DNA of 43,386 nt from positions 1-43,386 of the forward strand of contig JAUYOW010000163.1 of assembly GCA_030697825.1 (NCBI GenBank), in the 5' to 3' direction. Shown in pieces: positions 1-43,386 of the stretch. Both the position numbers and the translations under genes were made by a program. Source of the stretch: Gemmatimonadales bacterium. GTDB lineage: Bacteria > Gemmatimonadota > Gemmatimonadetes > Gemmatimonadales > JACORV01. The first letter of the stretch is position 1. Every line of letters begins with the position of its first letter. Below the pieces are notes generated by a model. It made no database searches. It saw only the letters and a list, made by a program, of their open reading frames with translations, and was not told the origin of the DNA.

Positions 1-166
1 ATTCCTGGCGCAGCGGCTCGAACGGGAGCGCGGCCGGCGGGTACGGGCTTGATGCCTTAAGCTTGCATTACCGAAAAGCCCGCGAAGTGATATCCTCCGG
101 TGTGGAAGCCACGTCGGAACGGAGACGTGCGGCACCCTTTACCGGCACTCATGAGGAGGAATCCAC

Positions 167-1117
167 GTGGCCGACAAGAAGATCATCGCGGTGATGGGCG
201 CGACCGGCGCCCAGGGCGGCGGACTGGTCCGCGCCATCCTGAACGACCAGGGCAGTTCCTTCATGGCGCGCGCGCTGACCCGCGACGTCAACTCCGACAA
301 GGCACGGACCCTGGCGGCGCAAGGCGCCGAGGTGGTAGCCGCCGACCTCGACGACCTCGAGAGCCTCAAGCGGGCGTTCGCGGGCGTGCACGGCGTCTAC
401 TGCGTAACCTTCTTCTGGGCGCACTTCTCGCCCGAGAAGGAAATCGCGGGTGCCCGCGCCATGGCCCAGGCCGCGAAGCACGCGGGCGTCAAGCACGCCA
501 TTTGGTCCACCTTCGAGGACACCCGCAAATGGGTGCCGCTGGGCGACAACCGCATGCCCACGCTGATGGGCAAGTACAAGGTCCCGCACTTCGACTCCAA
601 GGGCGAGGCCAACGCCTCGTTCACCGAGTTGGGGGTGCCGACCACGTTCCTCCTGACGTCGTGGTACTGGGAGAACCTCATCTACTTCGGCATGGGCCCC
701 AAGAAAGGCCCCGACGGCAAACTGGCGTTCACCCTGCCGATGGGCGACAAGAAGATGCCGAGTATGACCGCCGAGGACATCGGCAAGTGCGCCTTCGGCA
801 TCTTCCAGCGGGGCGGCGAGTTCATGGGCAAGACGGTCGGCGTGGCCGGCGAGCACCTGACTGGTACGCAGATGGCCGCCTCGCTGACCAAGGCGCTGGG
901 CCAGGACGTCCGCTACAACGCGGTGACTCCCGACGTTTACCGCAGCTTCGGTTTCCCGGGCGCCGAGGACCTCGGCAACATGTTCCAGTTCAAGCGCGAC
1001 TTCGAGAAGGACTACTGCGGCGCCCGCAACCTGGACGTCGCCCGCGCCCTCAACCCGGCGCTCCAGACCTTCGACCAGTGGCTGGCGCAGAACAAGAGCC
1101 GCATCCCGCTCGAGTAG
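167..1117 (+). CDS. NmrA-like NAD(P)-binding protein
   Basis: Protein of 316 residues with an N-terminal Rossmann nucleotide-binding loop, GATGAQGG, at about residues 11-18, after a short beta strand (KKIIAVMG). The family (NmrA/HSCARG, atypical short-chain dehydrogenases) binds NAD(P) and acts either as a redox-sensing regulator or as an isoflavone-reductase-like enzyme; the sequence does not decide which. There is no signal peptide or membrane helix, so it is expected in the cytoplasm. The GTG start at 167 is chosen because a strong Shine-Dalgarno, GAGGAGGA (153-160), lies 6 nt upstream. The thioesterase gene follows after 5 nt, so the two are probably one transcript. The family call is firm; substrate and role are unknown. 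Confidence 0.85.
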   Translation: MADKKIIAVMGATGAQGGGLVRAILNDQGSSFMARALTRDVNSDKARTLAAQGAEVVAADLDDLESLKRAFAGVHGVYCVTFFWAHFSPEKEIAGARAMAQAAKHAGVKHAIWSTFEDTRKWVPLGDNRMPTLMGKYKVPHFDSKGEANASFTELGVPTTFLLTSWYWENLIYFGMGPKKGPDGKLAFTLPMGDKKMPSMTAEDIGKCAFGIFQRGGEFMGKTVGVAGEHLTGTQMAASLTKALGQDVRYNAVTPDVYRSFGFPGAEDLGNMFQFKRDFEKDYCGARNLDVARALNPALQTFDQWLAQNKSRIPLE

Positions 1118-1122
1118 CGGAG

Positions 1123-1527
1123 TTGCCCACCGCAAAGTTTGAACTCGCCATCGAGGTCCGGGAAGCGGACATAGATGAGCTGGGTCACGTGAACAACGTC
1201 GTGTACCTGCGCTGGGTCCAGGAGGTCGCGATCGCGCACTGGTTTGCGCTCACTACACCGGCCCAGCAGGCCGGCGTGGTCTGGGTGGTCGTCCGGCACG
1301 AGATAGACTACCAGCACGCGGCGCTCCTGGGCGAGGGGATCGTCGCCCGGACCTGGGTGGGCCCGGCATCGAAGAATACCTTCGAACGCCACACCGAGAT
1401 CCTGCGGGCTCAAGACCGGCGGCTCCTCGCGCGGGCGCGCACCGTGTGGTTCCCGATAGACCCCCACTCCGGCCGACCGATGCGGGTCGCGGACGACGTG
1501 AGGGCCCTGGTCTCGGTGCCGGAATAG
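1123..1527 (+). CDS. acyl-CoA thioesterase, 4HBT hotdog family
   Basis: Single hotdog domain of 134 residues, the usual size for the 4-hydroxybenzoyl-CoA thioesterase/YbgC family. The signature DELGHVNNVVYLRW near residues 18-31 carries the conserved Asp/Gly-His-x-Asn-N segment that forms the active-site loop and first long helix. The family hydrolyses acyl-CoA thioesters in the cytoplasm; the acyl group here is not known. The start is taken as TTG at 1123, just after the upstream stop, because the hotdog domain begins at once (KFELAIEVREADID) and the open frame further upstream is antisense-like noise over the NmrA gene. There is no clear ribosome binding site, so translation may depend on the upstream gene. 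Confidence 0.8.
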   Translation: MPTAKFELAIEVREADIDELGHVNNVVYLRWVQEVAIAHWFALTTPAQQAGVVWVVVRHEIDYQHAALLGEGIVARTWVGPASKNTFERHTEILRAQDRRLLARARTVWFPIDPHSGRPMRVADDVRALVSVPE

Positions 1528-1637
1528 GATCGTGCCGGCCCGAATCGTCGCCCGCTGAGAGGCTCGGAAGTCGGGTCACGGGATGATCTCTCGCTGGCCG
1601 AAGCGCGCCGCACGTGGCCTGCCGTCCGGCGGTCCCA

Positions 1638-1676
1638 CAAAAGATGAGGCCGGCTCACCTTGCGGCAAGCCGGCCT
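1638..1676 (-). terminator. Rho-independent terminator of the cold-shock gene
   Basis: A 9-bp GC-rich stem pairs 1647-1655 with 1668-1676 around a 12-nt loop. Read on the minus strand it is followed within a few bases by a TTTT tract (1639-1642). It starts about 20 nt after the stop codon of the cold-shock gene. Confidence 0.7.
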
Positions 1677-1696
1677 GCATCATCTGGTGCGCGGCC

Positions 1697-1912
1697 TTAC
1701 GCGGCGCCGAGCTTGACCACGTTCTCGGCCGCCGGGCCCTTCTGGCCCTGGACGACGTCGAACTCAACGCGCTCACCTTCGGCGAGGCTCTTGAAGCCAT
1801 CGGCCTTGATCGCGGAGTGATGGACGAAACAGTCCTTCTCGCCATTCTCCGGGGTGATGAAACCGAAACCCTTCGCGTCGTTGAACCACTTCACTTTGCC
1901 GGTGGTACGCAT
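1697..1912 (-). CDS. cold-shock protein, CspA family
   Basis: A 71-residue single cold-shock (OB-fold) domain. RNP1 is visible as KGFGFI and RNP2 as CFVHHSAI, with the usual opening [16 protein letters not shown]. These small proteins bind single-stranded RNA and DNA and melt mRNA secondary structure. The start has an AGGAG about 9 nt upstream (ctcct on the plus strand, 1922-1926). A hairpin terminator follows. Upstream on the same strand there is about 90-100 nt before the nearest promoter-like boxes; a long leader is common for cold-shock genes, but its structure was not worked out here. The gene is monocistronic and divergent from the DUF2238 gene. Confidence 0.95.
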
Positions 1913-1998
1913 ACTGACCTGCTCCTCTTTGGATGTGTAATCGGAGTCCGGTCAGTGCCGTGCCGCCGACTACGTTGGTGTTCGTGATCAAAGCCCTC

Positions 1999-2025
1999 AC
2001 GATAGGCCGCGCAGATAGCGCGCAA
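1999..2025 (-). promoter_or_regulatory. possible sigma-70-type promoter for the cold-shock gene
   Basis: On the minus strand TTGCGC (2025-2020) is followed after 15 nt by TATCGT (2004-1999). The spacing is short and the match imperfect. It would give a leader of roughly 85-90 nt. Confidence 0.25.
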
Positions 2026-2087
2026 TAATCCTAACCCGGTTGCCCCCAAACCACAATGCACTGCATTTTGGGGCCCAAGGGAGGCCC

Positions 2088-2693
2088 ATGTCACGCCATC
2101 CAGAGCCCATCGTACTGCTCCTTGCCGGCGCCGCCCTGCTGGCCGTGTCGGCCGTTCATCCGTACGACTGGACGACCTGGGTCCTCGAGGTCGCGCCGCT
2201 GCTCATCGGGGTGCCGGTGCTGGTGGTCACAGCCGGCCGGTTCCCCCTCACGCCCCTGCTCTACCGGCTCATCTTCATCCACGCCCTCATCCTCCTGGTC
2301 GGCGGGCACTACACGTATGCCCGGGTGCCACTGGGCTTCTGGGTCCAGGAGCTTTTCGGCCTGGCGCGCAACCACTACGACCGGCTGGGCCACTTCGCTC
2401 AGGGGTTCGTGCCGGCGCTGATCGCCCGCGAGCTCCTCCTCCGGCGCTCGCCACTCAAACCCGGCAAGTGGCTGTTCGGCATCGTGGCGAGCATCGCCCT
2501 CGCGATCAGCGCGTGCTACGAGTTCGTCGAGTGGTGGAGCGCCGTCCTGGGCGGCGAGGCCGCGACGGACTTCCTGGGCACTCAGGGCGACGTCTGGGAC
2601 ACCCAGTGGGACATGTTCCTCGCGCTGATCGGCGCCGTCGCGGCGCAGGTGCTCCTCTCCCGGCGCCACGACCGGCAGCTCGACCTGATGTGA
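2088..2693 (+). CDS. DUF2238 family integral membrane protein (YjdF-like)
   Basis: Protein of 201 residues with about five or six hydrophobic helices (for example IVLLLAGAALLAVSAV near the start and FGIVASIALAISACYEFVEW in the second half). The conserved signature is the polar set HYDRLGHFAQGF followed by ACYEFVEWW and GDVWDTQWDM, which recognises DUF2238. The function of the family is not established. The ATG at 2088 is preferred over an ATG 48 nt upstream because GGGAGG lies just before it and the membrane domain starts at once. It stands between a divergent cold-shock gene and a stress-protein gene; no operon partner is evident. Confidence 0.85.
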   Translation: MSRHPEPIVLLLAGAALLAVSAVHPYDWTTWVLEVAPLLIGVPVLVVTAGRFPLTPLLYRLIFIHALILLVGGHYTYARVPLGFWVQELFGLARNHYDRLGHFAQGFVPALIARELLLRRSPLKPGKWLFGIVASIALAISACYEFVEWWSAVLGGEAATDFLGTQGDVWDTQWDMFLALIGAVAAQVLLSRRHDRQLDLM

Positions 2694-2790
2694 AGAGGTC
2701 TTCATCTCCCGTTGGGCGGGAGTTCACCTGATCGGCAGTATCGTGAAGCAGAAGGGTGGGAGAAAGGGACGCGAGCCCGGAGTTGTGGGT

Positions 2791-3717
2791 ATGGACTGGA
2801 AGCCGATCGTCGTGGGAGTGGACGGCTCGCCGGAATCGGTGCGCGCGGCCGTCACAGGATACGTGATAGCGCAGGCTTCCGGCGCCGGATGCACGCTGGT
2901 GTACGCGGCGCCGGACTACGGCAACGCGACGAGCGTGCCGGAGCTGTGGACCGACGATGAGGGTCTGAGACAGGCGACGATCGAGCACTCGCGAACGCTC
3001 ATCACCGGCGCGCTCGAGGGCAACGTCCCGCAAACTCTTCTCGCCGGTCTCGTGGTCCGGATCGGAAAGGCGCCGCTGGTGCTGGCGGAAGTGGCCGCGG
3101 AGCTGGGCGCCGGGCTGATCCTGCTGGGCGGCAAGCACCATCGGGGCGTGGCGCGGCTCTTCAGCGGCACGATCCCGCACCTCGTGCGGACCTGCGACGT
3201 GCCGCTGATGGCGACCGACGGCTCGTCGGGCGGCTTCCAGCGCGTGCTGGTGGCGGTGGACCTCTCCTACGCCGCGAAGCCGACGATCGAGGCCGGCGAG
3301 CGGTTCGCCAAACTCTTCGGCGCCCAGCTGCGGGTGATGCACGTCGTGGAACCGATCCCCGTGATCCCCGGGTTCCCGGTCGACGTTCCGGACGACGACT
3401 GCTACCGCGGCGCGGAGCAGTACGTCGAGTCCAGGGTCTGGCCGCTGGTCACGCTCGCGGGGGTGGAGACCGTGATGCGGCGCGGCCGCTCGGCCGCCGT
3501 GATCGTGAACGAGGTCGAGCAGTGGCGCGCGGACCTCGTGGTCGTGGGCTCGCACGGGAAGGGGTGGGTGGACCGGCTGCTGATCGGAAGCACCTCGGAG
3601 CGGTTGCTGCACCTCTTGCCGACGCTCACCCTGGTGGTCCCGGTGCACCGGCCCAGTAACGCGGAACGCCGCCGGTTGGCCATGGATGAAATGCCCTGGG
3701 AGGCCGGCGCACGGTGA
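2791..3717 (+). CDS. universal stress protein, tandem UspA domains
   Basis: Protein of 308 residues made of two UspA domains, about residues 1-140 and 150-295. The second carries the full ATP-binding motif G-x2-G-x9-G(S/T) in GSHGKGWVDRLLIGST. In the first the same site reads GGKHHRGVARLFSGT, where the second glycine is a histidine, so nucleotide binding may be confined to the C-terminal domain. Tandem Usp proteins act in the cytoplasm in stress survival and often bind ATP. The ATG at 2791 is chosen because the domain begins directly with KPIVVGVDGS; an in-frame ATG at 2743 would add a basic 16-residue leader. The histidine kinase gene follows after about 150 nt. Confidence 0.9.
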   Translation: MDWKPIVVGVDGSPESVRAAVTGYVIAQASGAGCTLVYAAPDYGNATSVPELWTDDEGLRQATIEHSRTLITGALEGNVPQTLLAGLVVRIGKAPLVLAEVAAELGAGLILLGGKHHRGVARLFSGTIPHLVRTCDVPLMATDGSSGGFQRVLVAVDLSYAAKPTIEAGERFAKLFGAQLRVMHVVEPIPVIPGFPVDVPDDDCYRGAEQYVESRVWPLVTLAGVETVMRRGRSAAVIVNEVEQWRADLVVVGSHGKGWVDRLLIGSTSERLLHLLPTLTLVVPVHRPSNAERRRLAMDEMPWEAGAR

Positions 3718-3869
3718 CGGCCCGGCGCCGCCGCGCTCTCGCCGAATCGGCGCGGGAGGCATAGGTTACCGCCACACCCACGCGGCCCGCGGCCGCCCGC
3801 GCCGAGGCTTCCCTGCCCGCTGAACGCCCCGACCCATCCAACCACGACCTCGAGGCCGAGGTCACCCGC

Positions 3870-5060
3870 GTGCGGTCGCGCTTCGAGAGGCTGCTCGCCG
3901 CCGGCGTCGCCATCTCCTCGGAGCATGCGCTCGACGACCTCTTGCAGCAGGTCGTGGACTCGGCGCGGGACGTGGTGGGGGCTCGGTACGCCGCGCTCGG
4001 GGTGCTGGGCGAGGACGGCAGGTCGCTGGTCCAGTTCGTGACGTCGGGGCTCTCACAGGCGGAGCGCGACCGCATCGGGGCGGTGCCGCAGGGCCGCGGG
4101 CTGCTCGGCCTGGTGATACGCGAGGCCAGGCCGATTCGCATCCGCTCCATCGCCGGGCATCCCTCCTCGTACGGCTACCCGCCCCATCATCCCCACATGA
4201 ACGCGTTTCTCGGCGTGCCCATCATCGCGCGAAGCAGGGTGTTCGGGAACCTCTACCTGACGGAGAAGATCGGGGCCGAGGAGTTCAGCCCCGAAGACGA
4301 GTCCATCGCGGTGATGCTGGCCGCGCAGGCGGCGGTGGCCGTGGAGAGCGCCCAGCTCCTGGACCGCGTCCAGACGATGCAGCGCCAGCGCGACCAGTTC
4401 TTCGCGATGATCAATCACGAGCTGCGCAACGCGCTCACCGGCGTCTACGGGTGGGCCGAACAGCTGGTGCGAACCAAGGCCTCCGGCGCCATCTCGCGAG
4501 CCGCGAAGGAGGTATACGAGGCGGCGGAACGAACCGTCACGCTGATGAACAACCTGCTCGACCTCTCCCGCCTAGACGCCGACAAGGTGCAGGCCGTCTG
4601 GCGCGACGCGAGGATCCCCGCCGTGGTGACGCGGGCGCGGGTGTTCGTGCAACCGGTCGCGGACTCGAAAGGCGTCACCATCCGCGAGGAATACGGGAAG
4701 CCCGAGCCCGCGTGCCGCACCGACCCGTTGCGCCTGGAGCAGATCATCGTCAACCTGCTGAGCAACGCGGTCCGCCACAGCCCCGCCGGCGAGACGATCG
4801 TGGTGCGGGCCGAGACCACGGCGGACGAGATCCTCATCCACGTGATCGACCGCGGCAAGGGGATCCCCAGCGAGGAGCAGGACCGCATCTTCGAGCCCTA
4901 CATCCGGGTGGACCCCGAGTCCGGACTCGGCTCGGGCCTCGGCCTGCCGGTGTCGCGACGGCTCGCCGAGCTGCTGGGCGGACGGCTCAGCGTGTCATCA
5001 GCGTTAGGCAAGGGGGCGACGTTCACGGTCGCGATCCCCGCCGTCCCGCCGCAGGGATGA
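3870..5060 (+). CDS. GAF-domain sensor histidine kinase
   Basis: About 396 residues: a GAF domain (about 12-160; VVGARYAALGVLGEDG, then GRGLLGLVIREARP), a HisKA dimerisation domain with phospho-acceptor His183 in INHELRN, and an HATPase domain with N-box LEQIIVNLLSNAVRHSP, G1 box DRGKGIP and G2 box GSGLGLPVSRRLAE. There are no membrane helices, so it is a soluble sensor; GAF domains of this type bind small molecules or haem, but no ligand can be read here. The start is uncertain: GTG 3870 is the only standard start that keeps the GAF domain, but the open frame extends 5' to 3765 without ATG/GTG/TTG, and a GGGAGG at 3754-3759 precedes that stretch. The response regulator starts 57 nt downstream. 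Confidence 0.9.
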   Translation: MRSRFERLLAAGVAISSEHALDDLLQQVVDSARDVVGARYAALGVLGEDGRSLVQFVTSGLSQAERDRIGAVPQGRGLLGLVIREARPIRIRSIAGHPSSYGYPPHHPHMNAFLGVPIIARSRVFGNLYLTEKIGAEEFSPEDESIAVMLAAQAAVAVESAQLLDRVQTMQRQRDQFFAMINHELRNALTGVYGWAEQLVRTKASGAISRAAKEVYEAAERTVTLMNNLLDLSRLDADKVQAVWRDARIPAVVTRARVFVQPVADSKGVTIREEYGKPEPACRTDPLRLEQIIVNLLSNAVRHSPAGETIVVRAETTADEILIHVIDRGKGIPSEEQDRIFEPYIRVDPESGLGSGLGLPVSRRLAELLGGRLSVSSALGKGATFTVAIPAVPPQG

Positions 5061-5117
5061 TGCACGCCCCGCGGCGGCATCGGAAGCCATCCAACCTCGG
5101 CGAGGCAGGCTGAGCCA

Positions 5118-5804
5118 ATGAAGATCCTGGTGATCGAGGACGACCGGAAGGTCGCCGGCTTCATCGAGCAGGGGCTCCGTGAAGAGGGGTACGCGGTGGA
5201 CGTCGCGCAGGACGGCGACGAGGGGACGATGCTGGCCCACGTCTACGACTACGACGTCATCCTGCTCGACGTGATGATGCCGAAGAAGAGCGGCCTCCAG
5301 GTGGCCGCCGAGCTGCGGCGCGAAGGGCGGGGCACCCCGATCCTCATGCTGACCGCCCGTGACGCCACCGAGGACGTGGTGCGCGGGCTCAACGCCGGCG
5401 CCGACGACTACCTCACCAAGCCGTTCAAGTTCGACGAGCTGCTCGCCCGGGTGCGCGCACTGATGCGGCGCGGCGGCGCCGGCCGCACCGAGGTCCTGGC
5501 CTACGGGCCGGTGGAGATGGACCGGCTCAAGCACAAGGTGCGCGTGAAGGGGAAGGCGCTGGAGCTGTCGCCCAAGGAGTTCCACCTCCTGGAGCACTTC
5601 CTGCTCAGGCCGGAGGAGGTGGTGAGGCGCACCGAGCTGCTGGAGAAGGTGTGGGACATGCACTTCGATCCGGAGAGCAACGTGGTGGACGTCCACGTGG
5701 GCAATCTCCGCCGGAAGCTCAAGCGCGCCGCCGAGGCGGACCTCATCCACACGGTGCGCGGCGTCGGGTTCAAGCTCCAGGTCCCGGAAGCGGACGGGTC
5801 GTGA
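5118..5804 (+). CDS. OmpR/PhoB-type response regulator
   Basis: 228 residues: receiver domain (1-115) with acidic pocket EDD (7-9), phospho-acceptor Asp51 in LLDVMMP, Thr79 and Lys101 in LTKPF, followed by a winged-helix DNA-binding domain (about 128-222) with the typical ELSPKEFHLLEHFLLRPEEV and VDVHVGNLRRKL segments. It is the expected partner of the upstream kinase. Its stop overlaps the GTG start of the P-type ATPase gene by 3 nt (GTGA at 5801-5804), so kinase, regulator and pump are very likely co-expressed. Targets are unknown; autoregulation of the pump operon is a reasonable inference. Confidence 0.95.
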   Translation: MKILVIEDDRKVAGFIEQGLREEGYAVDVAQDGDEGTMLAHVYDYDVILLDVMMPKKSGLQVAAELRREGRGTPILMLTARDATEDVVRGLNAGADDYLTKPFKFDELLARVRALMRRGGAGRTEVLAYGPVEMDRLKHKVRVKGKALELSPKEFHLLEHFLLRPEEVVRRTELLEKVWDMHFDPESNVVDVHVGNLRRKLKRAAEADLIHTVRGVGFKLQVPEADGS

Positions 5805-7609
5805 TCCCGGCGCTGCGCCGGTATCCGGTCGCGGCAGGCGCCGCGCTGGGTATCGCCGCGGCGCTCCTCGCGCAGTTCCTCCTCGACGCACCCGCGGTCG
5901 CACGCGGCCTGTTCGCCGCGGTGCTCGTCCTGGGCGGGACACCGCTCGTCGTGACGACGGTCGCGGGCATGCTGCGCGGCCGGTTCGCAGCCGACATCGT
6001 CGCCGCGCTCGCTATCGTCACCGCCATCCTGTTGGGCCAGCACTTCGCCGGCGCCGTCATCGTCCTCATGCAGTCGGGGGGCGAGGCGCTCGAGCGGTTC
6101 GCGATGCACCGCGCCTCGGCGTCGCTCGAGGCGCTGCTCGCCCGCGCGCCCAAGATCGCCCACCGCGTGACGGACGCCCAGATCACGGACGTTCCCGTGG
6201 ACGACGTCCGGACCGGCGACGTGCTGGTGCTGCGACCAGGCGACCTGGTCCCGGTGGACGGCGACGTCGTCGAAGGCACGTCATCGGTGGATCAGTCGGC
6301 GCTCACCGGCGAGCCGCTGCCGGCCCGGGCCGTACCCGGGACGGCGCTGATGAGCGGCAGCGTCAACCTCGAGGGCGCGCTGCGCCTCAGGGCCACCCGC
6401 CCGGCGGCACAGAGCCAGTACCAGCAGATCGTGCGGCTGGTGGAGCGTGCGCGCAGGGAGCGACCGCCCATCCAGCGGCTGGCGGACCGCTACGCCGTCT
6501 GGTTCACGCCGCTCACGCTCGTCATGTGCGCCGTGGCCTGGGGGATCACCGGGCACGTAGCGGACGTCCTGGCCGTCCTGGTAGTCGCGACGCCCTGCCC
6601 GCTCATCCTCGCGACGCCCGTCGCCGTGATCGCGGGCATCGGCCGCGCCGCGCGGGCAGGCATCATCGTGAAGCACGGCGCGGCGATCGAGGAGACCGGC
6701 CGGGTCGCCGCCGTGGTCTTCGACAAGACGGGGACCCTCACCCTGGGCAAGCCCAGGGTGGAGCGCGTCACTTCCGCCGACGGTTTTCCGCCGGACGACG
6801 TGCTCCGCCTGGCCGCCGCGGTCGAGCAGCTCTCCTCCCACCACCTCGGCCAGGCGATCGCGCGGGCGGGGCGCGACCGGCTCGGCCCCCTGCCCCAGCC
6901 TTCCGACTTCCTGGAGTCCCCCGGCCTGGGCGTCTCGGGCCTCGTGGACGGGCGCCGGGTCGAGGTCGGATCGGCCGCCTACTTCCGGGGCCGCGGCATC
7001 GCCACGGCGCCGGTCCGCGACACGGAGACGTCGGCCCAGGTGTGCGTGGACGGCCGCCTCGCCGGCGAGGTCTTCTTCGCGGACCAGCTGCGGCCCGAAG
7101 TGCCGTCGCTCATGCGCCGGCTCGCCGCGCTCGGCATCAAGCACACGGTGATGCTGACCGGCGACCGGCGGCCCGCCGCCATGGCGATGGCGGAGCACGC
7201 CGGCATCGGCGCGGTGCGGGCCGACCTCCTCCCGGCCGACAAGGTCGAAGCCATCGGCACCCTGCGGCGGCAGCACGGCTCGGTGCTGATGGTCGGGGAC
7301 GGGATCAACGACGCGCCCGCGCTCGCGGCGGCCACCGTCGGGGTGGCCATGGGCGCCCACGGACCCGCGGCCGCCGCCGAAGCCGCCGACATCGTGCTGC
7401 TGGTGGACGACGTCTCGCGCGTGGCCGACGCGATCGAGATCAGCCGCCGCACGCGGCGGGTGGCGCTGCAAAGCATCGGCGTGGGGCTGGGCATGAGCTT
7501 CGCGCTGATGGTGGTGGCGAGCTTCGGCCTGCTGACGCCGGCGCTGGGCGCGGTGATGCAGGAAGCCCTGGATGCGGCGGTGATCCTGAACGCGCTGAGG
7601 GCGAGGTAG
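5801..7609 (+). CDS. P1B-like metal-transporting P-type ATPase, TPCP type
   Basis: 602 residues. Visible are the actuator TGEP loop (169-172), the membrane ion-site motif TPCPLI with Cys266, the phosphorylation site DKTGT with Asp308, and the hinge MVGDGINDAPALAAA. There is no N-terminal heavy-metal-binding domain, and the P1B signature His-Pro of the nucleotide domain is replaced by SSHHLGQ. TPC in place of CPC or SPC points away from the classical Cu and Zn/Cd groups; the transported ion cannot be told. The GTG start overlaps the regulator stop (GTGA), and the predicted membrane region begins at once (AAGAALGIAAALLAQFLL). It sits in the inner membrane and is probably controlled by the upstream two-component pair. 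Confidence 0.9.
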   Translation: MIPALRRYPVAAGAALGIAAALLAQFLLDAPAVARGLFAAVLVLGGTPLVVTTVAGMLRGRFAADIVAALAIVTAILLGQHFAGAVIVLMQSGGEALERFAMHRASASLEALLARAPKIAHRVTDAQITDVPVDDVRTGDVLVLRPGDLVPVDGDVVEGTSSVDQSALTGEPLPARAVPGTALMSGSVNLEGALRLRATRPAAQSQYQQIVRLVERARRERPPIQRLADRYAVWFTPLTLVMCAVAWGITGHVADVLAVLVVATPCPLILATPVAVIAGIGRAARAGIIVKHGAAIEETGRVAAVVFDKTGTLTLGKPRVERVTSADGFPPDDVLRLAAAVEQLSSHHLGQAIARAGRDRLGPLPQPSDFLESPGLGVSGLVDGRRVEVGSAAYFRGRGIATAPVRDTETSAQVCVDGRLAGEVFFADQLRPEVPSLMRRLAALGIKHTVMLTGDRRPAAMAMAEHAGIGAVRADLLPADKVEAIGTLRRQHGSVLMVGDGINDAPALAAATVGVAMGAHGPAAAAEAADIVLLVDDVSRVADAIEISRRTRRVALQSIGVGLGMSFALMVVASFGLLTPALGAVMQEALDAAVILNALRAR

Positions 7610-7633
7610 GAGCCGGAAGGCGAACCCGCCGGC

Positions 7634-8065
7634 TTACGCGCCGGCCGCCCGGGCCCGGCCCGCGCCGTAGGGGCGGACCCGCGGCCAGGCGTGCGTCGCG
7701 AAGGCAGCGGCCGCCGCGAGCTCGGCCACCCGTCCCGCAAGCGCCACCGAGGACAGCGCACCCAGCAGCGGAGCGACCCCCACCGCGACCACTCCGCCGT
7801 TCACCAGGACGTAGGCCAGCCAGATCGCGCCGTCGCCCGGGCCGGTGCGCTCGTCCGCGCGCCGGGGAAGGATCCAGTAGGCCACGCCAAGCACGAACTG
7901 GATGACCCAGCCCACCAGCACGCACTCGACGTGCAGCGGGAGCAGTGACGGGGCGAACGCGGGAACGCCGAACCCCTTCCACGCGAGGTACAGCGCTCCC
8001 AGCGCCGCGCCGATGACCAGCTGGACCAGGGCGGTGCGCACCAGCCAGACGCTGAGCCTCGGCAC
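7634..8065 (-). CDS. four-helix membrane protein resembling a haem-copper oxidase subunit I fragment (copy 2)
   Basis: 143 residues with four predicted membrane helices. The second helix holds LHVECVLVGWVIQFVLGVAY, followed by the arginine pair WILPRR. The same pattern, H-x5/4-GW-x2-Q-x3-GVAYW-x2-PRR, occurs in the gene immediately upstream, so the two are paralogues. The pattern resembles a helix of CcoN/NorB-type subunit I, where the histidine can bind haem, but the other oxidase histidines are absent, so this is not a complete oxidase. GTG start, separated from the preceding stop by one base, which implies translational coupling. Function unknown; a small haem- or quinone-binding membrane protein is possible. 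Confidence 0.7.
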   Translation of the reverse strand: MPRLSVWLVRTALVQLVIGAALGALYLAWKGFGVPAFAPSLLPLHVECVLVGWVIQFVLGVAYWILPRRADERTGPGDGAIWLAYVLVNGGVVAVGVAPLLGALSSVALAGRVAELAAAAAFATHAWPRVRPYGAGRARAAGA

Positions 8066-8066
8066 C

Positions 8067-8483
8067 TCAGCGTTCCTTCACGCGCGGCCAGAGACCAACG
8101 GCGACGACCGCGACCGCGGCGAGCTGGAGCACCGCGGAAACGGCGAGCAGCGCACCCATGACCGGAACGTGGGGCCCGGCGACCACGGGCTCGGCCACCG
8201 CCCGAAGCACCAGGCCGGCGTTCAAGGCCCCGAACGCCAGCCACCCCGGCCACTCCGGGCCCACCAGCGCCGGCGTCTTCCGCCGCGGGAACATCCAGTA
8301 GGCGACGCCGAAGATCATCTGGGTCACCCAGCCCACCATCAGCAGATGGAAGTAGACCGGTGTCAACGCCGCGATGGCGGGGGACGCTCTCGAAGCGGGC
8401 AGCGCCAGGACCACACCCGTGATGAGCGCGGCCACGAGATACAGGAGCGCGGCTTTCAGGAACCAGCGGGTGAGCACAGGCAT
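8067..8483 (-). CDS. four-helix membrane protein resembling a haem-copper oxidase subunit I fragment (copy 1)
   Basis: 138 residues with four hydrophobic helices: about 8-30, 40-62 (HLLMVGWVTQMIFGVAYWMF), 75-95 and 105-130. It shares the H-x4-GW-x2-Q-x3-GVAYW-x2-PRR signature and topology with the next gene, which follows after one base. The two may form a heterodimer. Similar short proteins are often labelled cbb3-type oxidase subunit I in databases because of this one helix; the label should not be taken as a function. The ATG at 8483 has no clear ribosome binding site but lies directly below a promoter-like sequence, so the mRNA may be almost leaderless. It is 55 nt downstream of dnaJ. Confidence 0.7.
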   Translation of the reverse strand: MPVLTRWFLKAALLYLVAALITGVVLALPASRASPAIAALTPVYFHLLMVGWVTQMIFGVAYWMFPRRKTPALVGPEWPGWLAFGALNAGLVLRAVAEPVVAGPHVPVMGALLAVSAVLQLAAVAVVAVGLWPRVKER

Positions 8484-8489
8484 CGGACA

Positions 8490-8519
8490 ATGCTAGCGAG
8501 CGTATGGCCGGACGGACAG
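8490..8519 (-). promoter_or_regulatory. candidate promoter for the paired four-helix genes
   Basis: On the minus strand CTGTCC (8519-8514), an 18-nt spacer, then TAGCAT (8495-8490). The -10 box ends 6 nt before the ATG at 8483, so transcription from it would give a leaderless or nearly leaderless mRNA. Confidence 0.35.
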
Positions 8520-8538
8520 CATGAACGGGCGCCGGCCG

Positions 8539-9648
8539 TCAGTACCTCAGGCCGGCCGCGTCGGCGAATTCCTTCAGTTTGGCTTCCTGTTCCGGCGAGA
8601 GCTTCGTCGGAACGTCCAGGCTGATCTCGACCAGCTGGTCGCCTCGCGCGCCGTTCTTCTCGATCCCCTGCCCCTTGATGCGGAACTTGCGTCCCGGCTG
8701 AGTGCCGGGCGGGATCCGGAGCACCACGTGCTTCCCGTCGAGCGTGCGCACCTTGAGCCTGGTGCCGAGCACAGCCTGGGCGAGGTTGATGGGGATCGAG
8801 CACTCGACGTCGAGACCATCGCGGCGGAAGAACCGGTCGGGCTCGACCTGGAAGGCGATGAGGAGATCGCCGGCCGCGCCGGCTTTCGCCTGCGCGCCCC
8901 GGCCTTTGAGCCGCATCCTGGTGCCGTCGTCCGTGCCCGGCGGGACCTCGATCATCAGGCGCTTCTCAGTGCGTACGTCGCCCAGGCCCTGACAGGTGCC
9001 GCACCGCTGCGAGGGGATCTTGCCCCTGCCGCGGCACGCCGGGCACGGCCGCTTGACCGCGAAGCCGCCGTAGCCGAAGGAGACCTGCCCCGTTCCCTTG
9101 CACTCCTGGCAAACGGCGAGCGTGGCGCCCGGAGGGGCGCCGGAACCGCCGCAGGTGGGACAGGCCTCGGTCACGGGCACTACGACCGGCACCTTTCCTC
9201 CGAGCGCCGCCACCCGGAACGGGATAGTGACGACGGTCTCGACGGTTTCCGCGCGGCCCTGACCCGCGCGCTTCTCCTCTCCGCCGAAGATCGACGAGAA
9301 GATGTCCCCGATCCCGCCGAACCCGCCGAAGTCCTTGAGGTCAAGGTCCTCGTACCGGACTCCGCCGGAGGTCGGACCCGGCCGGGCGCCGCCGCCCGAC
9401 CCGCGAGTCCCCACGCCGGCGAAGCCGCCGTACTTCCGGAGGCGGTCGTACTGCTTCCGCTTCTCGGCGTCGGAGAGCACCGAGTACGCCTCGGAGATCT
9501 CCTTGAACTTCTCGCCCGCCTTCTTGTCGTTGGGATGCGCGTCGGGATGGTGCAGCTTGGCCAGCTTGCGGTAGGCGCGCTTGATCTGGTCGTGCGTCGC
9601 CGATTCGGCGACACCAAGGATCTGGTAATAGTCCTTCTGCTGCGACAT
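8539..9648 (-). CDS. dnaJ: chaperone DnaJ (Hsp40), type I
   Basis: 369 residues with all parts of a type I DnaJ: J domain (about 5-70) with HPD at 34-36, a Gly/Phe-rich linker, a zinc-finger domain with four CxxCxGxG repeats ([32 protein letters not shown]), and the C-terminal substrate-binding beta domains ending in [12 protein letters not shown]. It delivers unfolded clients to DnaK and stimulates its ATPase in the cytoplasm. It starts 3 nt after the grpE stop, so the two are one operon; dnaK is not in the window. Length and motifs are normal. Confidence 0.97.
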
Positions 9649-9651
9649 CGC

Positions 9652-10296
9652 CTAGCTCGCCGCCTCCTCGGCGGGTGGTTCGGCCGCTGGTGCATCCCCG
9701 GCGGGCCCGGTCCACTGCAGCACTGCCACGCGCGCCGGCCTGAGCAGCGCACCGCGGAAGCGATAGCCGGCCTGGAAGACAGCGCCCACCGTGTGATCCG
9801 CCTCGGCGGACGCCGCCGGCATCGTGGTCACCGCTTCGTGACTGTGTGGATCGAACGGTTGTCCGGCGGGATCCACGCGCTCCAGGCCCACGCCCTCGAG
9901 CACCTTGAGGAACTTGCGCTCGACGAGGCCCATACCCTCGTGCAGTGCCCCGGCCGTGGTCTGGGCAGGGTCCAGGTGCGCCACGCGGGCCAGGTCGTCC
10001 ACGACCTCGAGGATGCCGCCGATCACCTCCACCTGGCCACGGTTCCACATCTCGTCGCGCTCGCGGGCCGCGCGCTTGCGGAAGTTCTCGAATTCGGCGG
10101 CGGCGCGAAGCGCCCGGTCCTTCCAGTCGGCCAGTTCCCGCTCCAGACGGACCACCGCCTGTTCGACCGGCTCGAGCACCGCCGCTCCGGATGCCGTGGC
10201 AGCCCGGGCCGCGTCCTCAGCCTCGATGTTATCGAGCCCCTCTGCCCCCGGCGCAACATCCTCGACGGCCGGCTCCGGCTTCGGCTTCTTGCCCAT
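9652..10296 (-). CDS. grpE: nucleotide exchange factor GrpE
   Basis: 214 residues: an acidic N-terminus, a long coiled-coil helix (about 55-110; ELADWKDRALRAAAEFENFRKRAARE) and the C-terminal beta wing with the family signature (VERKFLKVLEGVGLERVDP...GQPFDPHSHEAV). GrpE exchanges ADP on DnaK. The ATG at 10296 is chosen because GGGAG lies just upstream and conserved sequence starts after it; the frame stays open for another 192 nt upstream, but that part encodes repeat-derived residues from the inverted repeat at 10383-10475. dnaJ follows after 3 nt. No CIRCE operator is visible upstream. Confidence 0.95.
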   Translation of the reverse strand: MGKKPKPEPAVEDVAPGAEGLDNIEAEDAARAATASGAAVLEPVEQAVVRLERELADWKDRALRAAAEFENFRKRAARERDEMWNRGQVEVIGGILEVVDDLARVAHLDPAQTTAGALHEGMGLVERKFLKVLEGVGLERVDPAGQPFDPHSHEAVTTMPAASAEADHTVGAVFQAGYRFRGALLRPARVAVLQWTGPAGDAPAAEPPAEEAAS

Positions 10297-10382
10297 GACA
10301 CTCCCGCGTCGCATGCTTCGTAGATCAGCGCCGAACAATAACATACGCGGCAAGTGAGGGGCCAGATTCGGGTGCCGGAAAG

Positions 10383-10475
10383 GCGGGGAGCGGGGAGCGG
10401 TACCTTGGTGTGTCGTTCCCGAGCAGCTTCGCCGCGTCGGGCACCATTGGTCCCGCTCCCCGCTCCCCGCTCCCC
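10383..10475. repeat. inverted repeat built on a GCTCCCC heptamer
   Basis: The left arm (10383-10410) and right arm (10442-10475) are near-perfect inverted copies: 16 identical bases made of GGGGAGC units, then ACC and TGGTG with one mismatch and a 1-nt gap between. They enclose a 32-nt centre. The right arm has three tandem CCGCTCC units. The element lies between divergent grpE and the sigma factor gene. The inner side of the left arm recurs at 40545-40574. Confidence 0.8.
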
Positions 10476-10555
10476 ATCGGCCAACCAACCAGCCGCGCCG
10501 GGCAACTAAGGACCAGACACATGGCTCGCCGTCCAGCCCGAGTGCCGAAGGCCGC

Positions 10556-11101
10556 GTGGCCGAGTTAGACCGCGCTCTCGCCGACCAGGTATTGGCGGGC
10601 GACGAGCTGGCGTTCCGGGAGCTCTATCGCCGGCATTCGCCCCGGCTTTTCCAGCTGGTGCTCCGGTTCGTGGGAGGCGTGGAGGCCGACGCGGAGGACA
10701 TCGTGCAGGATACGTGGCTGAAGGCCACCGAGCGGCTCGGCGGGTTCCGGTGGGAGGCCTCGTTCGGGAGCTGGCTGTCGGCCATCGGGCTCAACGTGGC
10801 CCGCGAGACCCTGCGCAAGCGCGGCCGGCGCCGCGAAGTCGAGTGGCCCGAGGAGAACGAGCCGCCGGCGGCGGCCCCGCCACTGGAGCGTCTCGAGCCG
10901 ATGGACCTGGAGCGGGCCATCGCCACGCTCCCCGACGGCTATCGAACGGTACTGGTGCTCCACGATGTGGAGGGGTACAAGCACGACGAGATCGCCCAGC
11001 ACCTGGGAGTCTCGGTCGGCACCTCCAAGTCGCAGCTGTTTCACGCCCGGCGCGCGATCCGCGCCACGCTGGGCGCCAGAAAGGAACGAGCCCATGCATG
11101 A
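10556..11101 (+). CDS. ECF-type RNA polymerase sigma factor
   Basis: 181 residues with sigma region 2 (about 18-85; ELYRRHSPRLFQLVLRFVGG, then AEDIVQDTWLKA) and sigma region 4 (about 115-170; IATLPDGYRTVLVLHDVEGY and EIAQHLGVSVGTSKSQLFHA). Regions 1.1 and 3 are missing, as in ECF sigma factors. The start is GTG at 10556 with GAAGG about 5 nt upstream; no upstream in-frame start exists. The next gene overlaps by 8 nt and encodes a single-helix membrane protein that fits an anti-sigma factor. The inducing signal is unknown; envelope stress is the usual one when a PDZ protein is co-encoded, but that is inference. Confidence 0.95.
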   Translation: MAELDRALADQVLAGDELAFRELYRRHSPRLFQLVLRFVGGVEADAEDIVQDTWLKATERLGGFRWEASFGSWLSAIGLNVARETLRKRGRRREVEWPEENEPPAAAPPLERLEPMDLERAIATLPDGYRTVLVLHDVEGYKHDEIAQHLGVSVGTSKSQLFHARRAIRATLGARKERAHA

Positions 11102-11657
11102 CGTCGATCCCCCCGACACGCTTAGTCCCGCCGAGCAGCAGGCGTTCGACGCTCTGCCTCGCGAGCAGATGCCCCCGCGCTCCTTAGAGGACCGGACGGT
11201 GGCGCTGCTGCGTGCTCACGGCCATCTGCCGACACCGATCACCGCGGCCCGTCGCCCTCGGTGGAGTGGGCCGTGGCTGGTGGGCGCCGTGGCGGCGAGC
11301 CTCGCCCTCTTCGCCAGCGGAATGGCGCTCGGCCAGTACCTCGGCACCCGAAACGCCGTGCTGCTCGTAAGCGCGGGCCAGAACGTCTCCGCGGCCGCTC
11401 TTGCCGGGCATGTCGAGCGCGCCGGCTCCAACTATGTCAACGCGTTGACACTGCTCGCCCAGCTCCGCGACACCTCCGACGTGGCATCACGCGCCAAGGC
11501 GCGAGAGGCGGCGCTCCAGATCCTGGGCGCCGCGGCCGAGGAGATCGTGCATCTCGCGCCGGACGACCCGCTCGCGGGAGCGGTCCTGCGTGGCCTTGAC
11601 CAGCGTTCGCAACTGCAGCGACCGGCACCGCCGTCCCGGTCCGTGGTGTGGTTCTGA
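11094..11657 (+). CDS. putative membrane-anchored anti-sigma factor
   Basis: 187 residues: a cytoplasmic N-terminal part (1-57) rich in acidic and Pro residues, one membrane helix at about 60-82 (WLVGAVAASLALFASGMALG), and a periplasmic helical domain of about 100 residues. No zinc-binding HxxxCxxC motif is present, so it is not a ZAS-type anti-sigma. The role is inferred from position: its ATG lies inside the sigma gene (8-nt overlap), the classical arrangement for a sigma/anti-sigma pair, and the topology fits. Two bases separate it from the PDZ gene. Confidence 0.65.
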   Translation: MHDVDPPDTLSPAEQQAFDALPREQMPPRSLEDRTVALLRAHGHLPTPITAARRPRWSGPWLVGAVAASLALFASGMALGQYLGTRNAVLLVSAGQNVSAAALAGHVERAGSNYVNALTLLAQLRDTSDVASRAKAREAALQILGAAAEEIVHLAPDDPLAGAVLRGLDQRSQLQRPAPPSRSVVWF

Positions 11658-11659
11658 CG

Positions 11660-13096
11660 ATGAAAGGACGGATGGCGATGGGACGGACGATCCTCGTGAT
11701 GGCGCTGGCGCTGTGGGCGATGCCGCTCGCGGGCCAGAGCGTGCAAGGCAGCCGCGTCCGCGGGACCGGGGTGGGTAGCGGCGTAGGAGAGGGCGTCGGC
11801 GAAGGCGTGCAGGAGGGCCAGGAGGGCTGGCTCGGCATCGGGCTCTCGTGCGACAACTGCACGCTGCGTAGGTCGCTGAGCGAGCCTGGCCGGTGGTGGT
11901 TCAGCGCTCCGCCGACCGTGTACGGGGTCGATCCGGAAAGCCCGGCCCATCGCGCGGGCCTCCGCAACGGCGACACCCTCATCGCCATTGACGGCCAGCG
12001 CCTCACGTCCGACGAAGGCGGCCGTGCGTTCGCGCGGGTGGCACCGGGGCAGCGCATCCGGCTCACGTATCGTCGGGACGGACGCGAGCGCGAGGCGCGC
12101 ATGACCGCTACCGAGCGGCCCGAGAGCGCGGCGATGGCCGCCACGGCCGAGCGCCTGCGGCTGCTCCAGGACTCGCGGGCCGAGCGCATGCGCCTGCTCC
12201 AGGATTCGCAGCTGCATCGGCTCGACCAGTCGCGCCAGGAGATGGCGCGTGCCGCGCAGGAGATCTCGCGCCTGCAACGCGAGATGAGCCGCCGCGATTT
12301 CGAGATGACGGAGGTGGTACGGAGTCGCATGGCCACCGCCGAGAGCACGATGCGGGCCGCGCTCAGGCGGTCCGGCCGCGCCTTGAGCGACTGGCCGTCG
12401 ACACCACGCCCGAGCGGAAAGGTTTTCACAGGGCTCATGCCTCCGACGCCACCAACGCCGCCGGTGGCACCAACAGCCCCAACGGCGCCGACGCCTCCGA
12501 CGCCGCCAACGCCGCCCTACACGCTCTTCCGTGGGTCCGGCGGGTTGCGCTACAGCGGCCGGCTCGGCGACGCGATCGTCGAGGCGCGCGCCCGCGGGCC
12601 CGTCAACACGGATGTGATCGGCGACAGCGAAGTGGTCGTAAGCGCCGGGGACCTCTCCGTGCGGGTCGCGCTGCGGCCGCGCGGTCGCGCGCCCGGCTAC
12701 TCGTACGCATACCCGTCCGGGGCGCCCATCACCGCCGGCAGCGCGTTCACCCGCGAAGGGGACTTCGTGTACGGTGTGACTGCGTATCCGATCAACGCCG
12801 GGCTCGGCCGCACCTTCGGGGCGACGTCGGGCCTGCTGGTGCTCGATGTCGTGCCGCGCTCGCACGCCGACTCGCTCGGCATCGAGGCGGGCGACGTCCT
12901 GCTGGAGGCGAACGGCCACTCCCTCGGTCAGAGCGTCGCGGGCCTCACGGCCGCGTCCCGCCGAGGCACGCCTCGCGCCAGCCCACCCGGCGCGCTGAGC
13001 GTCACCGTGATGCGCGCGGGTGAACGGCGCACGCTTCGCGTCCAGACGCCGCCAAGCGCTCCCGCGCCCTCGACCCCGAGGCCGCGCCGGCCGTAG
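11660..13096 (+). CDS. secreted protein with two PDZ domains
   Basis: About 478 residues. Signal peptide (TILVMALALWAMPLAGQ) followed by a Gly/Val/Glu repeat region, PDZ domain 1 (about 75-145; VDPESPAHRAGLRNGDTLIA), a charged coiled coil (about 160-215; RLRLLQDSRAERMRLLQDS), a Pro/Thr linker of repeated PPTPPTPP units near 270, a beta-rich part, and PDZ domain 2 (about 395-465; DVVPRSHADSLGIEAGDVLL). No protease triad is visible, so it is a binding protein, not a DegP. The start may be 11660, 11672 or 11678; AAAGGA at 11663-11668 fits the last best. It may sense or scaffold in the periplasm for the sigma/anti-sigma pair. Confidence 0.75.
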   Translation: MKGRMAMGRTILVMALALWAMPLAGQSVQGSRVRGTGVGSGVGEGVGEGVQEGQEGWLGIGLSCDNCTLRRSLSEPGRWWFSAPPTVYGVDPESPAHRAGLRNGDTLIAIDGQRLTSDEGGRAFARVAPGQRIRLTYRRDGREREARMTATERPESAAMAATAERLRLLQDSRAERMRLLQDSQLHRLDQSRQEMARAAQEISRLQREMSRRDFEMTEVVRSRMATAESTMRAALRRSGRALSDWPSTPRPSGKVFTGLMPPTPPTPPVAPTAPTAPTPPTPPTPPYTLFRGSGGLRYSGRLGDAIVEARARGPVNTDVIGDSEVVVSAGDLSVRVALRPRGRAPGYSYAYPSGAPITAGSAFTREGDFVYGVTAYPINAGLGRTFGATSGLLVLDVVPRSHADSLGIEAGDVLLEANGHSLGQSVAGLTAASRRGTPRASPPGALSVTVMRAGERRTLRVQTPPSAPAPSTPRPRRP

Positions 13097-13118
13097 CACC
13101 GCACCGACGCCCGCGCAC

Positions 13119-13147
13119 TTGACCCGGCCGGGACGGCGCGGCAGCTT
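13119..13147 (+). promoter_or_regulatory. candidate promoter of the aminomuconate genes
   Basis: TTGACC (13119-13124), a 17-nt spacer, then CAGCTT (13142-13147), about 39 nt upstream of the dehydrogenase start. The -35 match is good and the -10 is weak. Confidence 0.4.
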
Positions 13148-13185
13148 GCGCCGACCATGACGCCAGCTCCGCGCACCCCGGCCGC

Positions 13186-14637
13186 ATGATCTCGATCCAG
13201 AACTACATCGGTGGGTCGCTGGTGAATCCATCGTCGGGCACCTGGCTCGACAACGTGGAGCCGGCGACCGGCCAGGTCTACTCCCGCCTCCCCGACGGCG
13301 ACGAGCGCGACGTCAGCTGCGCGGTGGACGCCGCGGCGCGGGCGTTCCCCGCCTGGTCGGCGACCCCGGCGGCAGAACGGTCGCGCGTGCTCCTGGAGAT
13401 CGCGGACCTGATCGAGGCGGACCTGGAGAGGTTCGCGCGCGCCGAAAGCGTGGATACGGGGAAGCCGATCAAGCTCGCGGCGAGCGTCGACATCCCTCGC
13501 GCGATCGCCAACTTCCGGTTCTTCGCGACCGCCATCCTCCACACCCGCTCCGAAGCGCACGCCACCGACCACCGCGCGCTCAACTACACGCTGCGCCGGC
13601 CGATCGGCGTGGTGGGCCTCATCTCCCCGTGGAACCTTCCGCTCTACCTCCTGTCGTGGAAGGTCGCGCCGGCGCTTGCGACCGGGAACACGGCGGTAGC
13701 GAAGCCGTCCGAGTTGACGCCGATGACGGCGCACTTGCTGGCGGAGGTGTGCATCGAGGCGGGTCTTCCGCCGGGCGTGCTCAACATCGTGCACGGCCGG
13801 GGCGCCAAGGTGGGCGCCGCCGTCACGAGTCACCCGAAGATCGGCGCGATCTCATTCACGGGCGGCACCGCGACCGGCGCCGACATCGCCCGCCGCGCCG
13901 GCCCGTCGTTCAAGAAGCTCGCGCTCGAGCTGGGCGGGAAGAACCCCAACATCATCTTCGGCGACGCCGACTTCACGCGCGCCGTGCCGGAGAGCGTGCG
14001 GGCGGCGTTCACCAACCAGGGCGAGATCTGCCACTGCGGCTCGCGCATCCTGGTCGAGCGGGGCGCGTACGACAGGTTCGTCGAACGGTTCGTGGCGGAG
14101 ACCCGGAAGCTCAAGGTGGGCGACCCGCTGGAGCCCGTGACCGATCAAGGTGCGCTGGTGTCGAAGGCCCATTTCGAGAAGGTGAGCGGTTATCTCGCGG
14201 TGGCGAAGCAGGAAGGCGGGAGGGTGCTCTGCGGCGGCGGCCCGCCCCCGAAGCTCCCCGAGCGGTGCGGGGGCGGCTACTTCATCGAACCCACGGTGAT
14301 CACCGGCCTCGACGCCGGCTGCCGGGTGAATCAGGAAGAGGTGTTCGGCCCGGTCGTCACGATCATCCCGTTCGACGACGAAGCGCAGGCGGTCGAATGG
14401 GCCAACGGGACGCCGTACGGCCTGTCGGCCACGGTCTGGACCGAGAACCTGACCCGCGCGCACCGCGTGGCGGACCAGCTCGCGTGCGGCACGGTGTGGG
14501 TGAACTGCTGGATGCTGCGTGACCTGCGCGTGCCGATCGGCGGCGTGAAGAGCAGCGGCGTGGGACGCGAAGGAGGCGAGGAAGCGCTCGACTTCTTCAC
14601 CGAAGCCAAGAACGTCTGCGTGGCGCTCCGGCCATGA
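13186..14637 (+). CDS. 2-aminomuconate 6-semialdehyde dehydrogenase (ALDH family)
   Basis: 483 residues, full-length aldehyde dehydrogenase. The NAD-binding and catalytic segments are present: ISPWNLPLYLLSWKVAPAL, FTGGTATG, general-base Glu in LELGGKNPN, and catalytic Cys282 in NQGEICHCGSR. The tail WVNCWMLRDLRVPIGGVKSS is typical of the hydroxymuconate/aminomuconate semialdehyde dehydrogenase group (ALDH8A1-like). It oxidises 2-aminomuconate 6-semialdehyde to 2-aminomuconate with NAD+ in the cytoplasm. Specificity is supported by context: the stop overlaps the start of a RidA-type deaminase gene (ATGA) and the ring-cleavage operon lies on the opposite strand just beyond. Confidence 0.88.
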   Translation: MISIQNYIGGSLVNPSSGTWLDNVEPATGQVYSRLPDGDERDVSCAVDAAARAFPAWSATPAAERSRVLLEIADLIEADLERFARAESVDTGKPIKLAASVDIPRAIANFRFFATAILHTRSEAHATDHRALNYTLRRPIGVVGLISPWNLPLYLLSWKVAPALATGNTAVAKPSELTPMTAHLLAEVCIEAGLPPGVLNIVHGRGAKVGAAVTSHPKIGAISFTGGTATGADIARRAGPSFKKLALELGGKNPNIIFGDADFTRAVPESVRAAFTNQGEICHCGSRILVERGAYDRFVERFVAETRKLKVGDPLEPVTDQGALVSKAHFEKVSGYLAVAKQEGGRVLCGGGPPPKLPERCGGGYFIEPTVITGLDAGCRVNQEEVFGPVVTIIPFDDEAQAVEWANGTPYGLSATVWTENLTRAHRVADQLACGTVWVNCWMLRDLRVPIGGVKSSGVGREGGEEALDFFTEAKNVCVALRP

Positions 14638-15047
14638 GCGACGCGATCACCAGCGGCCGCGCGCCCGAGCCGGTGGGCGCCTACGTGCACGCCCGGCGGG
14701 TGGGCAACCTGCTCTTCCTGGCCGGCATCGGGCCAAGGAAGCGCGGTACCTCAGGGATCCCCGGTGTGACCACGAACGACCAGGGCGTGGTCGTCTCCTA
14801 CGACATCGCGGCGCAGACCCGCGCCGCGCTGGAGAACGTGCGGCTGGTCCTGGAAGACGCGGGCTCCGGCTGGGACAAGATCGTTGACGTGACGGTGTTC
14901 CTGACCGACATGAAGAACGACTTCCCGGTGTTCAACAAGATCTACGCGGAGTACTTCCCCACCAACCGGCCCACCCGCACCACGGTCGAAGTCGGCGCGC
15001 TCCCCACGTTGATCGCGGTCGAGCTGAAGGTGGTCGCGGAGGTCTAG
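14634..15047 (+). CDS. RidA-family 2-aminomuconate deaminase
   Basis: 137 residues, a single RidA/YjgF/UK114 domain. It has RVGNLLFLAGIGPRKRG near the N-terminus and the family signature VDVTVFLTDMKNDFPVFNK plus RPTRTTVEVGALP near the C-terminus. The internal segment GVTTNDQG and the gene neighbourhood match the aminomuconate deaminase branch, which hydrolyses 2-aminomuconate to 4-oxalocrotonate and ammonia. It is translationally coupled to the dehydrogenase (ATGA overlap). Its stop is one base from the stop of the converging tryptophan dioxygenase gene, leaving no room for a terminator. General enamine deaminase activity is the alternative. Confidence 0.85.
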   Translation: MSDAITSGRAPEPVGAYVHARRVGNLLFLAGIGPRKRGTSGIPGVTTNDQGVVVSYDIAAQTRAALENVRLVLEDAGSGWDKIVDVTVFLTDMKNDFPVFNKIYAEYFPTNRPTRTTVEVGALPTLIAVELKVVAEV

Positions 15048-15048
15048 C

Positions 15049-15831
15049 CTAGAGCTTCGACCGGATCGCCCAGAGGTCCGGGAAGACCGGCTGGAAGAGC
15101 GACTGCTTCAGGAACTCCACGCCGGGCGAGCCGCCGGTGCCGCGCTGGTTGCCGATGGTGCGCTCCACCATCTTGACGTGCCGGTACCGCCACTCCTGCA
15201 ACCCCTCGTCGAAGTCGGTCATCAGCTCCACCAGCACCAGCATCGCCGGCTCGACCTCGTAGATGCGGATGATGGCATCCTGGATCGCCTCGTGCGGGCC
15301 GTTGGCCGCCGTGACGTCCTTGTTCCTCAGCTCGTCCGGGATGTCGATCCCGAGGGCCGCGAGTAGGTCGTAGAAGTGGTCGACGAGCGAACGCTCGTGC
15401 AGCCGCTTCGCGACCGCCTCGTACAGCGCGCCCTCACCCTCGTAGTGCTTCAGCATCTCCGGCCGCTTGAAGCCGAGCACGAACTCGACCTGCCGGAACT
15501 GCGCGGACTGGAAGCCGGACGCCGTCTCGAGCCGGTCGCGAAATGCCAAGAAGCTGAGTGGGCTCATCGTCTCCAGGATGTCGATCTGCTCGACCAGCGT
15601 CTTCAGCACGGTGCGCATCCGCTTGAACCGCGCGATGGCCGCGAAGATCTCGTTCGACGTGAACTCCCGCTTGCAGCGGTCGATCTCGTGCAGCAACAGC
15701 TTGAACCACAGCTCGTAGACCTGGTGGATGACGATGAACAGCATCTCGTCGTGTTCTTCGGGGTCCGAGCGCGGCGCCTGGAGGCCGAGGAGCTGGTCGA
15801 GCTTGAGGTACTTGCTGTACGTCAGGGCCAT
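15049..15831 (-). CDS. kynA: tryptophan 2,3-dioxygenase
   Basis: 260 residues, all-helical haem enzyme that opens the indole ring of L-tryptophan to N-formylkynurenine. The substrate-side His36 is in VIHQVYELWFKLLLHE, and the haem ligand His218 is in LQEWRYRHVKMVER; GNQRGTGGSPG matches the flexible active-site loop of the family. It is the last gene of a five-gene minus-strand operon: one base separates its start from the stop of the monooxygenase gene. Length is at the short end for bacterial enzymes but complete. Confidence 0.96.
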   Translation of the reverse strand: MALTYSKYLKLDQLLGLQAPRSDPEEHDEMLFIVIHQVYELWFKLLLHEIDRCKREFTSNEIFAAIARFKRMRTVLKTLVEQIDILETMSPLSFLAFRDRLETASGFQSAQFRQVEFVLGFKRPEMLKHYEGEGALYEAVAKRLHERSLVDHFYDLLAALGIDIPDELRNKDVTAANGPHEAIQDAIIRIYEVEPAMLVLVELMTDFDEGLQEWRYRHVKMVERTIGNQRGTGGSPGVEFLKQSLFQPVFPDLWAIRSKL

Positions 15832-15832
15832 G

Positions 15833-17164
15833 TCACACCACGATTGAAAGCATGAGCAAGAGCAGCAGGAGCGCTCCCGCGCCCGCCGCCCACCGGACCA
15901 CCTTCCACTGCCGCTCCGCGCGCCGAACCGCCTCGGCGTAGGGCGTGCGCGAGAACGTCACCATGCTGTAGAGCGGCACGAACCACGTCGGGAACGCCCG
16001 ATGCAGCGCGTGCTCGAGCCGCTTCATCAGGTGGAACCGCGTGGACGCCACCGTGTCGCGCATCTCGACGAAGTTGGCGAGCGCCAGGTTCGCCAACGCG
16101 TCCACGTCCTCTTTCCGTCGCACCTCGTAGGCCTCGAACGCCGCCGCGACGTCCGGTGCGTGGGCCCGGAGGCACTCGTCCAGCACCACGCAGTCCTCGA
16201 ACGCCGCGTTCGCGCCCTGCCCGTAGAACGGGACGACGGCGTGGCAGGCATCGCCCAAGAGTACCGCGCGGTCCCGGTAGCGCCAGGGGCGGCACCGCAC
16301 CGTCACGAGCGATCCGGTCGGGTTGGCGAAGTAGTCCTCCGCGAGTCCCGGCATGAGCGACACCGCGTCGGGGAAGCTGGACTCGAAGAACCGCGCCACG
16401 TCACCAGCCGTCTTCACGGACGCGAAGCTGCTCGGCCCCTCGAGCGGCCAGAAGAGGGTGCAGGTGAAGGAGCCTTCGGCGTTGGGGAGCGCGATGAGCA
16501 TGTAGCCGCCGCGCGGCCAGATGTGCAGCGCGTTCGCGGGCAGCGCGTGGCGGCCGCCCGCCGCCGCCGGCATCGTCAGCTCCTTGTATCCGTACGCTTC
16601 CCAGGTCTGCGAGTAGTCGAACCGGTCGAGCCGCTGCATCTCGCGCCGCACCGCCGAGAAGGCGCCGTCCGCCCCGATCAGGATGCCGGGCGGGGTGGTC
16701 CGGGAGGCGCCGGTAGCCGCGCCCTCGACGGTCGCGGTGCCCGCGTCGAGGTCCACGCCCTCGCACTTCATGCCGAAGTGCAGCCGCACGTTGGGCAGCG
16801 CCTCCGCGGCGTCGAGCAGCACGTTGTTGAGCCCCTGCCGCGACACCGAGTTGAGGCACTGCCCGCCGTCCGGGCTGTAGGGGTGGAACGCGAGATGACC
16901 GTCCAGCGCGTGGACCATCCGCCCGCGCATCGGGACCGCCATCGCCAAGACCTGGTCGGCGAGGCCGACCTGCCCGAGGGCGTGAATGCCGCGCGTGGAG
17001 ATGGCGAGGTTGATGGACCGCCCGCGATCCCCCGACCCCTTCCGGGCGTCCGGCCGCCGCTCGATCACCAGGACCTCGTACCCGGCACGGCCCAGGTAGA
17101 CCGCCATCAGAGCCCCGCCGAGGCCGGCGCCGAGCACCGTGAACCGCTGCTTCGGCGCGCTCAA
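15833..17164 (-). CDS. kmo: kynurenine 3-monooxygenase
   Basis: 443 residues of a class A flavin monooxygenase. FAD motif GAGLGGALMAVYLGRAGYEV lies at about 9-28, then the KMO-specific KGSGDRGRSINLAISTRG, and the second FAD/NADPH segment GDACHAVVPFYGQGANAAFE. It hydroxylates kynurenine at C3. The C-terminus ends in a strongly hydrophobic run (GALLLLLLMLSIVV), which would anchor the enzyme to the membrane. The TTG start at 17164 is chosen because TTGA overlaps the kynureninase stop by 4 nt and the Rossmann fold begins nine residues later; the open frame upstream is antisense-like noise inside kynU. Confidence 0.95.
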   Translation of the reverse strand: MSAPKQRFTVLGAGLGGALMAVYLGRAGYEVLVIERRPDARKGSGDRGRSINLAISTRGIHALGQVGLADQVLAMAVPMRGRMVHALDGHLAFHPYSPDGGQCLNSVSRQGLNNVLLDAAEALPNVRLHFGMKCEGVDLDAGTATVEGAATGASRTTPPGILIGADGAFSAVRREMQRLDRFDYSQTWEAYGYKELTMPAAAGGRHALPANALHIWPRGGYMLIALPNAEGSFTCTLFWPLEGPSSFASVKTAGDVARFFESSFPDAVSLMPGLAEDYFANPTGSLVTVRCRPWRYRDRAVLLGDACHAVVPFYGQGANAAFEDCVVLDECLRAHAPDVAAAFEAYEVRRKEDVDALANLALANFVEMRDTVASTRFHLMKRLEHALHRAFPTWFVPLYSMVTFSRTPYAEAVRRAERQWKVVRWAAGAGALLLLLLMLSIVV

Positions 17165-18429
17165 GCGAGCGCCCCCGCGAGGATCCGGGTGAAGCGCCAG
17201 ACCTCGTGGAAGGTGTTGTAGAGCGGCACCGGCGCCACGCGGATCACGTCGGGCTCGCGGAAGTCGCACACCACGCCCGCGGCGCGGACGCGCTGGTACA
17301 ACCCGCGGCCGCGATCGGCAACCTTGAGCGAGAGCTGGCAGCCGCGTGCGGCGGGCTTGCGTGGCGTGATCTGGGCGATGCGCGGACTCCCGATCCCGTC
17401 GATCAGATGCTCCAGGTATCCCGTCAGCTTCTCCGACTTGGCGCGCAGGGCCGGCATCCCGGCCTCGTCGAAGATCGCGAGCGAGGCCGCGAGCGGCGCC
17501 AGCGAGAGGATGGGCGGGTTGGAGAGCTGCCAGCCGTCCGCGCCATCGCGCGGGGCGAACCTTTCCTCCCGGTGCATGCGAAAGCGCGTCGCGGGGTCGT
17601 TGCCCCACCAGCCGGCGAACCTCGGCAGGCGGCTGCGCCCGTGCGCCTCGTGAACGAAGCATCCCGCGACGGCGCCTGGCCCCGCGTTGAGGTACTTGTA
17701 GGAACACCAGGCGGCGAAGTCCACGTCCCAGTCATGCAGCGCGAGCGGCACGTTACCCGCCGCGTGCGCGAGGTCGAGACCGATGATGGCGCCGGCGCGC
17801 TTGGCGGCCGCCGTGATGCGAGGGATGGCGAGGAGCTGGCCGGTGTGGAAGTTCACCGCGCCCAACAGCACCAGCGCGATCTCAGCGCCTCGCTGGGCGA
17901 GCAGCGCTTCGATGTCCTCGGTGCGGAGTGCATCTTCGCCCGGCCGCGGGCGCGCGACGACGAGACCCTCCTCCGCGCCGTACCCGTGGTGCACGAGCTG
18001 CGACTGGACCGCGTAGCTGTCGGAGGGGAAAGCCGGCGCTTCCACGAGGATCTTGTGGCGCTCCGGCGTCGGCCGGTAGAACGACGCCATCATGAGGTGC
18101 AGGTTCACGGTGAGGCCGTTCATCATCACGACTTCGCCGGGCTTCGCGCCCACCAACCGCGCCCCGCTGTCCCGGAACTGCTCGTGGTACGAGTACCAGG
18201 GCGTCTTGGCCTGGAAGTGGCCCTCCACGCCGAGCGTCTCCCAATCGTGCAGCTCCTGCTCGACGACGTCGCGCGCCGCCCTCGGCATCAGGCCGAGGGA
18301 ATTGCCGCACAGGTAGATGGCCGGAGCGCCATCCGGGCCCGCCGGGATGTGGAAGCGATCGGGATACCCGGCGAGCGGGTCCTCGGCGTCGAGCCGGCGG
18401 GCGTACGCCTCATCAGACGAATGCGTCAC
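17161..18429 (-). CDS. kynU: kynureninase
   Basis: 422 residues, fold-type I PLP enzyme that cleaves 3-hydroxykynurenine to 3-hydroxyanthranilate and alanine. The N-terminal IYLCGNSLGLMPR, the cofactor Asp in IIGLDLAHAAGN and the PLP lysine Lys245 in CSYKYLNAGPG are all present, as is the substrate-binding FAGWWGNDPATRF. Its start lies 17 nt inside the 3' end of the decarboxylase gene, and its stop overlaps the monooxygenase start, so the three are tightly coupled. Length is normal. Confidence 0.97.
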   Translation of the reverse strand: MTHSSDEAYARRLDAEDPLAGYPDRFHIPAGPDGAPAIYLCGNSLGLMPRAARDVVEQELHDWETLGVEGHFQAKTPWYSYHEQFRDSGARLVGAKPGEVVMMNGLTVNLHLMMASFYRPTPERHKILVEAPAFPSDSYAVQSQLVHHGYGAEEGLVVARPRPGEDALRTEDIEALLAQRGAEIALVLLGAVNFHTGQLLAIPRITAAAKRAGAIIGLDLAHAAGNVPLALHDWDVDFAAWCSYKYLNAGPGAVAGCFVHEAHGRSRLPRFAGWWGNDPATRFRMHREERFAPRDGADGWQLSNPPILSLAPLAASLAIFDEAGMPALRAKSEKLTGYLEHLIDGIGSPRIAQITPRKPAARGCQLSLKVADRGRGLYQRVRAAGVVCDFREPDVIRVAPVPLYNTFHEVWRFTRILAGALA

Positions 18430-19432
18430 GCGTTCTCCCCAGGAACTCGAGCGCCGTGCCGGCGAACAGCCGGTCCCTCGTCGCCGCGTCGAGCTCCGCG
18501 AGCGACTCGATCAGCCGCCCCGGCACCGCCTCGCCCAGCGGGAACGGATAGTCCGAGCCGAGCGCCACGCGCTCGGCGCCCACCAGCTTGATCGTCTGCC
18601 GCAGCATGTCGGCGTCGTGGACCATCGAGTCGAGGTAGAATCGGCCCAGGTAGGCGCGCGGATTCACCGGGTTGTCCACCGCGCAGAGGTCGGGCCGGGC
18701 GTGGAAGCCGTGCTCGATGCGTCCCAGCGTGCCGATGAACGAGCCGCCGCCATGAGCGAAACAAAGCCGCAGCGCCGGCAGGCGCTCGAGCACCCCGCCA
18801 AAGATCACCGAACAGATGGCGAGGGCGGTCTCCGCCGGCATGCCGACCAGCCACTGGAGCCAGTACTTCGGCATCCGCTCGGCCCCGACCACGTCCCACG
18901 GGTGAACGAAGACCGCGGCGCCAAGGTCCGCCGCCGCCTCGAACACGGGCCATAGCGCGCGCTCGTCCAGGTTCCACGCGTTGACGTGGGTGCCGATCTC
19001 GACCCCCGCCAAACCCAGCTCGCGCACACAGCGCTCCAGCTCGCGGACCGCGAGGTCGGGCGATTGGAGCGGGAGCGTGCCGAGGCCAACCAAGCGCTTC
19101 GGGTGGCTCCGGACGACCTCCGCGATGTGGTCGTTGAGGAAGCGCGAGAGGTCGAGCCCGTGCTCCGGCTTCGCCCAGTAGCTGAACATCACCGGCACCG
19201 TGGAGAGCACCTGAACGCCGACGCCGGCGCCGTCACAATCCTCGATGCGGCGTTCCGGGTCCCAGCAGTTGTCGCCGATCTCGCGGAACAGGCGGCCGTC
19301 CACCATCATGCGCGCGCAGCCCGGCTGGTAGTGGTCGAGCTGCACGAAGCCGCCGTAGCCGTACCGCTCGCGCAGGTCCGGCCACGTCTCGGGAAGGATG
19401 TGGGTGTGCAGGTCTATCTTGAGCGGCGCCAC
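18413..19432 (-). CDS. 2-amino-3-carboxymuconate 6-semialdehyde decarboxylase
   Basis: 339 residues of the ACMSD branch of the amidohydrolase superfamily. Metal ligands are visible: DLHTHILPE at the N-terminus, His in VFVHPWD, FAHGGGSF and the terminal Asp in ALGSDYPFPLGE. It decarboxylates ACMS to 2-aminomuconate 6-semialdehyde and so diverts carbon from quinolinate/NAD synthesis into catabolism. The start is uncertain between GTG 19432, used here, and GTG 19456, which would form a 4-nt GTGA overlap with the upstream dioxygenase stop and add eight residues. It overlaps kynU by 17 nt. Confidence 0.92.
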   Translation of the reverse strand: MAPLKIDLHTHILPETWPDLRERYGYGGFVQLDHYQPGCARMMVDGRLFREIGDNCWDPERRIEDCDGAGVGVQVLSTVPVMFSYWAKPEHGLDLSRFLNDHIAEVVRSHPKRLVGLGTLPLQSPDLAVRELERCVRELGLAGVEIGTHVNAWNLDERALWPVFEAAADLGAAVFVHPWDVVGAERMPKYWLQWLVGMPAETALAICSVIFGGVLERLPALRLCFAHGGGSFIGTLGRIEHGFHARPDLCAVDNPVNPRAYLGRFYLDSMVHDADMLRQTIKLVGAERVALGSDYPFPLGEAVPGRLIESLAELDAATRDRLFAGTALEFLGRTRDAFV

Positions 19433-19452
19433 GCTTACGGCCCGCCCGCCGC

Positions 19453-19977
19453 TCACGTCTTGGCGGGGGCCGGCACCTCCATCACCGCGCCGCACTTCGG
19501 GCACTTCCGCAGCTTCTCGTCCCGGTAGTACGTTTCGATGATCGGCTTGAGCTGCTTGCCCAGGTCCACCAGCTGGAACTCCGCATCGTGGACGACCGAG
19601 TTGCAGCTCTCGCAGTACCACCGCAAGTGGTCGTGCTCGCCCTCCTCGCGGACCCGCTCGATCACCAGGCCGACGGTGTTCGCGGGGCGCTGGGGCGAAT
19701 GTGGAACGCCCGCCGGCAGGAGGAACATCTCACCTTCGCGGATCGGGATGTCGCGCTTCACGCCGTCCTCGATCACCTTGAGGACGATGTCCCCCTCGAC
19801 CTGGAAGAAGAACTCCTCGCCGTCCTCGACGTGGTAGTCCTTCCGTTGGTTCGGGCCGCCCACGACCATCACGAGGAACTGGCGGTCGGCCCACACCATC
19901 TTGTTGCCGACGGGCGGCTTGAGCAGGTCGCGGTGCTCGTCGACCCACTTCTTGAGGTTGATCGGGGCAAGTGACAT
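19453..19977 (-). CDS. 3-hydroxyanthranilate 3,4-dioxygenase
   Basis: 174 residues, a cupin that cleaves 3-hydroxyanthranilate to ACMS. The catalytic iron ligands are His49 and Glu55 in YHVEDGEEFFFQ and His93 in AGVPHSPQRP. A C-terminal rubredoxin-like metal site, Cys122-x2-Cys125 and Cys159-x2-Cys162 (CESC, CPKC), marks the bacterial form. It is first in the minus-strand operon; AGGAG lies 5 nt before the ATG, and a good promoter match lies upstream. Next comes the ACMS decarboxylase, the enzyme that uses its unstable product. Confidence 0.97.
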   Translation of the reverse strand: MSLAPINLKKWVDEHRDLLKPPVGNKMVWADRQFLVMVVGGPNQRKDYHVEDGEEFFFQVEGDIVLKVIEDGVKRDIPIREGEMFLLPAGVPHSPQRPANTVGLVIERVREEGEHDHLRWYCESCNSVVHDAEFQLVDLGKQLKPIIETYYRDEKLRKCPKCGAVMEVPAPAKT

Positions 19978-20012
19978 AGGCGCTCCTGTGGTGCCGGGTG
20001 ATCGTTCGGTTG

Positions 20013-20040
20013 ATTATTGCGCATCCGTGGTGCGGCGCAA
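20013..20040 (-). promoter_or_regulatory. candidate sigma-70-type promoter of the kynurenine operon
   Basis: On the minus strand TTGCGC (20040-20035), a 16-nt spacer and AATAAT (20018-20013), a five-of-six match to TATAAT that stands out in this GC-rich DNA. The expected start near 20006 gives a leader of about 30 nt with AGGAG before the dioxygenase ATG. Confidence 0.55.
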
Positions 20041-20048
20041 GGGCGGCG

Positions 20049-20891
20049 TCAAGCGGCGGGCACGATCCTGGCGAGCCACGGCTCGAGGTCGGCGAGGACG
20101 CGGCCGCGCTCCTGTTCCTTCAGCACTTCGTGGTAGAAGCCCTCGTAGACCTTTACGGTGACGTCACCGGAGAGCGCGGCGGCGAAGCCGAGCGCCGCGG
20201 GTGTGGAGACGATCCGGTCGTCCCCCGCGAGCACGAAGAGCAGCGGGACCGAGATCCTGCCCCGCTCGCAGCCCAGCGCCGCCTGGGCCTCCATCGTCTC
20301 CCGGTACGCGCGCGGCGACATCACGTCATGGCAGAGCGGGTCGGCCTTCACCGCCTCGCCGACCGCCGGGTCGCGGCAGATGTCCTGGTAGCGCACCCCG
20401 ATCTTGACGGGGAAGGACGGGAGGAGGTCGGCGAGCGCACGGCCGAGCATCGTCTTCCATCGCGGCACGGGCATGGCCACGTCCACGAGGGGGCTCGAGA
20501 GGATCGCTCCCGCGAGGCCCTGCGGCGCGGTCTCGAGGTAGCGCAGCACGACCAGGCCGCCGAACGAGTGGCCCAGCAGGAGCTGCGGCCCCGGCGCCTC
20601 GGACTGCACCAGCTTCCGCAGCGCCGCGACGTCGGAAAGGAACTGCGAAAACCGCGCTACGTGCCCGCGCGGCCCGGGAGTGCTGCCCTGCCCGCGCTGG
20701 TCGAGGGCGAAGACCGCCACCCCGCGCTCCGCGAGCCACCCGGCGACGGGCGCGTACCGGCCGCTGTGGTCGCCGAAGCCGTGGAGGATGATGATCGCGG
20801 CGCGCCGCGCACCACGCTCGGGCTCGCGCCGCAAGGCCAGCCGGGCGCCGTCGGCCGCCGTCCAGAAGTCGACCTCGCCGAAGCCCCTCAC
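20049..20891 (-). CDS. alpha/beta hydrolase, monoacylglycerol lipase-like
   Basis: 280 residues, single alpha/beta hydrolase domain of the serine aminopeptidase/Hydrolase_4 group. The nucleophile elbow is GHSFGG, preceded by IILHGFGDHSGRYAPVAGWL and ALDQRGQGST, typical of monoacylglycerol lipases and lysophospholipases. The acid is Asp in LAGDDRIVS and the base His in YEGFYHEVL. The GTG start at 20891 shares one base with the cinA stop (TAGTG). It closes the minus-strand cinA block and lies just upstream of the kynurenine promoter. It could be a lipase; a role as arylformamidase is conceivable from position only. Confidence 0.85.
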   Translation of the reverse strand: MRGFGEVDFWTAADGARLALRREPERGARRAAIIILHGFGDHSGRYAPVAGWLAERGVAVFALDQRGQGSTPGPRGHVARFSQFLSDVAALRKLVQSEAPGPQLLLGHSFGGLVVLRYLETAPQGLAGAILSSPLVDVAMPVPRWKTMLGRALADLLPSFPVKIGVRYQDICRDPAVGEAVKADPLCHDVMSPRAYRETMEAQAALGCERGRISVPLLFVLAGDDRIVSTPAALGFAAALSGDVTVKVYEGFYHEVLKEQERGRVLADLEPWLARIVPAA

Positions 20892-22171
20892 TACAGGCTG
20901 CCCGTCGCGATCCGGCGCAGGGCGTTGAGCGCCGCCTGGGCCGCCCGGTGCCGCACGTCCTCGCGGTTGCCGGGAAGGACGTACGTGAAGGCCCGCACCG
21001 CGTCCTTCCACATCACCGCGATCCAGACCGTGCCGACCGGCTTCTGCTCCGAACCGCCGTCGGGCCCCGCGATGCCGGTCACCGACACGGCCGAATCCGC
21101 GCCCAGCGCCCGCGCGGCGCCGACGGCCATCTGGCGCGCCACCTCCTCGCTGACCGCGCCGTGTTCGGCTATCGCGTCCGCGGAAACACCCAGCAGGCCG
21201 AGCTTGACTTCGTTGTCGTACGCGATGACGCCGCCCGCGAACACCCGCGAGCTGCCGGGCACCGCGGTGAGCTTCGCGCCGATGAGCCCGCCGGTGCACG
21301 ATTCGGCCACCGCGAGGCGCGAGCCGGCGGATTCGAGCGCCCGCAAGACCACCGCGGCCAGGTCGTCGGCGTCCTCGCCGTAGGCGTGCTCCGCGACGCG
21401 GGGACGCAGGACCTCCACCGCCCTGGCAAGCGCGGCGTCGGCTTCCTCCTCCGGCAGGTCCCAGGCGGTGAGCCGCAAGTCCACCCCTTCCAGCGACGGC
21501 AGCCACGCCAGCGTCACCCGGTGCGGCAGCAGCTTGACCGGATCACCCACCTTGTCCGCGAGGGCCGACTCTCCGATGCCCGTCGTCCTGATGACTCGCG
21601 ACCTGATGACCTCGGTGCGTCCGTCCGCCGGTCCGTCGGTCCGTCTTTTTTGTCTTTGCACCAGCCTCGGCATCACCTCGTTCTCCAGCAGCCCGCGCAT
21701 CTCTCTAGGCACGCCGGGCAGGAGCACCGCGAAGCGCCCGCGGTCGTCCTCGATCCAGAGGCCTGGAGCGGTGCCGAGGGGATTGGGCAGGACGGTCGCG
21801 CCCTCGGGGACCTCGGCCTGGGCGCGGTTGGAGCCGGGCATCCGCGGAATGCCGCGGCGGCGGTACGACTCCTCGAGCTGGGCGAGGATCGCGGGATCGG
21901 TCCGGAGCGGCTTGCCGAAGACTTCGGCCGCCGCGTCCCTGGTCAGGTCGTCCTTGGTGGGACCGAGACCGCCCGTGACGATGACGGCGCCGGTACGGTC
22001 GAGGGCGGCGCGCAGGGCGTCGCGCACCTCGGCGGGCTCATCGGCGACCGTGGCACGCCGAACCACGCGCACCCCCGCCGCGGAGAGCACGCGGCCGATG
22101 TCGGAAGCGTTGGTGTCGAGGGTGAAGCCCAGCACCAGCTCGGTGCCGACGGTCAGCAGCTCGCAATCCAT
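20891..22171 (-). CDS. cinA: CinA-family protein (MoCF domain + nicotinamide-nucleotide amidase)
   Basis: 426 residues: N-terminal MoCF/COG1058 domain (1-170; LLTVGTELVLGFTLDTNA, VIVTGGLGPTKDDLTRDA, LPGVPREMRGLL) and C-terminal CinA domain (about 265-420; LAVAESCTGGLIGAKLTAVPG and SVTGIAGPDGG). The C-terminal domain deamidates nicotinamide mononucleotide; the N-terminal domain of full-length CinA is an ADP-ribose pyrophosphatase in characterised members. Between them lies an unusual basic insertion coded by short DNA repeats (21587-21651). The ATG directly abuts the pgsA stop with no spacer. Confidence 0.93.
   Translation of the reverse strand: MDCELLTVGTELVLGFTLDTNASDIGRVLSAAGVRVVRRATVADEPAEVRDALRAALDRTGAVIVTGGLGPTKDDLTRDAAAEVFGKPLRTDPAILAQLEESYRRRGIPRMPGSNRAQAEVPEGATVLPNPLGTAPGLWIEDDRGRFAVLLPGVPREMRGLLENEVMPRLVQRQKRRTDGPADGRTEVIRSRVIRTTGIGESALADKVGDPVKLLPHRVTLAWLPSLEGVDLRLTAWDLPEEEADAALARAVEVLRPRVAEHAYGEDADDLAAVVLRALESAGSRLAVAESCTGGLIGAKLTAVPGSSRVFAGGVIAYDNEVKLGLLGVSADAIAEHGAVSEEVARQMAVGAARALGADSAVSVTGIAGPDGGSEQKPVGTVWIAVMWKDAVRAFTYVLPGNREDVRHRAAQAALNALRRIATGSL
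21587..21651. repeat. in-frame short repeat tract inside cinA
   Basis: CCTGATGAC occurs at 21587-21595 and again at 21602-21610, a 15-nt spaced direct repeat. It is followed by several GTCC-G units including two tandem GGTCCGTC octamers (about 21630-21645) and a T6 run at 21646-21651. Read on the minus strand it adds a low-complexity basic stretch (QKRRTDGPADGRTEV) to CinA without breaking the frame. Confidence 0.7.
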
Positions 22172-22813
22172 CTACCTACCGGTGGCCCGGAGCAGCGAGC
22201 GATAGCGGTAGAGGTACACCGCGAGCGAATAGGCGGTAAGGACCACCGCGACGCCGAGGGTCACGGCGACCAGGGTGCCGTGGAACTCGTTCCACCAGTC
22301 CCGGTAGCGTCCGGTCCAGCGCATCTCGACGATGAGGTCCTTCCAGGCGAACCACGCGATCGTTGCGCCGATGAAGATGTTCTGGAACAGCGTCTTGAGC
22401 TTGCCCGCGCTGACCGCCGGGATGATCACGCCGCGCTTCCTGGCCTGGAAGCGGAAGACGGTGATCAGCACTTCGCGGCCCACCAGCAGCACCGCCACCC
22501 AGAGCGGCAGGCTACCCCACCACGGGATCTGGTAGTCAGCTAGGAGCGTGGGGTGGCGCGTGATCCAGTAGATCGGGACCAGCGTCGCGAAGAGGATCAT
22601 CTTGTCCGCGATGGGGTCGAGGAGCTTGCCGATGTCGGAGACCTGGTTCCGGCTGCGCGCGATGTAGCCGTCCACCACGTCGCTGAAGCCCGCGATCAGG
22701 AAGATCACGAAAGCCGTGACCTTCGGCCAGTAGCCCTCGATGAACGGAAGGAGCGCGATCACCGGGGCGAGGGCGATGCGCGCGACCGTGAGGATGTTGG
22801 GCAGGGTCCACAT
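22172..22813 (-). CDS. pgsA: CDP-diacylglycerol-glycerol-3-phosphate 3-phosphatidyltransferase
   Basis: 213 residues, integral membrane CDP-alcohol phosphotransferase. The catalytic motif DG-x2-AR-x8-G-x3-D-x3-D is intact in DGYIARSRNQVSDIGKLLDP followed by IAD. The N-terminus NILTVARIALAPVIAL is typical of PgsA. It makes phosphatidylglycerol phosphate, the first committed step to phosphatidylglycerol and cardiolipin. The related cardiolipin or phosphatidylserine enzymes differ in the N-terminal signature. The stop is directly followed by the cinA ATG, and the gene starts 9 nt after mglA on the same strand. Confidence 0.9.
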   Translation of the reverse strand: MWTLPNILTVARIALAPVIALLPFIEGYWPKVTAFVIFLIAGFSDVVDGYIARSRNQVSDIGKLLDPIADKMILFATLVPIYWITRHPTLLADYQIPWWGSLPLWVAVLLVGREVLITVFRFQARKRGVIIPAVSAGKLKTLFQNIFIGATIAWFAWKDLIVEMRWTGRYRDWWNEFHGTLVAVTLGVAVVLTAYSLAVYLYRYRSLLRATGR

Positions 22814-22822
22814 GACCCGTGC

Positions 22823-23500
22823 TTACGCCAGGGACTTCAGGACGAGCTTGCTGACCGCCTTAAGGGTTTCGAACACGCCGTCGCCGGTAACGGCCACCGC
22901 CTCGTGTGCCGGCGCGCGCTCGACCCACTCGCCACCCGGAAGCTGCTGCACGAGGAAATCGCCCGCGAAGACCGGGTCCGGTATGGCTTTCTGCCTGGCG
23001 GGATCCGTGACCGCCCAGCCGGGGTTGAGCGCCGCCTGGAGGTCCTTTGTGGGCGCGGCGTTCGGGAGGTCGCGCTTGTTGAACTGGACGATGAACGGGA
23101 TCTTCGTGAGGTCGTAGCCGTACTCGGCCATGTTGTCGTACAGGTTCTGCATGGACTCGATGTTCGCTTCCATGCGCTCGAGCTGGCTGTCGGACACGAA
23201 CACGACTCCGTCCACGCCCTTCAGGATCAGCTTCCGGCTCGCGTTGTAGTAGACCTGGCCCGGGACCGTGTAAAGGTGGAACCGGGTCTTGAAGCCGCGA
23301 ACCGTGCCGAGGTCGACGGGGAGGAAGTCGAAGAAGAGGGTGCGCTCGGTCTCCGTGGCGAGCGAGATGAGCTTGCCGCGCGCGGCCGGGTTCACCTTAG
23401 CGAAGACGTGCTCGAGGTTGGTGGTCTTCCCGCCGAGACCCGGCCCGTAGTAGACGATCTTGCAGTTGATCTCGCGCGAGGCGTAGTTGATCATCGACAT
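22823..23500 (-). CDS. mglA: MglA-type small Ras-like GTPase
   Basis: 225 residues. P-loop GPGLGGKT at 19-26, switch II region [10 protein letters not shown] (78-84 carry TVPGQ as in MglA, where Ras has DTAGQ), and base-specificity NKRD at 141-144. MglA is the bacterial polarity GTPase that positions motility machinery in Myxococcus. The protein is about 30 residues longer than usual: a segment at about 162-197 ([12 protein letters not shown], then [11 protein letters not shown]) interrupts the region between the NKRD helix and the [16 protein letters not shown] motif. Its GAP partner MglB is encoded 12 nt upstream. Confidence 0.93.
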
Positions 23501-23512
23501 GACGTGAGCCCC

Positions 23513-24004
23513 TCAGTCCCCGAACAGCTTGTCGATCTCATCTTCCGCCTCTTTGCTCCCGAAGCCTTCGAGCTTCACCGATTCCGTCCCGGCTCGATTG
23601 AACATGTCCTCGAACAGCTTGGTGAGGGTCTCGACCGTGACTTTCACCTTGAGCCGCACCATACCGAGGGTGGTGCGGTTGTCGAACAACGCGACGAGGA
23701 TGACGCGGTGCGCCACGTCCGCGAGGTACATCGATTCCTTCTCTCCCTGGTGGAAGAGCGAACTGAACTCGTGCTCGCCGATCATCTTGGCGAGCTGGTC
23801 GTTGGCGCTGAAGTCGGCCGCGGTGAGTGACGCGAAGGCCTGGGGGTCGAAGGTCGGCGGCTCGCCGACATTCGCGACGACCTGGCCGCTGCGATCGACC
23901 AGGAGGAGACTCTTCACGTTGGTCTCCCTGAGGAGACCGTTCATCTGGTCCGAGATGGCCTTGAAGTCCTCCTCCCGGAACGACCAGCTTGAAGCACCCG
24001 GCAT
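23513..24004 (-). CDS. mglB: MglB-type Roadblock/LC7 protein (GAP of MglA)
   Basis: 163 residues with one Roadblock/LC7 domain (about 12-130; FKAISDQMNGLLRETNVKSLLLVDRSGQVVA, then LVALFDNRTTLGMVRLKVK given here as family landmarks) and an acidic tail ending KEAEDEIDKLFGD. MglB homodimers stimulate GTP hydrolysis by MglA and set its polar localisation. Its position immediately before mglA on the same strand is the standard operon order. No membrane segment or signal is present. Confidence 0.92.
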   Translation of the reverse strand: MPGASSWSFREEDFKAISDQMNGLLRETNVKSLLLVDRSGQVVANVGEPPTFDPQAFASLTAADFSANDQLAKMIGEHEFSSLFHQGEKESMYLADVAHRVILVALFDNRTTLGMVRLKVKVTVETLTKLFEDMFNRAGTESVKLEGFGSKEAEDEIDKLFGD

Positions 24005-24017
24005 CCGCGCCCTCGGC

Positions 24018-24287
24018 TTAGGCCAGTTTCTTTTCCATGTGACGCTTGATCGACTCCGCGCGGCGCCTGAGCGCGGGGTGTTCTTCCCAGGCCAGGTAGT
24101 CGCGCAGCACCCGCACCGCCTCCGGCCCCGGGTGCCCGCTCAAATACCCCAGCGCGGCGAGCCGGCGCAAGGGTCGGGCCGAAAAGAGGGACGCGCGCCA
24201 CCGGCCCATCGAGCGCTGCGCGAGCAGCGCGCCGACCACGAACCCCGCCGCCAGGGCGCCGGCGAAGTACCAGCCCTGGGTCCTCAT
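24018..24287 (-). CDS. small single-helix membrane protein of unknown function
   Basis: 89 residues. An N-terminal membrane helix (YFAGALAAGFVVGALLA, about 7-23) is followed by a basic helical part (RPLRRLAALGYLSGHPGPEA and AWEEHPALRRRAESIKRHME) that could form one or two HEAT-like helices. I do not recognise the family. The ATG overlaps the recR stop (ATGA), so it is coupled to recR, and mglB follows after 13 nt. It may be an inner-membrane protein with a cytoplasmic tail. Confidence 0.7.
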   Translation of the reverse strand: MRTQGWYFAGALAAGFVVGALLAQRSMGRWRASLFSARPLRRLAALGYLSGHPGPEAVRVLRDYLAWEEHPALRRRAESIKRHMEKKLA

Positions 24288-24883
24288 TCGCCGCCCATCG
24301 TGCGCCGGGCGGAGAGCGACTGGGCGATGGTCTCGCCGTCGGCGTATTCCAGCTCCCCACCCATCGGGAGCCCGCGCGCGAGGCGCGAAACCGAGACCCC
24401 GAGAGGCCTCAACGCGCGCTCCAGGTAGTGCGCCGTCGCCTCGCCTTCCACCGACGGGTTGGTCGCCAGGATCACCTCCCGCACCCCCGACCCATTCTCG
24501 ACCCGCCGCTGGAGCGACGGGATGTTCAGCGCCTCGGGACCCACGCCGTCCAACGGAGAGAGCCGTCCGCCCAGCACGTGGTAGAGCCCGCGGTACTCGC
24601 CGGCGCGCTCGATGGCCAGCACATCCGACGCCTCTTCGACCACGCAAACTACCGACGGGTCGCGCCGAGCGTCGGCGCAGATCGCGCACGGGTCCTGCTC
24701 GGTGAGGTTGCCGCAACTCGAGCATGACCGCACCCGGTCGCCGAGCGCGGCGAGCGAGCGCGCCAGTCGCGCCGTTTCCTCACGAGGCTGCTTGAGCAGG
24801 AAGTACGTCAGACGCTGCGCCGTCTTGCGGCCGATGCCCGGGAGCCTGGCGAACTCGGCCACCAGCTCCTCGATCGCGGACAC
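24284..24883 (-). CDS. recR: recombination mediator RecR
   Basis: 199 residues: N-terminal helix-hairpin-helix (RLPGIGRKTAQRLTYFLL), a four-Cys zinc finger (CSSCGNLTEQDPCAIC, about 54-69), a Toprim domain beginning VCVVEEASDVLAIERAGEYR, and the Walker-B-like C-terminal part (RLARGLPMGGELEYAD). With RecO and RecF it loads RecA at gaps. The start is GTG at 24883, two bases after the ybaB stop. The ybaB-recR order downstream of dnaX is widely conserved. Confidence 0.97.
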   Translation of the reverse strand: MSAIEELVAEFARLPGIGRKTAQRLTYFLLKQPREETARLARSLAALGDRVRSCSSCGNLTEQDPCAICADARRDPSVVCVVEEASDVLAIERAGEYRGLYHVLGGRLSPLDGVGPEALNIPSLQRRVENGSGVREVILATNPSVEGEATAHYLERALRPLGVSVSRLARGLPMGGELEYADGETIAQSLSARRTMGGE

Positions 24884-24885
24884 GG

Positions 24886-25200
24886 CTACAACGCGAACGG
24901 CAGCGGGAAAGGCAGCGCGCTCTGGACCTTCTTAAGCTCGTCCTGCGCGATGTCCGCCGCCCGCTTCTGCACCTCGGCGATCGCGGCGACCACCAGATCC
25001 TCGAGCATCTCGACATCCCCGCCCAGGAGGCTCGGGTCGATCCTGATCTCACGGACCTGGCCCCGCCCGTCCGCCGTCACCGTGACCATGCCGCCACCGG
25101 CCGAACCGGTCACCGTGCGCTGCGCCAGCTCAGTCTGAATGGCTGCCAAACGGCCCTGCATCTGCTGCCCGAACTGCAGGAGCGCGCGTAGATCGGTCAT
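24886..25200 (-). CDS. nucleoid-associated protein, YbaB/EbfC family
   Basis: 104 residues with the family pattern: helix RALLQFGQQMQGRLAAIQTEL, the strand section GGGMVTVTADGRGQVREIRI, and a C-terminal helix ending DELKKVQSALPFPLPF. These homodimers bind DNA without strong sequence preference. It lies between dnaX (38 nt upstream) and recR (2 nt downstream) on the same strand, its usual place. Confidence 0.94.
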   Translation of the reverse strand: MTDLRALLQFGQQMQGRLAAIQTELAQRTVTGSAGGGMVTVTADGRGQVREIRIDPSLLGGDVEMLEDLVVAAIAEVQKRAADIAQDELKKVQSALPFPLPFAL

Positions 25201-25238
25201 TGGCTAAAACCTAGAGCCCGGGGGAGCGGGTGGCAAGC

Positions 25239-26927
25239 CTACTCCAGAAGCTCCAAGTCCAAGGCTTCCATGGCGCTATCCAGCGCAGGATCGCGCCCGC
25301 GAAGGGCCCGCGTCCGCTCGGCCTTGGCGTCGCTGACCGACCCGCGCTGCGTCCTCGTCGCGGGGAGCGCCGCGGCCGTCGGGGTCGCGGCCGGGACGGT
25401 CGCGGGCACCAGTCCGATCACCAACGCGGACCCCGTCACCCGGCTCAACGCCGCCTCGATCGCGGAGCGGTTGCGCTCCAGGGACTCCCGGGTCATGGGG
25501 TTGCCTCCCCTGGGACTCAGGATCACGAGTTTCCCCTCGAGGCCCGTCGGATCGCTGTCCTCGAGAGCCTCGGCCACCAGCATCTTGCGGTCGGCGCGAA
25601 GCGCGGCGAGGAAGTCGGGCCAGCGCTCCCGCAGGCCCTCCAGCGTCACTGGTCCGCTCGGCATCGCGCGCGATGCCGGCGCGAGCGCCTGCCGCTCGCG
25701 CGGAGCCGGGGGCGCACCGGGCTGCGCACCGGCAGTGCTCGCTTCGGCGCGCCCCCGAGTCCGCGCCTCGCCGGCCGCCGCGCCTCCCTTCAGCAGCTGC
25801 TCGATCTCCACCGTCCGGTCCATCAAGGCCCACCGCACCAGCACGGTTTCGAGCGCGAGACGCGGCGCCGAGCCACGCCTGATCGGCTCTTCCGCCTCTT
25901 CGAGCACCCGGAGGATGCGGAGGAGGTCTCCGGCCGAAAGCTCCGGGGCACGGCGCTTCACCTCAGCCCCCAGAGCAGCACTCACGCCGTCGGGCTCCGC
26001 GCCGAGGCGGGTAGCGAGCACGGCACGCCAGAGGTCCCCTGCGCCCTCGGCGAAAGCGACGAGGTCCACTCCGGCTTCGACGAGCCTCGCGACGAAGGGG
26101 AAGACGCCGGCGGGGCGGTGCTCGATCACGATGGCGAGGAGCTCGGAATAGGACTCGTCGCCCACCAGCCCCAGGACCTCGCGCACGCGGGCCGCGGTGA
26201 CCGCGCCCTCGCCGAAAGCTGTGACCTGATCGAGGATCGAGAGGGCATCGCGCATCCCGCCGTTGGCGACTCGTGCGATCAGCTCGATGGCGTCGGCATC
26301 GGCGGCGAGCCCCTCCGCCGTCATCACCTCCGCCATCCGTCGGCCGATGGCCTGCGGCCCCACGCGGCGGAAGTCGAAACGCTGGAGCCGGCTCATGACC
26401 GGCGCGGCGGCATTGGTGATCTTGTGCGGCTCGGTGGTGGCGAACACGAAGACGACGCCGGGGGGCGGCTCTTCGAGGATCTTGAGGAGGGTGTTCCACG
26501 CCTCGCGGGTCAGCATGTGCGCTTCGTCAACGATGTAGATCTTGTGGCGTCCTTCCTGTGACGCCGCATACATGGCGCGCTCGCGCAGGTCCCGGGCGTC
26601 GTCCACGCTGCGATTGCTGGCGGCGTCGATCTCGACCACATCGAGCGAAGTGGAGCCGCCCCAGATCCGTTCGCACGAGGAGCAGGTGCCGCACGGCTCG
26701 CCGGGCGCCGAGGTCGGCTTCCCGGCGTGGCGCGTGTCGCAGTTGAGCGCCATGGCCAGGATGCGCGCCGCCGTGGTCTTCCCTACCCCACGCGGCCCCG
26801 AGAACAGGTAGGCGTGGGCCACGCGGTTCTGCTCGATGGCGCCGTGAAGCGCGCGCGCCACGTGCTCCTGCCCGATCAGGTCGGAGAAGAGGCGGGGGCG
26901 GTACTTTCGGGCGAGGGCTATGTGCAT
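25239..26927 (-). CDS. dnaX: DNA polymerase III subunit gamma/tau
   Basis: 562 residues: AAA+ domain with Walker A GPRGVGKT (44-51), a zinc module (Cys63, Cys79, Cys82, Cys85 in CGTCSSC), Walker B IVDEAH, sensor 1 (FATTEPHKI), then the DNA polymerase III gamma/tau domain III and a Pro/Ala-rich tail with a tau-like C-terminal domain (ERWPDFLAALRADRKMLVAE). It is the clamp-loader motor. The ATG at 26927 is fixed by conserved ALARKYRPRLFSDLIGQEHV. Only 5 nt separate this ATG from the 3' end of the tRNA-Asn gene, so any Shine-Dalgarno would lie inside the tRNA. Confidence 0.96.
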   Translation of the reverse strand: MHIALARKYRPRLFSDLIGQEHVARALHGAIEQNRVAHAYLFSGPRGVGKTTAARILAMALNCDTRHAGKPTSAPGEPCGTCSSCERIWGGSTSLDVVEIDAASNRSVDDARDLRERAMYAASQEGRHKIYIVDEAHMLTREAWNTLLKILEEPPPGVVFVFATTEPHKITNAAAPVMSRLQRFDFRRVGPQAIGRRMAEVMTAEGLAADADAIELIARVANGGMRDALSILDQVTAFGEGAVTAARVREVLGLVGDESYSELLAIVIEHRPAGVFPFVARLVEAGVDLVAFAEGAGDLWRAVLATRLGAEPDGVSAALGAEVKRRAPELSAGDLLRILRVLEEAEEPIRRGSAPRLALETVLVRWALMDRTVEIEQLLKGGAAAGEARTRGRAEASTAGAQPGAPPAPRERQALAPASRAMPSGPVTLEGLRERWPDFLAALRADRKMLVAEALEDSDPTGLEGKLVILSPRGGNPMTRESLERNRSAIEAALSRVTGSALVIGLVPATVPAATPTAAALPATRTQRGSVSDAKAERTRALRGRDPALDSAMEALDLELLE

Positions 26928-26932
26928 CGAGA

Positions 26933-27005
26933 CTGGGGCGGGAGGGTTCGAACCTCCAACTTCCCGGTTAACAGCCGGGCGGTCTGCCAGTTGACCTACA
27001 CCCCA
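26933..27005 (-). tRNA. tRNA-Asn (anticodon GTT)
   Basis: 73 nt folding as a complete cloverleaf: acceptor TGGGGTG/CGCCCCA (one G-U pair), D stem GGTC/GACC, anticodon stem CCCGG/CCGGG around CTGTTAA with anticodon GTT, T arm GGAGG-TTCGAAC-CCTCC, discriminator G. The CCA end is not encoded. It lies between the SRP RNA gene and dnaX on the same strand. Confidence 0.97.
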
Positions 27006-27032
27006 TCGGCTGCCGCTTGCCGTAAAGGAATT

Positions 27033-27129
27033 GCCCCAGGCTACCCACCGCGACACGAGACATCACTTAGCGCTGCTGCCTGCGGGGCTCTGACGCGGTT
27101 CGCAAGCTCGAGCCCGATGGACCTGGGGC
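27033..27129 (-). ncRNA. ffs: small signal recognition particle RNA (4.5S-type)
   Basis: A 97-nt RNA whose ends pair perfectly (GCCCCAGG with CCTGGGGC). The internal core has the conserved bacterial SRP landmarks in order: TGCGAACC, then GTCAG (5' side of the symmetric loop), a short apical stem, AGCAGC (3' side of the loop), CTAAG, and TCGTGTCG. The core binds the M domain of Ffh. The apical part, GCC-CCGCA-GGC, departs from the usual GGAA tetraloop. Its position next to dnaX and tRNA supports the call. A weak promoter (CTGCCG, 18 nt, TAGCTT) ends 6 nt upstream. No T-tract terminator separates it from the tRNA. Confidence 0.88.
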
Positions 27130-27174
27130 GAAGGAAAGCTAACTCGAATCGGACGTGGTCGGCAGTGCGCGGTA

Positions 27175-27408
27175 GTGCCTATACGGCCACGGGCGCTCCT
27201 GGCCGCGCTCGCGGTCGGGCTGTGGCCGTCCGTATATTCGCTGATCGACGGCGTGGCCGTGCGCCGCGCCGATCCACCGCCTATACCGTCGTCGTGCTCG
27301 GTACGGGAGGTTAGCGTGGTGATCGGAGCCCTCGTCGGCTGGCGCGTCCTGCGTTAACTCTTCGCCGCCCGGCGCGTCGCGGGATCGGCCGCCGTCTTTC
27401 TCGGCATC
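27175..27408 (+). pseudogene. decayed C-terminal part of a DMT/EamA-type transporter
   Basis: Translating 27175-27357 gives LLAALAVGLWPSVYSLIDG and VAVRRADPP, which fits the helix-and-loop after the midpoint of EamA-type permeases. The match then moves to another frame (YTVVVLGTGG), returns to the first frame (VVIGALVGWRVLR), meets a TAA at 27355-27357, and continues as ARRVAGSAAVFLGIMVLALF, like the last helix of this family. The frame changes and the stop show decay. The final helix runs into the DUF1080 reading frame. The assignment rests on pattern only. Confidence 0.5.
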
Positions 27409-28125
27409 ATGGTCCTGGCGCTCTTCACGGACGGCTGCCGGCCGAACGCCAGGCCCGCGGCTTCCCCCGAAGGCGCCGCCTCGGGCCAGCTCAACAGGTT
27501 GACGGCGGACGAGGCCGCCGCCGGCTGGCGCCTCCTCTTCGACGGCCGCGCGACGGCGGGCCGGCGCGGCTATCGCCGGGACAGCATGCCGGGCGGTTGG
27601 CAGGCGGTGGACGGCGCGCTGACGCTCGTCGCGGGCGGCGGCGGTGACATCATCACGCGCGACACCTTCGCGAACTTTGAGCTGAGCCTGGAGTGGAGGA
27701 TCGCCCCGGGCGGCAACAGCGGCATCATGTACCGCGTCACCGAGCAGGGCGCGGCTACCTATACCTCCGGCCCCGAAATGCAGGTGCTCGACGACTCGGG
27801 GCACGCGGACGGCCGGTCGCGGCTCACCGCCGCGGGCTCCGACTTCGGGCTCTACCCGGCGCCGGCCGCCGTGGTACACCGCGCCGGCGAGTGGAACCAG
27901 GCACGCATCGTGGTGAACGGCGCGCACGTCGAGCACTGGCTCAACGGCGTCAAGTTCTTCGAGTACGAGCTGTGGAGCCCCGACTGGCAACAGCGCGTCC
28001 AGGCCAGCAAGTTCCGCCAGTGGCCGGAGTACGGCATGGCCCACCGCGGCCACATCGCGCTGCAGGACCACGGCGGTGACTACCACCCGGCCTACCGAAA
28101 CATCAACATCCGGGTGCTGCCGTGA
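27409..28125 (+). CDS. DUF1080 / 3-keto-disaccharide hydrolase-type protein
   Basis: 238 residues with one DUF1080 jelly-roll domain (concanavalin-like). Landmarks: GWRLLFDGRATAGRRGY, DIITRDTFANFELSLEWRI, the signature GGNSGIMYRV, PEMQVLDDSGHADG, and AALQDHGG-like IALQDHGGDY before NINIRVLP. The family acts outside the cytoplasm on 3-keto glycosides, by hydrolysis or elimination. ATG 27409 is the first usable start after an in-frame TAA, giving a short MVLALFTDGC leader; with the preceding codons the segment would make a normal lipoprotein signal ending at that Cys. The 5' end may therefore be rearranged. Confidence 0.8.
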   Translation: MVLALFTDGCRPNARPAASPEGAASGQLNRLTADEAAAGWRLLFDGRATAGRRGYRRDSMPGGWQAVDGALTLVAGGGGDIITRDTFANFELSLEWRIAPGGNSGIMYRVTEQGAATYTSGPEMQVLDDSGHADGRSRLTAAGSDFGLYPAPAAVVHRAGEWNQARIVVNGAHVEHWLNGVKFFEYELWSPDWQQRVQASKFRQWPEYGMAHRGHIALQDHGGDYHPAYRNINIRVLP

Positions 28126-28156
28126 GAAGAGGGATCGGTCCGTACGGACGCAGTGA

Positions 28157-28265
28157 CGTGGGCTGAAGCCCACGCTCGGCGAAGGTAGGCCATGAAGGGC
28201 CGGGCGCATCGAGGAGTGATGACGTCCTTCAGGACGCGCCTGTGCCGAGCAGGCGCTTCAGCGCC
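28157..28265. repeat. cluster of TGAA/TTCA-loop hairpins
   Basis: Five small palindromes in 109 nt: CGTGGGC-TGAA-GCCCACG (28157-28174), GGCC-ATGAAG-GGCC (28188-28201), CGTCC-TTCA-GGACG (28223-28236), GCGCCTG-tgccgag-CAGGCGC (28236-28256), and GGCGC-TTCA-GCGCC (28252-28265). The TGAA loops are on the left and their complement TTCA on the right, so the cluster is itself roughly inverted, as in REP/BIME elements. It fills most of the gap between the DUF1080 and kinase genes. Confidence 0.7.
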
Positions 28266-28354
28266 CGGTCAGACGTGACCGAGGAGCGGTTGCCGCCGAG
28301 GTGACGCACCGTATGGCGCTCCTCCCCCCCCCCCGGGGGCCGCCAAGGGATCGG

Positions 28355-28384
28355 CTGGCCGCGCGCCCGACCAGCCCGTATCTT
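28355..28384 (+). promoter_or_regulatory. candidate promoter of the kinase-transporter unit
   Basis: CTGGCC (28355-28360), an 18-nt spacer, then TATCTT (28379-28384), ending 9 nt before the GTG start. A C11G5 run (28324-28339) lies 15 nt upstream of the -35 box. Transcription would give a very short leader. Confidence 0.35.
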
Positions 28385-28393
28385 AGGCGCCTC

Positions 28394-29827
28394 GTGCCAC
28401 CCACGTTCGAGTCCCTTCAGGTCGCGCTCGGAGACCGGTACGCCTTCGACCGCGAGGTTGGGGCGGGCGGGATGGCCACGGTCTTCCTCGCCCGGGACCG
28501 CAAGCACGATCGCCAGGTCGCGGTGAAGGTGCTCCGCCAGGAGTTGGCGCAGGCGCTGGGCCGCGACCGCTTCCTGCGCGAGATCCGCATCGTCGCGAAC
28601 CTCCAGCACCCGAACATCCTGCCACTGCACGACTCCGGCGAAGCGGGCGGCTTCCTCTTCTACGTGATGCCGTTCGTCGAAGGGGAGTCCCTCAGAACCC
28701 GGATCGAGCGCGAAGGCGCGCTTCCGGTGGCGGTGGCCTCGCGCATCCTCGCGGAGGTGGCCGACGCGCTGGGCTACGCCCACCGCCACGGCATCGTGCA
28801 CCGCGACATCAAGCCGGAGAACATCATGCTCTCCGGCCGGCACGCGGTGGTGACGGATTTCGGCGTGGCCAAAGCGGTGAGCGACGCCGCCAACGCGCAG
28901 GACAAGATGACCACCGCGGGCGTCGCGCTGGGGACGCCGTTCTACATGTCGCCCGAGCAGGCCGTGGCCGATCCGAATACGGACCACCGCGCGGACATCT
29001 ACGCGCTCGGGGTGATCGCCTACGAGCTGTTCACCGGCAAGCCGCCGTTCCACGAGGGGGGCGCGCAGGCGGTGCTCTCGGCGCACGTCGTCACCGAGGC
29101 GCCGCCCATCACCCGCACCCAGCCCAACCTGCCGCCGGCGCTCGCCAAGGTCGTGATGCGGTGTCTGGAGAAGAAGCCGGAGAACCGCTTCCAGACCGCC
29201 GATGAGTTGCTGCCGGCCTTCGAGTCGTTCGCGACGCCGAGCGGCGGGATCACGCCGACCAATACCCGGCCGATCGAAGCGGTGCGCCGTGGGCCCGGAT
29301 GGCGGCGGTGGGCCGGGATCGCGGCTGGCGTCGCGGTGGTCGGGATAGGCGCCGCCCTGGCGCTTCGCGGGCGCGGCGGCTCGGCCGCCGCCGAGGCCCC
29401 CCGCCCCATCCGGCGCCTGGCGGTGTTGCCCATCGCGGACGCCTCCGGCGCCGGGGCGACCGACCCCTTTGCGAACGGACTGCTGGACGCGCTTATCAAC
29501 CGGCTGGCGCAGGTGGCCGGGCCGATCGTGGTGCCGCGCAGCTCCGTCATGCGCTATCAGCACACCGACAAGACGATGGCGGAGGTCGCCCGCGAGCTCA
29601 ACGCCGACGCGGTGATCGAAGGCTCCATGCTGCGCGACGGAGCACGGCTGCGCATCAACGCGCAGCTCATCGAGGTCGCGACCGACCGGCCGCTGTGGTC
29701 GCAAAGCTACGAGCGCCAGGTGCGCGACGTGCTCGCGCTCCAGGACTCGCTCGCGCGCCAGATGGCGGAAGAGATCCGCGCAGCACTTCCCGTGTCACCC
29801 ACTTCACAAGGACGTCGAGGTCCATGA
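28394..29827 (+). CDS. membrane Ser/Thr protein kinase with TolB/FlgO-like sensor domain
   Basis: 477 residues. Hanks-type kinase domain (about 16-275): glycine loop GAGGMATVF, Lys45 in VAVK, catalytic Asp138 in HRDIKPEN, DFG at 155-157, GTPFYMSPEQA. One membrane helix near 297-317 (AGIAAGVAVVGIGAALAL), then an extracytoplasmic FlgO/TolB-N-like domain (RRLAVLPIADASG, LNADAVIEGSM, RLRINAQLIEVATDRPLWS). The kinase phosphorylates proteins inside while the outer domain may sense a ligand. GTG 28394 is chosen because conserved sequence begins there (FESLQVALGDRYAFDREV). Its stop overlaps the next start (ATGA). Confidence 0.93.
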   Translation: MPPTFESLQVALGDRYAFDREVGAGGMATVFLARDRKHDRQVAVKVLRQELAQALGRDRFLREIRIVANLQHPNILPLHDSGEAGGFLFYVMPFVEGESLRTRIEREGALPVAVASRILAEVADALGYAHRHGIVHRDIKPENIMLSGRHAVVTDFGVAKAVSDAANAQDKMTTAGVALGTPFYMSPEQAVADPNTDHRADIYALGVIAYELFTGKPPFHEGGAQAVLSAHVVTEAPPITRTQPNLPPALAKVVMRCLEKKPENRFQTADELLPAFESFATPSGGITPTNTRPIEAVRRGPGWRRWAGIAAGVAVVGIGAALALRGRGGSAAAEAPRPIRRLAVLPIADASGAGATDPFANGLLDALINRLAQVAGPIVVPRSSVMRYQHTDKTMAEVARELNADAVIEGSMLRDGARLRINAQLIEVATDRPLWSQSYERQVRDVLALQDSLARQMAEEIRAALPVSPTSQGRRGP

Positions 29828-31773
29828 GCACTTCCCGTCTCTACTCGCGCCTGCTCAGCCTGGCCCTGGTGCTCGCGGCGTGCGGCCGGGATACCGCCGA
29901 GCCGACCGTCACCATGCTCACCACCGGCCCGGCCGACGATGGCGGCGCCGTGGTCTCGAACGACGGTTCCCGCGTAGCGTACCTGTCGTCCGACGCCGGC
30001 AAGACGTCGATCGCGGTGGTGGCGACGGCGGGCGGCACCCCGACGCGCCTGACGCCGGCGCTCAACTACATCGACGATGTCCAGTGGTCGCCGGACGGTA
30101 ACACCATTCTCTACACGTCAGATGCCGCGGCACCGCCCGACCTGTGGGTCGTGCCGGCGGCGGGCGGAGATCCAGCGCGCCTCACCAGCGACCCGGGCCT
30201 CGAGTGGAACGCCCGGTGGTCGCCGGACGGCTCGCGGATCGCCTTCTCCGGCAACAAGGGCGGGAACTTCAACATCTGGGTGATGCCGGCCACGGGCGGA
30301 GAGGCGAGGCAGCTCACCACCGACCGCTCCGATGAAACCAACCCGGAGTGGTCGCCCGACGGCCACACCATCGCCTTCAACTCGAACCGCACCGGACACA
30401 CCAAGATCTACACGATGCCCGCCGACAGCGGGGAGGCACGCGCGGTCACGACCGGACCGGGCAACGACGCCACGCCTCACTGGTCGCCGGACGGATCGCG
30501 AATCGCCTTCCAGTCCAACCGCAACGGGAACTGGGACATCTTCGCGGTGGCCGGCGGCGGCGGCGAGCCGACGACGCTCGTGCGCGACCTCAGGGACGAC
30601 ACCTCGCCCCGCTGGTCTCGCGACGGCCGCTGGATCGCCTTCATCTCCCAGCGAGGGGGACAGCGGGATGTCTGGGTCGTTCCGGCCGCCGGCGGCGATG
30701 CGGTCCGGGTCACCAACGACCGCGCCGACGACTACACGGCAGAATGGGCCGATCGGGACCGCCTCGTGATCACGCATTCCGAGAACCACAGCCACGTTTG
30801 GGCCATCGCGGCGGCCGGTGGCGCGCCGCGCCAGCTCACCAGAGGCGACGGCAACGAGGGAGACCCGCGCGTCTCACCCGACGGCCGGACCGTGCTCTAT
30901 ACCGGGGAGCATGGTGGCAACAGCGATCTGTGGATCGCGCCGCTCGACAGCGGCGCTGCGCGCCAGCTGACGTCGGACAGCACCAACGAATTCTCGGCGC
31001 GCTGGTCGCCCGACGGCGCGACGATAGCGTATCTCTCGAACCGGACCGGCACGAACCAGGTCTGGCTGGTCCCCGCCGCAGGCGGCACCGCTCTCCAGCT
31101 CACGACCGACAGCGCCAACGTGTACCAGGCCGAGTGGTCGCCGGACGGGGGAGCCATCGTGTTCGGTCTGGACCGGGATAACGGCGACCTCTGGACGATT
31201 GCGGCCGCGGGCGGGATGCCGCGACGGCTCACCACTCAGGGATCGGCCAACAGCCCGGTTTGGTCGCCCGACGGACGGTCACTGCTCTTCAACTCCGCCA
31301 GCTCGGCGGACGGCCAGGGGCACATCTGGACCGTGGCTGCGACCGGAGGACGGGCCACCCAGCTGATCTTTGACCACTACCAGTTCAATGCCGTGTGGTC
31401 GCCGGACGGCCGGTCTTTCGCCGTTCCATGGCACAACGGCCGCGGCGTGGATCTGGCGGTGCTCGCGGCCAGCGGCGGCCGGCCCCATGTCCTGGCGAGC
31501 GATTCGACGGTCTGGCACATCAGCCCCGCCTTTTCACCGGACGGTGGCCGCATCGCATACCTCTCGAACCAGAGCGGCCGCTACGACATCTACCTGATCC
31601 CGGCGGCGGGCGGGGCCGCGACCCGCCTGACCACCACGGCCGGCGACGAGTTCTCACCGGTCTTCACGCCCGACGGCCAGACCATCGTGTACAGCATGTA
31701 CGAGAGCGACGGCAACATCGCCACGGCGCGGGTGAACCGGCTGCTGCGCCGGGCCGCCGGACAGGGCGAGTGA
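29824..31773 (+). CDS. PD40/TolB-like beta-propeller lipoprotein
   Basis: 649 residues. The lipoprotein signal ends LALVLAAC with Cys20. Fourteen PD40-type repeats follow, most with WSPDG (for example [42 protein letters not shown]); the seventh is degenerate ([14 protein letters not shown]). Fourteen blades fit two seven-bladed propellers. Such propellers bind proteins or ligands in the periplasm. Coupling to the kinase (ATGA overlap) suggests that it supplies or receives a signal from the outer domain of the kinase. It overlaps the MFS gene by one base (TGATG). Confidence 0.9.
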
Positions 31774-32987
31774 TGAACGCCGTCCGCCTCAGGCTCTCGG
31801 CGATGATGTTCCTCCAGTACTTCATCTGGGGGGTGTGGTTCGTCACGATGGGGACCTACCTGAGCCAGACGCTTTACTTCACGGGACAGCAGATCGGCCT
31901 CGCCTACGGCGCCACCGCGATCGCCGCGCTGGTCTCACCGTTCTTCATGGGGATCGTAGCGGACCGGTTCTTCGCCTCCGAGAAGCTGTTAGGCATCCTG
32001 CACCTGGCCGGCGCGGCCCTGATGTGGTTCGTCTCCACGCGCAGCGACTTCGCCACGTTCTACCCGGCGCTGATCCTCTACGCGCTCTGCTACATGCCCA
32101 CGCTCAGCCTCACCAACGCCGTCGCCTTCCATCACGTCGAGAACCCGGCGCGCGACTTCCCGCTGATCCGGGTCCTGGGGACCATCGGCTGGATCGTGGC
32201 CGGCATCATCGTGGGCAAGGTGCTGCACGCGGACGCGCTTGCCACGCCGATGCGCCTGGCCGCGGGCGCGTCCGTCGTGATGGGGCTGTTCGCGTTCGCG
32301 CTCCCACACACGCCGCCCAAGGCGGCCGGAGCGCCGTTCAGCGCGCGGGACGCGCTGGGCCTCGACGCCCTCGAACTGCTGCGTGATCGCGCCTTCCTGG
32401 TGTTCGTGGTCGGCTCGTTCCTGCTCTGCATCCCGCTCCAGTTCTACTACGCCTTCACCAACGCCTTCCTCAACGAGATCCACGCGCCCGAGCCGGCCTT
32501 CATCCAGACCTTCGGCCAGGTGAGCGAGATAGGGTTCATGATCCTGCTGCCGTGGTTCCTGCAGCGTTTCGGCATCAAGTGGATCATGCTGGGCGGCATG
32601 CTGGCGTGGAGCCTGCGGTACCTGGCCTTCGGGCACGGCGACATCGGCGCGGGAATGTGGATGATCTACGCCGGCATCCTGCTCCACGGCGTCTGCTACG
32701 ACTTCTTCTTCGTGAGCGGACAGATCTACACCGACGAGCGGGCCGGCCCCAAGATCCGCGCGGCGGCCCAAGGGTTCCTCAACTTCGTGACCAACGGGCT
32801 CGGCTACTTCATCGGCGCGTTCGTGTCGGGGCGCGTCGTGGACGCCTACCGGCTGCCCGGCGGCGGACACGACTGGTATCGCATCTGGCAGGTGCCGGCG
32901 ATCGGCGCCCTCGCGATCCTGGTGGTGTTCGCCGCGCTGTTCCGGCCTGCGCGGATAGTCGCGCCCTCGCCCGCACCCGCAGCCTGA
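31773..32987 (+). CDS. MFS transporter, nucleoside/sugar proton symporter-like (NupG/XapB-like)
   Basis: 404 residues with 12 predicted membrane helices. The start [20 protein letters not shown] and the segment [13 protein letters not shown]-like [19 protein letters not shown], with [13 protein letters not shown] and [16 protein letters not shown], match the nucleoside:H+ symporter subfamily of the MFS, whose Gemmatimonadota and Bacteroidota members often sit in sugar loci. The substrate is probably a small glycoside, oxidised sugar or nucleoside. It shares one base with the propeller stop (TGATG) and one with a further upstream ATG of the dehydrogenase gene, so all four genes look co-transcribed. 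Confidence 0.88.
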
Positions 32988-33001
32988 TGGAGAACCCGGC
33001 C

Positions 33002-34339
33002 ATGGCCCGCATCCCGCGTCGCACGTTCGTACAGGAGTCGGCGGCCGCCGCGGCGGCCTTCACCATCGTACCGCGCCACGTCCTCGGCCGCGGCCACCAA
33101 GCGCCGAGCGACACGGTCATCGTCGCCTGCATCGGCGTGGGGGGCATAGGCCGCAACGACGTGCGCGGCATCGCGCAGGCCGGGGCGAACATCTCCGCGC
33201 TGTGCGACGTGGACGACGAGGCGGCGGCCGAGTCGTACCGCGCCTATCCGCGGGCCCGCAAGTACAAGGATTGGCGCGAGATGCTCGAGCGTGAGCGCGA
33301 CGTGGACGCGATCAACATCTCCACGCCCGACCACGGTCACGCGGCGGCGACGATGCTGGCGTTGCGGGCGGGCAAGCACTGCCGCACCCAGAAGCCGCTG
33401 ACGCGAACCATCGCCGAGGCGCGCGCGATCCGGGACGCGGCGGCGCAGCGCCCGCGGCTCGTCACCCAGATGGGCAACCAGGGTCACGCCAACGAGGGCG
33501 TGCGCATCATGCGCGAGTGGGTGGAAGCCGGCCTCATCGGGACGGTGCGCGAGGTGCACATCTGGACCAACCGTCCCATCTGGCCGCAGGGCATTCAGCG
33601 TCCCACGGAGGCGCACAACCCACGTCCCTCCCTCGATTGGAACCTGTGGCTCGGCCCGGCGCCTGACCGGCCGTACAACCCGGCCTACGCGCCGTTCCGG
33701 TGGCGCGGCTGGTGGGACTTCGGCACCGGCGCCCTGGGCGACATGGCGTGCCACTTGATGGACGCGGCATACTGGATCCTGGACCTCGGCTACCCGTCGC
33801 ACGTCGAGGCCGAGTGCTCGCAGCTGTTCACCGAGACCGCGCCCAGAAGCTCTCGCATCACCTTCAACTTCCCTGCCAAGGGGAGTCGTCCGGCGGTGAC
33901 GGTGGTGTGGCGGGACGGCGCGCTGGTGGCGCCGCGGCCAGCGGAGTGGCCGGCGACGGAGCTTTGGCCGTTCGGTGACGACGGCGGACAGCTGTGGATC
34001 GGCGACCAAGGCAAGATGACCGCGGGGGTCTACGCCGAGAACCCGCGGCTCCTCGACGCCGCGCGCATGGCCGAGGTGACGGCGCATCCGTTGGAACAGC
34101 GCTACCCGCGCATTCCAGGCGGCGGGTATGCGGAGTTCGTGAACGCCATCAAGAACGGCACGCGAGCCGGCTCGGACTTCGCGAATCACGCCACGGGGCT
34201 GACCGAGATGATCCTGTTCGGCTGCCTCGCTCAGCGGCTAGGTGCAAGCCTCGACGTGGAACCGGCGACCGGGCGGATCATTACCTCGATCCCGGGCGAT
34301 TGGGTGACTCCCACTTACCGGCGTGGGTGGAGTTTATGA
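33002..34339 (+). CDS. Tat-exported Gfo/Idh/MocA-family oxidoreductase
   Basis: 445 residues. A twin-arginine signal (RIPRRTFVQESAAAAAAFTI) precedes the Rossmann domain (about 35-160; ACIGVGGIGRNDVRGI, then NISTPDHGHAAATMLALRAG). The family lysine lies in TQKPLTRTIAEAR, where EKP is commoner. The second, beta-sheet domain holds the substrate pocket (GWWDFGTGALGDMACHLMDA). Members oxidise or reduce sugars with NAD(P), and periplasmic ones hold the cofactor tightly. GGAGAA 7 nt before 33002 decides this ATG over the one at 32987. The gene ends where the IS110 scar begins. Confidence 0.9.
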   Translation: MARIPRRTFVQESAAAAAAFTIVPRHVLGRGHQAPSDTVIVACIGVGGIGRNDVRGIAQAGANISALCDVDDEAAAESYRAYPRARKYKDWREMLERERDVDAINISTPDHGHAAATMLALRAGKHCRTQKPLTRTIAEARAIRDAAAQRPRLVTQMGNQGHANEGVRIMREWVEAGLIGTVREVHIWTNRPIWPQGIQRPTEAHNPRPSLDWNLWLGPAPDRPYNPAYAPFRWRGWWDFGTGALGDMACHLMDAAYWILDLGYPSHVEAECSQLFTETAPRSSRITFNFPAKGSRPAVTVVWRDGALVAPRPAEWPATELWPFGDDGGQLWIGDQGKMTAGVYAENPRLLDAARMAEVTAHPLEQRYPRIPGGGYAEFVNAIKNGTRAGSDFANHATGLTEMILFGCLAQRLGASLDVEPATGRIITSIPGDWVTPTYRRGWSL

Positions 34340-34359
34340 TTGGGGGTCCGCTACGGGGT

Positions 34360-34735
34360 GGCGCTGATGACAACAGGCTTGGAGCTGGTAGAGCGCGTCG
34401 AGCTGCCCCACGTCGGGCACGTTGAACTTCTCGAGCAGCCGGTCGATGCTGTTCTGGGCGCTCACGCATTTCTCGACCAGGCGGAGCCGGGTGCGCATGA
34501 GGTCGCGGGGCCCGCGCTGCTCGGGCCGGATCATGTGCGCTTCGGGGATGAGACCGGCGCGGAGCAGGACGGCCAGGACGTCGGAGTCGACCTGGTCGGT
34601 CTTGACCTTGGCGGCGCAGATGGCCTTGAGCCGGGTGGCGTGGGCGAGCACGAGCGCAACGCCCAGACCAGCGAGCACGTCGGCCCGCCAGTACCGGGCG
34701 CCCGTCGATTCGACGACCGCCTGGTAGTTATATTG
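34360..34735 (-). mobile_element. IS110-family transposase remnant
   Basis: The minus strand encodes about 120 residues of the DEDD transposase N-terminal domain: YQAVVESTGARYWRADVLAG, ATRLKAICAAKVKTDQVDSD, LAVLLRAGLIPEAHMIRPEQ, LVEKCVSAQNSIDRLLEKFN. Both the beginning (first acidic residue) and the whole C-terminal Transposase_20 part are missing, so it is inactive. It begins about 20 nt after the Gfo/Idh stop and ends about 20 nt before the DUF433 ribosome binding site. No terminal repeats are visible. Confidence 0.85.
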
Positions 34736-34762
34736 CCCCGACGGTACAAGCCGGAGGCCTTT

Positions 34763-34990
34763 GTGGACTGGAAGCCCTACATAACTGCCGATCCCAACAT
34801 CATGCACGGTGCCGTGTGCTTCCGTGGCACGCGTGTTCCGGTCACGGTGGTACTTGACAATCTGGCGGCTGGTGAGACTGCCGAACGCATCCTGGATCAG
34901 TATCCTACCCTGAAGGCAGAGCACCTTCCAGCCGCCCTTGCCTACGCGGCTGAGCTGGCGCGGGAACGCATCCTCCCCATTCCCGCCTAG
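34763..34990 (+). CDS. DUF433 antitoxin (VapB45-like)
   Basis: 75 residues. The family core is clear: YITADPNIMHGAVCFRGTRV, PVTVVLDNLAAGETAERILD and QYPTLKAEHLPAALAYAAE, a small winged or homeodomain-like helical fold that serves as antitoxin to DUF5615 PIN-type toxins. GTG 34763 is chosen because CCGGAGG (34751-34757) lies 5 nt upstream. The toxin gene follows after 9 nt. Base composition of this short stretch is slightly less GC-rich than its neighbours, and it sits beside an IS remnant, which fits acquisition by transfer. Confidence 0.9.
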   Translation: MDWKPYITADPNIMHGAVCFRGTRVPVTVVLDNLAAGETAERILDQYPTLKAEHLPAALAYAAELARERILPIPA

Positions 34991-34999
34991 TTGCTCCGG

Positions 35000-35279
35000 A
35001 TGGCGCTGCGTTTCAAGCTCGACGAGAATCTACCCCGTGAGGCGGAAGCGGTATTCCGCGCTGCAGGTCACGATGCGCACTCCGCGCTAGCGGAGGGCTT
35101 GGCCGGTGCTCCAGATCCCAGAGTATTCGACGCCTGTCAGAGTGAGCAGCGGATCCTCGTCACCTTCGACCTGGACTTTGCGGACATTCGGCTATATCCG
35201 CCCGAAACCCATGTTGGGCATCTGGATTCTTCGCCCAGCCATTCACTCCGGCAGCTCCTTCACCCAGATGTTGCGGTAA
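35000..35279 (+). pseudogene. DUF5615 PIN-like toxin, frameshifted and truncated
   Basis: The N-terminal part is a typical DUF5615 (Mut7-C-like PIN) toxin: ALRFKLDENLPREAEAVFRA, AGHDAHSALAEGLAGAPDP, then RILVTFDLDFADIRLYPPET. After THVG the reading frame is lost; removing one G from the GGG at 35216-35218 would restore GIWILRPAIHS, the expected strand. Even then the frame meets the 3' end of the converging DUF1080 gene and stops at 35279, so about 20-30 residues of the C-terminus are missing. It is probably inactive, leaving an orphan antitoxin. Confidence 0.75.
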
Positions 35280-36025
35280 CGGATGCGATTCCCGTGATCC
35301 TGGAGCACCAGCGGCAGCCGGTCGGCGTGAGACCGGTAGGTCGCGACCGTGGCGTGCACGGTTCGGCCCGTGATCTCCGTGTTGTCCTGCACCAGCACGC
35401 CGTTGTGGAACACCGTGATGCGGGCCGGCTGCGCGAGGGATCCGTCGGCGTTGAAGTGCGGGCGATGGAAGACGATGTCATAGGTCTGCCACTGGCCAGG
35501 CGGGCGTGAGGCGTTGACGAGCGGCGGGCTCTGGCCGTAGATGGCGGCCGCCTGCCCGTCGGCGTAGGTGTCGTTTTGGTACGAGTCGAGCACCTGCACT
35601 TCGTAGAGTCCCATCAGGTACACCCCACTGTTGCCGCGCTCCTGGCCTTCGCCGTGGGGCGGCGTCGGTGTGGCCCACTCGATGTGAAGCTGCACGTCCC
35701 CGAAGACGCGCCGGGTGTGGATGTTGCCCGTGCCCGGCGCGCATTCGATGTAACCGTCACGCGCGTTCCAACGGGCCGGCGTGCTGTCGTTGCCTGCCCA
35801 TTCCGCGAGGTCGCGGCCGTCGAAGAGCACGATCGCGTCCGAGGGCGGCGGCACGGGCGGGCGCCCGTGGCCTGGGTTCACCACCGGCGGCCGAGGACGG
35901 GCCATCGAGTGCACCGGCCATTCGGCGGCCTGGGCCAGTAGCCCTACCGGCACCGCGGCCAGGACCGCGACGGCGCTGAGCACGGCGCGTGCGGCGGGAG
36001 CCGCCGCTCTGAAGAATGCGTTCAT
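35243..36025 (-). CDS. DUF1080 / 3-keto-disaccharide hydrolase-type protein
   Basis: 260 residues with a signal peptide (VLSAVAVLAAVPVGLLAQA) and one DUF1080 domain: AIVLFDGRDLAEWAGND, IHTRRVFGDVQLHIEWATP, signature ERGNSGVYLMGLYEVQVLDS, YDIVFHRPHFNADG, ITVFHNGVLVQDN, and LQDHGNRIRYRNIWVKEL at the end. Predicted to act in the periplasm on 3-keto glycosides. ATG 36025 is preferred over 36055 because the signal peptide follows directly. It is divergent from the DUF5916 gene (87-nt gap) and converges on the broken toxin gene. It shares family but not close sequence with the DUF1080 protein at 27.4 kb. Confidence 0.9.
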   Translation of the reverse strand: MNAFFRAAAPAARAVLSAVAVLAAVPVGLLAQAAEWPVHSMARPRPPVVNPGHGRPPVPPPSDAIVLFDGRDLAEWAGNDSTPARWNARDGYIECAPGTGNIHTRRVFGDVQLHIEWATPTPPHGEGQERGNSGVYLMGLYEVQVLDSYQNDTYADGQAAAIYGQSPPLVNASRPPGQWQTYDIVFHRPHFNADGSLAQPARITVFHNGVLVQDNTEITGRTVHATVATYRSHADRLPLVLQDHGNRIRYRNIWVKELPE

Positions 36026-36112
36026 GATCTCAGAAGGAAACGCCCCGCACCCCATTGTTCAACCTTTCGGCCCTCGCGAGCGTCCAAGTACCAAAGCCAC
36101 CAGGGAACCACC

Positions 36113-38662
36113 ATGCCGTCGTTGGCGTTATTGCTAGCCCTCGCGACCCAGACACCGCCCCAGACGCCGGCCGGGGCGCCACCCCGCCCCGCCGCGCCGA
36201 GCGTGGCGACCACCGCGGCGGTGCGCGCTGCCCGGCCGCCCGTCCTGGACGGACGCGACGATGACGAGGTCTGGCGGTTGGCCACTCCCATCACCGAATT
36301 TCGGCAGTTCTCGCCGGTGGAGGATGCCGAGGCGCGATTCTCTACCGAGGTGAAAGTCGCGTACGACGCGCACAACTTCTACGCCTTCGTGCGCGCGTAC
36401 GATCCGCACCCCGACAGCATCCTGCGGCTCCTCTCCCGGCGCGACGTGCGCTCCGCGTCGGACCAGATCAAGATCCTCATCGACTCCTATCACGACCGCC
36501 GCACCGGCTACGAGTTCGCGGTGAACCCGGCGGGCGTGAAGCGCGACTACTCGGTCTCCGACGACGGCGACGAAGACGGCGCCTGGGACGGGGTGTGGGA
36601 GGTCGCGACCACCGTGGACTCCCTCGGCTGGACGGCCGAGTTCCGCATCCCGCTCTCGCAGATGCGCTACACCCCCTCGGAGACCAACACCTTCGGGTTC
36701 GGCGTGTGGCGGGACTTGCAGCGCACCACCGAGCGGTTCAGCTGGCCGGTCTACCGGAATTCACGGCCGGGCCTCATGTCCCAGCTCGGCGAGGTCACGG
36801 GCCTCACCGGCCTGGCCTCGCCACGGCGGCTCGAGGTGAGTCCGTATGCGGTGACGAAGAACGTCTCGACGACGTCGGCGACCGGCTTCGACCGGGACCA
36901 GCGGCTGACCGCGGGCGCGGACCTCAAGTACGGGCTGACGTCCAACCTCACACTCGACGCCACGGTGAACCCCGATTTCGGACAGGTCGAGGCGGACCCC
37001 GCGGTGCTGAACCTCTCGGCCTTCGAGACCTTCTTCGGGGAGCGGCGGCCGTTCTTCATCGAGGGGACGGGGATCTTCCGCTTCAACGTGAACTGCAGCC
37101 AGGTGAACTGCAGCGGCGAGGGGCTGTTCTACTCACGCCGCATCGGGCGCTCGCCCCAGTTGGGGGGCCTCTACGGCGACGCGAGCTCGGCTACCTCCTC
37201 GACGATCCTGGGCGCCGGCAAGCTCACCGGTCGGCTGCCCGGCGGCCTGACGCTCGGCGTGCTCAACGCGGTGACGGCGCGCGCGGCCGGCACATCAGAC
37301 CGCACCATCGAGCCGGCGACCAATTACGCCGCGGTGCGGGTGCAGCAGGACTTCCGTCACGGGGAAAGCGGGATCGGCGGGATCGTGACGGCGGTGCGGC
37401 GCGACGTGGACCAGTGGACCGAGCCCTACCTGCGCGGCAGCGCCTATGTGGGCGGCGTGGATTTTCGTCACCGCTTCCTCGGCGGGAAGTACCAGGTCTC
37501 GGGCTCGCTCGACCTGAGCCGCGTGACGGGAGCGGCGCCGGCCATCGCCGCGACGCAACGGAGCTCGGTGCACTACTTCCAGCGGCCCGACGGCGGCCTC
37601 ACCTACGACTCGACGCGCACCTCGCTCGGCGGCGACGCCGAGGAGCTGTTCTTCGGGAAGGTCGGCGGCCGCGTCACGCATTTCGAGACCACCTACCAGC
37701 GCCGGTCGCCCGGATTCGAGATCAACGACATGGGATTCCTGCGCCGGGCCGACCAGCAGAGCTGGAACACCTGGTTCGGGCTCTCGGGCAATCGTCCGAC
37801 GCGGGTGTACCAGCGGGCGTCCTGGAACTTCAACTGGTGGCAGTACTGGACTGCGACCGGTCTGGCCACCGAGCGCGCCTTCAACTCCAACCTGCACGCC
37901 CAGCTCAACAGCCGGTGGTGGGTGCGCGCCGGCGGGACCCTGGGACAGCTCGGCGGCGTCTCATGCGACCGCTGCACCCGTGGCGGTCCCAACCTCACCG
38001 TGGATCCGTACCTCTCCGCCTGGGGCGGCGTCGCCGGCGACGACCGGAAGATCATCGTGCCGGAGCTGTGGGTGAACTACTTCAGCGGGGACGGGGGGCG
38101 CTCGGTGTTCCGGAACGTAAACCCCTTCGTGAGCCTGCGCGTCTCCACCCGGTTCTCCACCAGCATGGGGGTGAGCTATTCCTGGAACACCGACGACTCC
38201 CAGTGGTTCGGCAATTTCACCGACGCGGGAGGGACGCACTATACTTTCGCGCGCCTCATGCAGAAGACGGGCTCGGTCAACTGGCGGGTGGACTACACGC
38301 TGTCGCCGACGCTGTCGGTGCAGCTGTACGCGCAGCCGTTCGTGAGTAAGGGCACCTATTCGAACGTGCGGGAAGCGTCGAACCCGGGGGCGTCGCGCTA
38401 CCAGGACCGCTACCAGCCCTACCGTGACACTGCGCTCGCCAATAACCCTGGCGGTTTCAATTTCAAGCAGTTCCGCTCCAACACGGTGCTGCGGTGGGAG
38501 TACCGGCCCGGCTCGACGCTGTTCCTCGTTTGGACGCAGGGCCGGCAGGATTTCGCGGGCGCGGAGGGGTCGAACTCGTTCGGCGGGGACTTCCGCGATC
38601 TCTTCGACACCCGCCCCGACAACACGTTCCTGGTCAAGGCGTCCTACTGGCTGAGCTGGTGA
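36113..38662 (+). CDS. DUF5916 outer-membrane protein with CBM9-like domain
   Basis: 849 residues. Signal-like N-terminus (SLALLLALATQTPP), then a CBM9-like beta-sandwich (about 40-200; PVLDGRDDDEVWRLATPI, VKVAYDAHNFYAFVRAYD), then the DUF5916 beta-barrel-like part with the family hallmark DFGQVEADPAVLNLSAFETF and FFGERRPFFIEG. The C-terminus LVKASYWLSW ends in an aromatic residue as outer-membrane barrels do. The function of the family is not proven; carbohydrate contact at the cell surface is the usual inference. Its stop is one base from the stop of the converging Gfo/Idh gene. Confidence 0.9.
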   Translation: MPSLALLLALATQTPPQTPAGAPPRPAAPSVATTAAVRAARPPVLDGRDDDEVWRLATPITEFRQFSPVEDAEARFSTEVKVAYDAHNFYAFVRAYDPHPDSILRLLSRRDVRSASDQIKILIDSYHDRRTGYEFAVNPAGVKRDYSVSDDGDEDGAWDGVWEVATTVDSLGWTAEFRIPLSQMRYTPSETNTFGFGVWRDLQRTTERFSWPVYRNSRPGLMSQLGEVTGLTGLASPRRLEVSPYAVTKNVSTTSATGFDRDQRLTAGADLKYGLTSNLTLDATVNPDFGQVEADPAVLNLSAFETFFGERRPFFIEGTGIFRFNVNCSQVNCSGEGLFYSRRIGRSPQLGGLYGDASSATSSTILGAGKLTGRLPGGLTLGVLNAVTARAAGTSDRTIEPATNYAAVRVQQDFRHGESGIGGIVTAVRRDVDQWTEPYLRGSAYVGGVDFRHRFLGGKYQVSGSLDLSRVTGAAPAIAATQRSSVHYFQRPDGGLTYDSTRTSLGGDAEELFFGKVGGRVTHFETTYQRRSPGFEINDMGFLRRADQQSWNTWFGLSGNRPTRVYQRASWNFNWWQYWTATGLATERAFNSNLHAQLNSRWWVRAGGTLGQLGGVSCDRCTRGGPNLTVDPYLSAWGGVAGDDRKIIVPELWVNYFSGDGGRSVFRNVNPFVSLRVSTRFSTSMGVSYSWNTDDSQWFGNFTDAGGTHYTFARLMQKTGSVNWRVDYTLSPTLSVQLYAQPFVSKGTYSNVREASNPGASRYQDRYQPYRDTALANNPGGFNFKQFRSNTVLRWEYRPGSTLFLVWTQGRQDFAGAEGSNSFGGDFRDLFDTRPDNTFLVKASYWLSW

Positions 38663-38663
38663 G

Positions 38664-39902
38664 CTAGGGCCTCCACGTCCCCTTGGCGACCTTCGGCACG
38701 AAGTCGTCGAGCCCGCGCGGAGGGAAGGCCAGCGTCTTCCCCGATTCGGCGCTCAGGTAGGCCGCCATCAGGATGCGTACCACCTCGACGCCGTCGTCGA
38801 AGGTGAACCTCGGCTTCTCCTTGCCAAGGAACACGCGGACGAAGTGACGATCCTCCGCTTCGTATCCGTAGGCAGCGGGCTCGTTGGCCACGACGGGCAT
38901 GAGCCCGATCTCCGCGTTCTGCTTCTCGACCAGGTCCTCGCCGGCCCTGCCCTGCACTTCCCGGCTGAAGAAGAGCTTAAGCCCGGTGTCGAGCGTGTTC
39001 CAGGACATCGAGTACTCGGGGCCCAGCAGCTCGGCCGAAAGGCGCAGCCCCGCGCCGACGAAGCTCCACGACGTGGTCGCTTCTCCTAGCACCGTCAGCC
39101 CGTCCTTCGTCTCGAACTCGATGGTCACGCTGGCGAAATCCTCGGCCGGCCGGCGCGCGTAGTCCACCGCCTTCCCCATCGAACGGGACAGCTTCGCCGC
39201 ATACCGGGGACGCGTCCACTTGAGACTCGCGATATGGCCGGTGATGCGCTTCACCTTCACCGACCCGAGCGGCTGCCCCGGCTCCGTCAGCAGATGCCTG
39301 ACGACCAACGCAGAGTGGCACATCATGTCGTTCAGCACGCCGCCGCCCTGGAGCTTCCCTTGCCAGAACCAGGGCGTGTGCGGACCGCTGTGTTCCTCGG
39401 CGGCGCGCGCCAGGTAGGGCCGGCCGGTGAGCTTCGCGCCGCGCGCCCAGAGGAGCGCGCGCCCGGCCTCGACCTGGGGGGCGAATACCTGATTCTCGAG
39501 GTAGCCGTGCTTGAGGCGCGCGCGCTTCACCATTCGCGCGACCTCACGTGCCTCGGCCACGTTGCGGGCGAGCGGTTTCTCGCAGGCGATGCCGACCAGC
39601 TCCCCCTTACCACGTTCGAGGGTGTCCACGATCTCTTCGACGTTGGCGATGCGGGCGTGGTTCGGGCCGCAGAGCCAGATGGCCCGGATCGCCGGATCGG
39701 CGACCATCGCGGCGATCGAGGGATACGCCTTCGCGCGGCCCACATCGAGTCTGCGTGCCAGCCGCGCCGTTTCCGAGGCGTTCGCGGAGTTGGGGCTCCA
39801 CACGCCAAGCACGTCGGCGTCGCGCACGCCCTGGAACGCCTGGAGGTGGAACTTCGCGTTGAAACCGCTCCCGATGATGCCGATGCCGAGACGCTCGCTC
39901 AC
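38664..39902 (-). CDS. Gfo/Idh/MocA-family oxidoreductase
   Basis: 412 residues without a signal peptide. Rossmann nucleotide loop GIIGSGFNAKFHLQAF at the N-terminus, family EKP motif intact in IACEKPLARNVAEAREV, and the second domain with GGGVLNDMMCHSALVVRHLL. Expected to be a cytoplasmic NAD(P)-dependent sugar or inositol-type dehydrogenase. GTG 39902 is chosen because GTGA overlaps the stop of the upstream gene by 4 nt and the fold begins four residues later. It is the last gene of the GMC oxidoreductase operon, so it probably acts on the same oxidised sugar after uptake. Confidence 0.9.
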   Translation of the reverse strand: MSERLGIGIIGSGFNAKFHLQAFQGVRDADVLGVWSPNSANASETARLARRLDVGRAKAYPSIAAMVADPAIRAIWLCGPNHARIANVEEIVDTLERGKGELVGIACEKPLARNVAEAREVARMVKRARLKHGYLENQVFAPQVEAGRALLWARGAKLTGRPYLARAAEEHSGPHTPWFWQGKLQGGGVLNDMMCHSALVVRHLLTEPGQPLGSVKVKRITGHIASLKWTRPRYAAKLSRSMGKAVDYARRPAEDFASVTIEFETKDGLTVLGEATTSWSFVGAGLRLSAELLGPEYSMSWNTLDTGLKLFFSREVQGRAGEDLVEKQNAEIGLMPVVANEPAAYGYEAEDRHFVRVFLGKEKPRFTFDDGVEVVRILMAAYLSAESGKTLAFPPRGLDDFVPKVAKGTWRP

Positions 39903-40531
39903 GGGCGGGATCCTCGCGGTCGGCGCGACGCATCGGCCCCGCCGTACCGGCGATCCCACTCGGCATAGCTCACGCCCAGCTCACGAAGAGCCTCATCCGG
40001 CGCGCCGAGCCAGACCGGAATGAAGACGTTGCCGATGTAGCCGAGATCCTCCACTCCCATCCGGCTCGAGAAGAACGCCGAAGCAGTGAGGTCGCGGACG
40101 CGGTTGAAGAACTGGGCGGCCGGGCGCAGCTCCTCGCGCGCCCGAGCCGGCCACGCGATGTCGTCGAGCACGGCGGCGCGCTGCGCGTCGTCGCACTGCA
40201 CCAACGGCTTCTGGAAGCGCCTCCCGCACTCCTCGTCGAACCACCGGAGGCCGTCGTGCCACGCCTGCTTCGCCTGATCGCCCGACTCGGCCAGGACGAA
40301 GTCCATGTACTCGATCGAGCCGGCGTCGGTTGCGCCACCGGATTTCTCGTCGTGCGGGATCACCATGTCGGCGAGGACGCGCACGGTAGCAAGCTCGGTT
40401 TCGTTGAAAAAGCGCCAAGAGGCCTGCCCTTGCGCGGTCCACTTCCGGAACCGCTCCCAGGTGGGCGAGCCGACCCCGTACGCCGCCATGGCGCCGAGCC
40501 CCATCGCCTCGATCGCCTCCCGCCTATCCAT
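39899..40531 (-). CDS. gluconate 2-dehydrogenase subunit 3-type Tat protein
   Basis: 210 residues. The N-terminus MDRREAIEAMGLGAMAAYG carries a twin-arginine motif; the body matches the GlcDH subunit 3 family (FFNETELATVRVLADMVIPH, MDFVLAESGDQAKQAWHDGL, FNRVRDLTASAFFSSRMG, YIGNVFIPVWLGAP). This small subunit escorts the FAD-containing GMC subunit through the Tat system and joins it in a membrane-linked dehydrogenase. The GMC gene is directly upstream; the 47-nt gap holds a copy of the heptamer repeat. The ATG at 40531 is set by the Tat signal; the frame stays open through the repeat. Confidence 0.9.
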   Translation of the reverse strand: MDRREAIEAMGLGAMAAYGVGSPTWERFRKWTAQGQASWRFFNETELATVRVLADMVIPHDEKSGGATDAGSIEYMDFVLAESGDQAKQAWHDGLRWFDEECGRRFQKPLVQCDDAQRAAVLDDIAWPARAREELRPAAQFFNRVRDLTASAFFSSRMGVEDLGYIGNVFIPVWLGAPDEALRELGVSYAEWDRRYGGADASRRPRGSRP

Positions 40532-40544
40532 CTCGTGCGAACCG

Positions 40545-40574
40545 AAGGTACCGCTCCCCGCTCCCCGCTCCCCG
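40545..40574. repeat. partial copy of the GCTCCCC heptamer repeat
   Basis: Starting AAGGTACC and continuing with three GCTCCCC units. The first 24 nt are identical to the reverse complement of 10383-10406 upstream of grpE. Only one arm is present. It occupies the gap between the GMC and subunit-3 genes. Confidence 0.8.
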
Positions 40575-40578
40575 TCTT

Positions 40579-42273
40579 TCATATCTCCCTCCGCCGCATC
40601 GCCTGGCTGATGTGGTCGCACGTCCGCCACGCCAGCGCCATGATGGTCCAAGTCGGATTCTTGTCCGCCTGCGAGACGAACGGCCCGCCGTCCGCGACGA
40701 AGAGGTTGGGGACTTCGTGCGCCTGGCAGTTGGAGTTGAGCACCGACGTCGCAGGGTCGCTCCCCATCTTCGTTCCGCCCAGCTCGTGGATGATCCTGCC
40801 GCCCGCGGCGATGCCGTACTCCTGCTCACGCGTGGGCATGGAGGAGAAGACCTGTCCGCCCATCGCGTCCACCAAGTTGCGGAAGGTCTGCTGCATGTGG
40901 CGGACCTGGTTGTACTCGTGGTCGGTCCACTGCCAGTGGAAACGCAGCACCGGAATGCCCCACCGGTCGCGCACGTCGGGGTCGAGCTCGCAGTACGAGC
41001 CGTCGTTGGGGATCATCTCTCCTCGGCCCGAAAAGCCGATCGTCGTGCCCCAGTAGCGGCGGTAGTCGTTCTTCAGGGTGCGGCCCCATCCGCCGCCGTT
41101 GGGATAGCGGTGGATGCCGCCGAAGAACCCCGCGCCCGGCTGGCCCAGGCCGCCCCAAACCTCGATGTGGTAGCCGCGCGGGAAGTCCAGTTGCCGATTG
41201 TCCAGCCACCACGGCATGTAGACGTGGCCGCCGCCGACGCCATCCTCGTTGTAGCGCTTCCGGCCGACGAGGCGCGGGATGAAGCCGGCGACGTCGGTGC
41301 CCGTCGTGTCGGTGATGGCTTTCCCGACGGCGCCGCTCGAGTTCGCGAGTCCCTGCGGGAATCGCGACGACTTCGAGTTGAGCAGCAGCCGCGCCGACTC
41401 GCAGGCGCTCGCCGCGAGCACCACGACGCGCGCGCGCACGCGCTTGTCCCCTCCGTCGGTCTTGTCGATGTACTGCACGCCGGTGGCGCGCCCGCGGTCG
41501 TCAACGGTGACCTCGCGCACCATCGCGTTCGTGACCAGCGTGAGGCGCCCGGTGGCGCGGGCGGGCGCCAGCAGCACGTTGGTGCTCGAGAAATTCGCGT
41601 GAACCGCGCAGCCGCGGTTGCACTGGCCGCAGTAGTGGCAAGCCGCGCGGCCGTTAAGCGGGCGCGTGAGGATCGAGAGCCGCGCCGGGACGCACGTCAC
41701 GTTCAACCGTTTCGACGCGTCCATCACGAGCAGCTCATACGCGCGTGGCCGGGGCGGCGGCTGGAAGACCCCGTCGGGCTGGTTGTGCAGCCCCTCGTTG
41801 CTGCCGAAGAGCCCCACCAGCCGATCGAGGCGGTCGTAATAGGGCTTGATGTCGTCGTAGGTGATGGGCCAGTTGGGGGAGAGTCCGTCGAGGTCGCCGC
41901 GGCGGAAGTCGTCGGGGCCGAAGCGGAGGGAGATGCGGCCCCAGTGGTTGGTGCGGCCGCCCACCATCCGCGCGCGCCACCAGTCGAACCGGGTGCCCTC
42001 CGCCCGCGTATACGGCTCGCCGTCTATCTCCCAGCCGCCGATGCAGGCGTCGAATTCGCCGAAGGGCCGTTCGCGGGTGGAGGCGCCACGCCGCTGGGTC
42101 GCGTAGTTCGGCCGCATCATCGCGCCGTCCGTGGCATTGTCCCACGGGCCACCGGCTTCGAGGATGATGACTCTCGCGCCGGCCCGGGTGAGGGCGTAGG
42201 CGGCCATGCCGCCACCGGCACCGGAACCCACGATGCAGACGTCGTAATCGTCGCGCTGGGACTGAGGTCGCAC
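40579..42273 (-). CDS. GMC-family FAD oxidoreductase
   Basis: 564 residues. FAD-binding loop GSGAGGGMAAYALTRAGARV with LEAGG at the N-terminus; GMC C-terminal signatures HELGGTKMGSDPATSVL, DGGPFVSQADKNPTWTIMAL. A cysteine-rich segment, CHYCGQCNRGC, near the middle could bind an iron-sulfur cluster or a disulfide. With the subunit-3 protein downstream it forms a sugar dehydrogenase of the glucoside/pyranose 3-dehydrogenase or gluconate dehydrogenase type, oxidising at the periplasmic side and passing electrons to a cytochrome or quinone. GTG 42273 has AGGAG about 6 nt upstream. Confidence 0.92.
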   Translation of the reverse strand: MRPQSQRDDYDVCIVGSGAGGGMAAYALTRAGARVIILEAGGPWDNATDGAMMRPNYATQRRGASTRERPFGEFDACIGGWEIDGEPYTRAEGTRFDWWRARMVGGRTNHWGRISLRFGPDDFRRGDLDGLSPNWPITYDDIKPYYDRLDRLVGLFGSNEGLHNQPDGVFQPPPRPRAYELLVMDASKRLNVTCVPARLSILTRPLNGRAACHYCGQCNRGCAVHANFSSTNVLLAPARATGRLTLVTNAMVREVTVDDRGRATGVQYIDKTDGGDKRVRARVVVLAASACESARLLLNSKSSRFPQGLANSSGAVGKAITDTTGTDVAGFIPRLVGRKRYNEDGVGGGHVYMPWWLDNRQLDFPRGYHIEVWGGLGQPGAGFFGGIHRYPNGGGWGRTLKNDYRRYWGTTIGFSGRGEMIPNDGSYCELDPDVRDRWGIPVLRFHWQWTDHEYNQVRHMQQTFRNLVDAMGGQVFSSMPTREQEYGIAAGGRIIHELGGTKMGSDPATSVLNSNCQAHEVPNLFVADGGPFVSQADKNPTWTIMALAWRTCDHISQAMRRREI

Positions 42274-42556
42274 AGGGTCTCCTGACGGGATCGGGCGTGG
42301 ATGACCCCTATAGGGTAGCGCGCGGAGGGGTGGTTCAGGAAGAGGGCGGCCTTGGGTCTTGCGTGCCGAAGGCGGACGTTGCATCGTGGAGGTGGCGGCG
42401 ATCCACGCCCAACCTCTTCGACCCTCCCCCAGCGGGGGTCCTTGTGAGGCAAAGGGGGGCACACTCCCGGATCGGCATCGCAAGGGCCTTTGGCGCCGCG
42501 GGCGTCGCTGCTGGGGGGCGTGTACCGTGGCTTCACCAAAGGACTGAGAGACCACG
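42274..42556. other. intergenic region between divergent GMC and DUF4287 genes
   Basis: No credible gene. Contents: a CCCTATAGGG palindrome at 42305-42314 that can supply a minus-strand -10 box (TATAGG) about 30 nt before the GMC start; a CCCCC-AGC-GGGGG hairpin at 42426-42438; G-rich stretches around 42455 and 42513. I see no repeat copy or RNA gene. Confidence 0.5.
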
Positions 42557-43342
42557 ATGCCGACCAACAAGGATTTCAAGCGCCTGGTTCGCGGGCGCAT
42601 GAAGAAGACGGGCGAATCCTACACCGCCGCCCGCTCACACCTCCTCCGACAGAGAAGCAACCCCAGCCGCAAGGCCTCGATCTCGCGCGGCGCGTTTGCT
42701 TCGCGCGCCTCGGTCGCGACCGCCGCACCATTCACGCCGGTCATTGCCGAGCCACTGGTCACTTCCGCCACAACCGACCTCGCCCGCATCGCAGGGATGA
42801 GTGATGAGGCCGTCAAGAAGGCGACCGGCTGCCCGTGGGCCAAGTGGGTCAAGGCGCTCGACCACGTCGAGGCGTACACGTGGCCGCATCGCGAGATCGC
42901 CGACTACGTCCACGAAAAGTACAAGGTCCCGGACTGGTGGACGCAGATGGTGACGGTGGGCTACGAGCGCATCAAGGGGCTGCGGGCCAAGGGCCAGCGC
43001 CGCGGCGGCGGATACGAGGCGACCAGGAGCAAGGTCTTCCCCGTGCCGCTCGGCCGGCTCTATCGCGCCTTCCACGACAGCCGCACGCGGGCGCGCTGGC
43101 TTTCCGGCGTGGCGCTGAAGGTGCGCACGGCGACCCGTGAGAAGTCCATGCGGATCGCCTGGCCGGACGGGACATCGGTGGAGGCCTACTTCACCGGCAC
43201 GGGCGCGGCGATGAGCCTGGTCCAGATCCAGCACCGAAAGCTGGTGGACCAGGCCGACGCCGCACGACGCAAGGCGTATTGGTCGGAGCGGTTGGCCGCC
43301 CTGGGCGAGATCCTCGCGCCGGCGGTGAAGAAGACGGCGTAG
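42557..43342 (+). CDS. DUF4287 protein with C-terminal SRPBCC-like domain
   Basis: 261 residues in three parts. The N-terminus (FKRLVRGRMKKTGESYTAARSHLL, about 6-30) is a short motif seen at the start of many unrelated soil-bacterial proteins. The middle (about 85-145; GCPWAKWVKALDHVEAYTWP, EIADYVHEKYKVPDWWTQMV) is DUF4287. The C-terminal 90 residues (FPVPLGRLYRAFHDSRTRAR, WLSGVALKVRTATREKSM, VQIQHRKLVDQADAARRKAY) resemble an SRPBCC/AHSA1 ligand-binding domain. Function unknown. Start ATG 42557 with GAGAG some 9 nt upstream. No signal or membrane helix. Confidence 0.85.
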   Translation: MPTNKDFKRLVRGRMKKTGESYTAARSHLLRQRSNPSRKASISRGAFASRASVATAAPFTPVIAEPLVTSATTDLARIAGMSDEAVKKATGCPWAKWVKALDHVEAYTWPHREIADYVHEKYKVPDWWTQMVTVGYERIKGLRAKGQRRGGGYEATRSKVFPVPLGRLYRAFHDSRTRARWLSGVALKVRTATREKSMRIAWPDGTSVEAYFTGTGAAMSLVQIQHRKLVDQADAARRKAYWSERLAALGEILAPAVKKTA

Positions 43343-43386
43343 AGAGTTACAGCAGGCGCTGAAAAAGGGCCGGTCCCGGGTGGGGC

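Follow-up and report, generated by a model that had tools for sequence, protein, structure and literature searches.

A lineage-specific five-base apical loop in the SRP RNA of Gemmatimonadota

The window, which is the whole 43,386-nucleotide stretch of Gemmatimonadales DNA analysed here, carries an ffs gene for a small bacterial SRP (4.5S-like) RNA of 97 nt at positions 27033-27129 of the minus strand. Read from 27129 to 27033, the sequence is GCCCCAGGUCCAUCGGGCUCGAGCUUGCGAACCGCGUCAGAGCCCCGCAGGCAGCAGCGCUAAGUGAUGUCUCGUGUCGCGGUGGGUAGCCUGGGGC, and the termini of the RNA pair perfectly with each other (GCCCCAGG/CCUGGGGC). Helix 8 reads GUCAG-A-GCC-[CCGCA]-GGC-AGCAGC, in which GUCAG (27090-27094, minus strand) and AGCAGC (27072-27077, minus strand) are the 5' and 3' strands of the predicted Ffh-binding symmetric loop. 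In bacteria, the SRP RNA tip is seen as a near-fixed GNRA tetraloop, usually GGAA, which FtsY needs for fast docking. In the window RNA, this tetraloop is replaced by the pentaloop CCGCA (27081-27085, minus strand), closed by a stem in which GCC (27086-27088, minus strand) pairs with GGC (27078-27080, minus strand). The perfectly pairing ends, the GTCAG/AGCAGC internal loop, and the GCC-CCGCA-GGC tip in place of GGAA had all been described in the initial annotation and were readily seen in the sequence.

The genes downstream of ffs are, in order, tRNA-Asn (GTT; 26933-27005, minus strand, found by sequence scan), dnaX, encoding DNA polymerase III gamma/tau (25239-26927, minus strand), ybaB, and recR. 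Among the phylum loci long enough to judge, dnaX adjoined ffs in 91 of 106. All three genomes of the window genus carried the intervening tRNA-Asn; scans of three other loci of the family detected no tRNA there. Promoter and terminator motifs were looked for at ffs, and none was found. By Pfam matches, the region downstream of recR (22823-24004, minus strand) encodes a Roadblock/LC7 protein and, after it, a small GTPase of the Arf-like type, an MglA/MglB-like pair.

The assignment of this locus to the SRP RNAs was borne out by three comparisons, namely a match to the Rfam family, a phylum-specific covariance model, and covariation among relatives. RF00169 (Bacteria_small_SRP) matched positions 27031-27128 of the minus strand over the full length of the model (positions 1-97). 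The match was significant (E 1.7e-6), although its score of 37.0 bits was just below the curated gathering cut-off of 40 bits, and the window ffs was accordingly missed by cmscan at the gathering threshold and recovered using E-values. The RF00169 alignment placed a one-base insertion in the tetraloop and displaced the outer stem by one base. The phylum model R1 gave 97.1 bits (E 3e-16) for the window RNA, which is itself one of the 131 training rows of that model. Across the same 131 RNAs, standard pairs occupied 96.9% of the pair cells, compared with 84.9% in shuffled alignments and 37-47% in slid ones, and compensatory changes on both sides were detected in 13 of 18 pairs, a number reached in 0 of 500 shuffles. 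Because the underlying MAFFT alignment (A1) was imperfect at the 5' end of the rows from family f3, these covariation figures are conservative. The folding energy of the window RNA was mildly unusual (z -2.0), which is weak evidence taken alone, and the native hairpin fold lay 0.3 kcal/mol above the minimum.

RF00169 matches were obtained in 329 of 395 phylum genomes. The window genome, which is 98% complete, contained one ffs copy, and a second, canonical copy was found neither with RF00169 nor with the phylum model. It also contained an FtsY-type receptor (G000:C199:57128-57931). A chance hairpin was ruled out by synteny and covariation. The score just under the gathering cut-off and the modest folding z-score would suit a decayed, non-functional copy or a chance look-alike; however, the locus is the sole ffs found in a nearly complete genome, its synteny is conserved, its covariation is strong, and the same loops recur in related genomes. 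Such an origin is therefore exceedingly improbable, and the comparative data can be regarded as having already refuted it. Judged by these sequence comparisons, the window locus belongs with the small bacterial SRP RNAs.

The initial annotation had proposed that the changed loop might be a lineage feature, and comparison with related genomes upheld this proposal. We read 237 SRP RNAs from the phylum, using genomes that were picked to cover genera and are not a random sample, and kept 236; locus L209 (G333) was excluded as a different sequence, and L018 was scored as GAAA after reading by hand. The same or a related pentaloop was present in 179 of the 236 RNAs and a tetraloop in 57, and pentaloops occurred in 101 of the 120 sampled genera. 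All loops of the window family (six genomes from three genera) were CCGCA or CCGAA. Families f5 and f7 contained CCGCA, UCGCC, UUGCC, GUGCA, GUGAA, and GCGAA, and families f2 and f3 contained pentaloops together with the tetraloops GAAA, GAGA, GGAA, GGCA, UAAC, UAGC, and GCAC. The deep branches f8, f10, and f11, the last of which lies outside the class, had GGAA only. The stem closing the loop alternated among GCC/GGC, ACC/GGT, and CCC/GGG within the phylum.

A tree built from the DnaX sequences of 91 loci, with f8 and f10 as its root, had GGAA at the root side and required six changes of loop length and 18 of loop sequence. The simplest history consistent with this tree would be one early insertion in the class, converting GGAA into a pentaloop, followed by several later returns to tetraloops (GAAA, GAGA, GGCA, and UAAC) in a few lineages. 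In genus g8 of family f2, for example, UAAC and UAGC tetraloops were found, and the neighbours of this genus in the tree had UYGCC pentaloops. The sequence distribution thus supports the apical loop as a lineage-specific feature.

A pattern scan of contigs returned at least 80 loci, and among the matches listed almost all belonged to Gemmatimonadota; because this conclusion is limited to the matches listed, we do not claim that the pentaloop is confined to this phylum. Eight of the listed loci bore the names of other organisms (Paraburkholderia, Mesorhizobium, Ruegeria, Mesobacterium, Pontibacter, Frankiaceae, Allorhizocola, and Syntrophomonadaceae), and none had an SRP RNA at the matched site. 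Six of these eight genomes, all reached through chance matches, contained a real SRP RNA elsewhere, and its loop was GGAA in 6/6. A true pentaloop SRP RNA was found on a contig labelled Gammaproteobacteria (L294, SB0675_bin_31), within an ffs-dnaX-recR region like that of Gemmatimonadota. Judging by its synteny with DnaX and by a sequence nearly identical to that of family f5, this contig is probably mis-binned Gemmatimonadota DNA.

The sequences of the pentaloops followed a strict pattern, N-Y-G-N-M, in 179 of 179 RNAs. Position 2 was C or U, position 3 was G, and position 5 was A or C without exception, and position 4 was C or A, with a single U. The invariance of G3 and of the pyrimidine at position 2, together with the apparent joint change of the loop ends, argues that the loop is under constraint. 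The first and last bases were C...A in 95 loops, U...C in 46, G...A in 34, U...A in three, and C...C in one. When counted by genus, U1 occurred with C5 in 30 genera and without it in one, C5 occurred without U1 in one, and neither was present in 72, counts that overstate the coupling because of shared descent and few independent events. Independent contrasts gave three concordant cases, no discordant case, and two without a difference (sign test, p 0.25). The two ends appear to change together, in the manner that a closing pair of the GNRA/UMAC type would predict.

GNR(N)A pentaloops and UMAC tetraloops both take GNRA-like folds (PMC12550061). GUGAA and GUGCA in the phylum are exact GNR(N)A matches, and UAAC is a UMAC loop. 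In folds of this kind, base 3 holds the purine place and the last base is mostly A, with C instead in UMAC loops. The invariant G3 and the A or C at position 5 fit this arrangement, and we infer that CCGCA would adopt a GNRA-like fold, with a C.A closing pair and base 4 extruded. The C.A closing appears to be the weakest link of this argument; C at position 1, present in the window and the commonest state in the phylum, is an unusual base for a GNRA fold.

The protein side of the contact was examined by aligning 36 phylum FtsY sequences to E. coli FtsY, in which Lys399, Arg402, Lys405, and Lys406 form the tetraloop-binding patch (PMC11404819). Lys399 was invariant (36/36), the Arg402 position was R in 33 sequences, K in two, and T in one, and 33 of the 36 sequences carried K or R at position 406. 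In the window genome itself, FtsY carries K399, R402, and K406. The conservation of these patch residues, in the window genome as elsewhere, indicates that the protein side of the loop contact has been kept, although it may instead reflect other contacts of FtsY, such as the one with the RNA distal site.

Taken together, these data are probably best explained by a single functional SRP RNA gene with a lineage-wide N-Y-G-N-M pentaloop that is most likely GNRA-like with an extra base and retains FtsY docking. The RNA, its loop, the distribution and pattern of that loop, and the conserved FtsY residues are observed in the sequences; the parts of this explanation that we infer are the three-dimensional fold, the identity of the extruded base, and FtsY binding. 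The loop would fold as a GNRA tetraloop plus one extra base, with bases 1 and 5 forming a non-Watson-Crick closing pair (G.A in GYGNA, C.A in the window, and U.C in UYGCC), base 3, always G, occupying the purine position, and base 4 being the one most likely extruded. Docking of FtsY on the pentaloop would still use the conserved basic residues of its patch, Lys399 and those near it, and would speed formation of the Ffh-FtsY complex. Retention of this contact is argued from the conserved loop-binding patch of FtsY and from a loop pattern that suggests a GNRA-like fold. The altered targeting kinetics suggested in the initial annotation are a speculative part of its interpretation.

The pentaloop might also not be GNRA-like and might bind FtsY weakly, so that the acceleration of the Ffh-FtsY interaction by the tip would be mostly lost and compensated by the ribosome, the signal sequence, or the distal site. 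C1...A5 is indeed no classical GNRA closing pair, and the plastid SRP RNA of Physcomitrella provides a precedent (PMC5115805); however, G3 and the pyrimidine at position 2 are constant in 179 RNAs, the loop ends appear to change jointly, and FtsY Lys399 is kept in all 36 sequences, and we consider such a loss unlikely.

In three of the four insertion types among known GNRA-like pentaloops, the looped-out base contacts a protein (PMC12550061). On this precedent, the extra base could make a new, specific contact with FtsY or Ffh that tunes targeting in the phylum, with co-evolved changes in the proteins, and the narrow choice at position 4, which is C or A in all but one of the 179 RNAs and U in the remaining one, would agree with such a contact. 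In contrast, no FtsY residue among the 21 positions inspected tracked pentaloop versus tetraloop, and several lineages returned to tetraloops without a visible change in FtsY, which makes this proposal quite doubtful. A broader proposal, in which the extra base of a phylum-wide constrained pentaloop makes a new contact or changes the rate of Ffh-FtsY assembly and the SRP targeting cycle of Gemmatimonadota is modified, is speculative and seems to us unlikely.

Variation in helix 8 was not confined to its tip. The base following GUCAG (27089, minus strand), which we take to correspond to G49 of E. coli within the symmetric loop that binds Ffh, was overlooked in the initial annotation; it is A in the window RNA and in two other genomes (G043 and G044), and G in 232 of 236 RNAs. 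GTCAG was combined with AGCAGC in 205 of 236 relatives. In 26 RNAs (L012, L014, L029, L183, L210, and others), GCCAG was combined with AGCAAC, so that the two strands of helix 8 change together and U.G becomes C.A. A similar C.A was seen in the SRP RNAs of Frankiaceae and Pontibacter, suggesting that the GCCAG/AGCAAC state is probably a common variation. In family f6, no SRP RNA was detected by the phylum model in 21 genomes (G032, G052, and 19 others), and none scored above the cut-off with RF01854; G032 and G052 also had no RF00169 match in the phylum scan. Both of these genomes have FtsY, and the SRP RNA of family f6 has either diverged strongly or escaped detection.

A phylum with a constrained five-base loop and several returns to tetraloops amounts to a natural mutagenesis of the FtsY contact, in which evolution has kept G at position 3, the apparently paired loop ends, and FtsY Lys399 and has freed loop length and the first base. 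Because of the pentaloop, some ffs genes of the phylum fall below the cut-off of a general covariance model and can be missed in annotation. Among the papers searched, no description of the pentaloop was found, and the recorded departures of the apical loop that we found were plastid and archaeal. The tip would be a new variant of the SRP RNA apical loop, which may nevertheless have been noticed before.

Compared with the bacterial small SRP RNA (4.5S RNA, ffs; RF00169), the window RNA has the same length, hairpin architecture, GUCAG/AGCAGC loop, tip-closing stem, and single gene copy, but it has CCGCA instead of GGAA and A instead of the conserved G at the G49 position, and its score is 37.0 against a cut-off of 40. 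The GNRA-like pentaloops of the GNR(N)A type, such as the boxB RNAs of lambdoid phages, likewise have five bases in a pattern compatible with a GNRA fold and a looped-out base; the boxB loops are recognised by protein, whereas the phylum loops, known from sequence, mostly begin with C or U and end with A or C. UMAC tetraloops resemble the UAAC tip of genus g8 in family f2, and the UYGCC loops of its neighbours have the same U...C ends; UMAC loops differ in having four bases, the loop of the window genome being CCGCA. The plastid SRP RNA of Physcomitrella patens, which has an elongated loop, shows an affinity for its cpSRP54 that is 6- to 11-fold below that of a GGAA hybrid (PMC5115805). Its apical loop departs from GNRA, as the phylum loop does, but comprises about ten bases and goes with a lower SRP54 affinity, whereas the phylum loop has one extra base under strict constraint.
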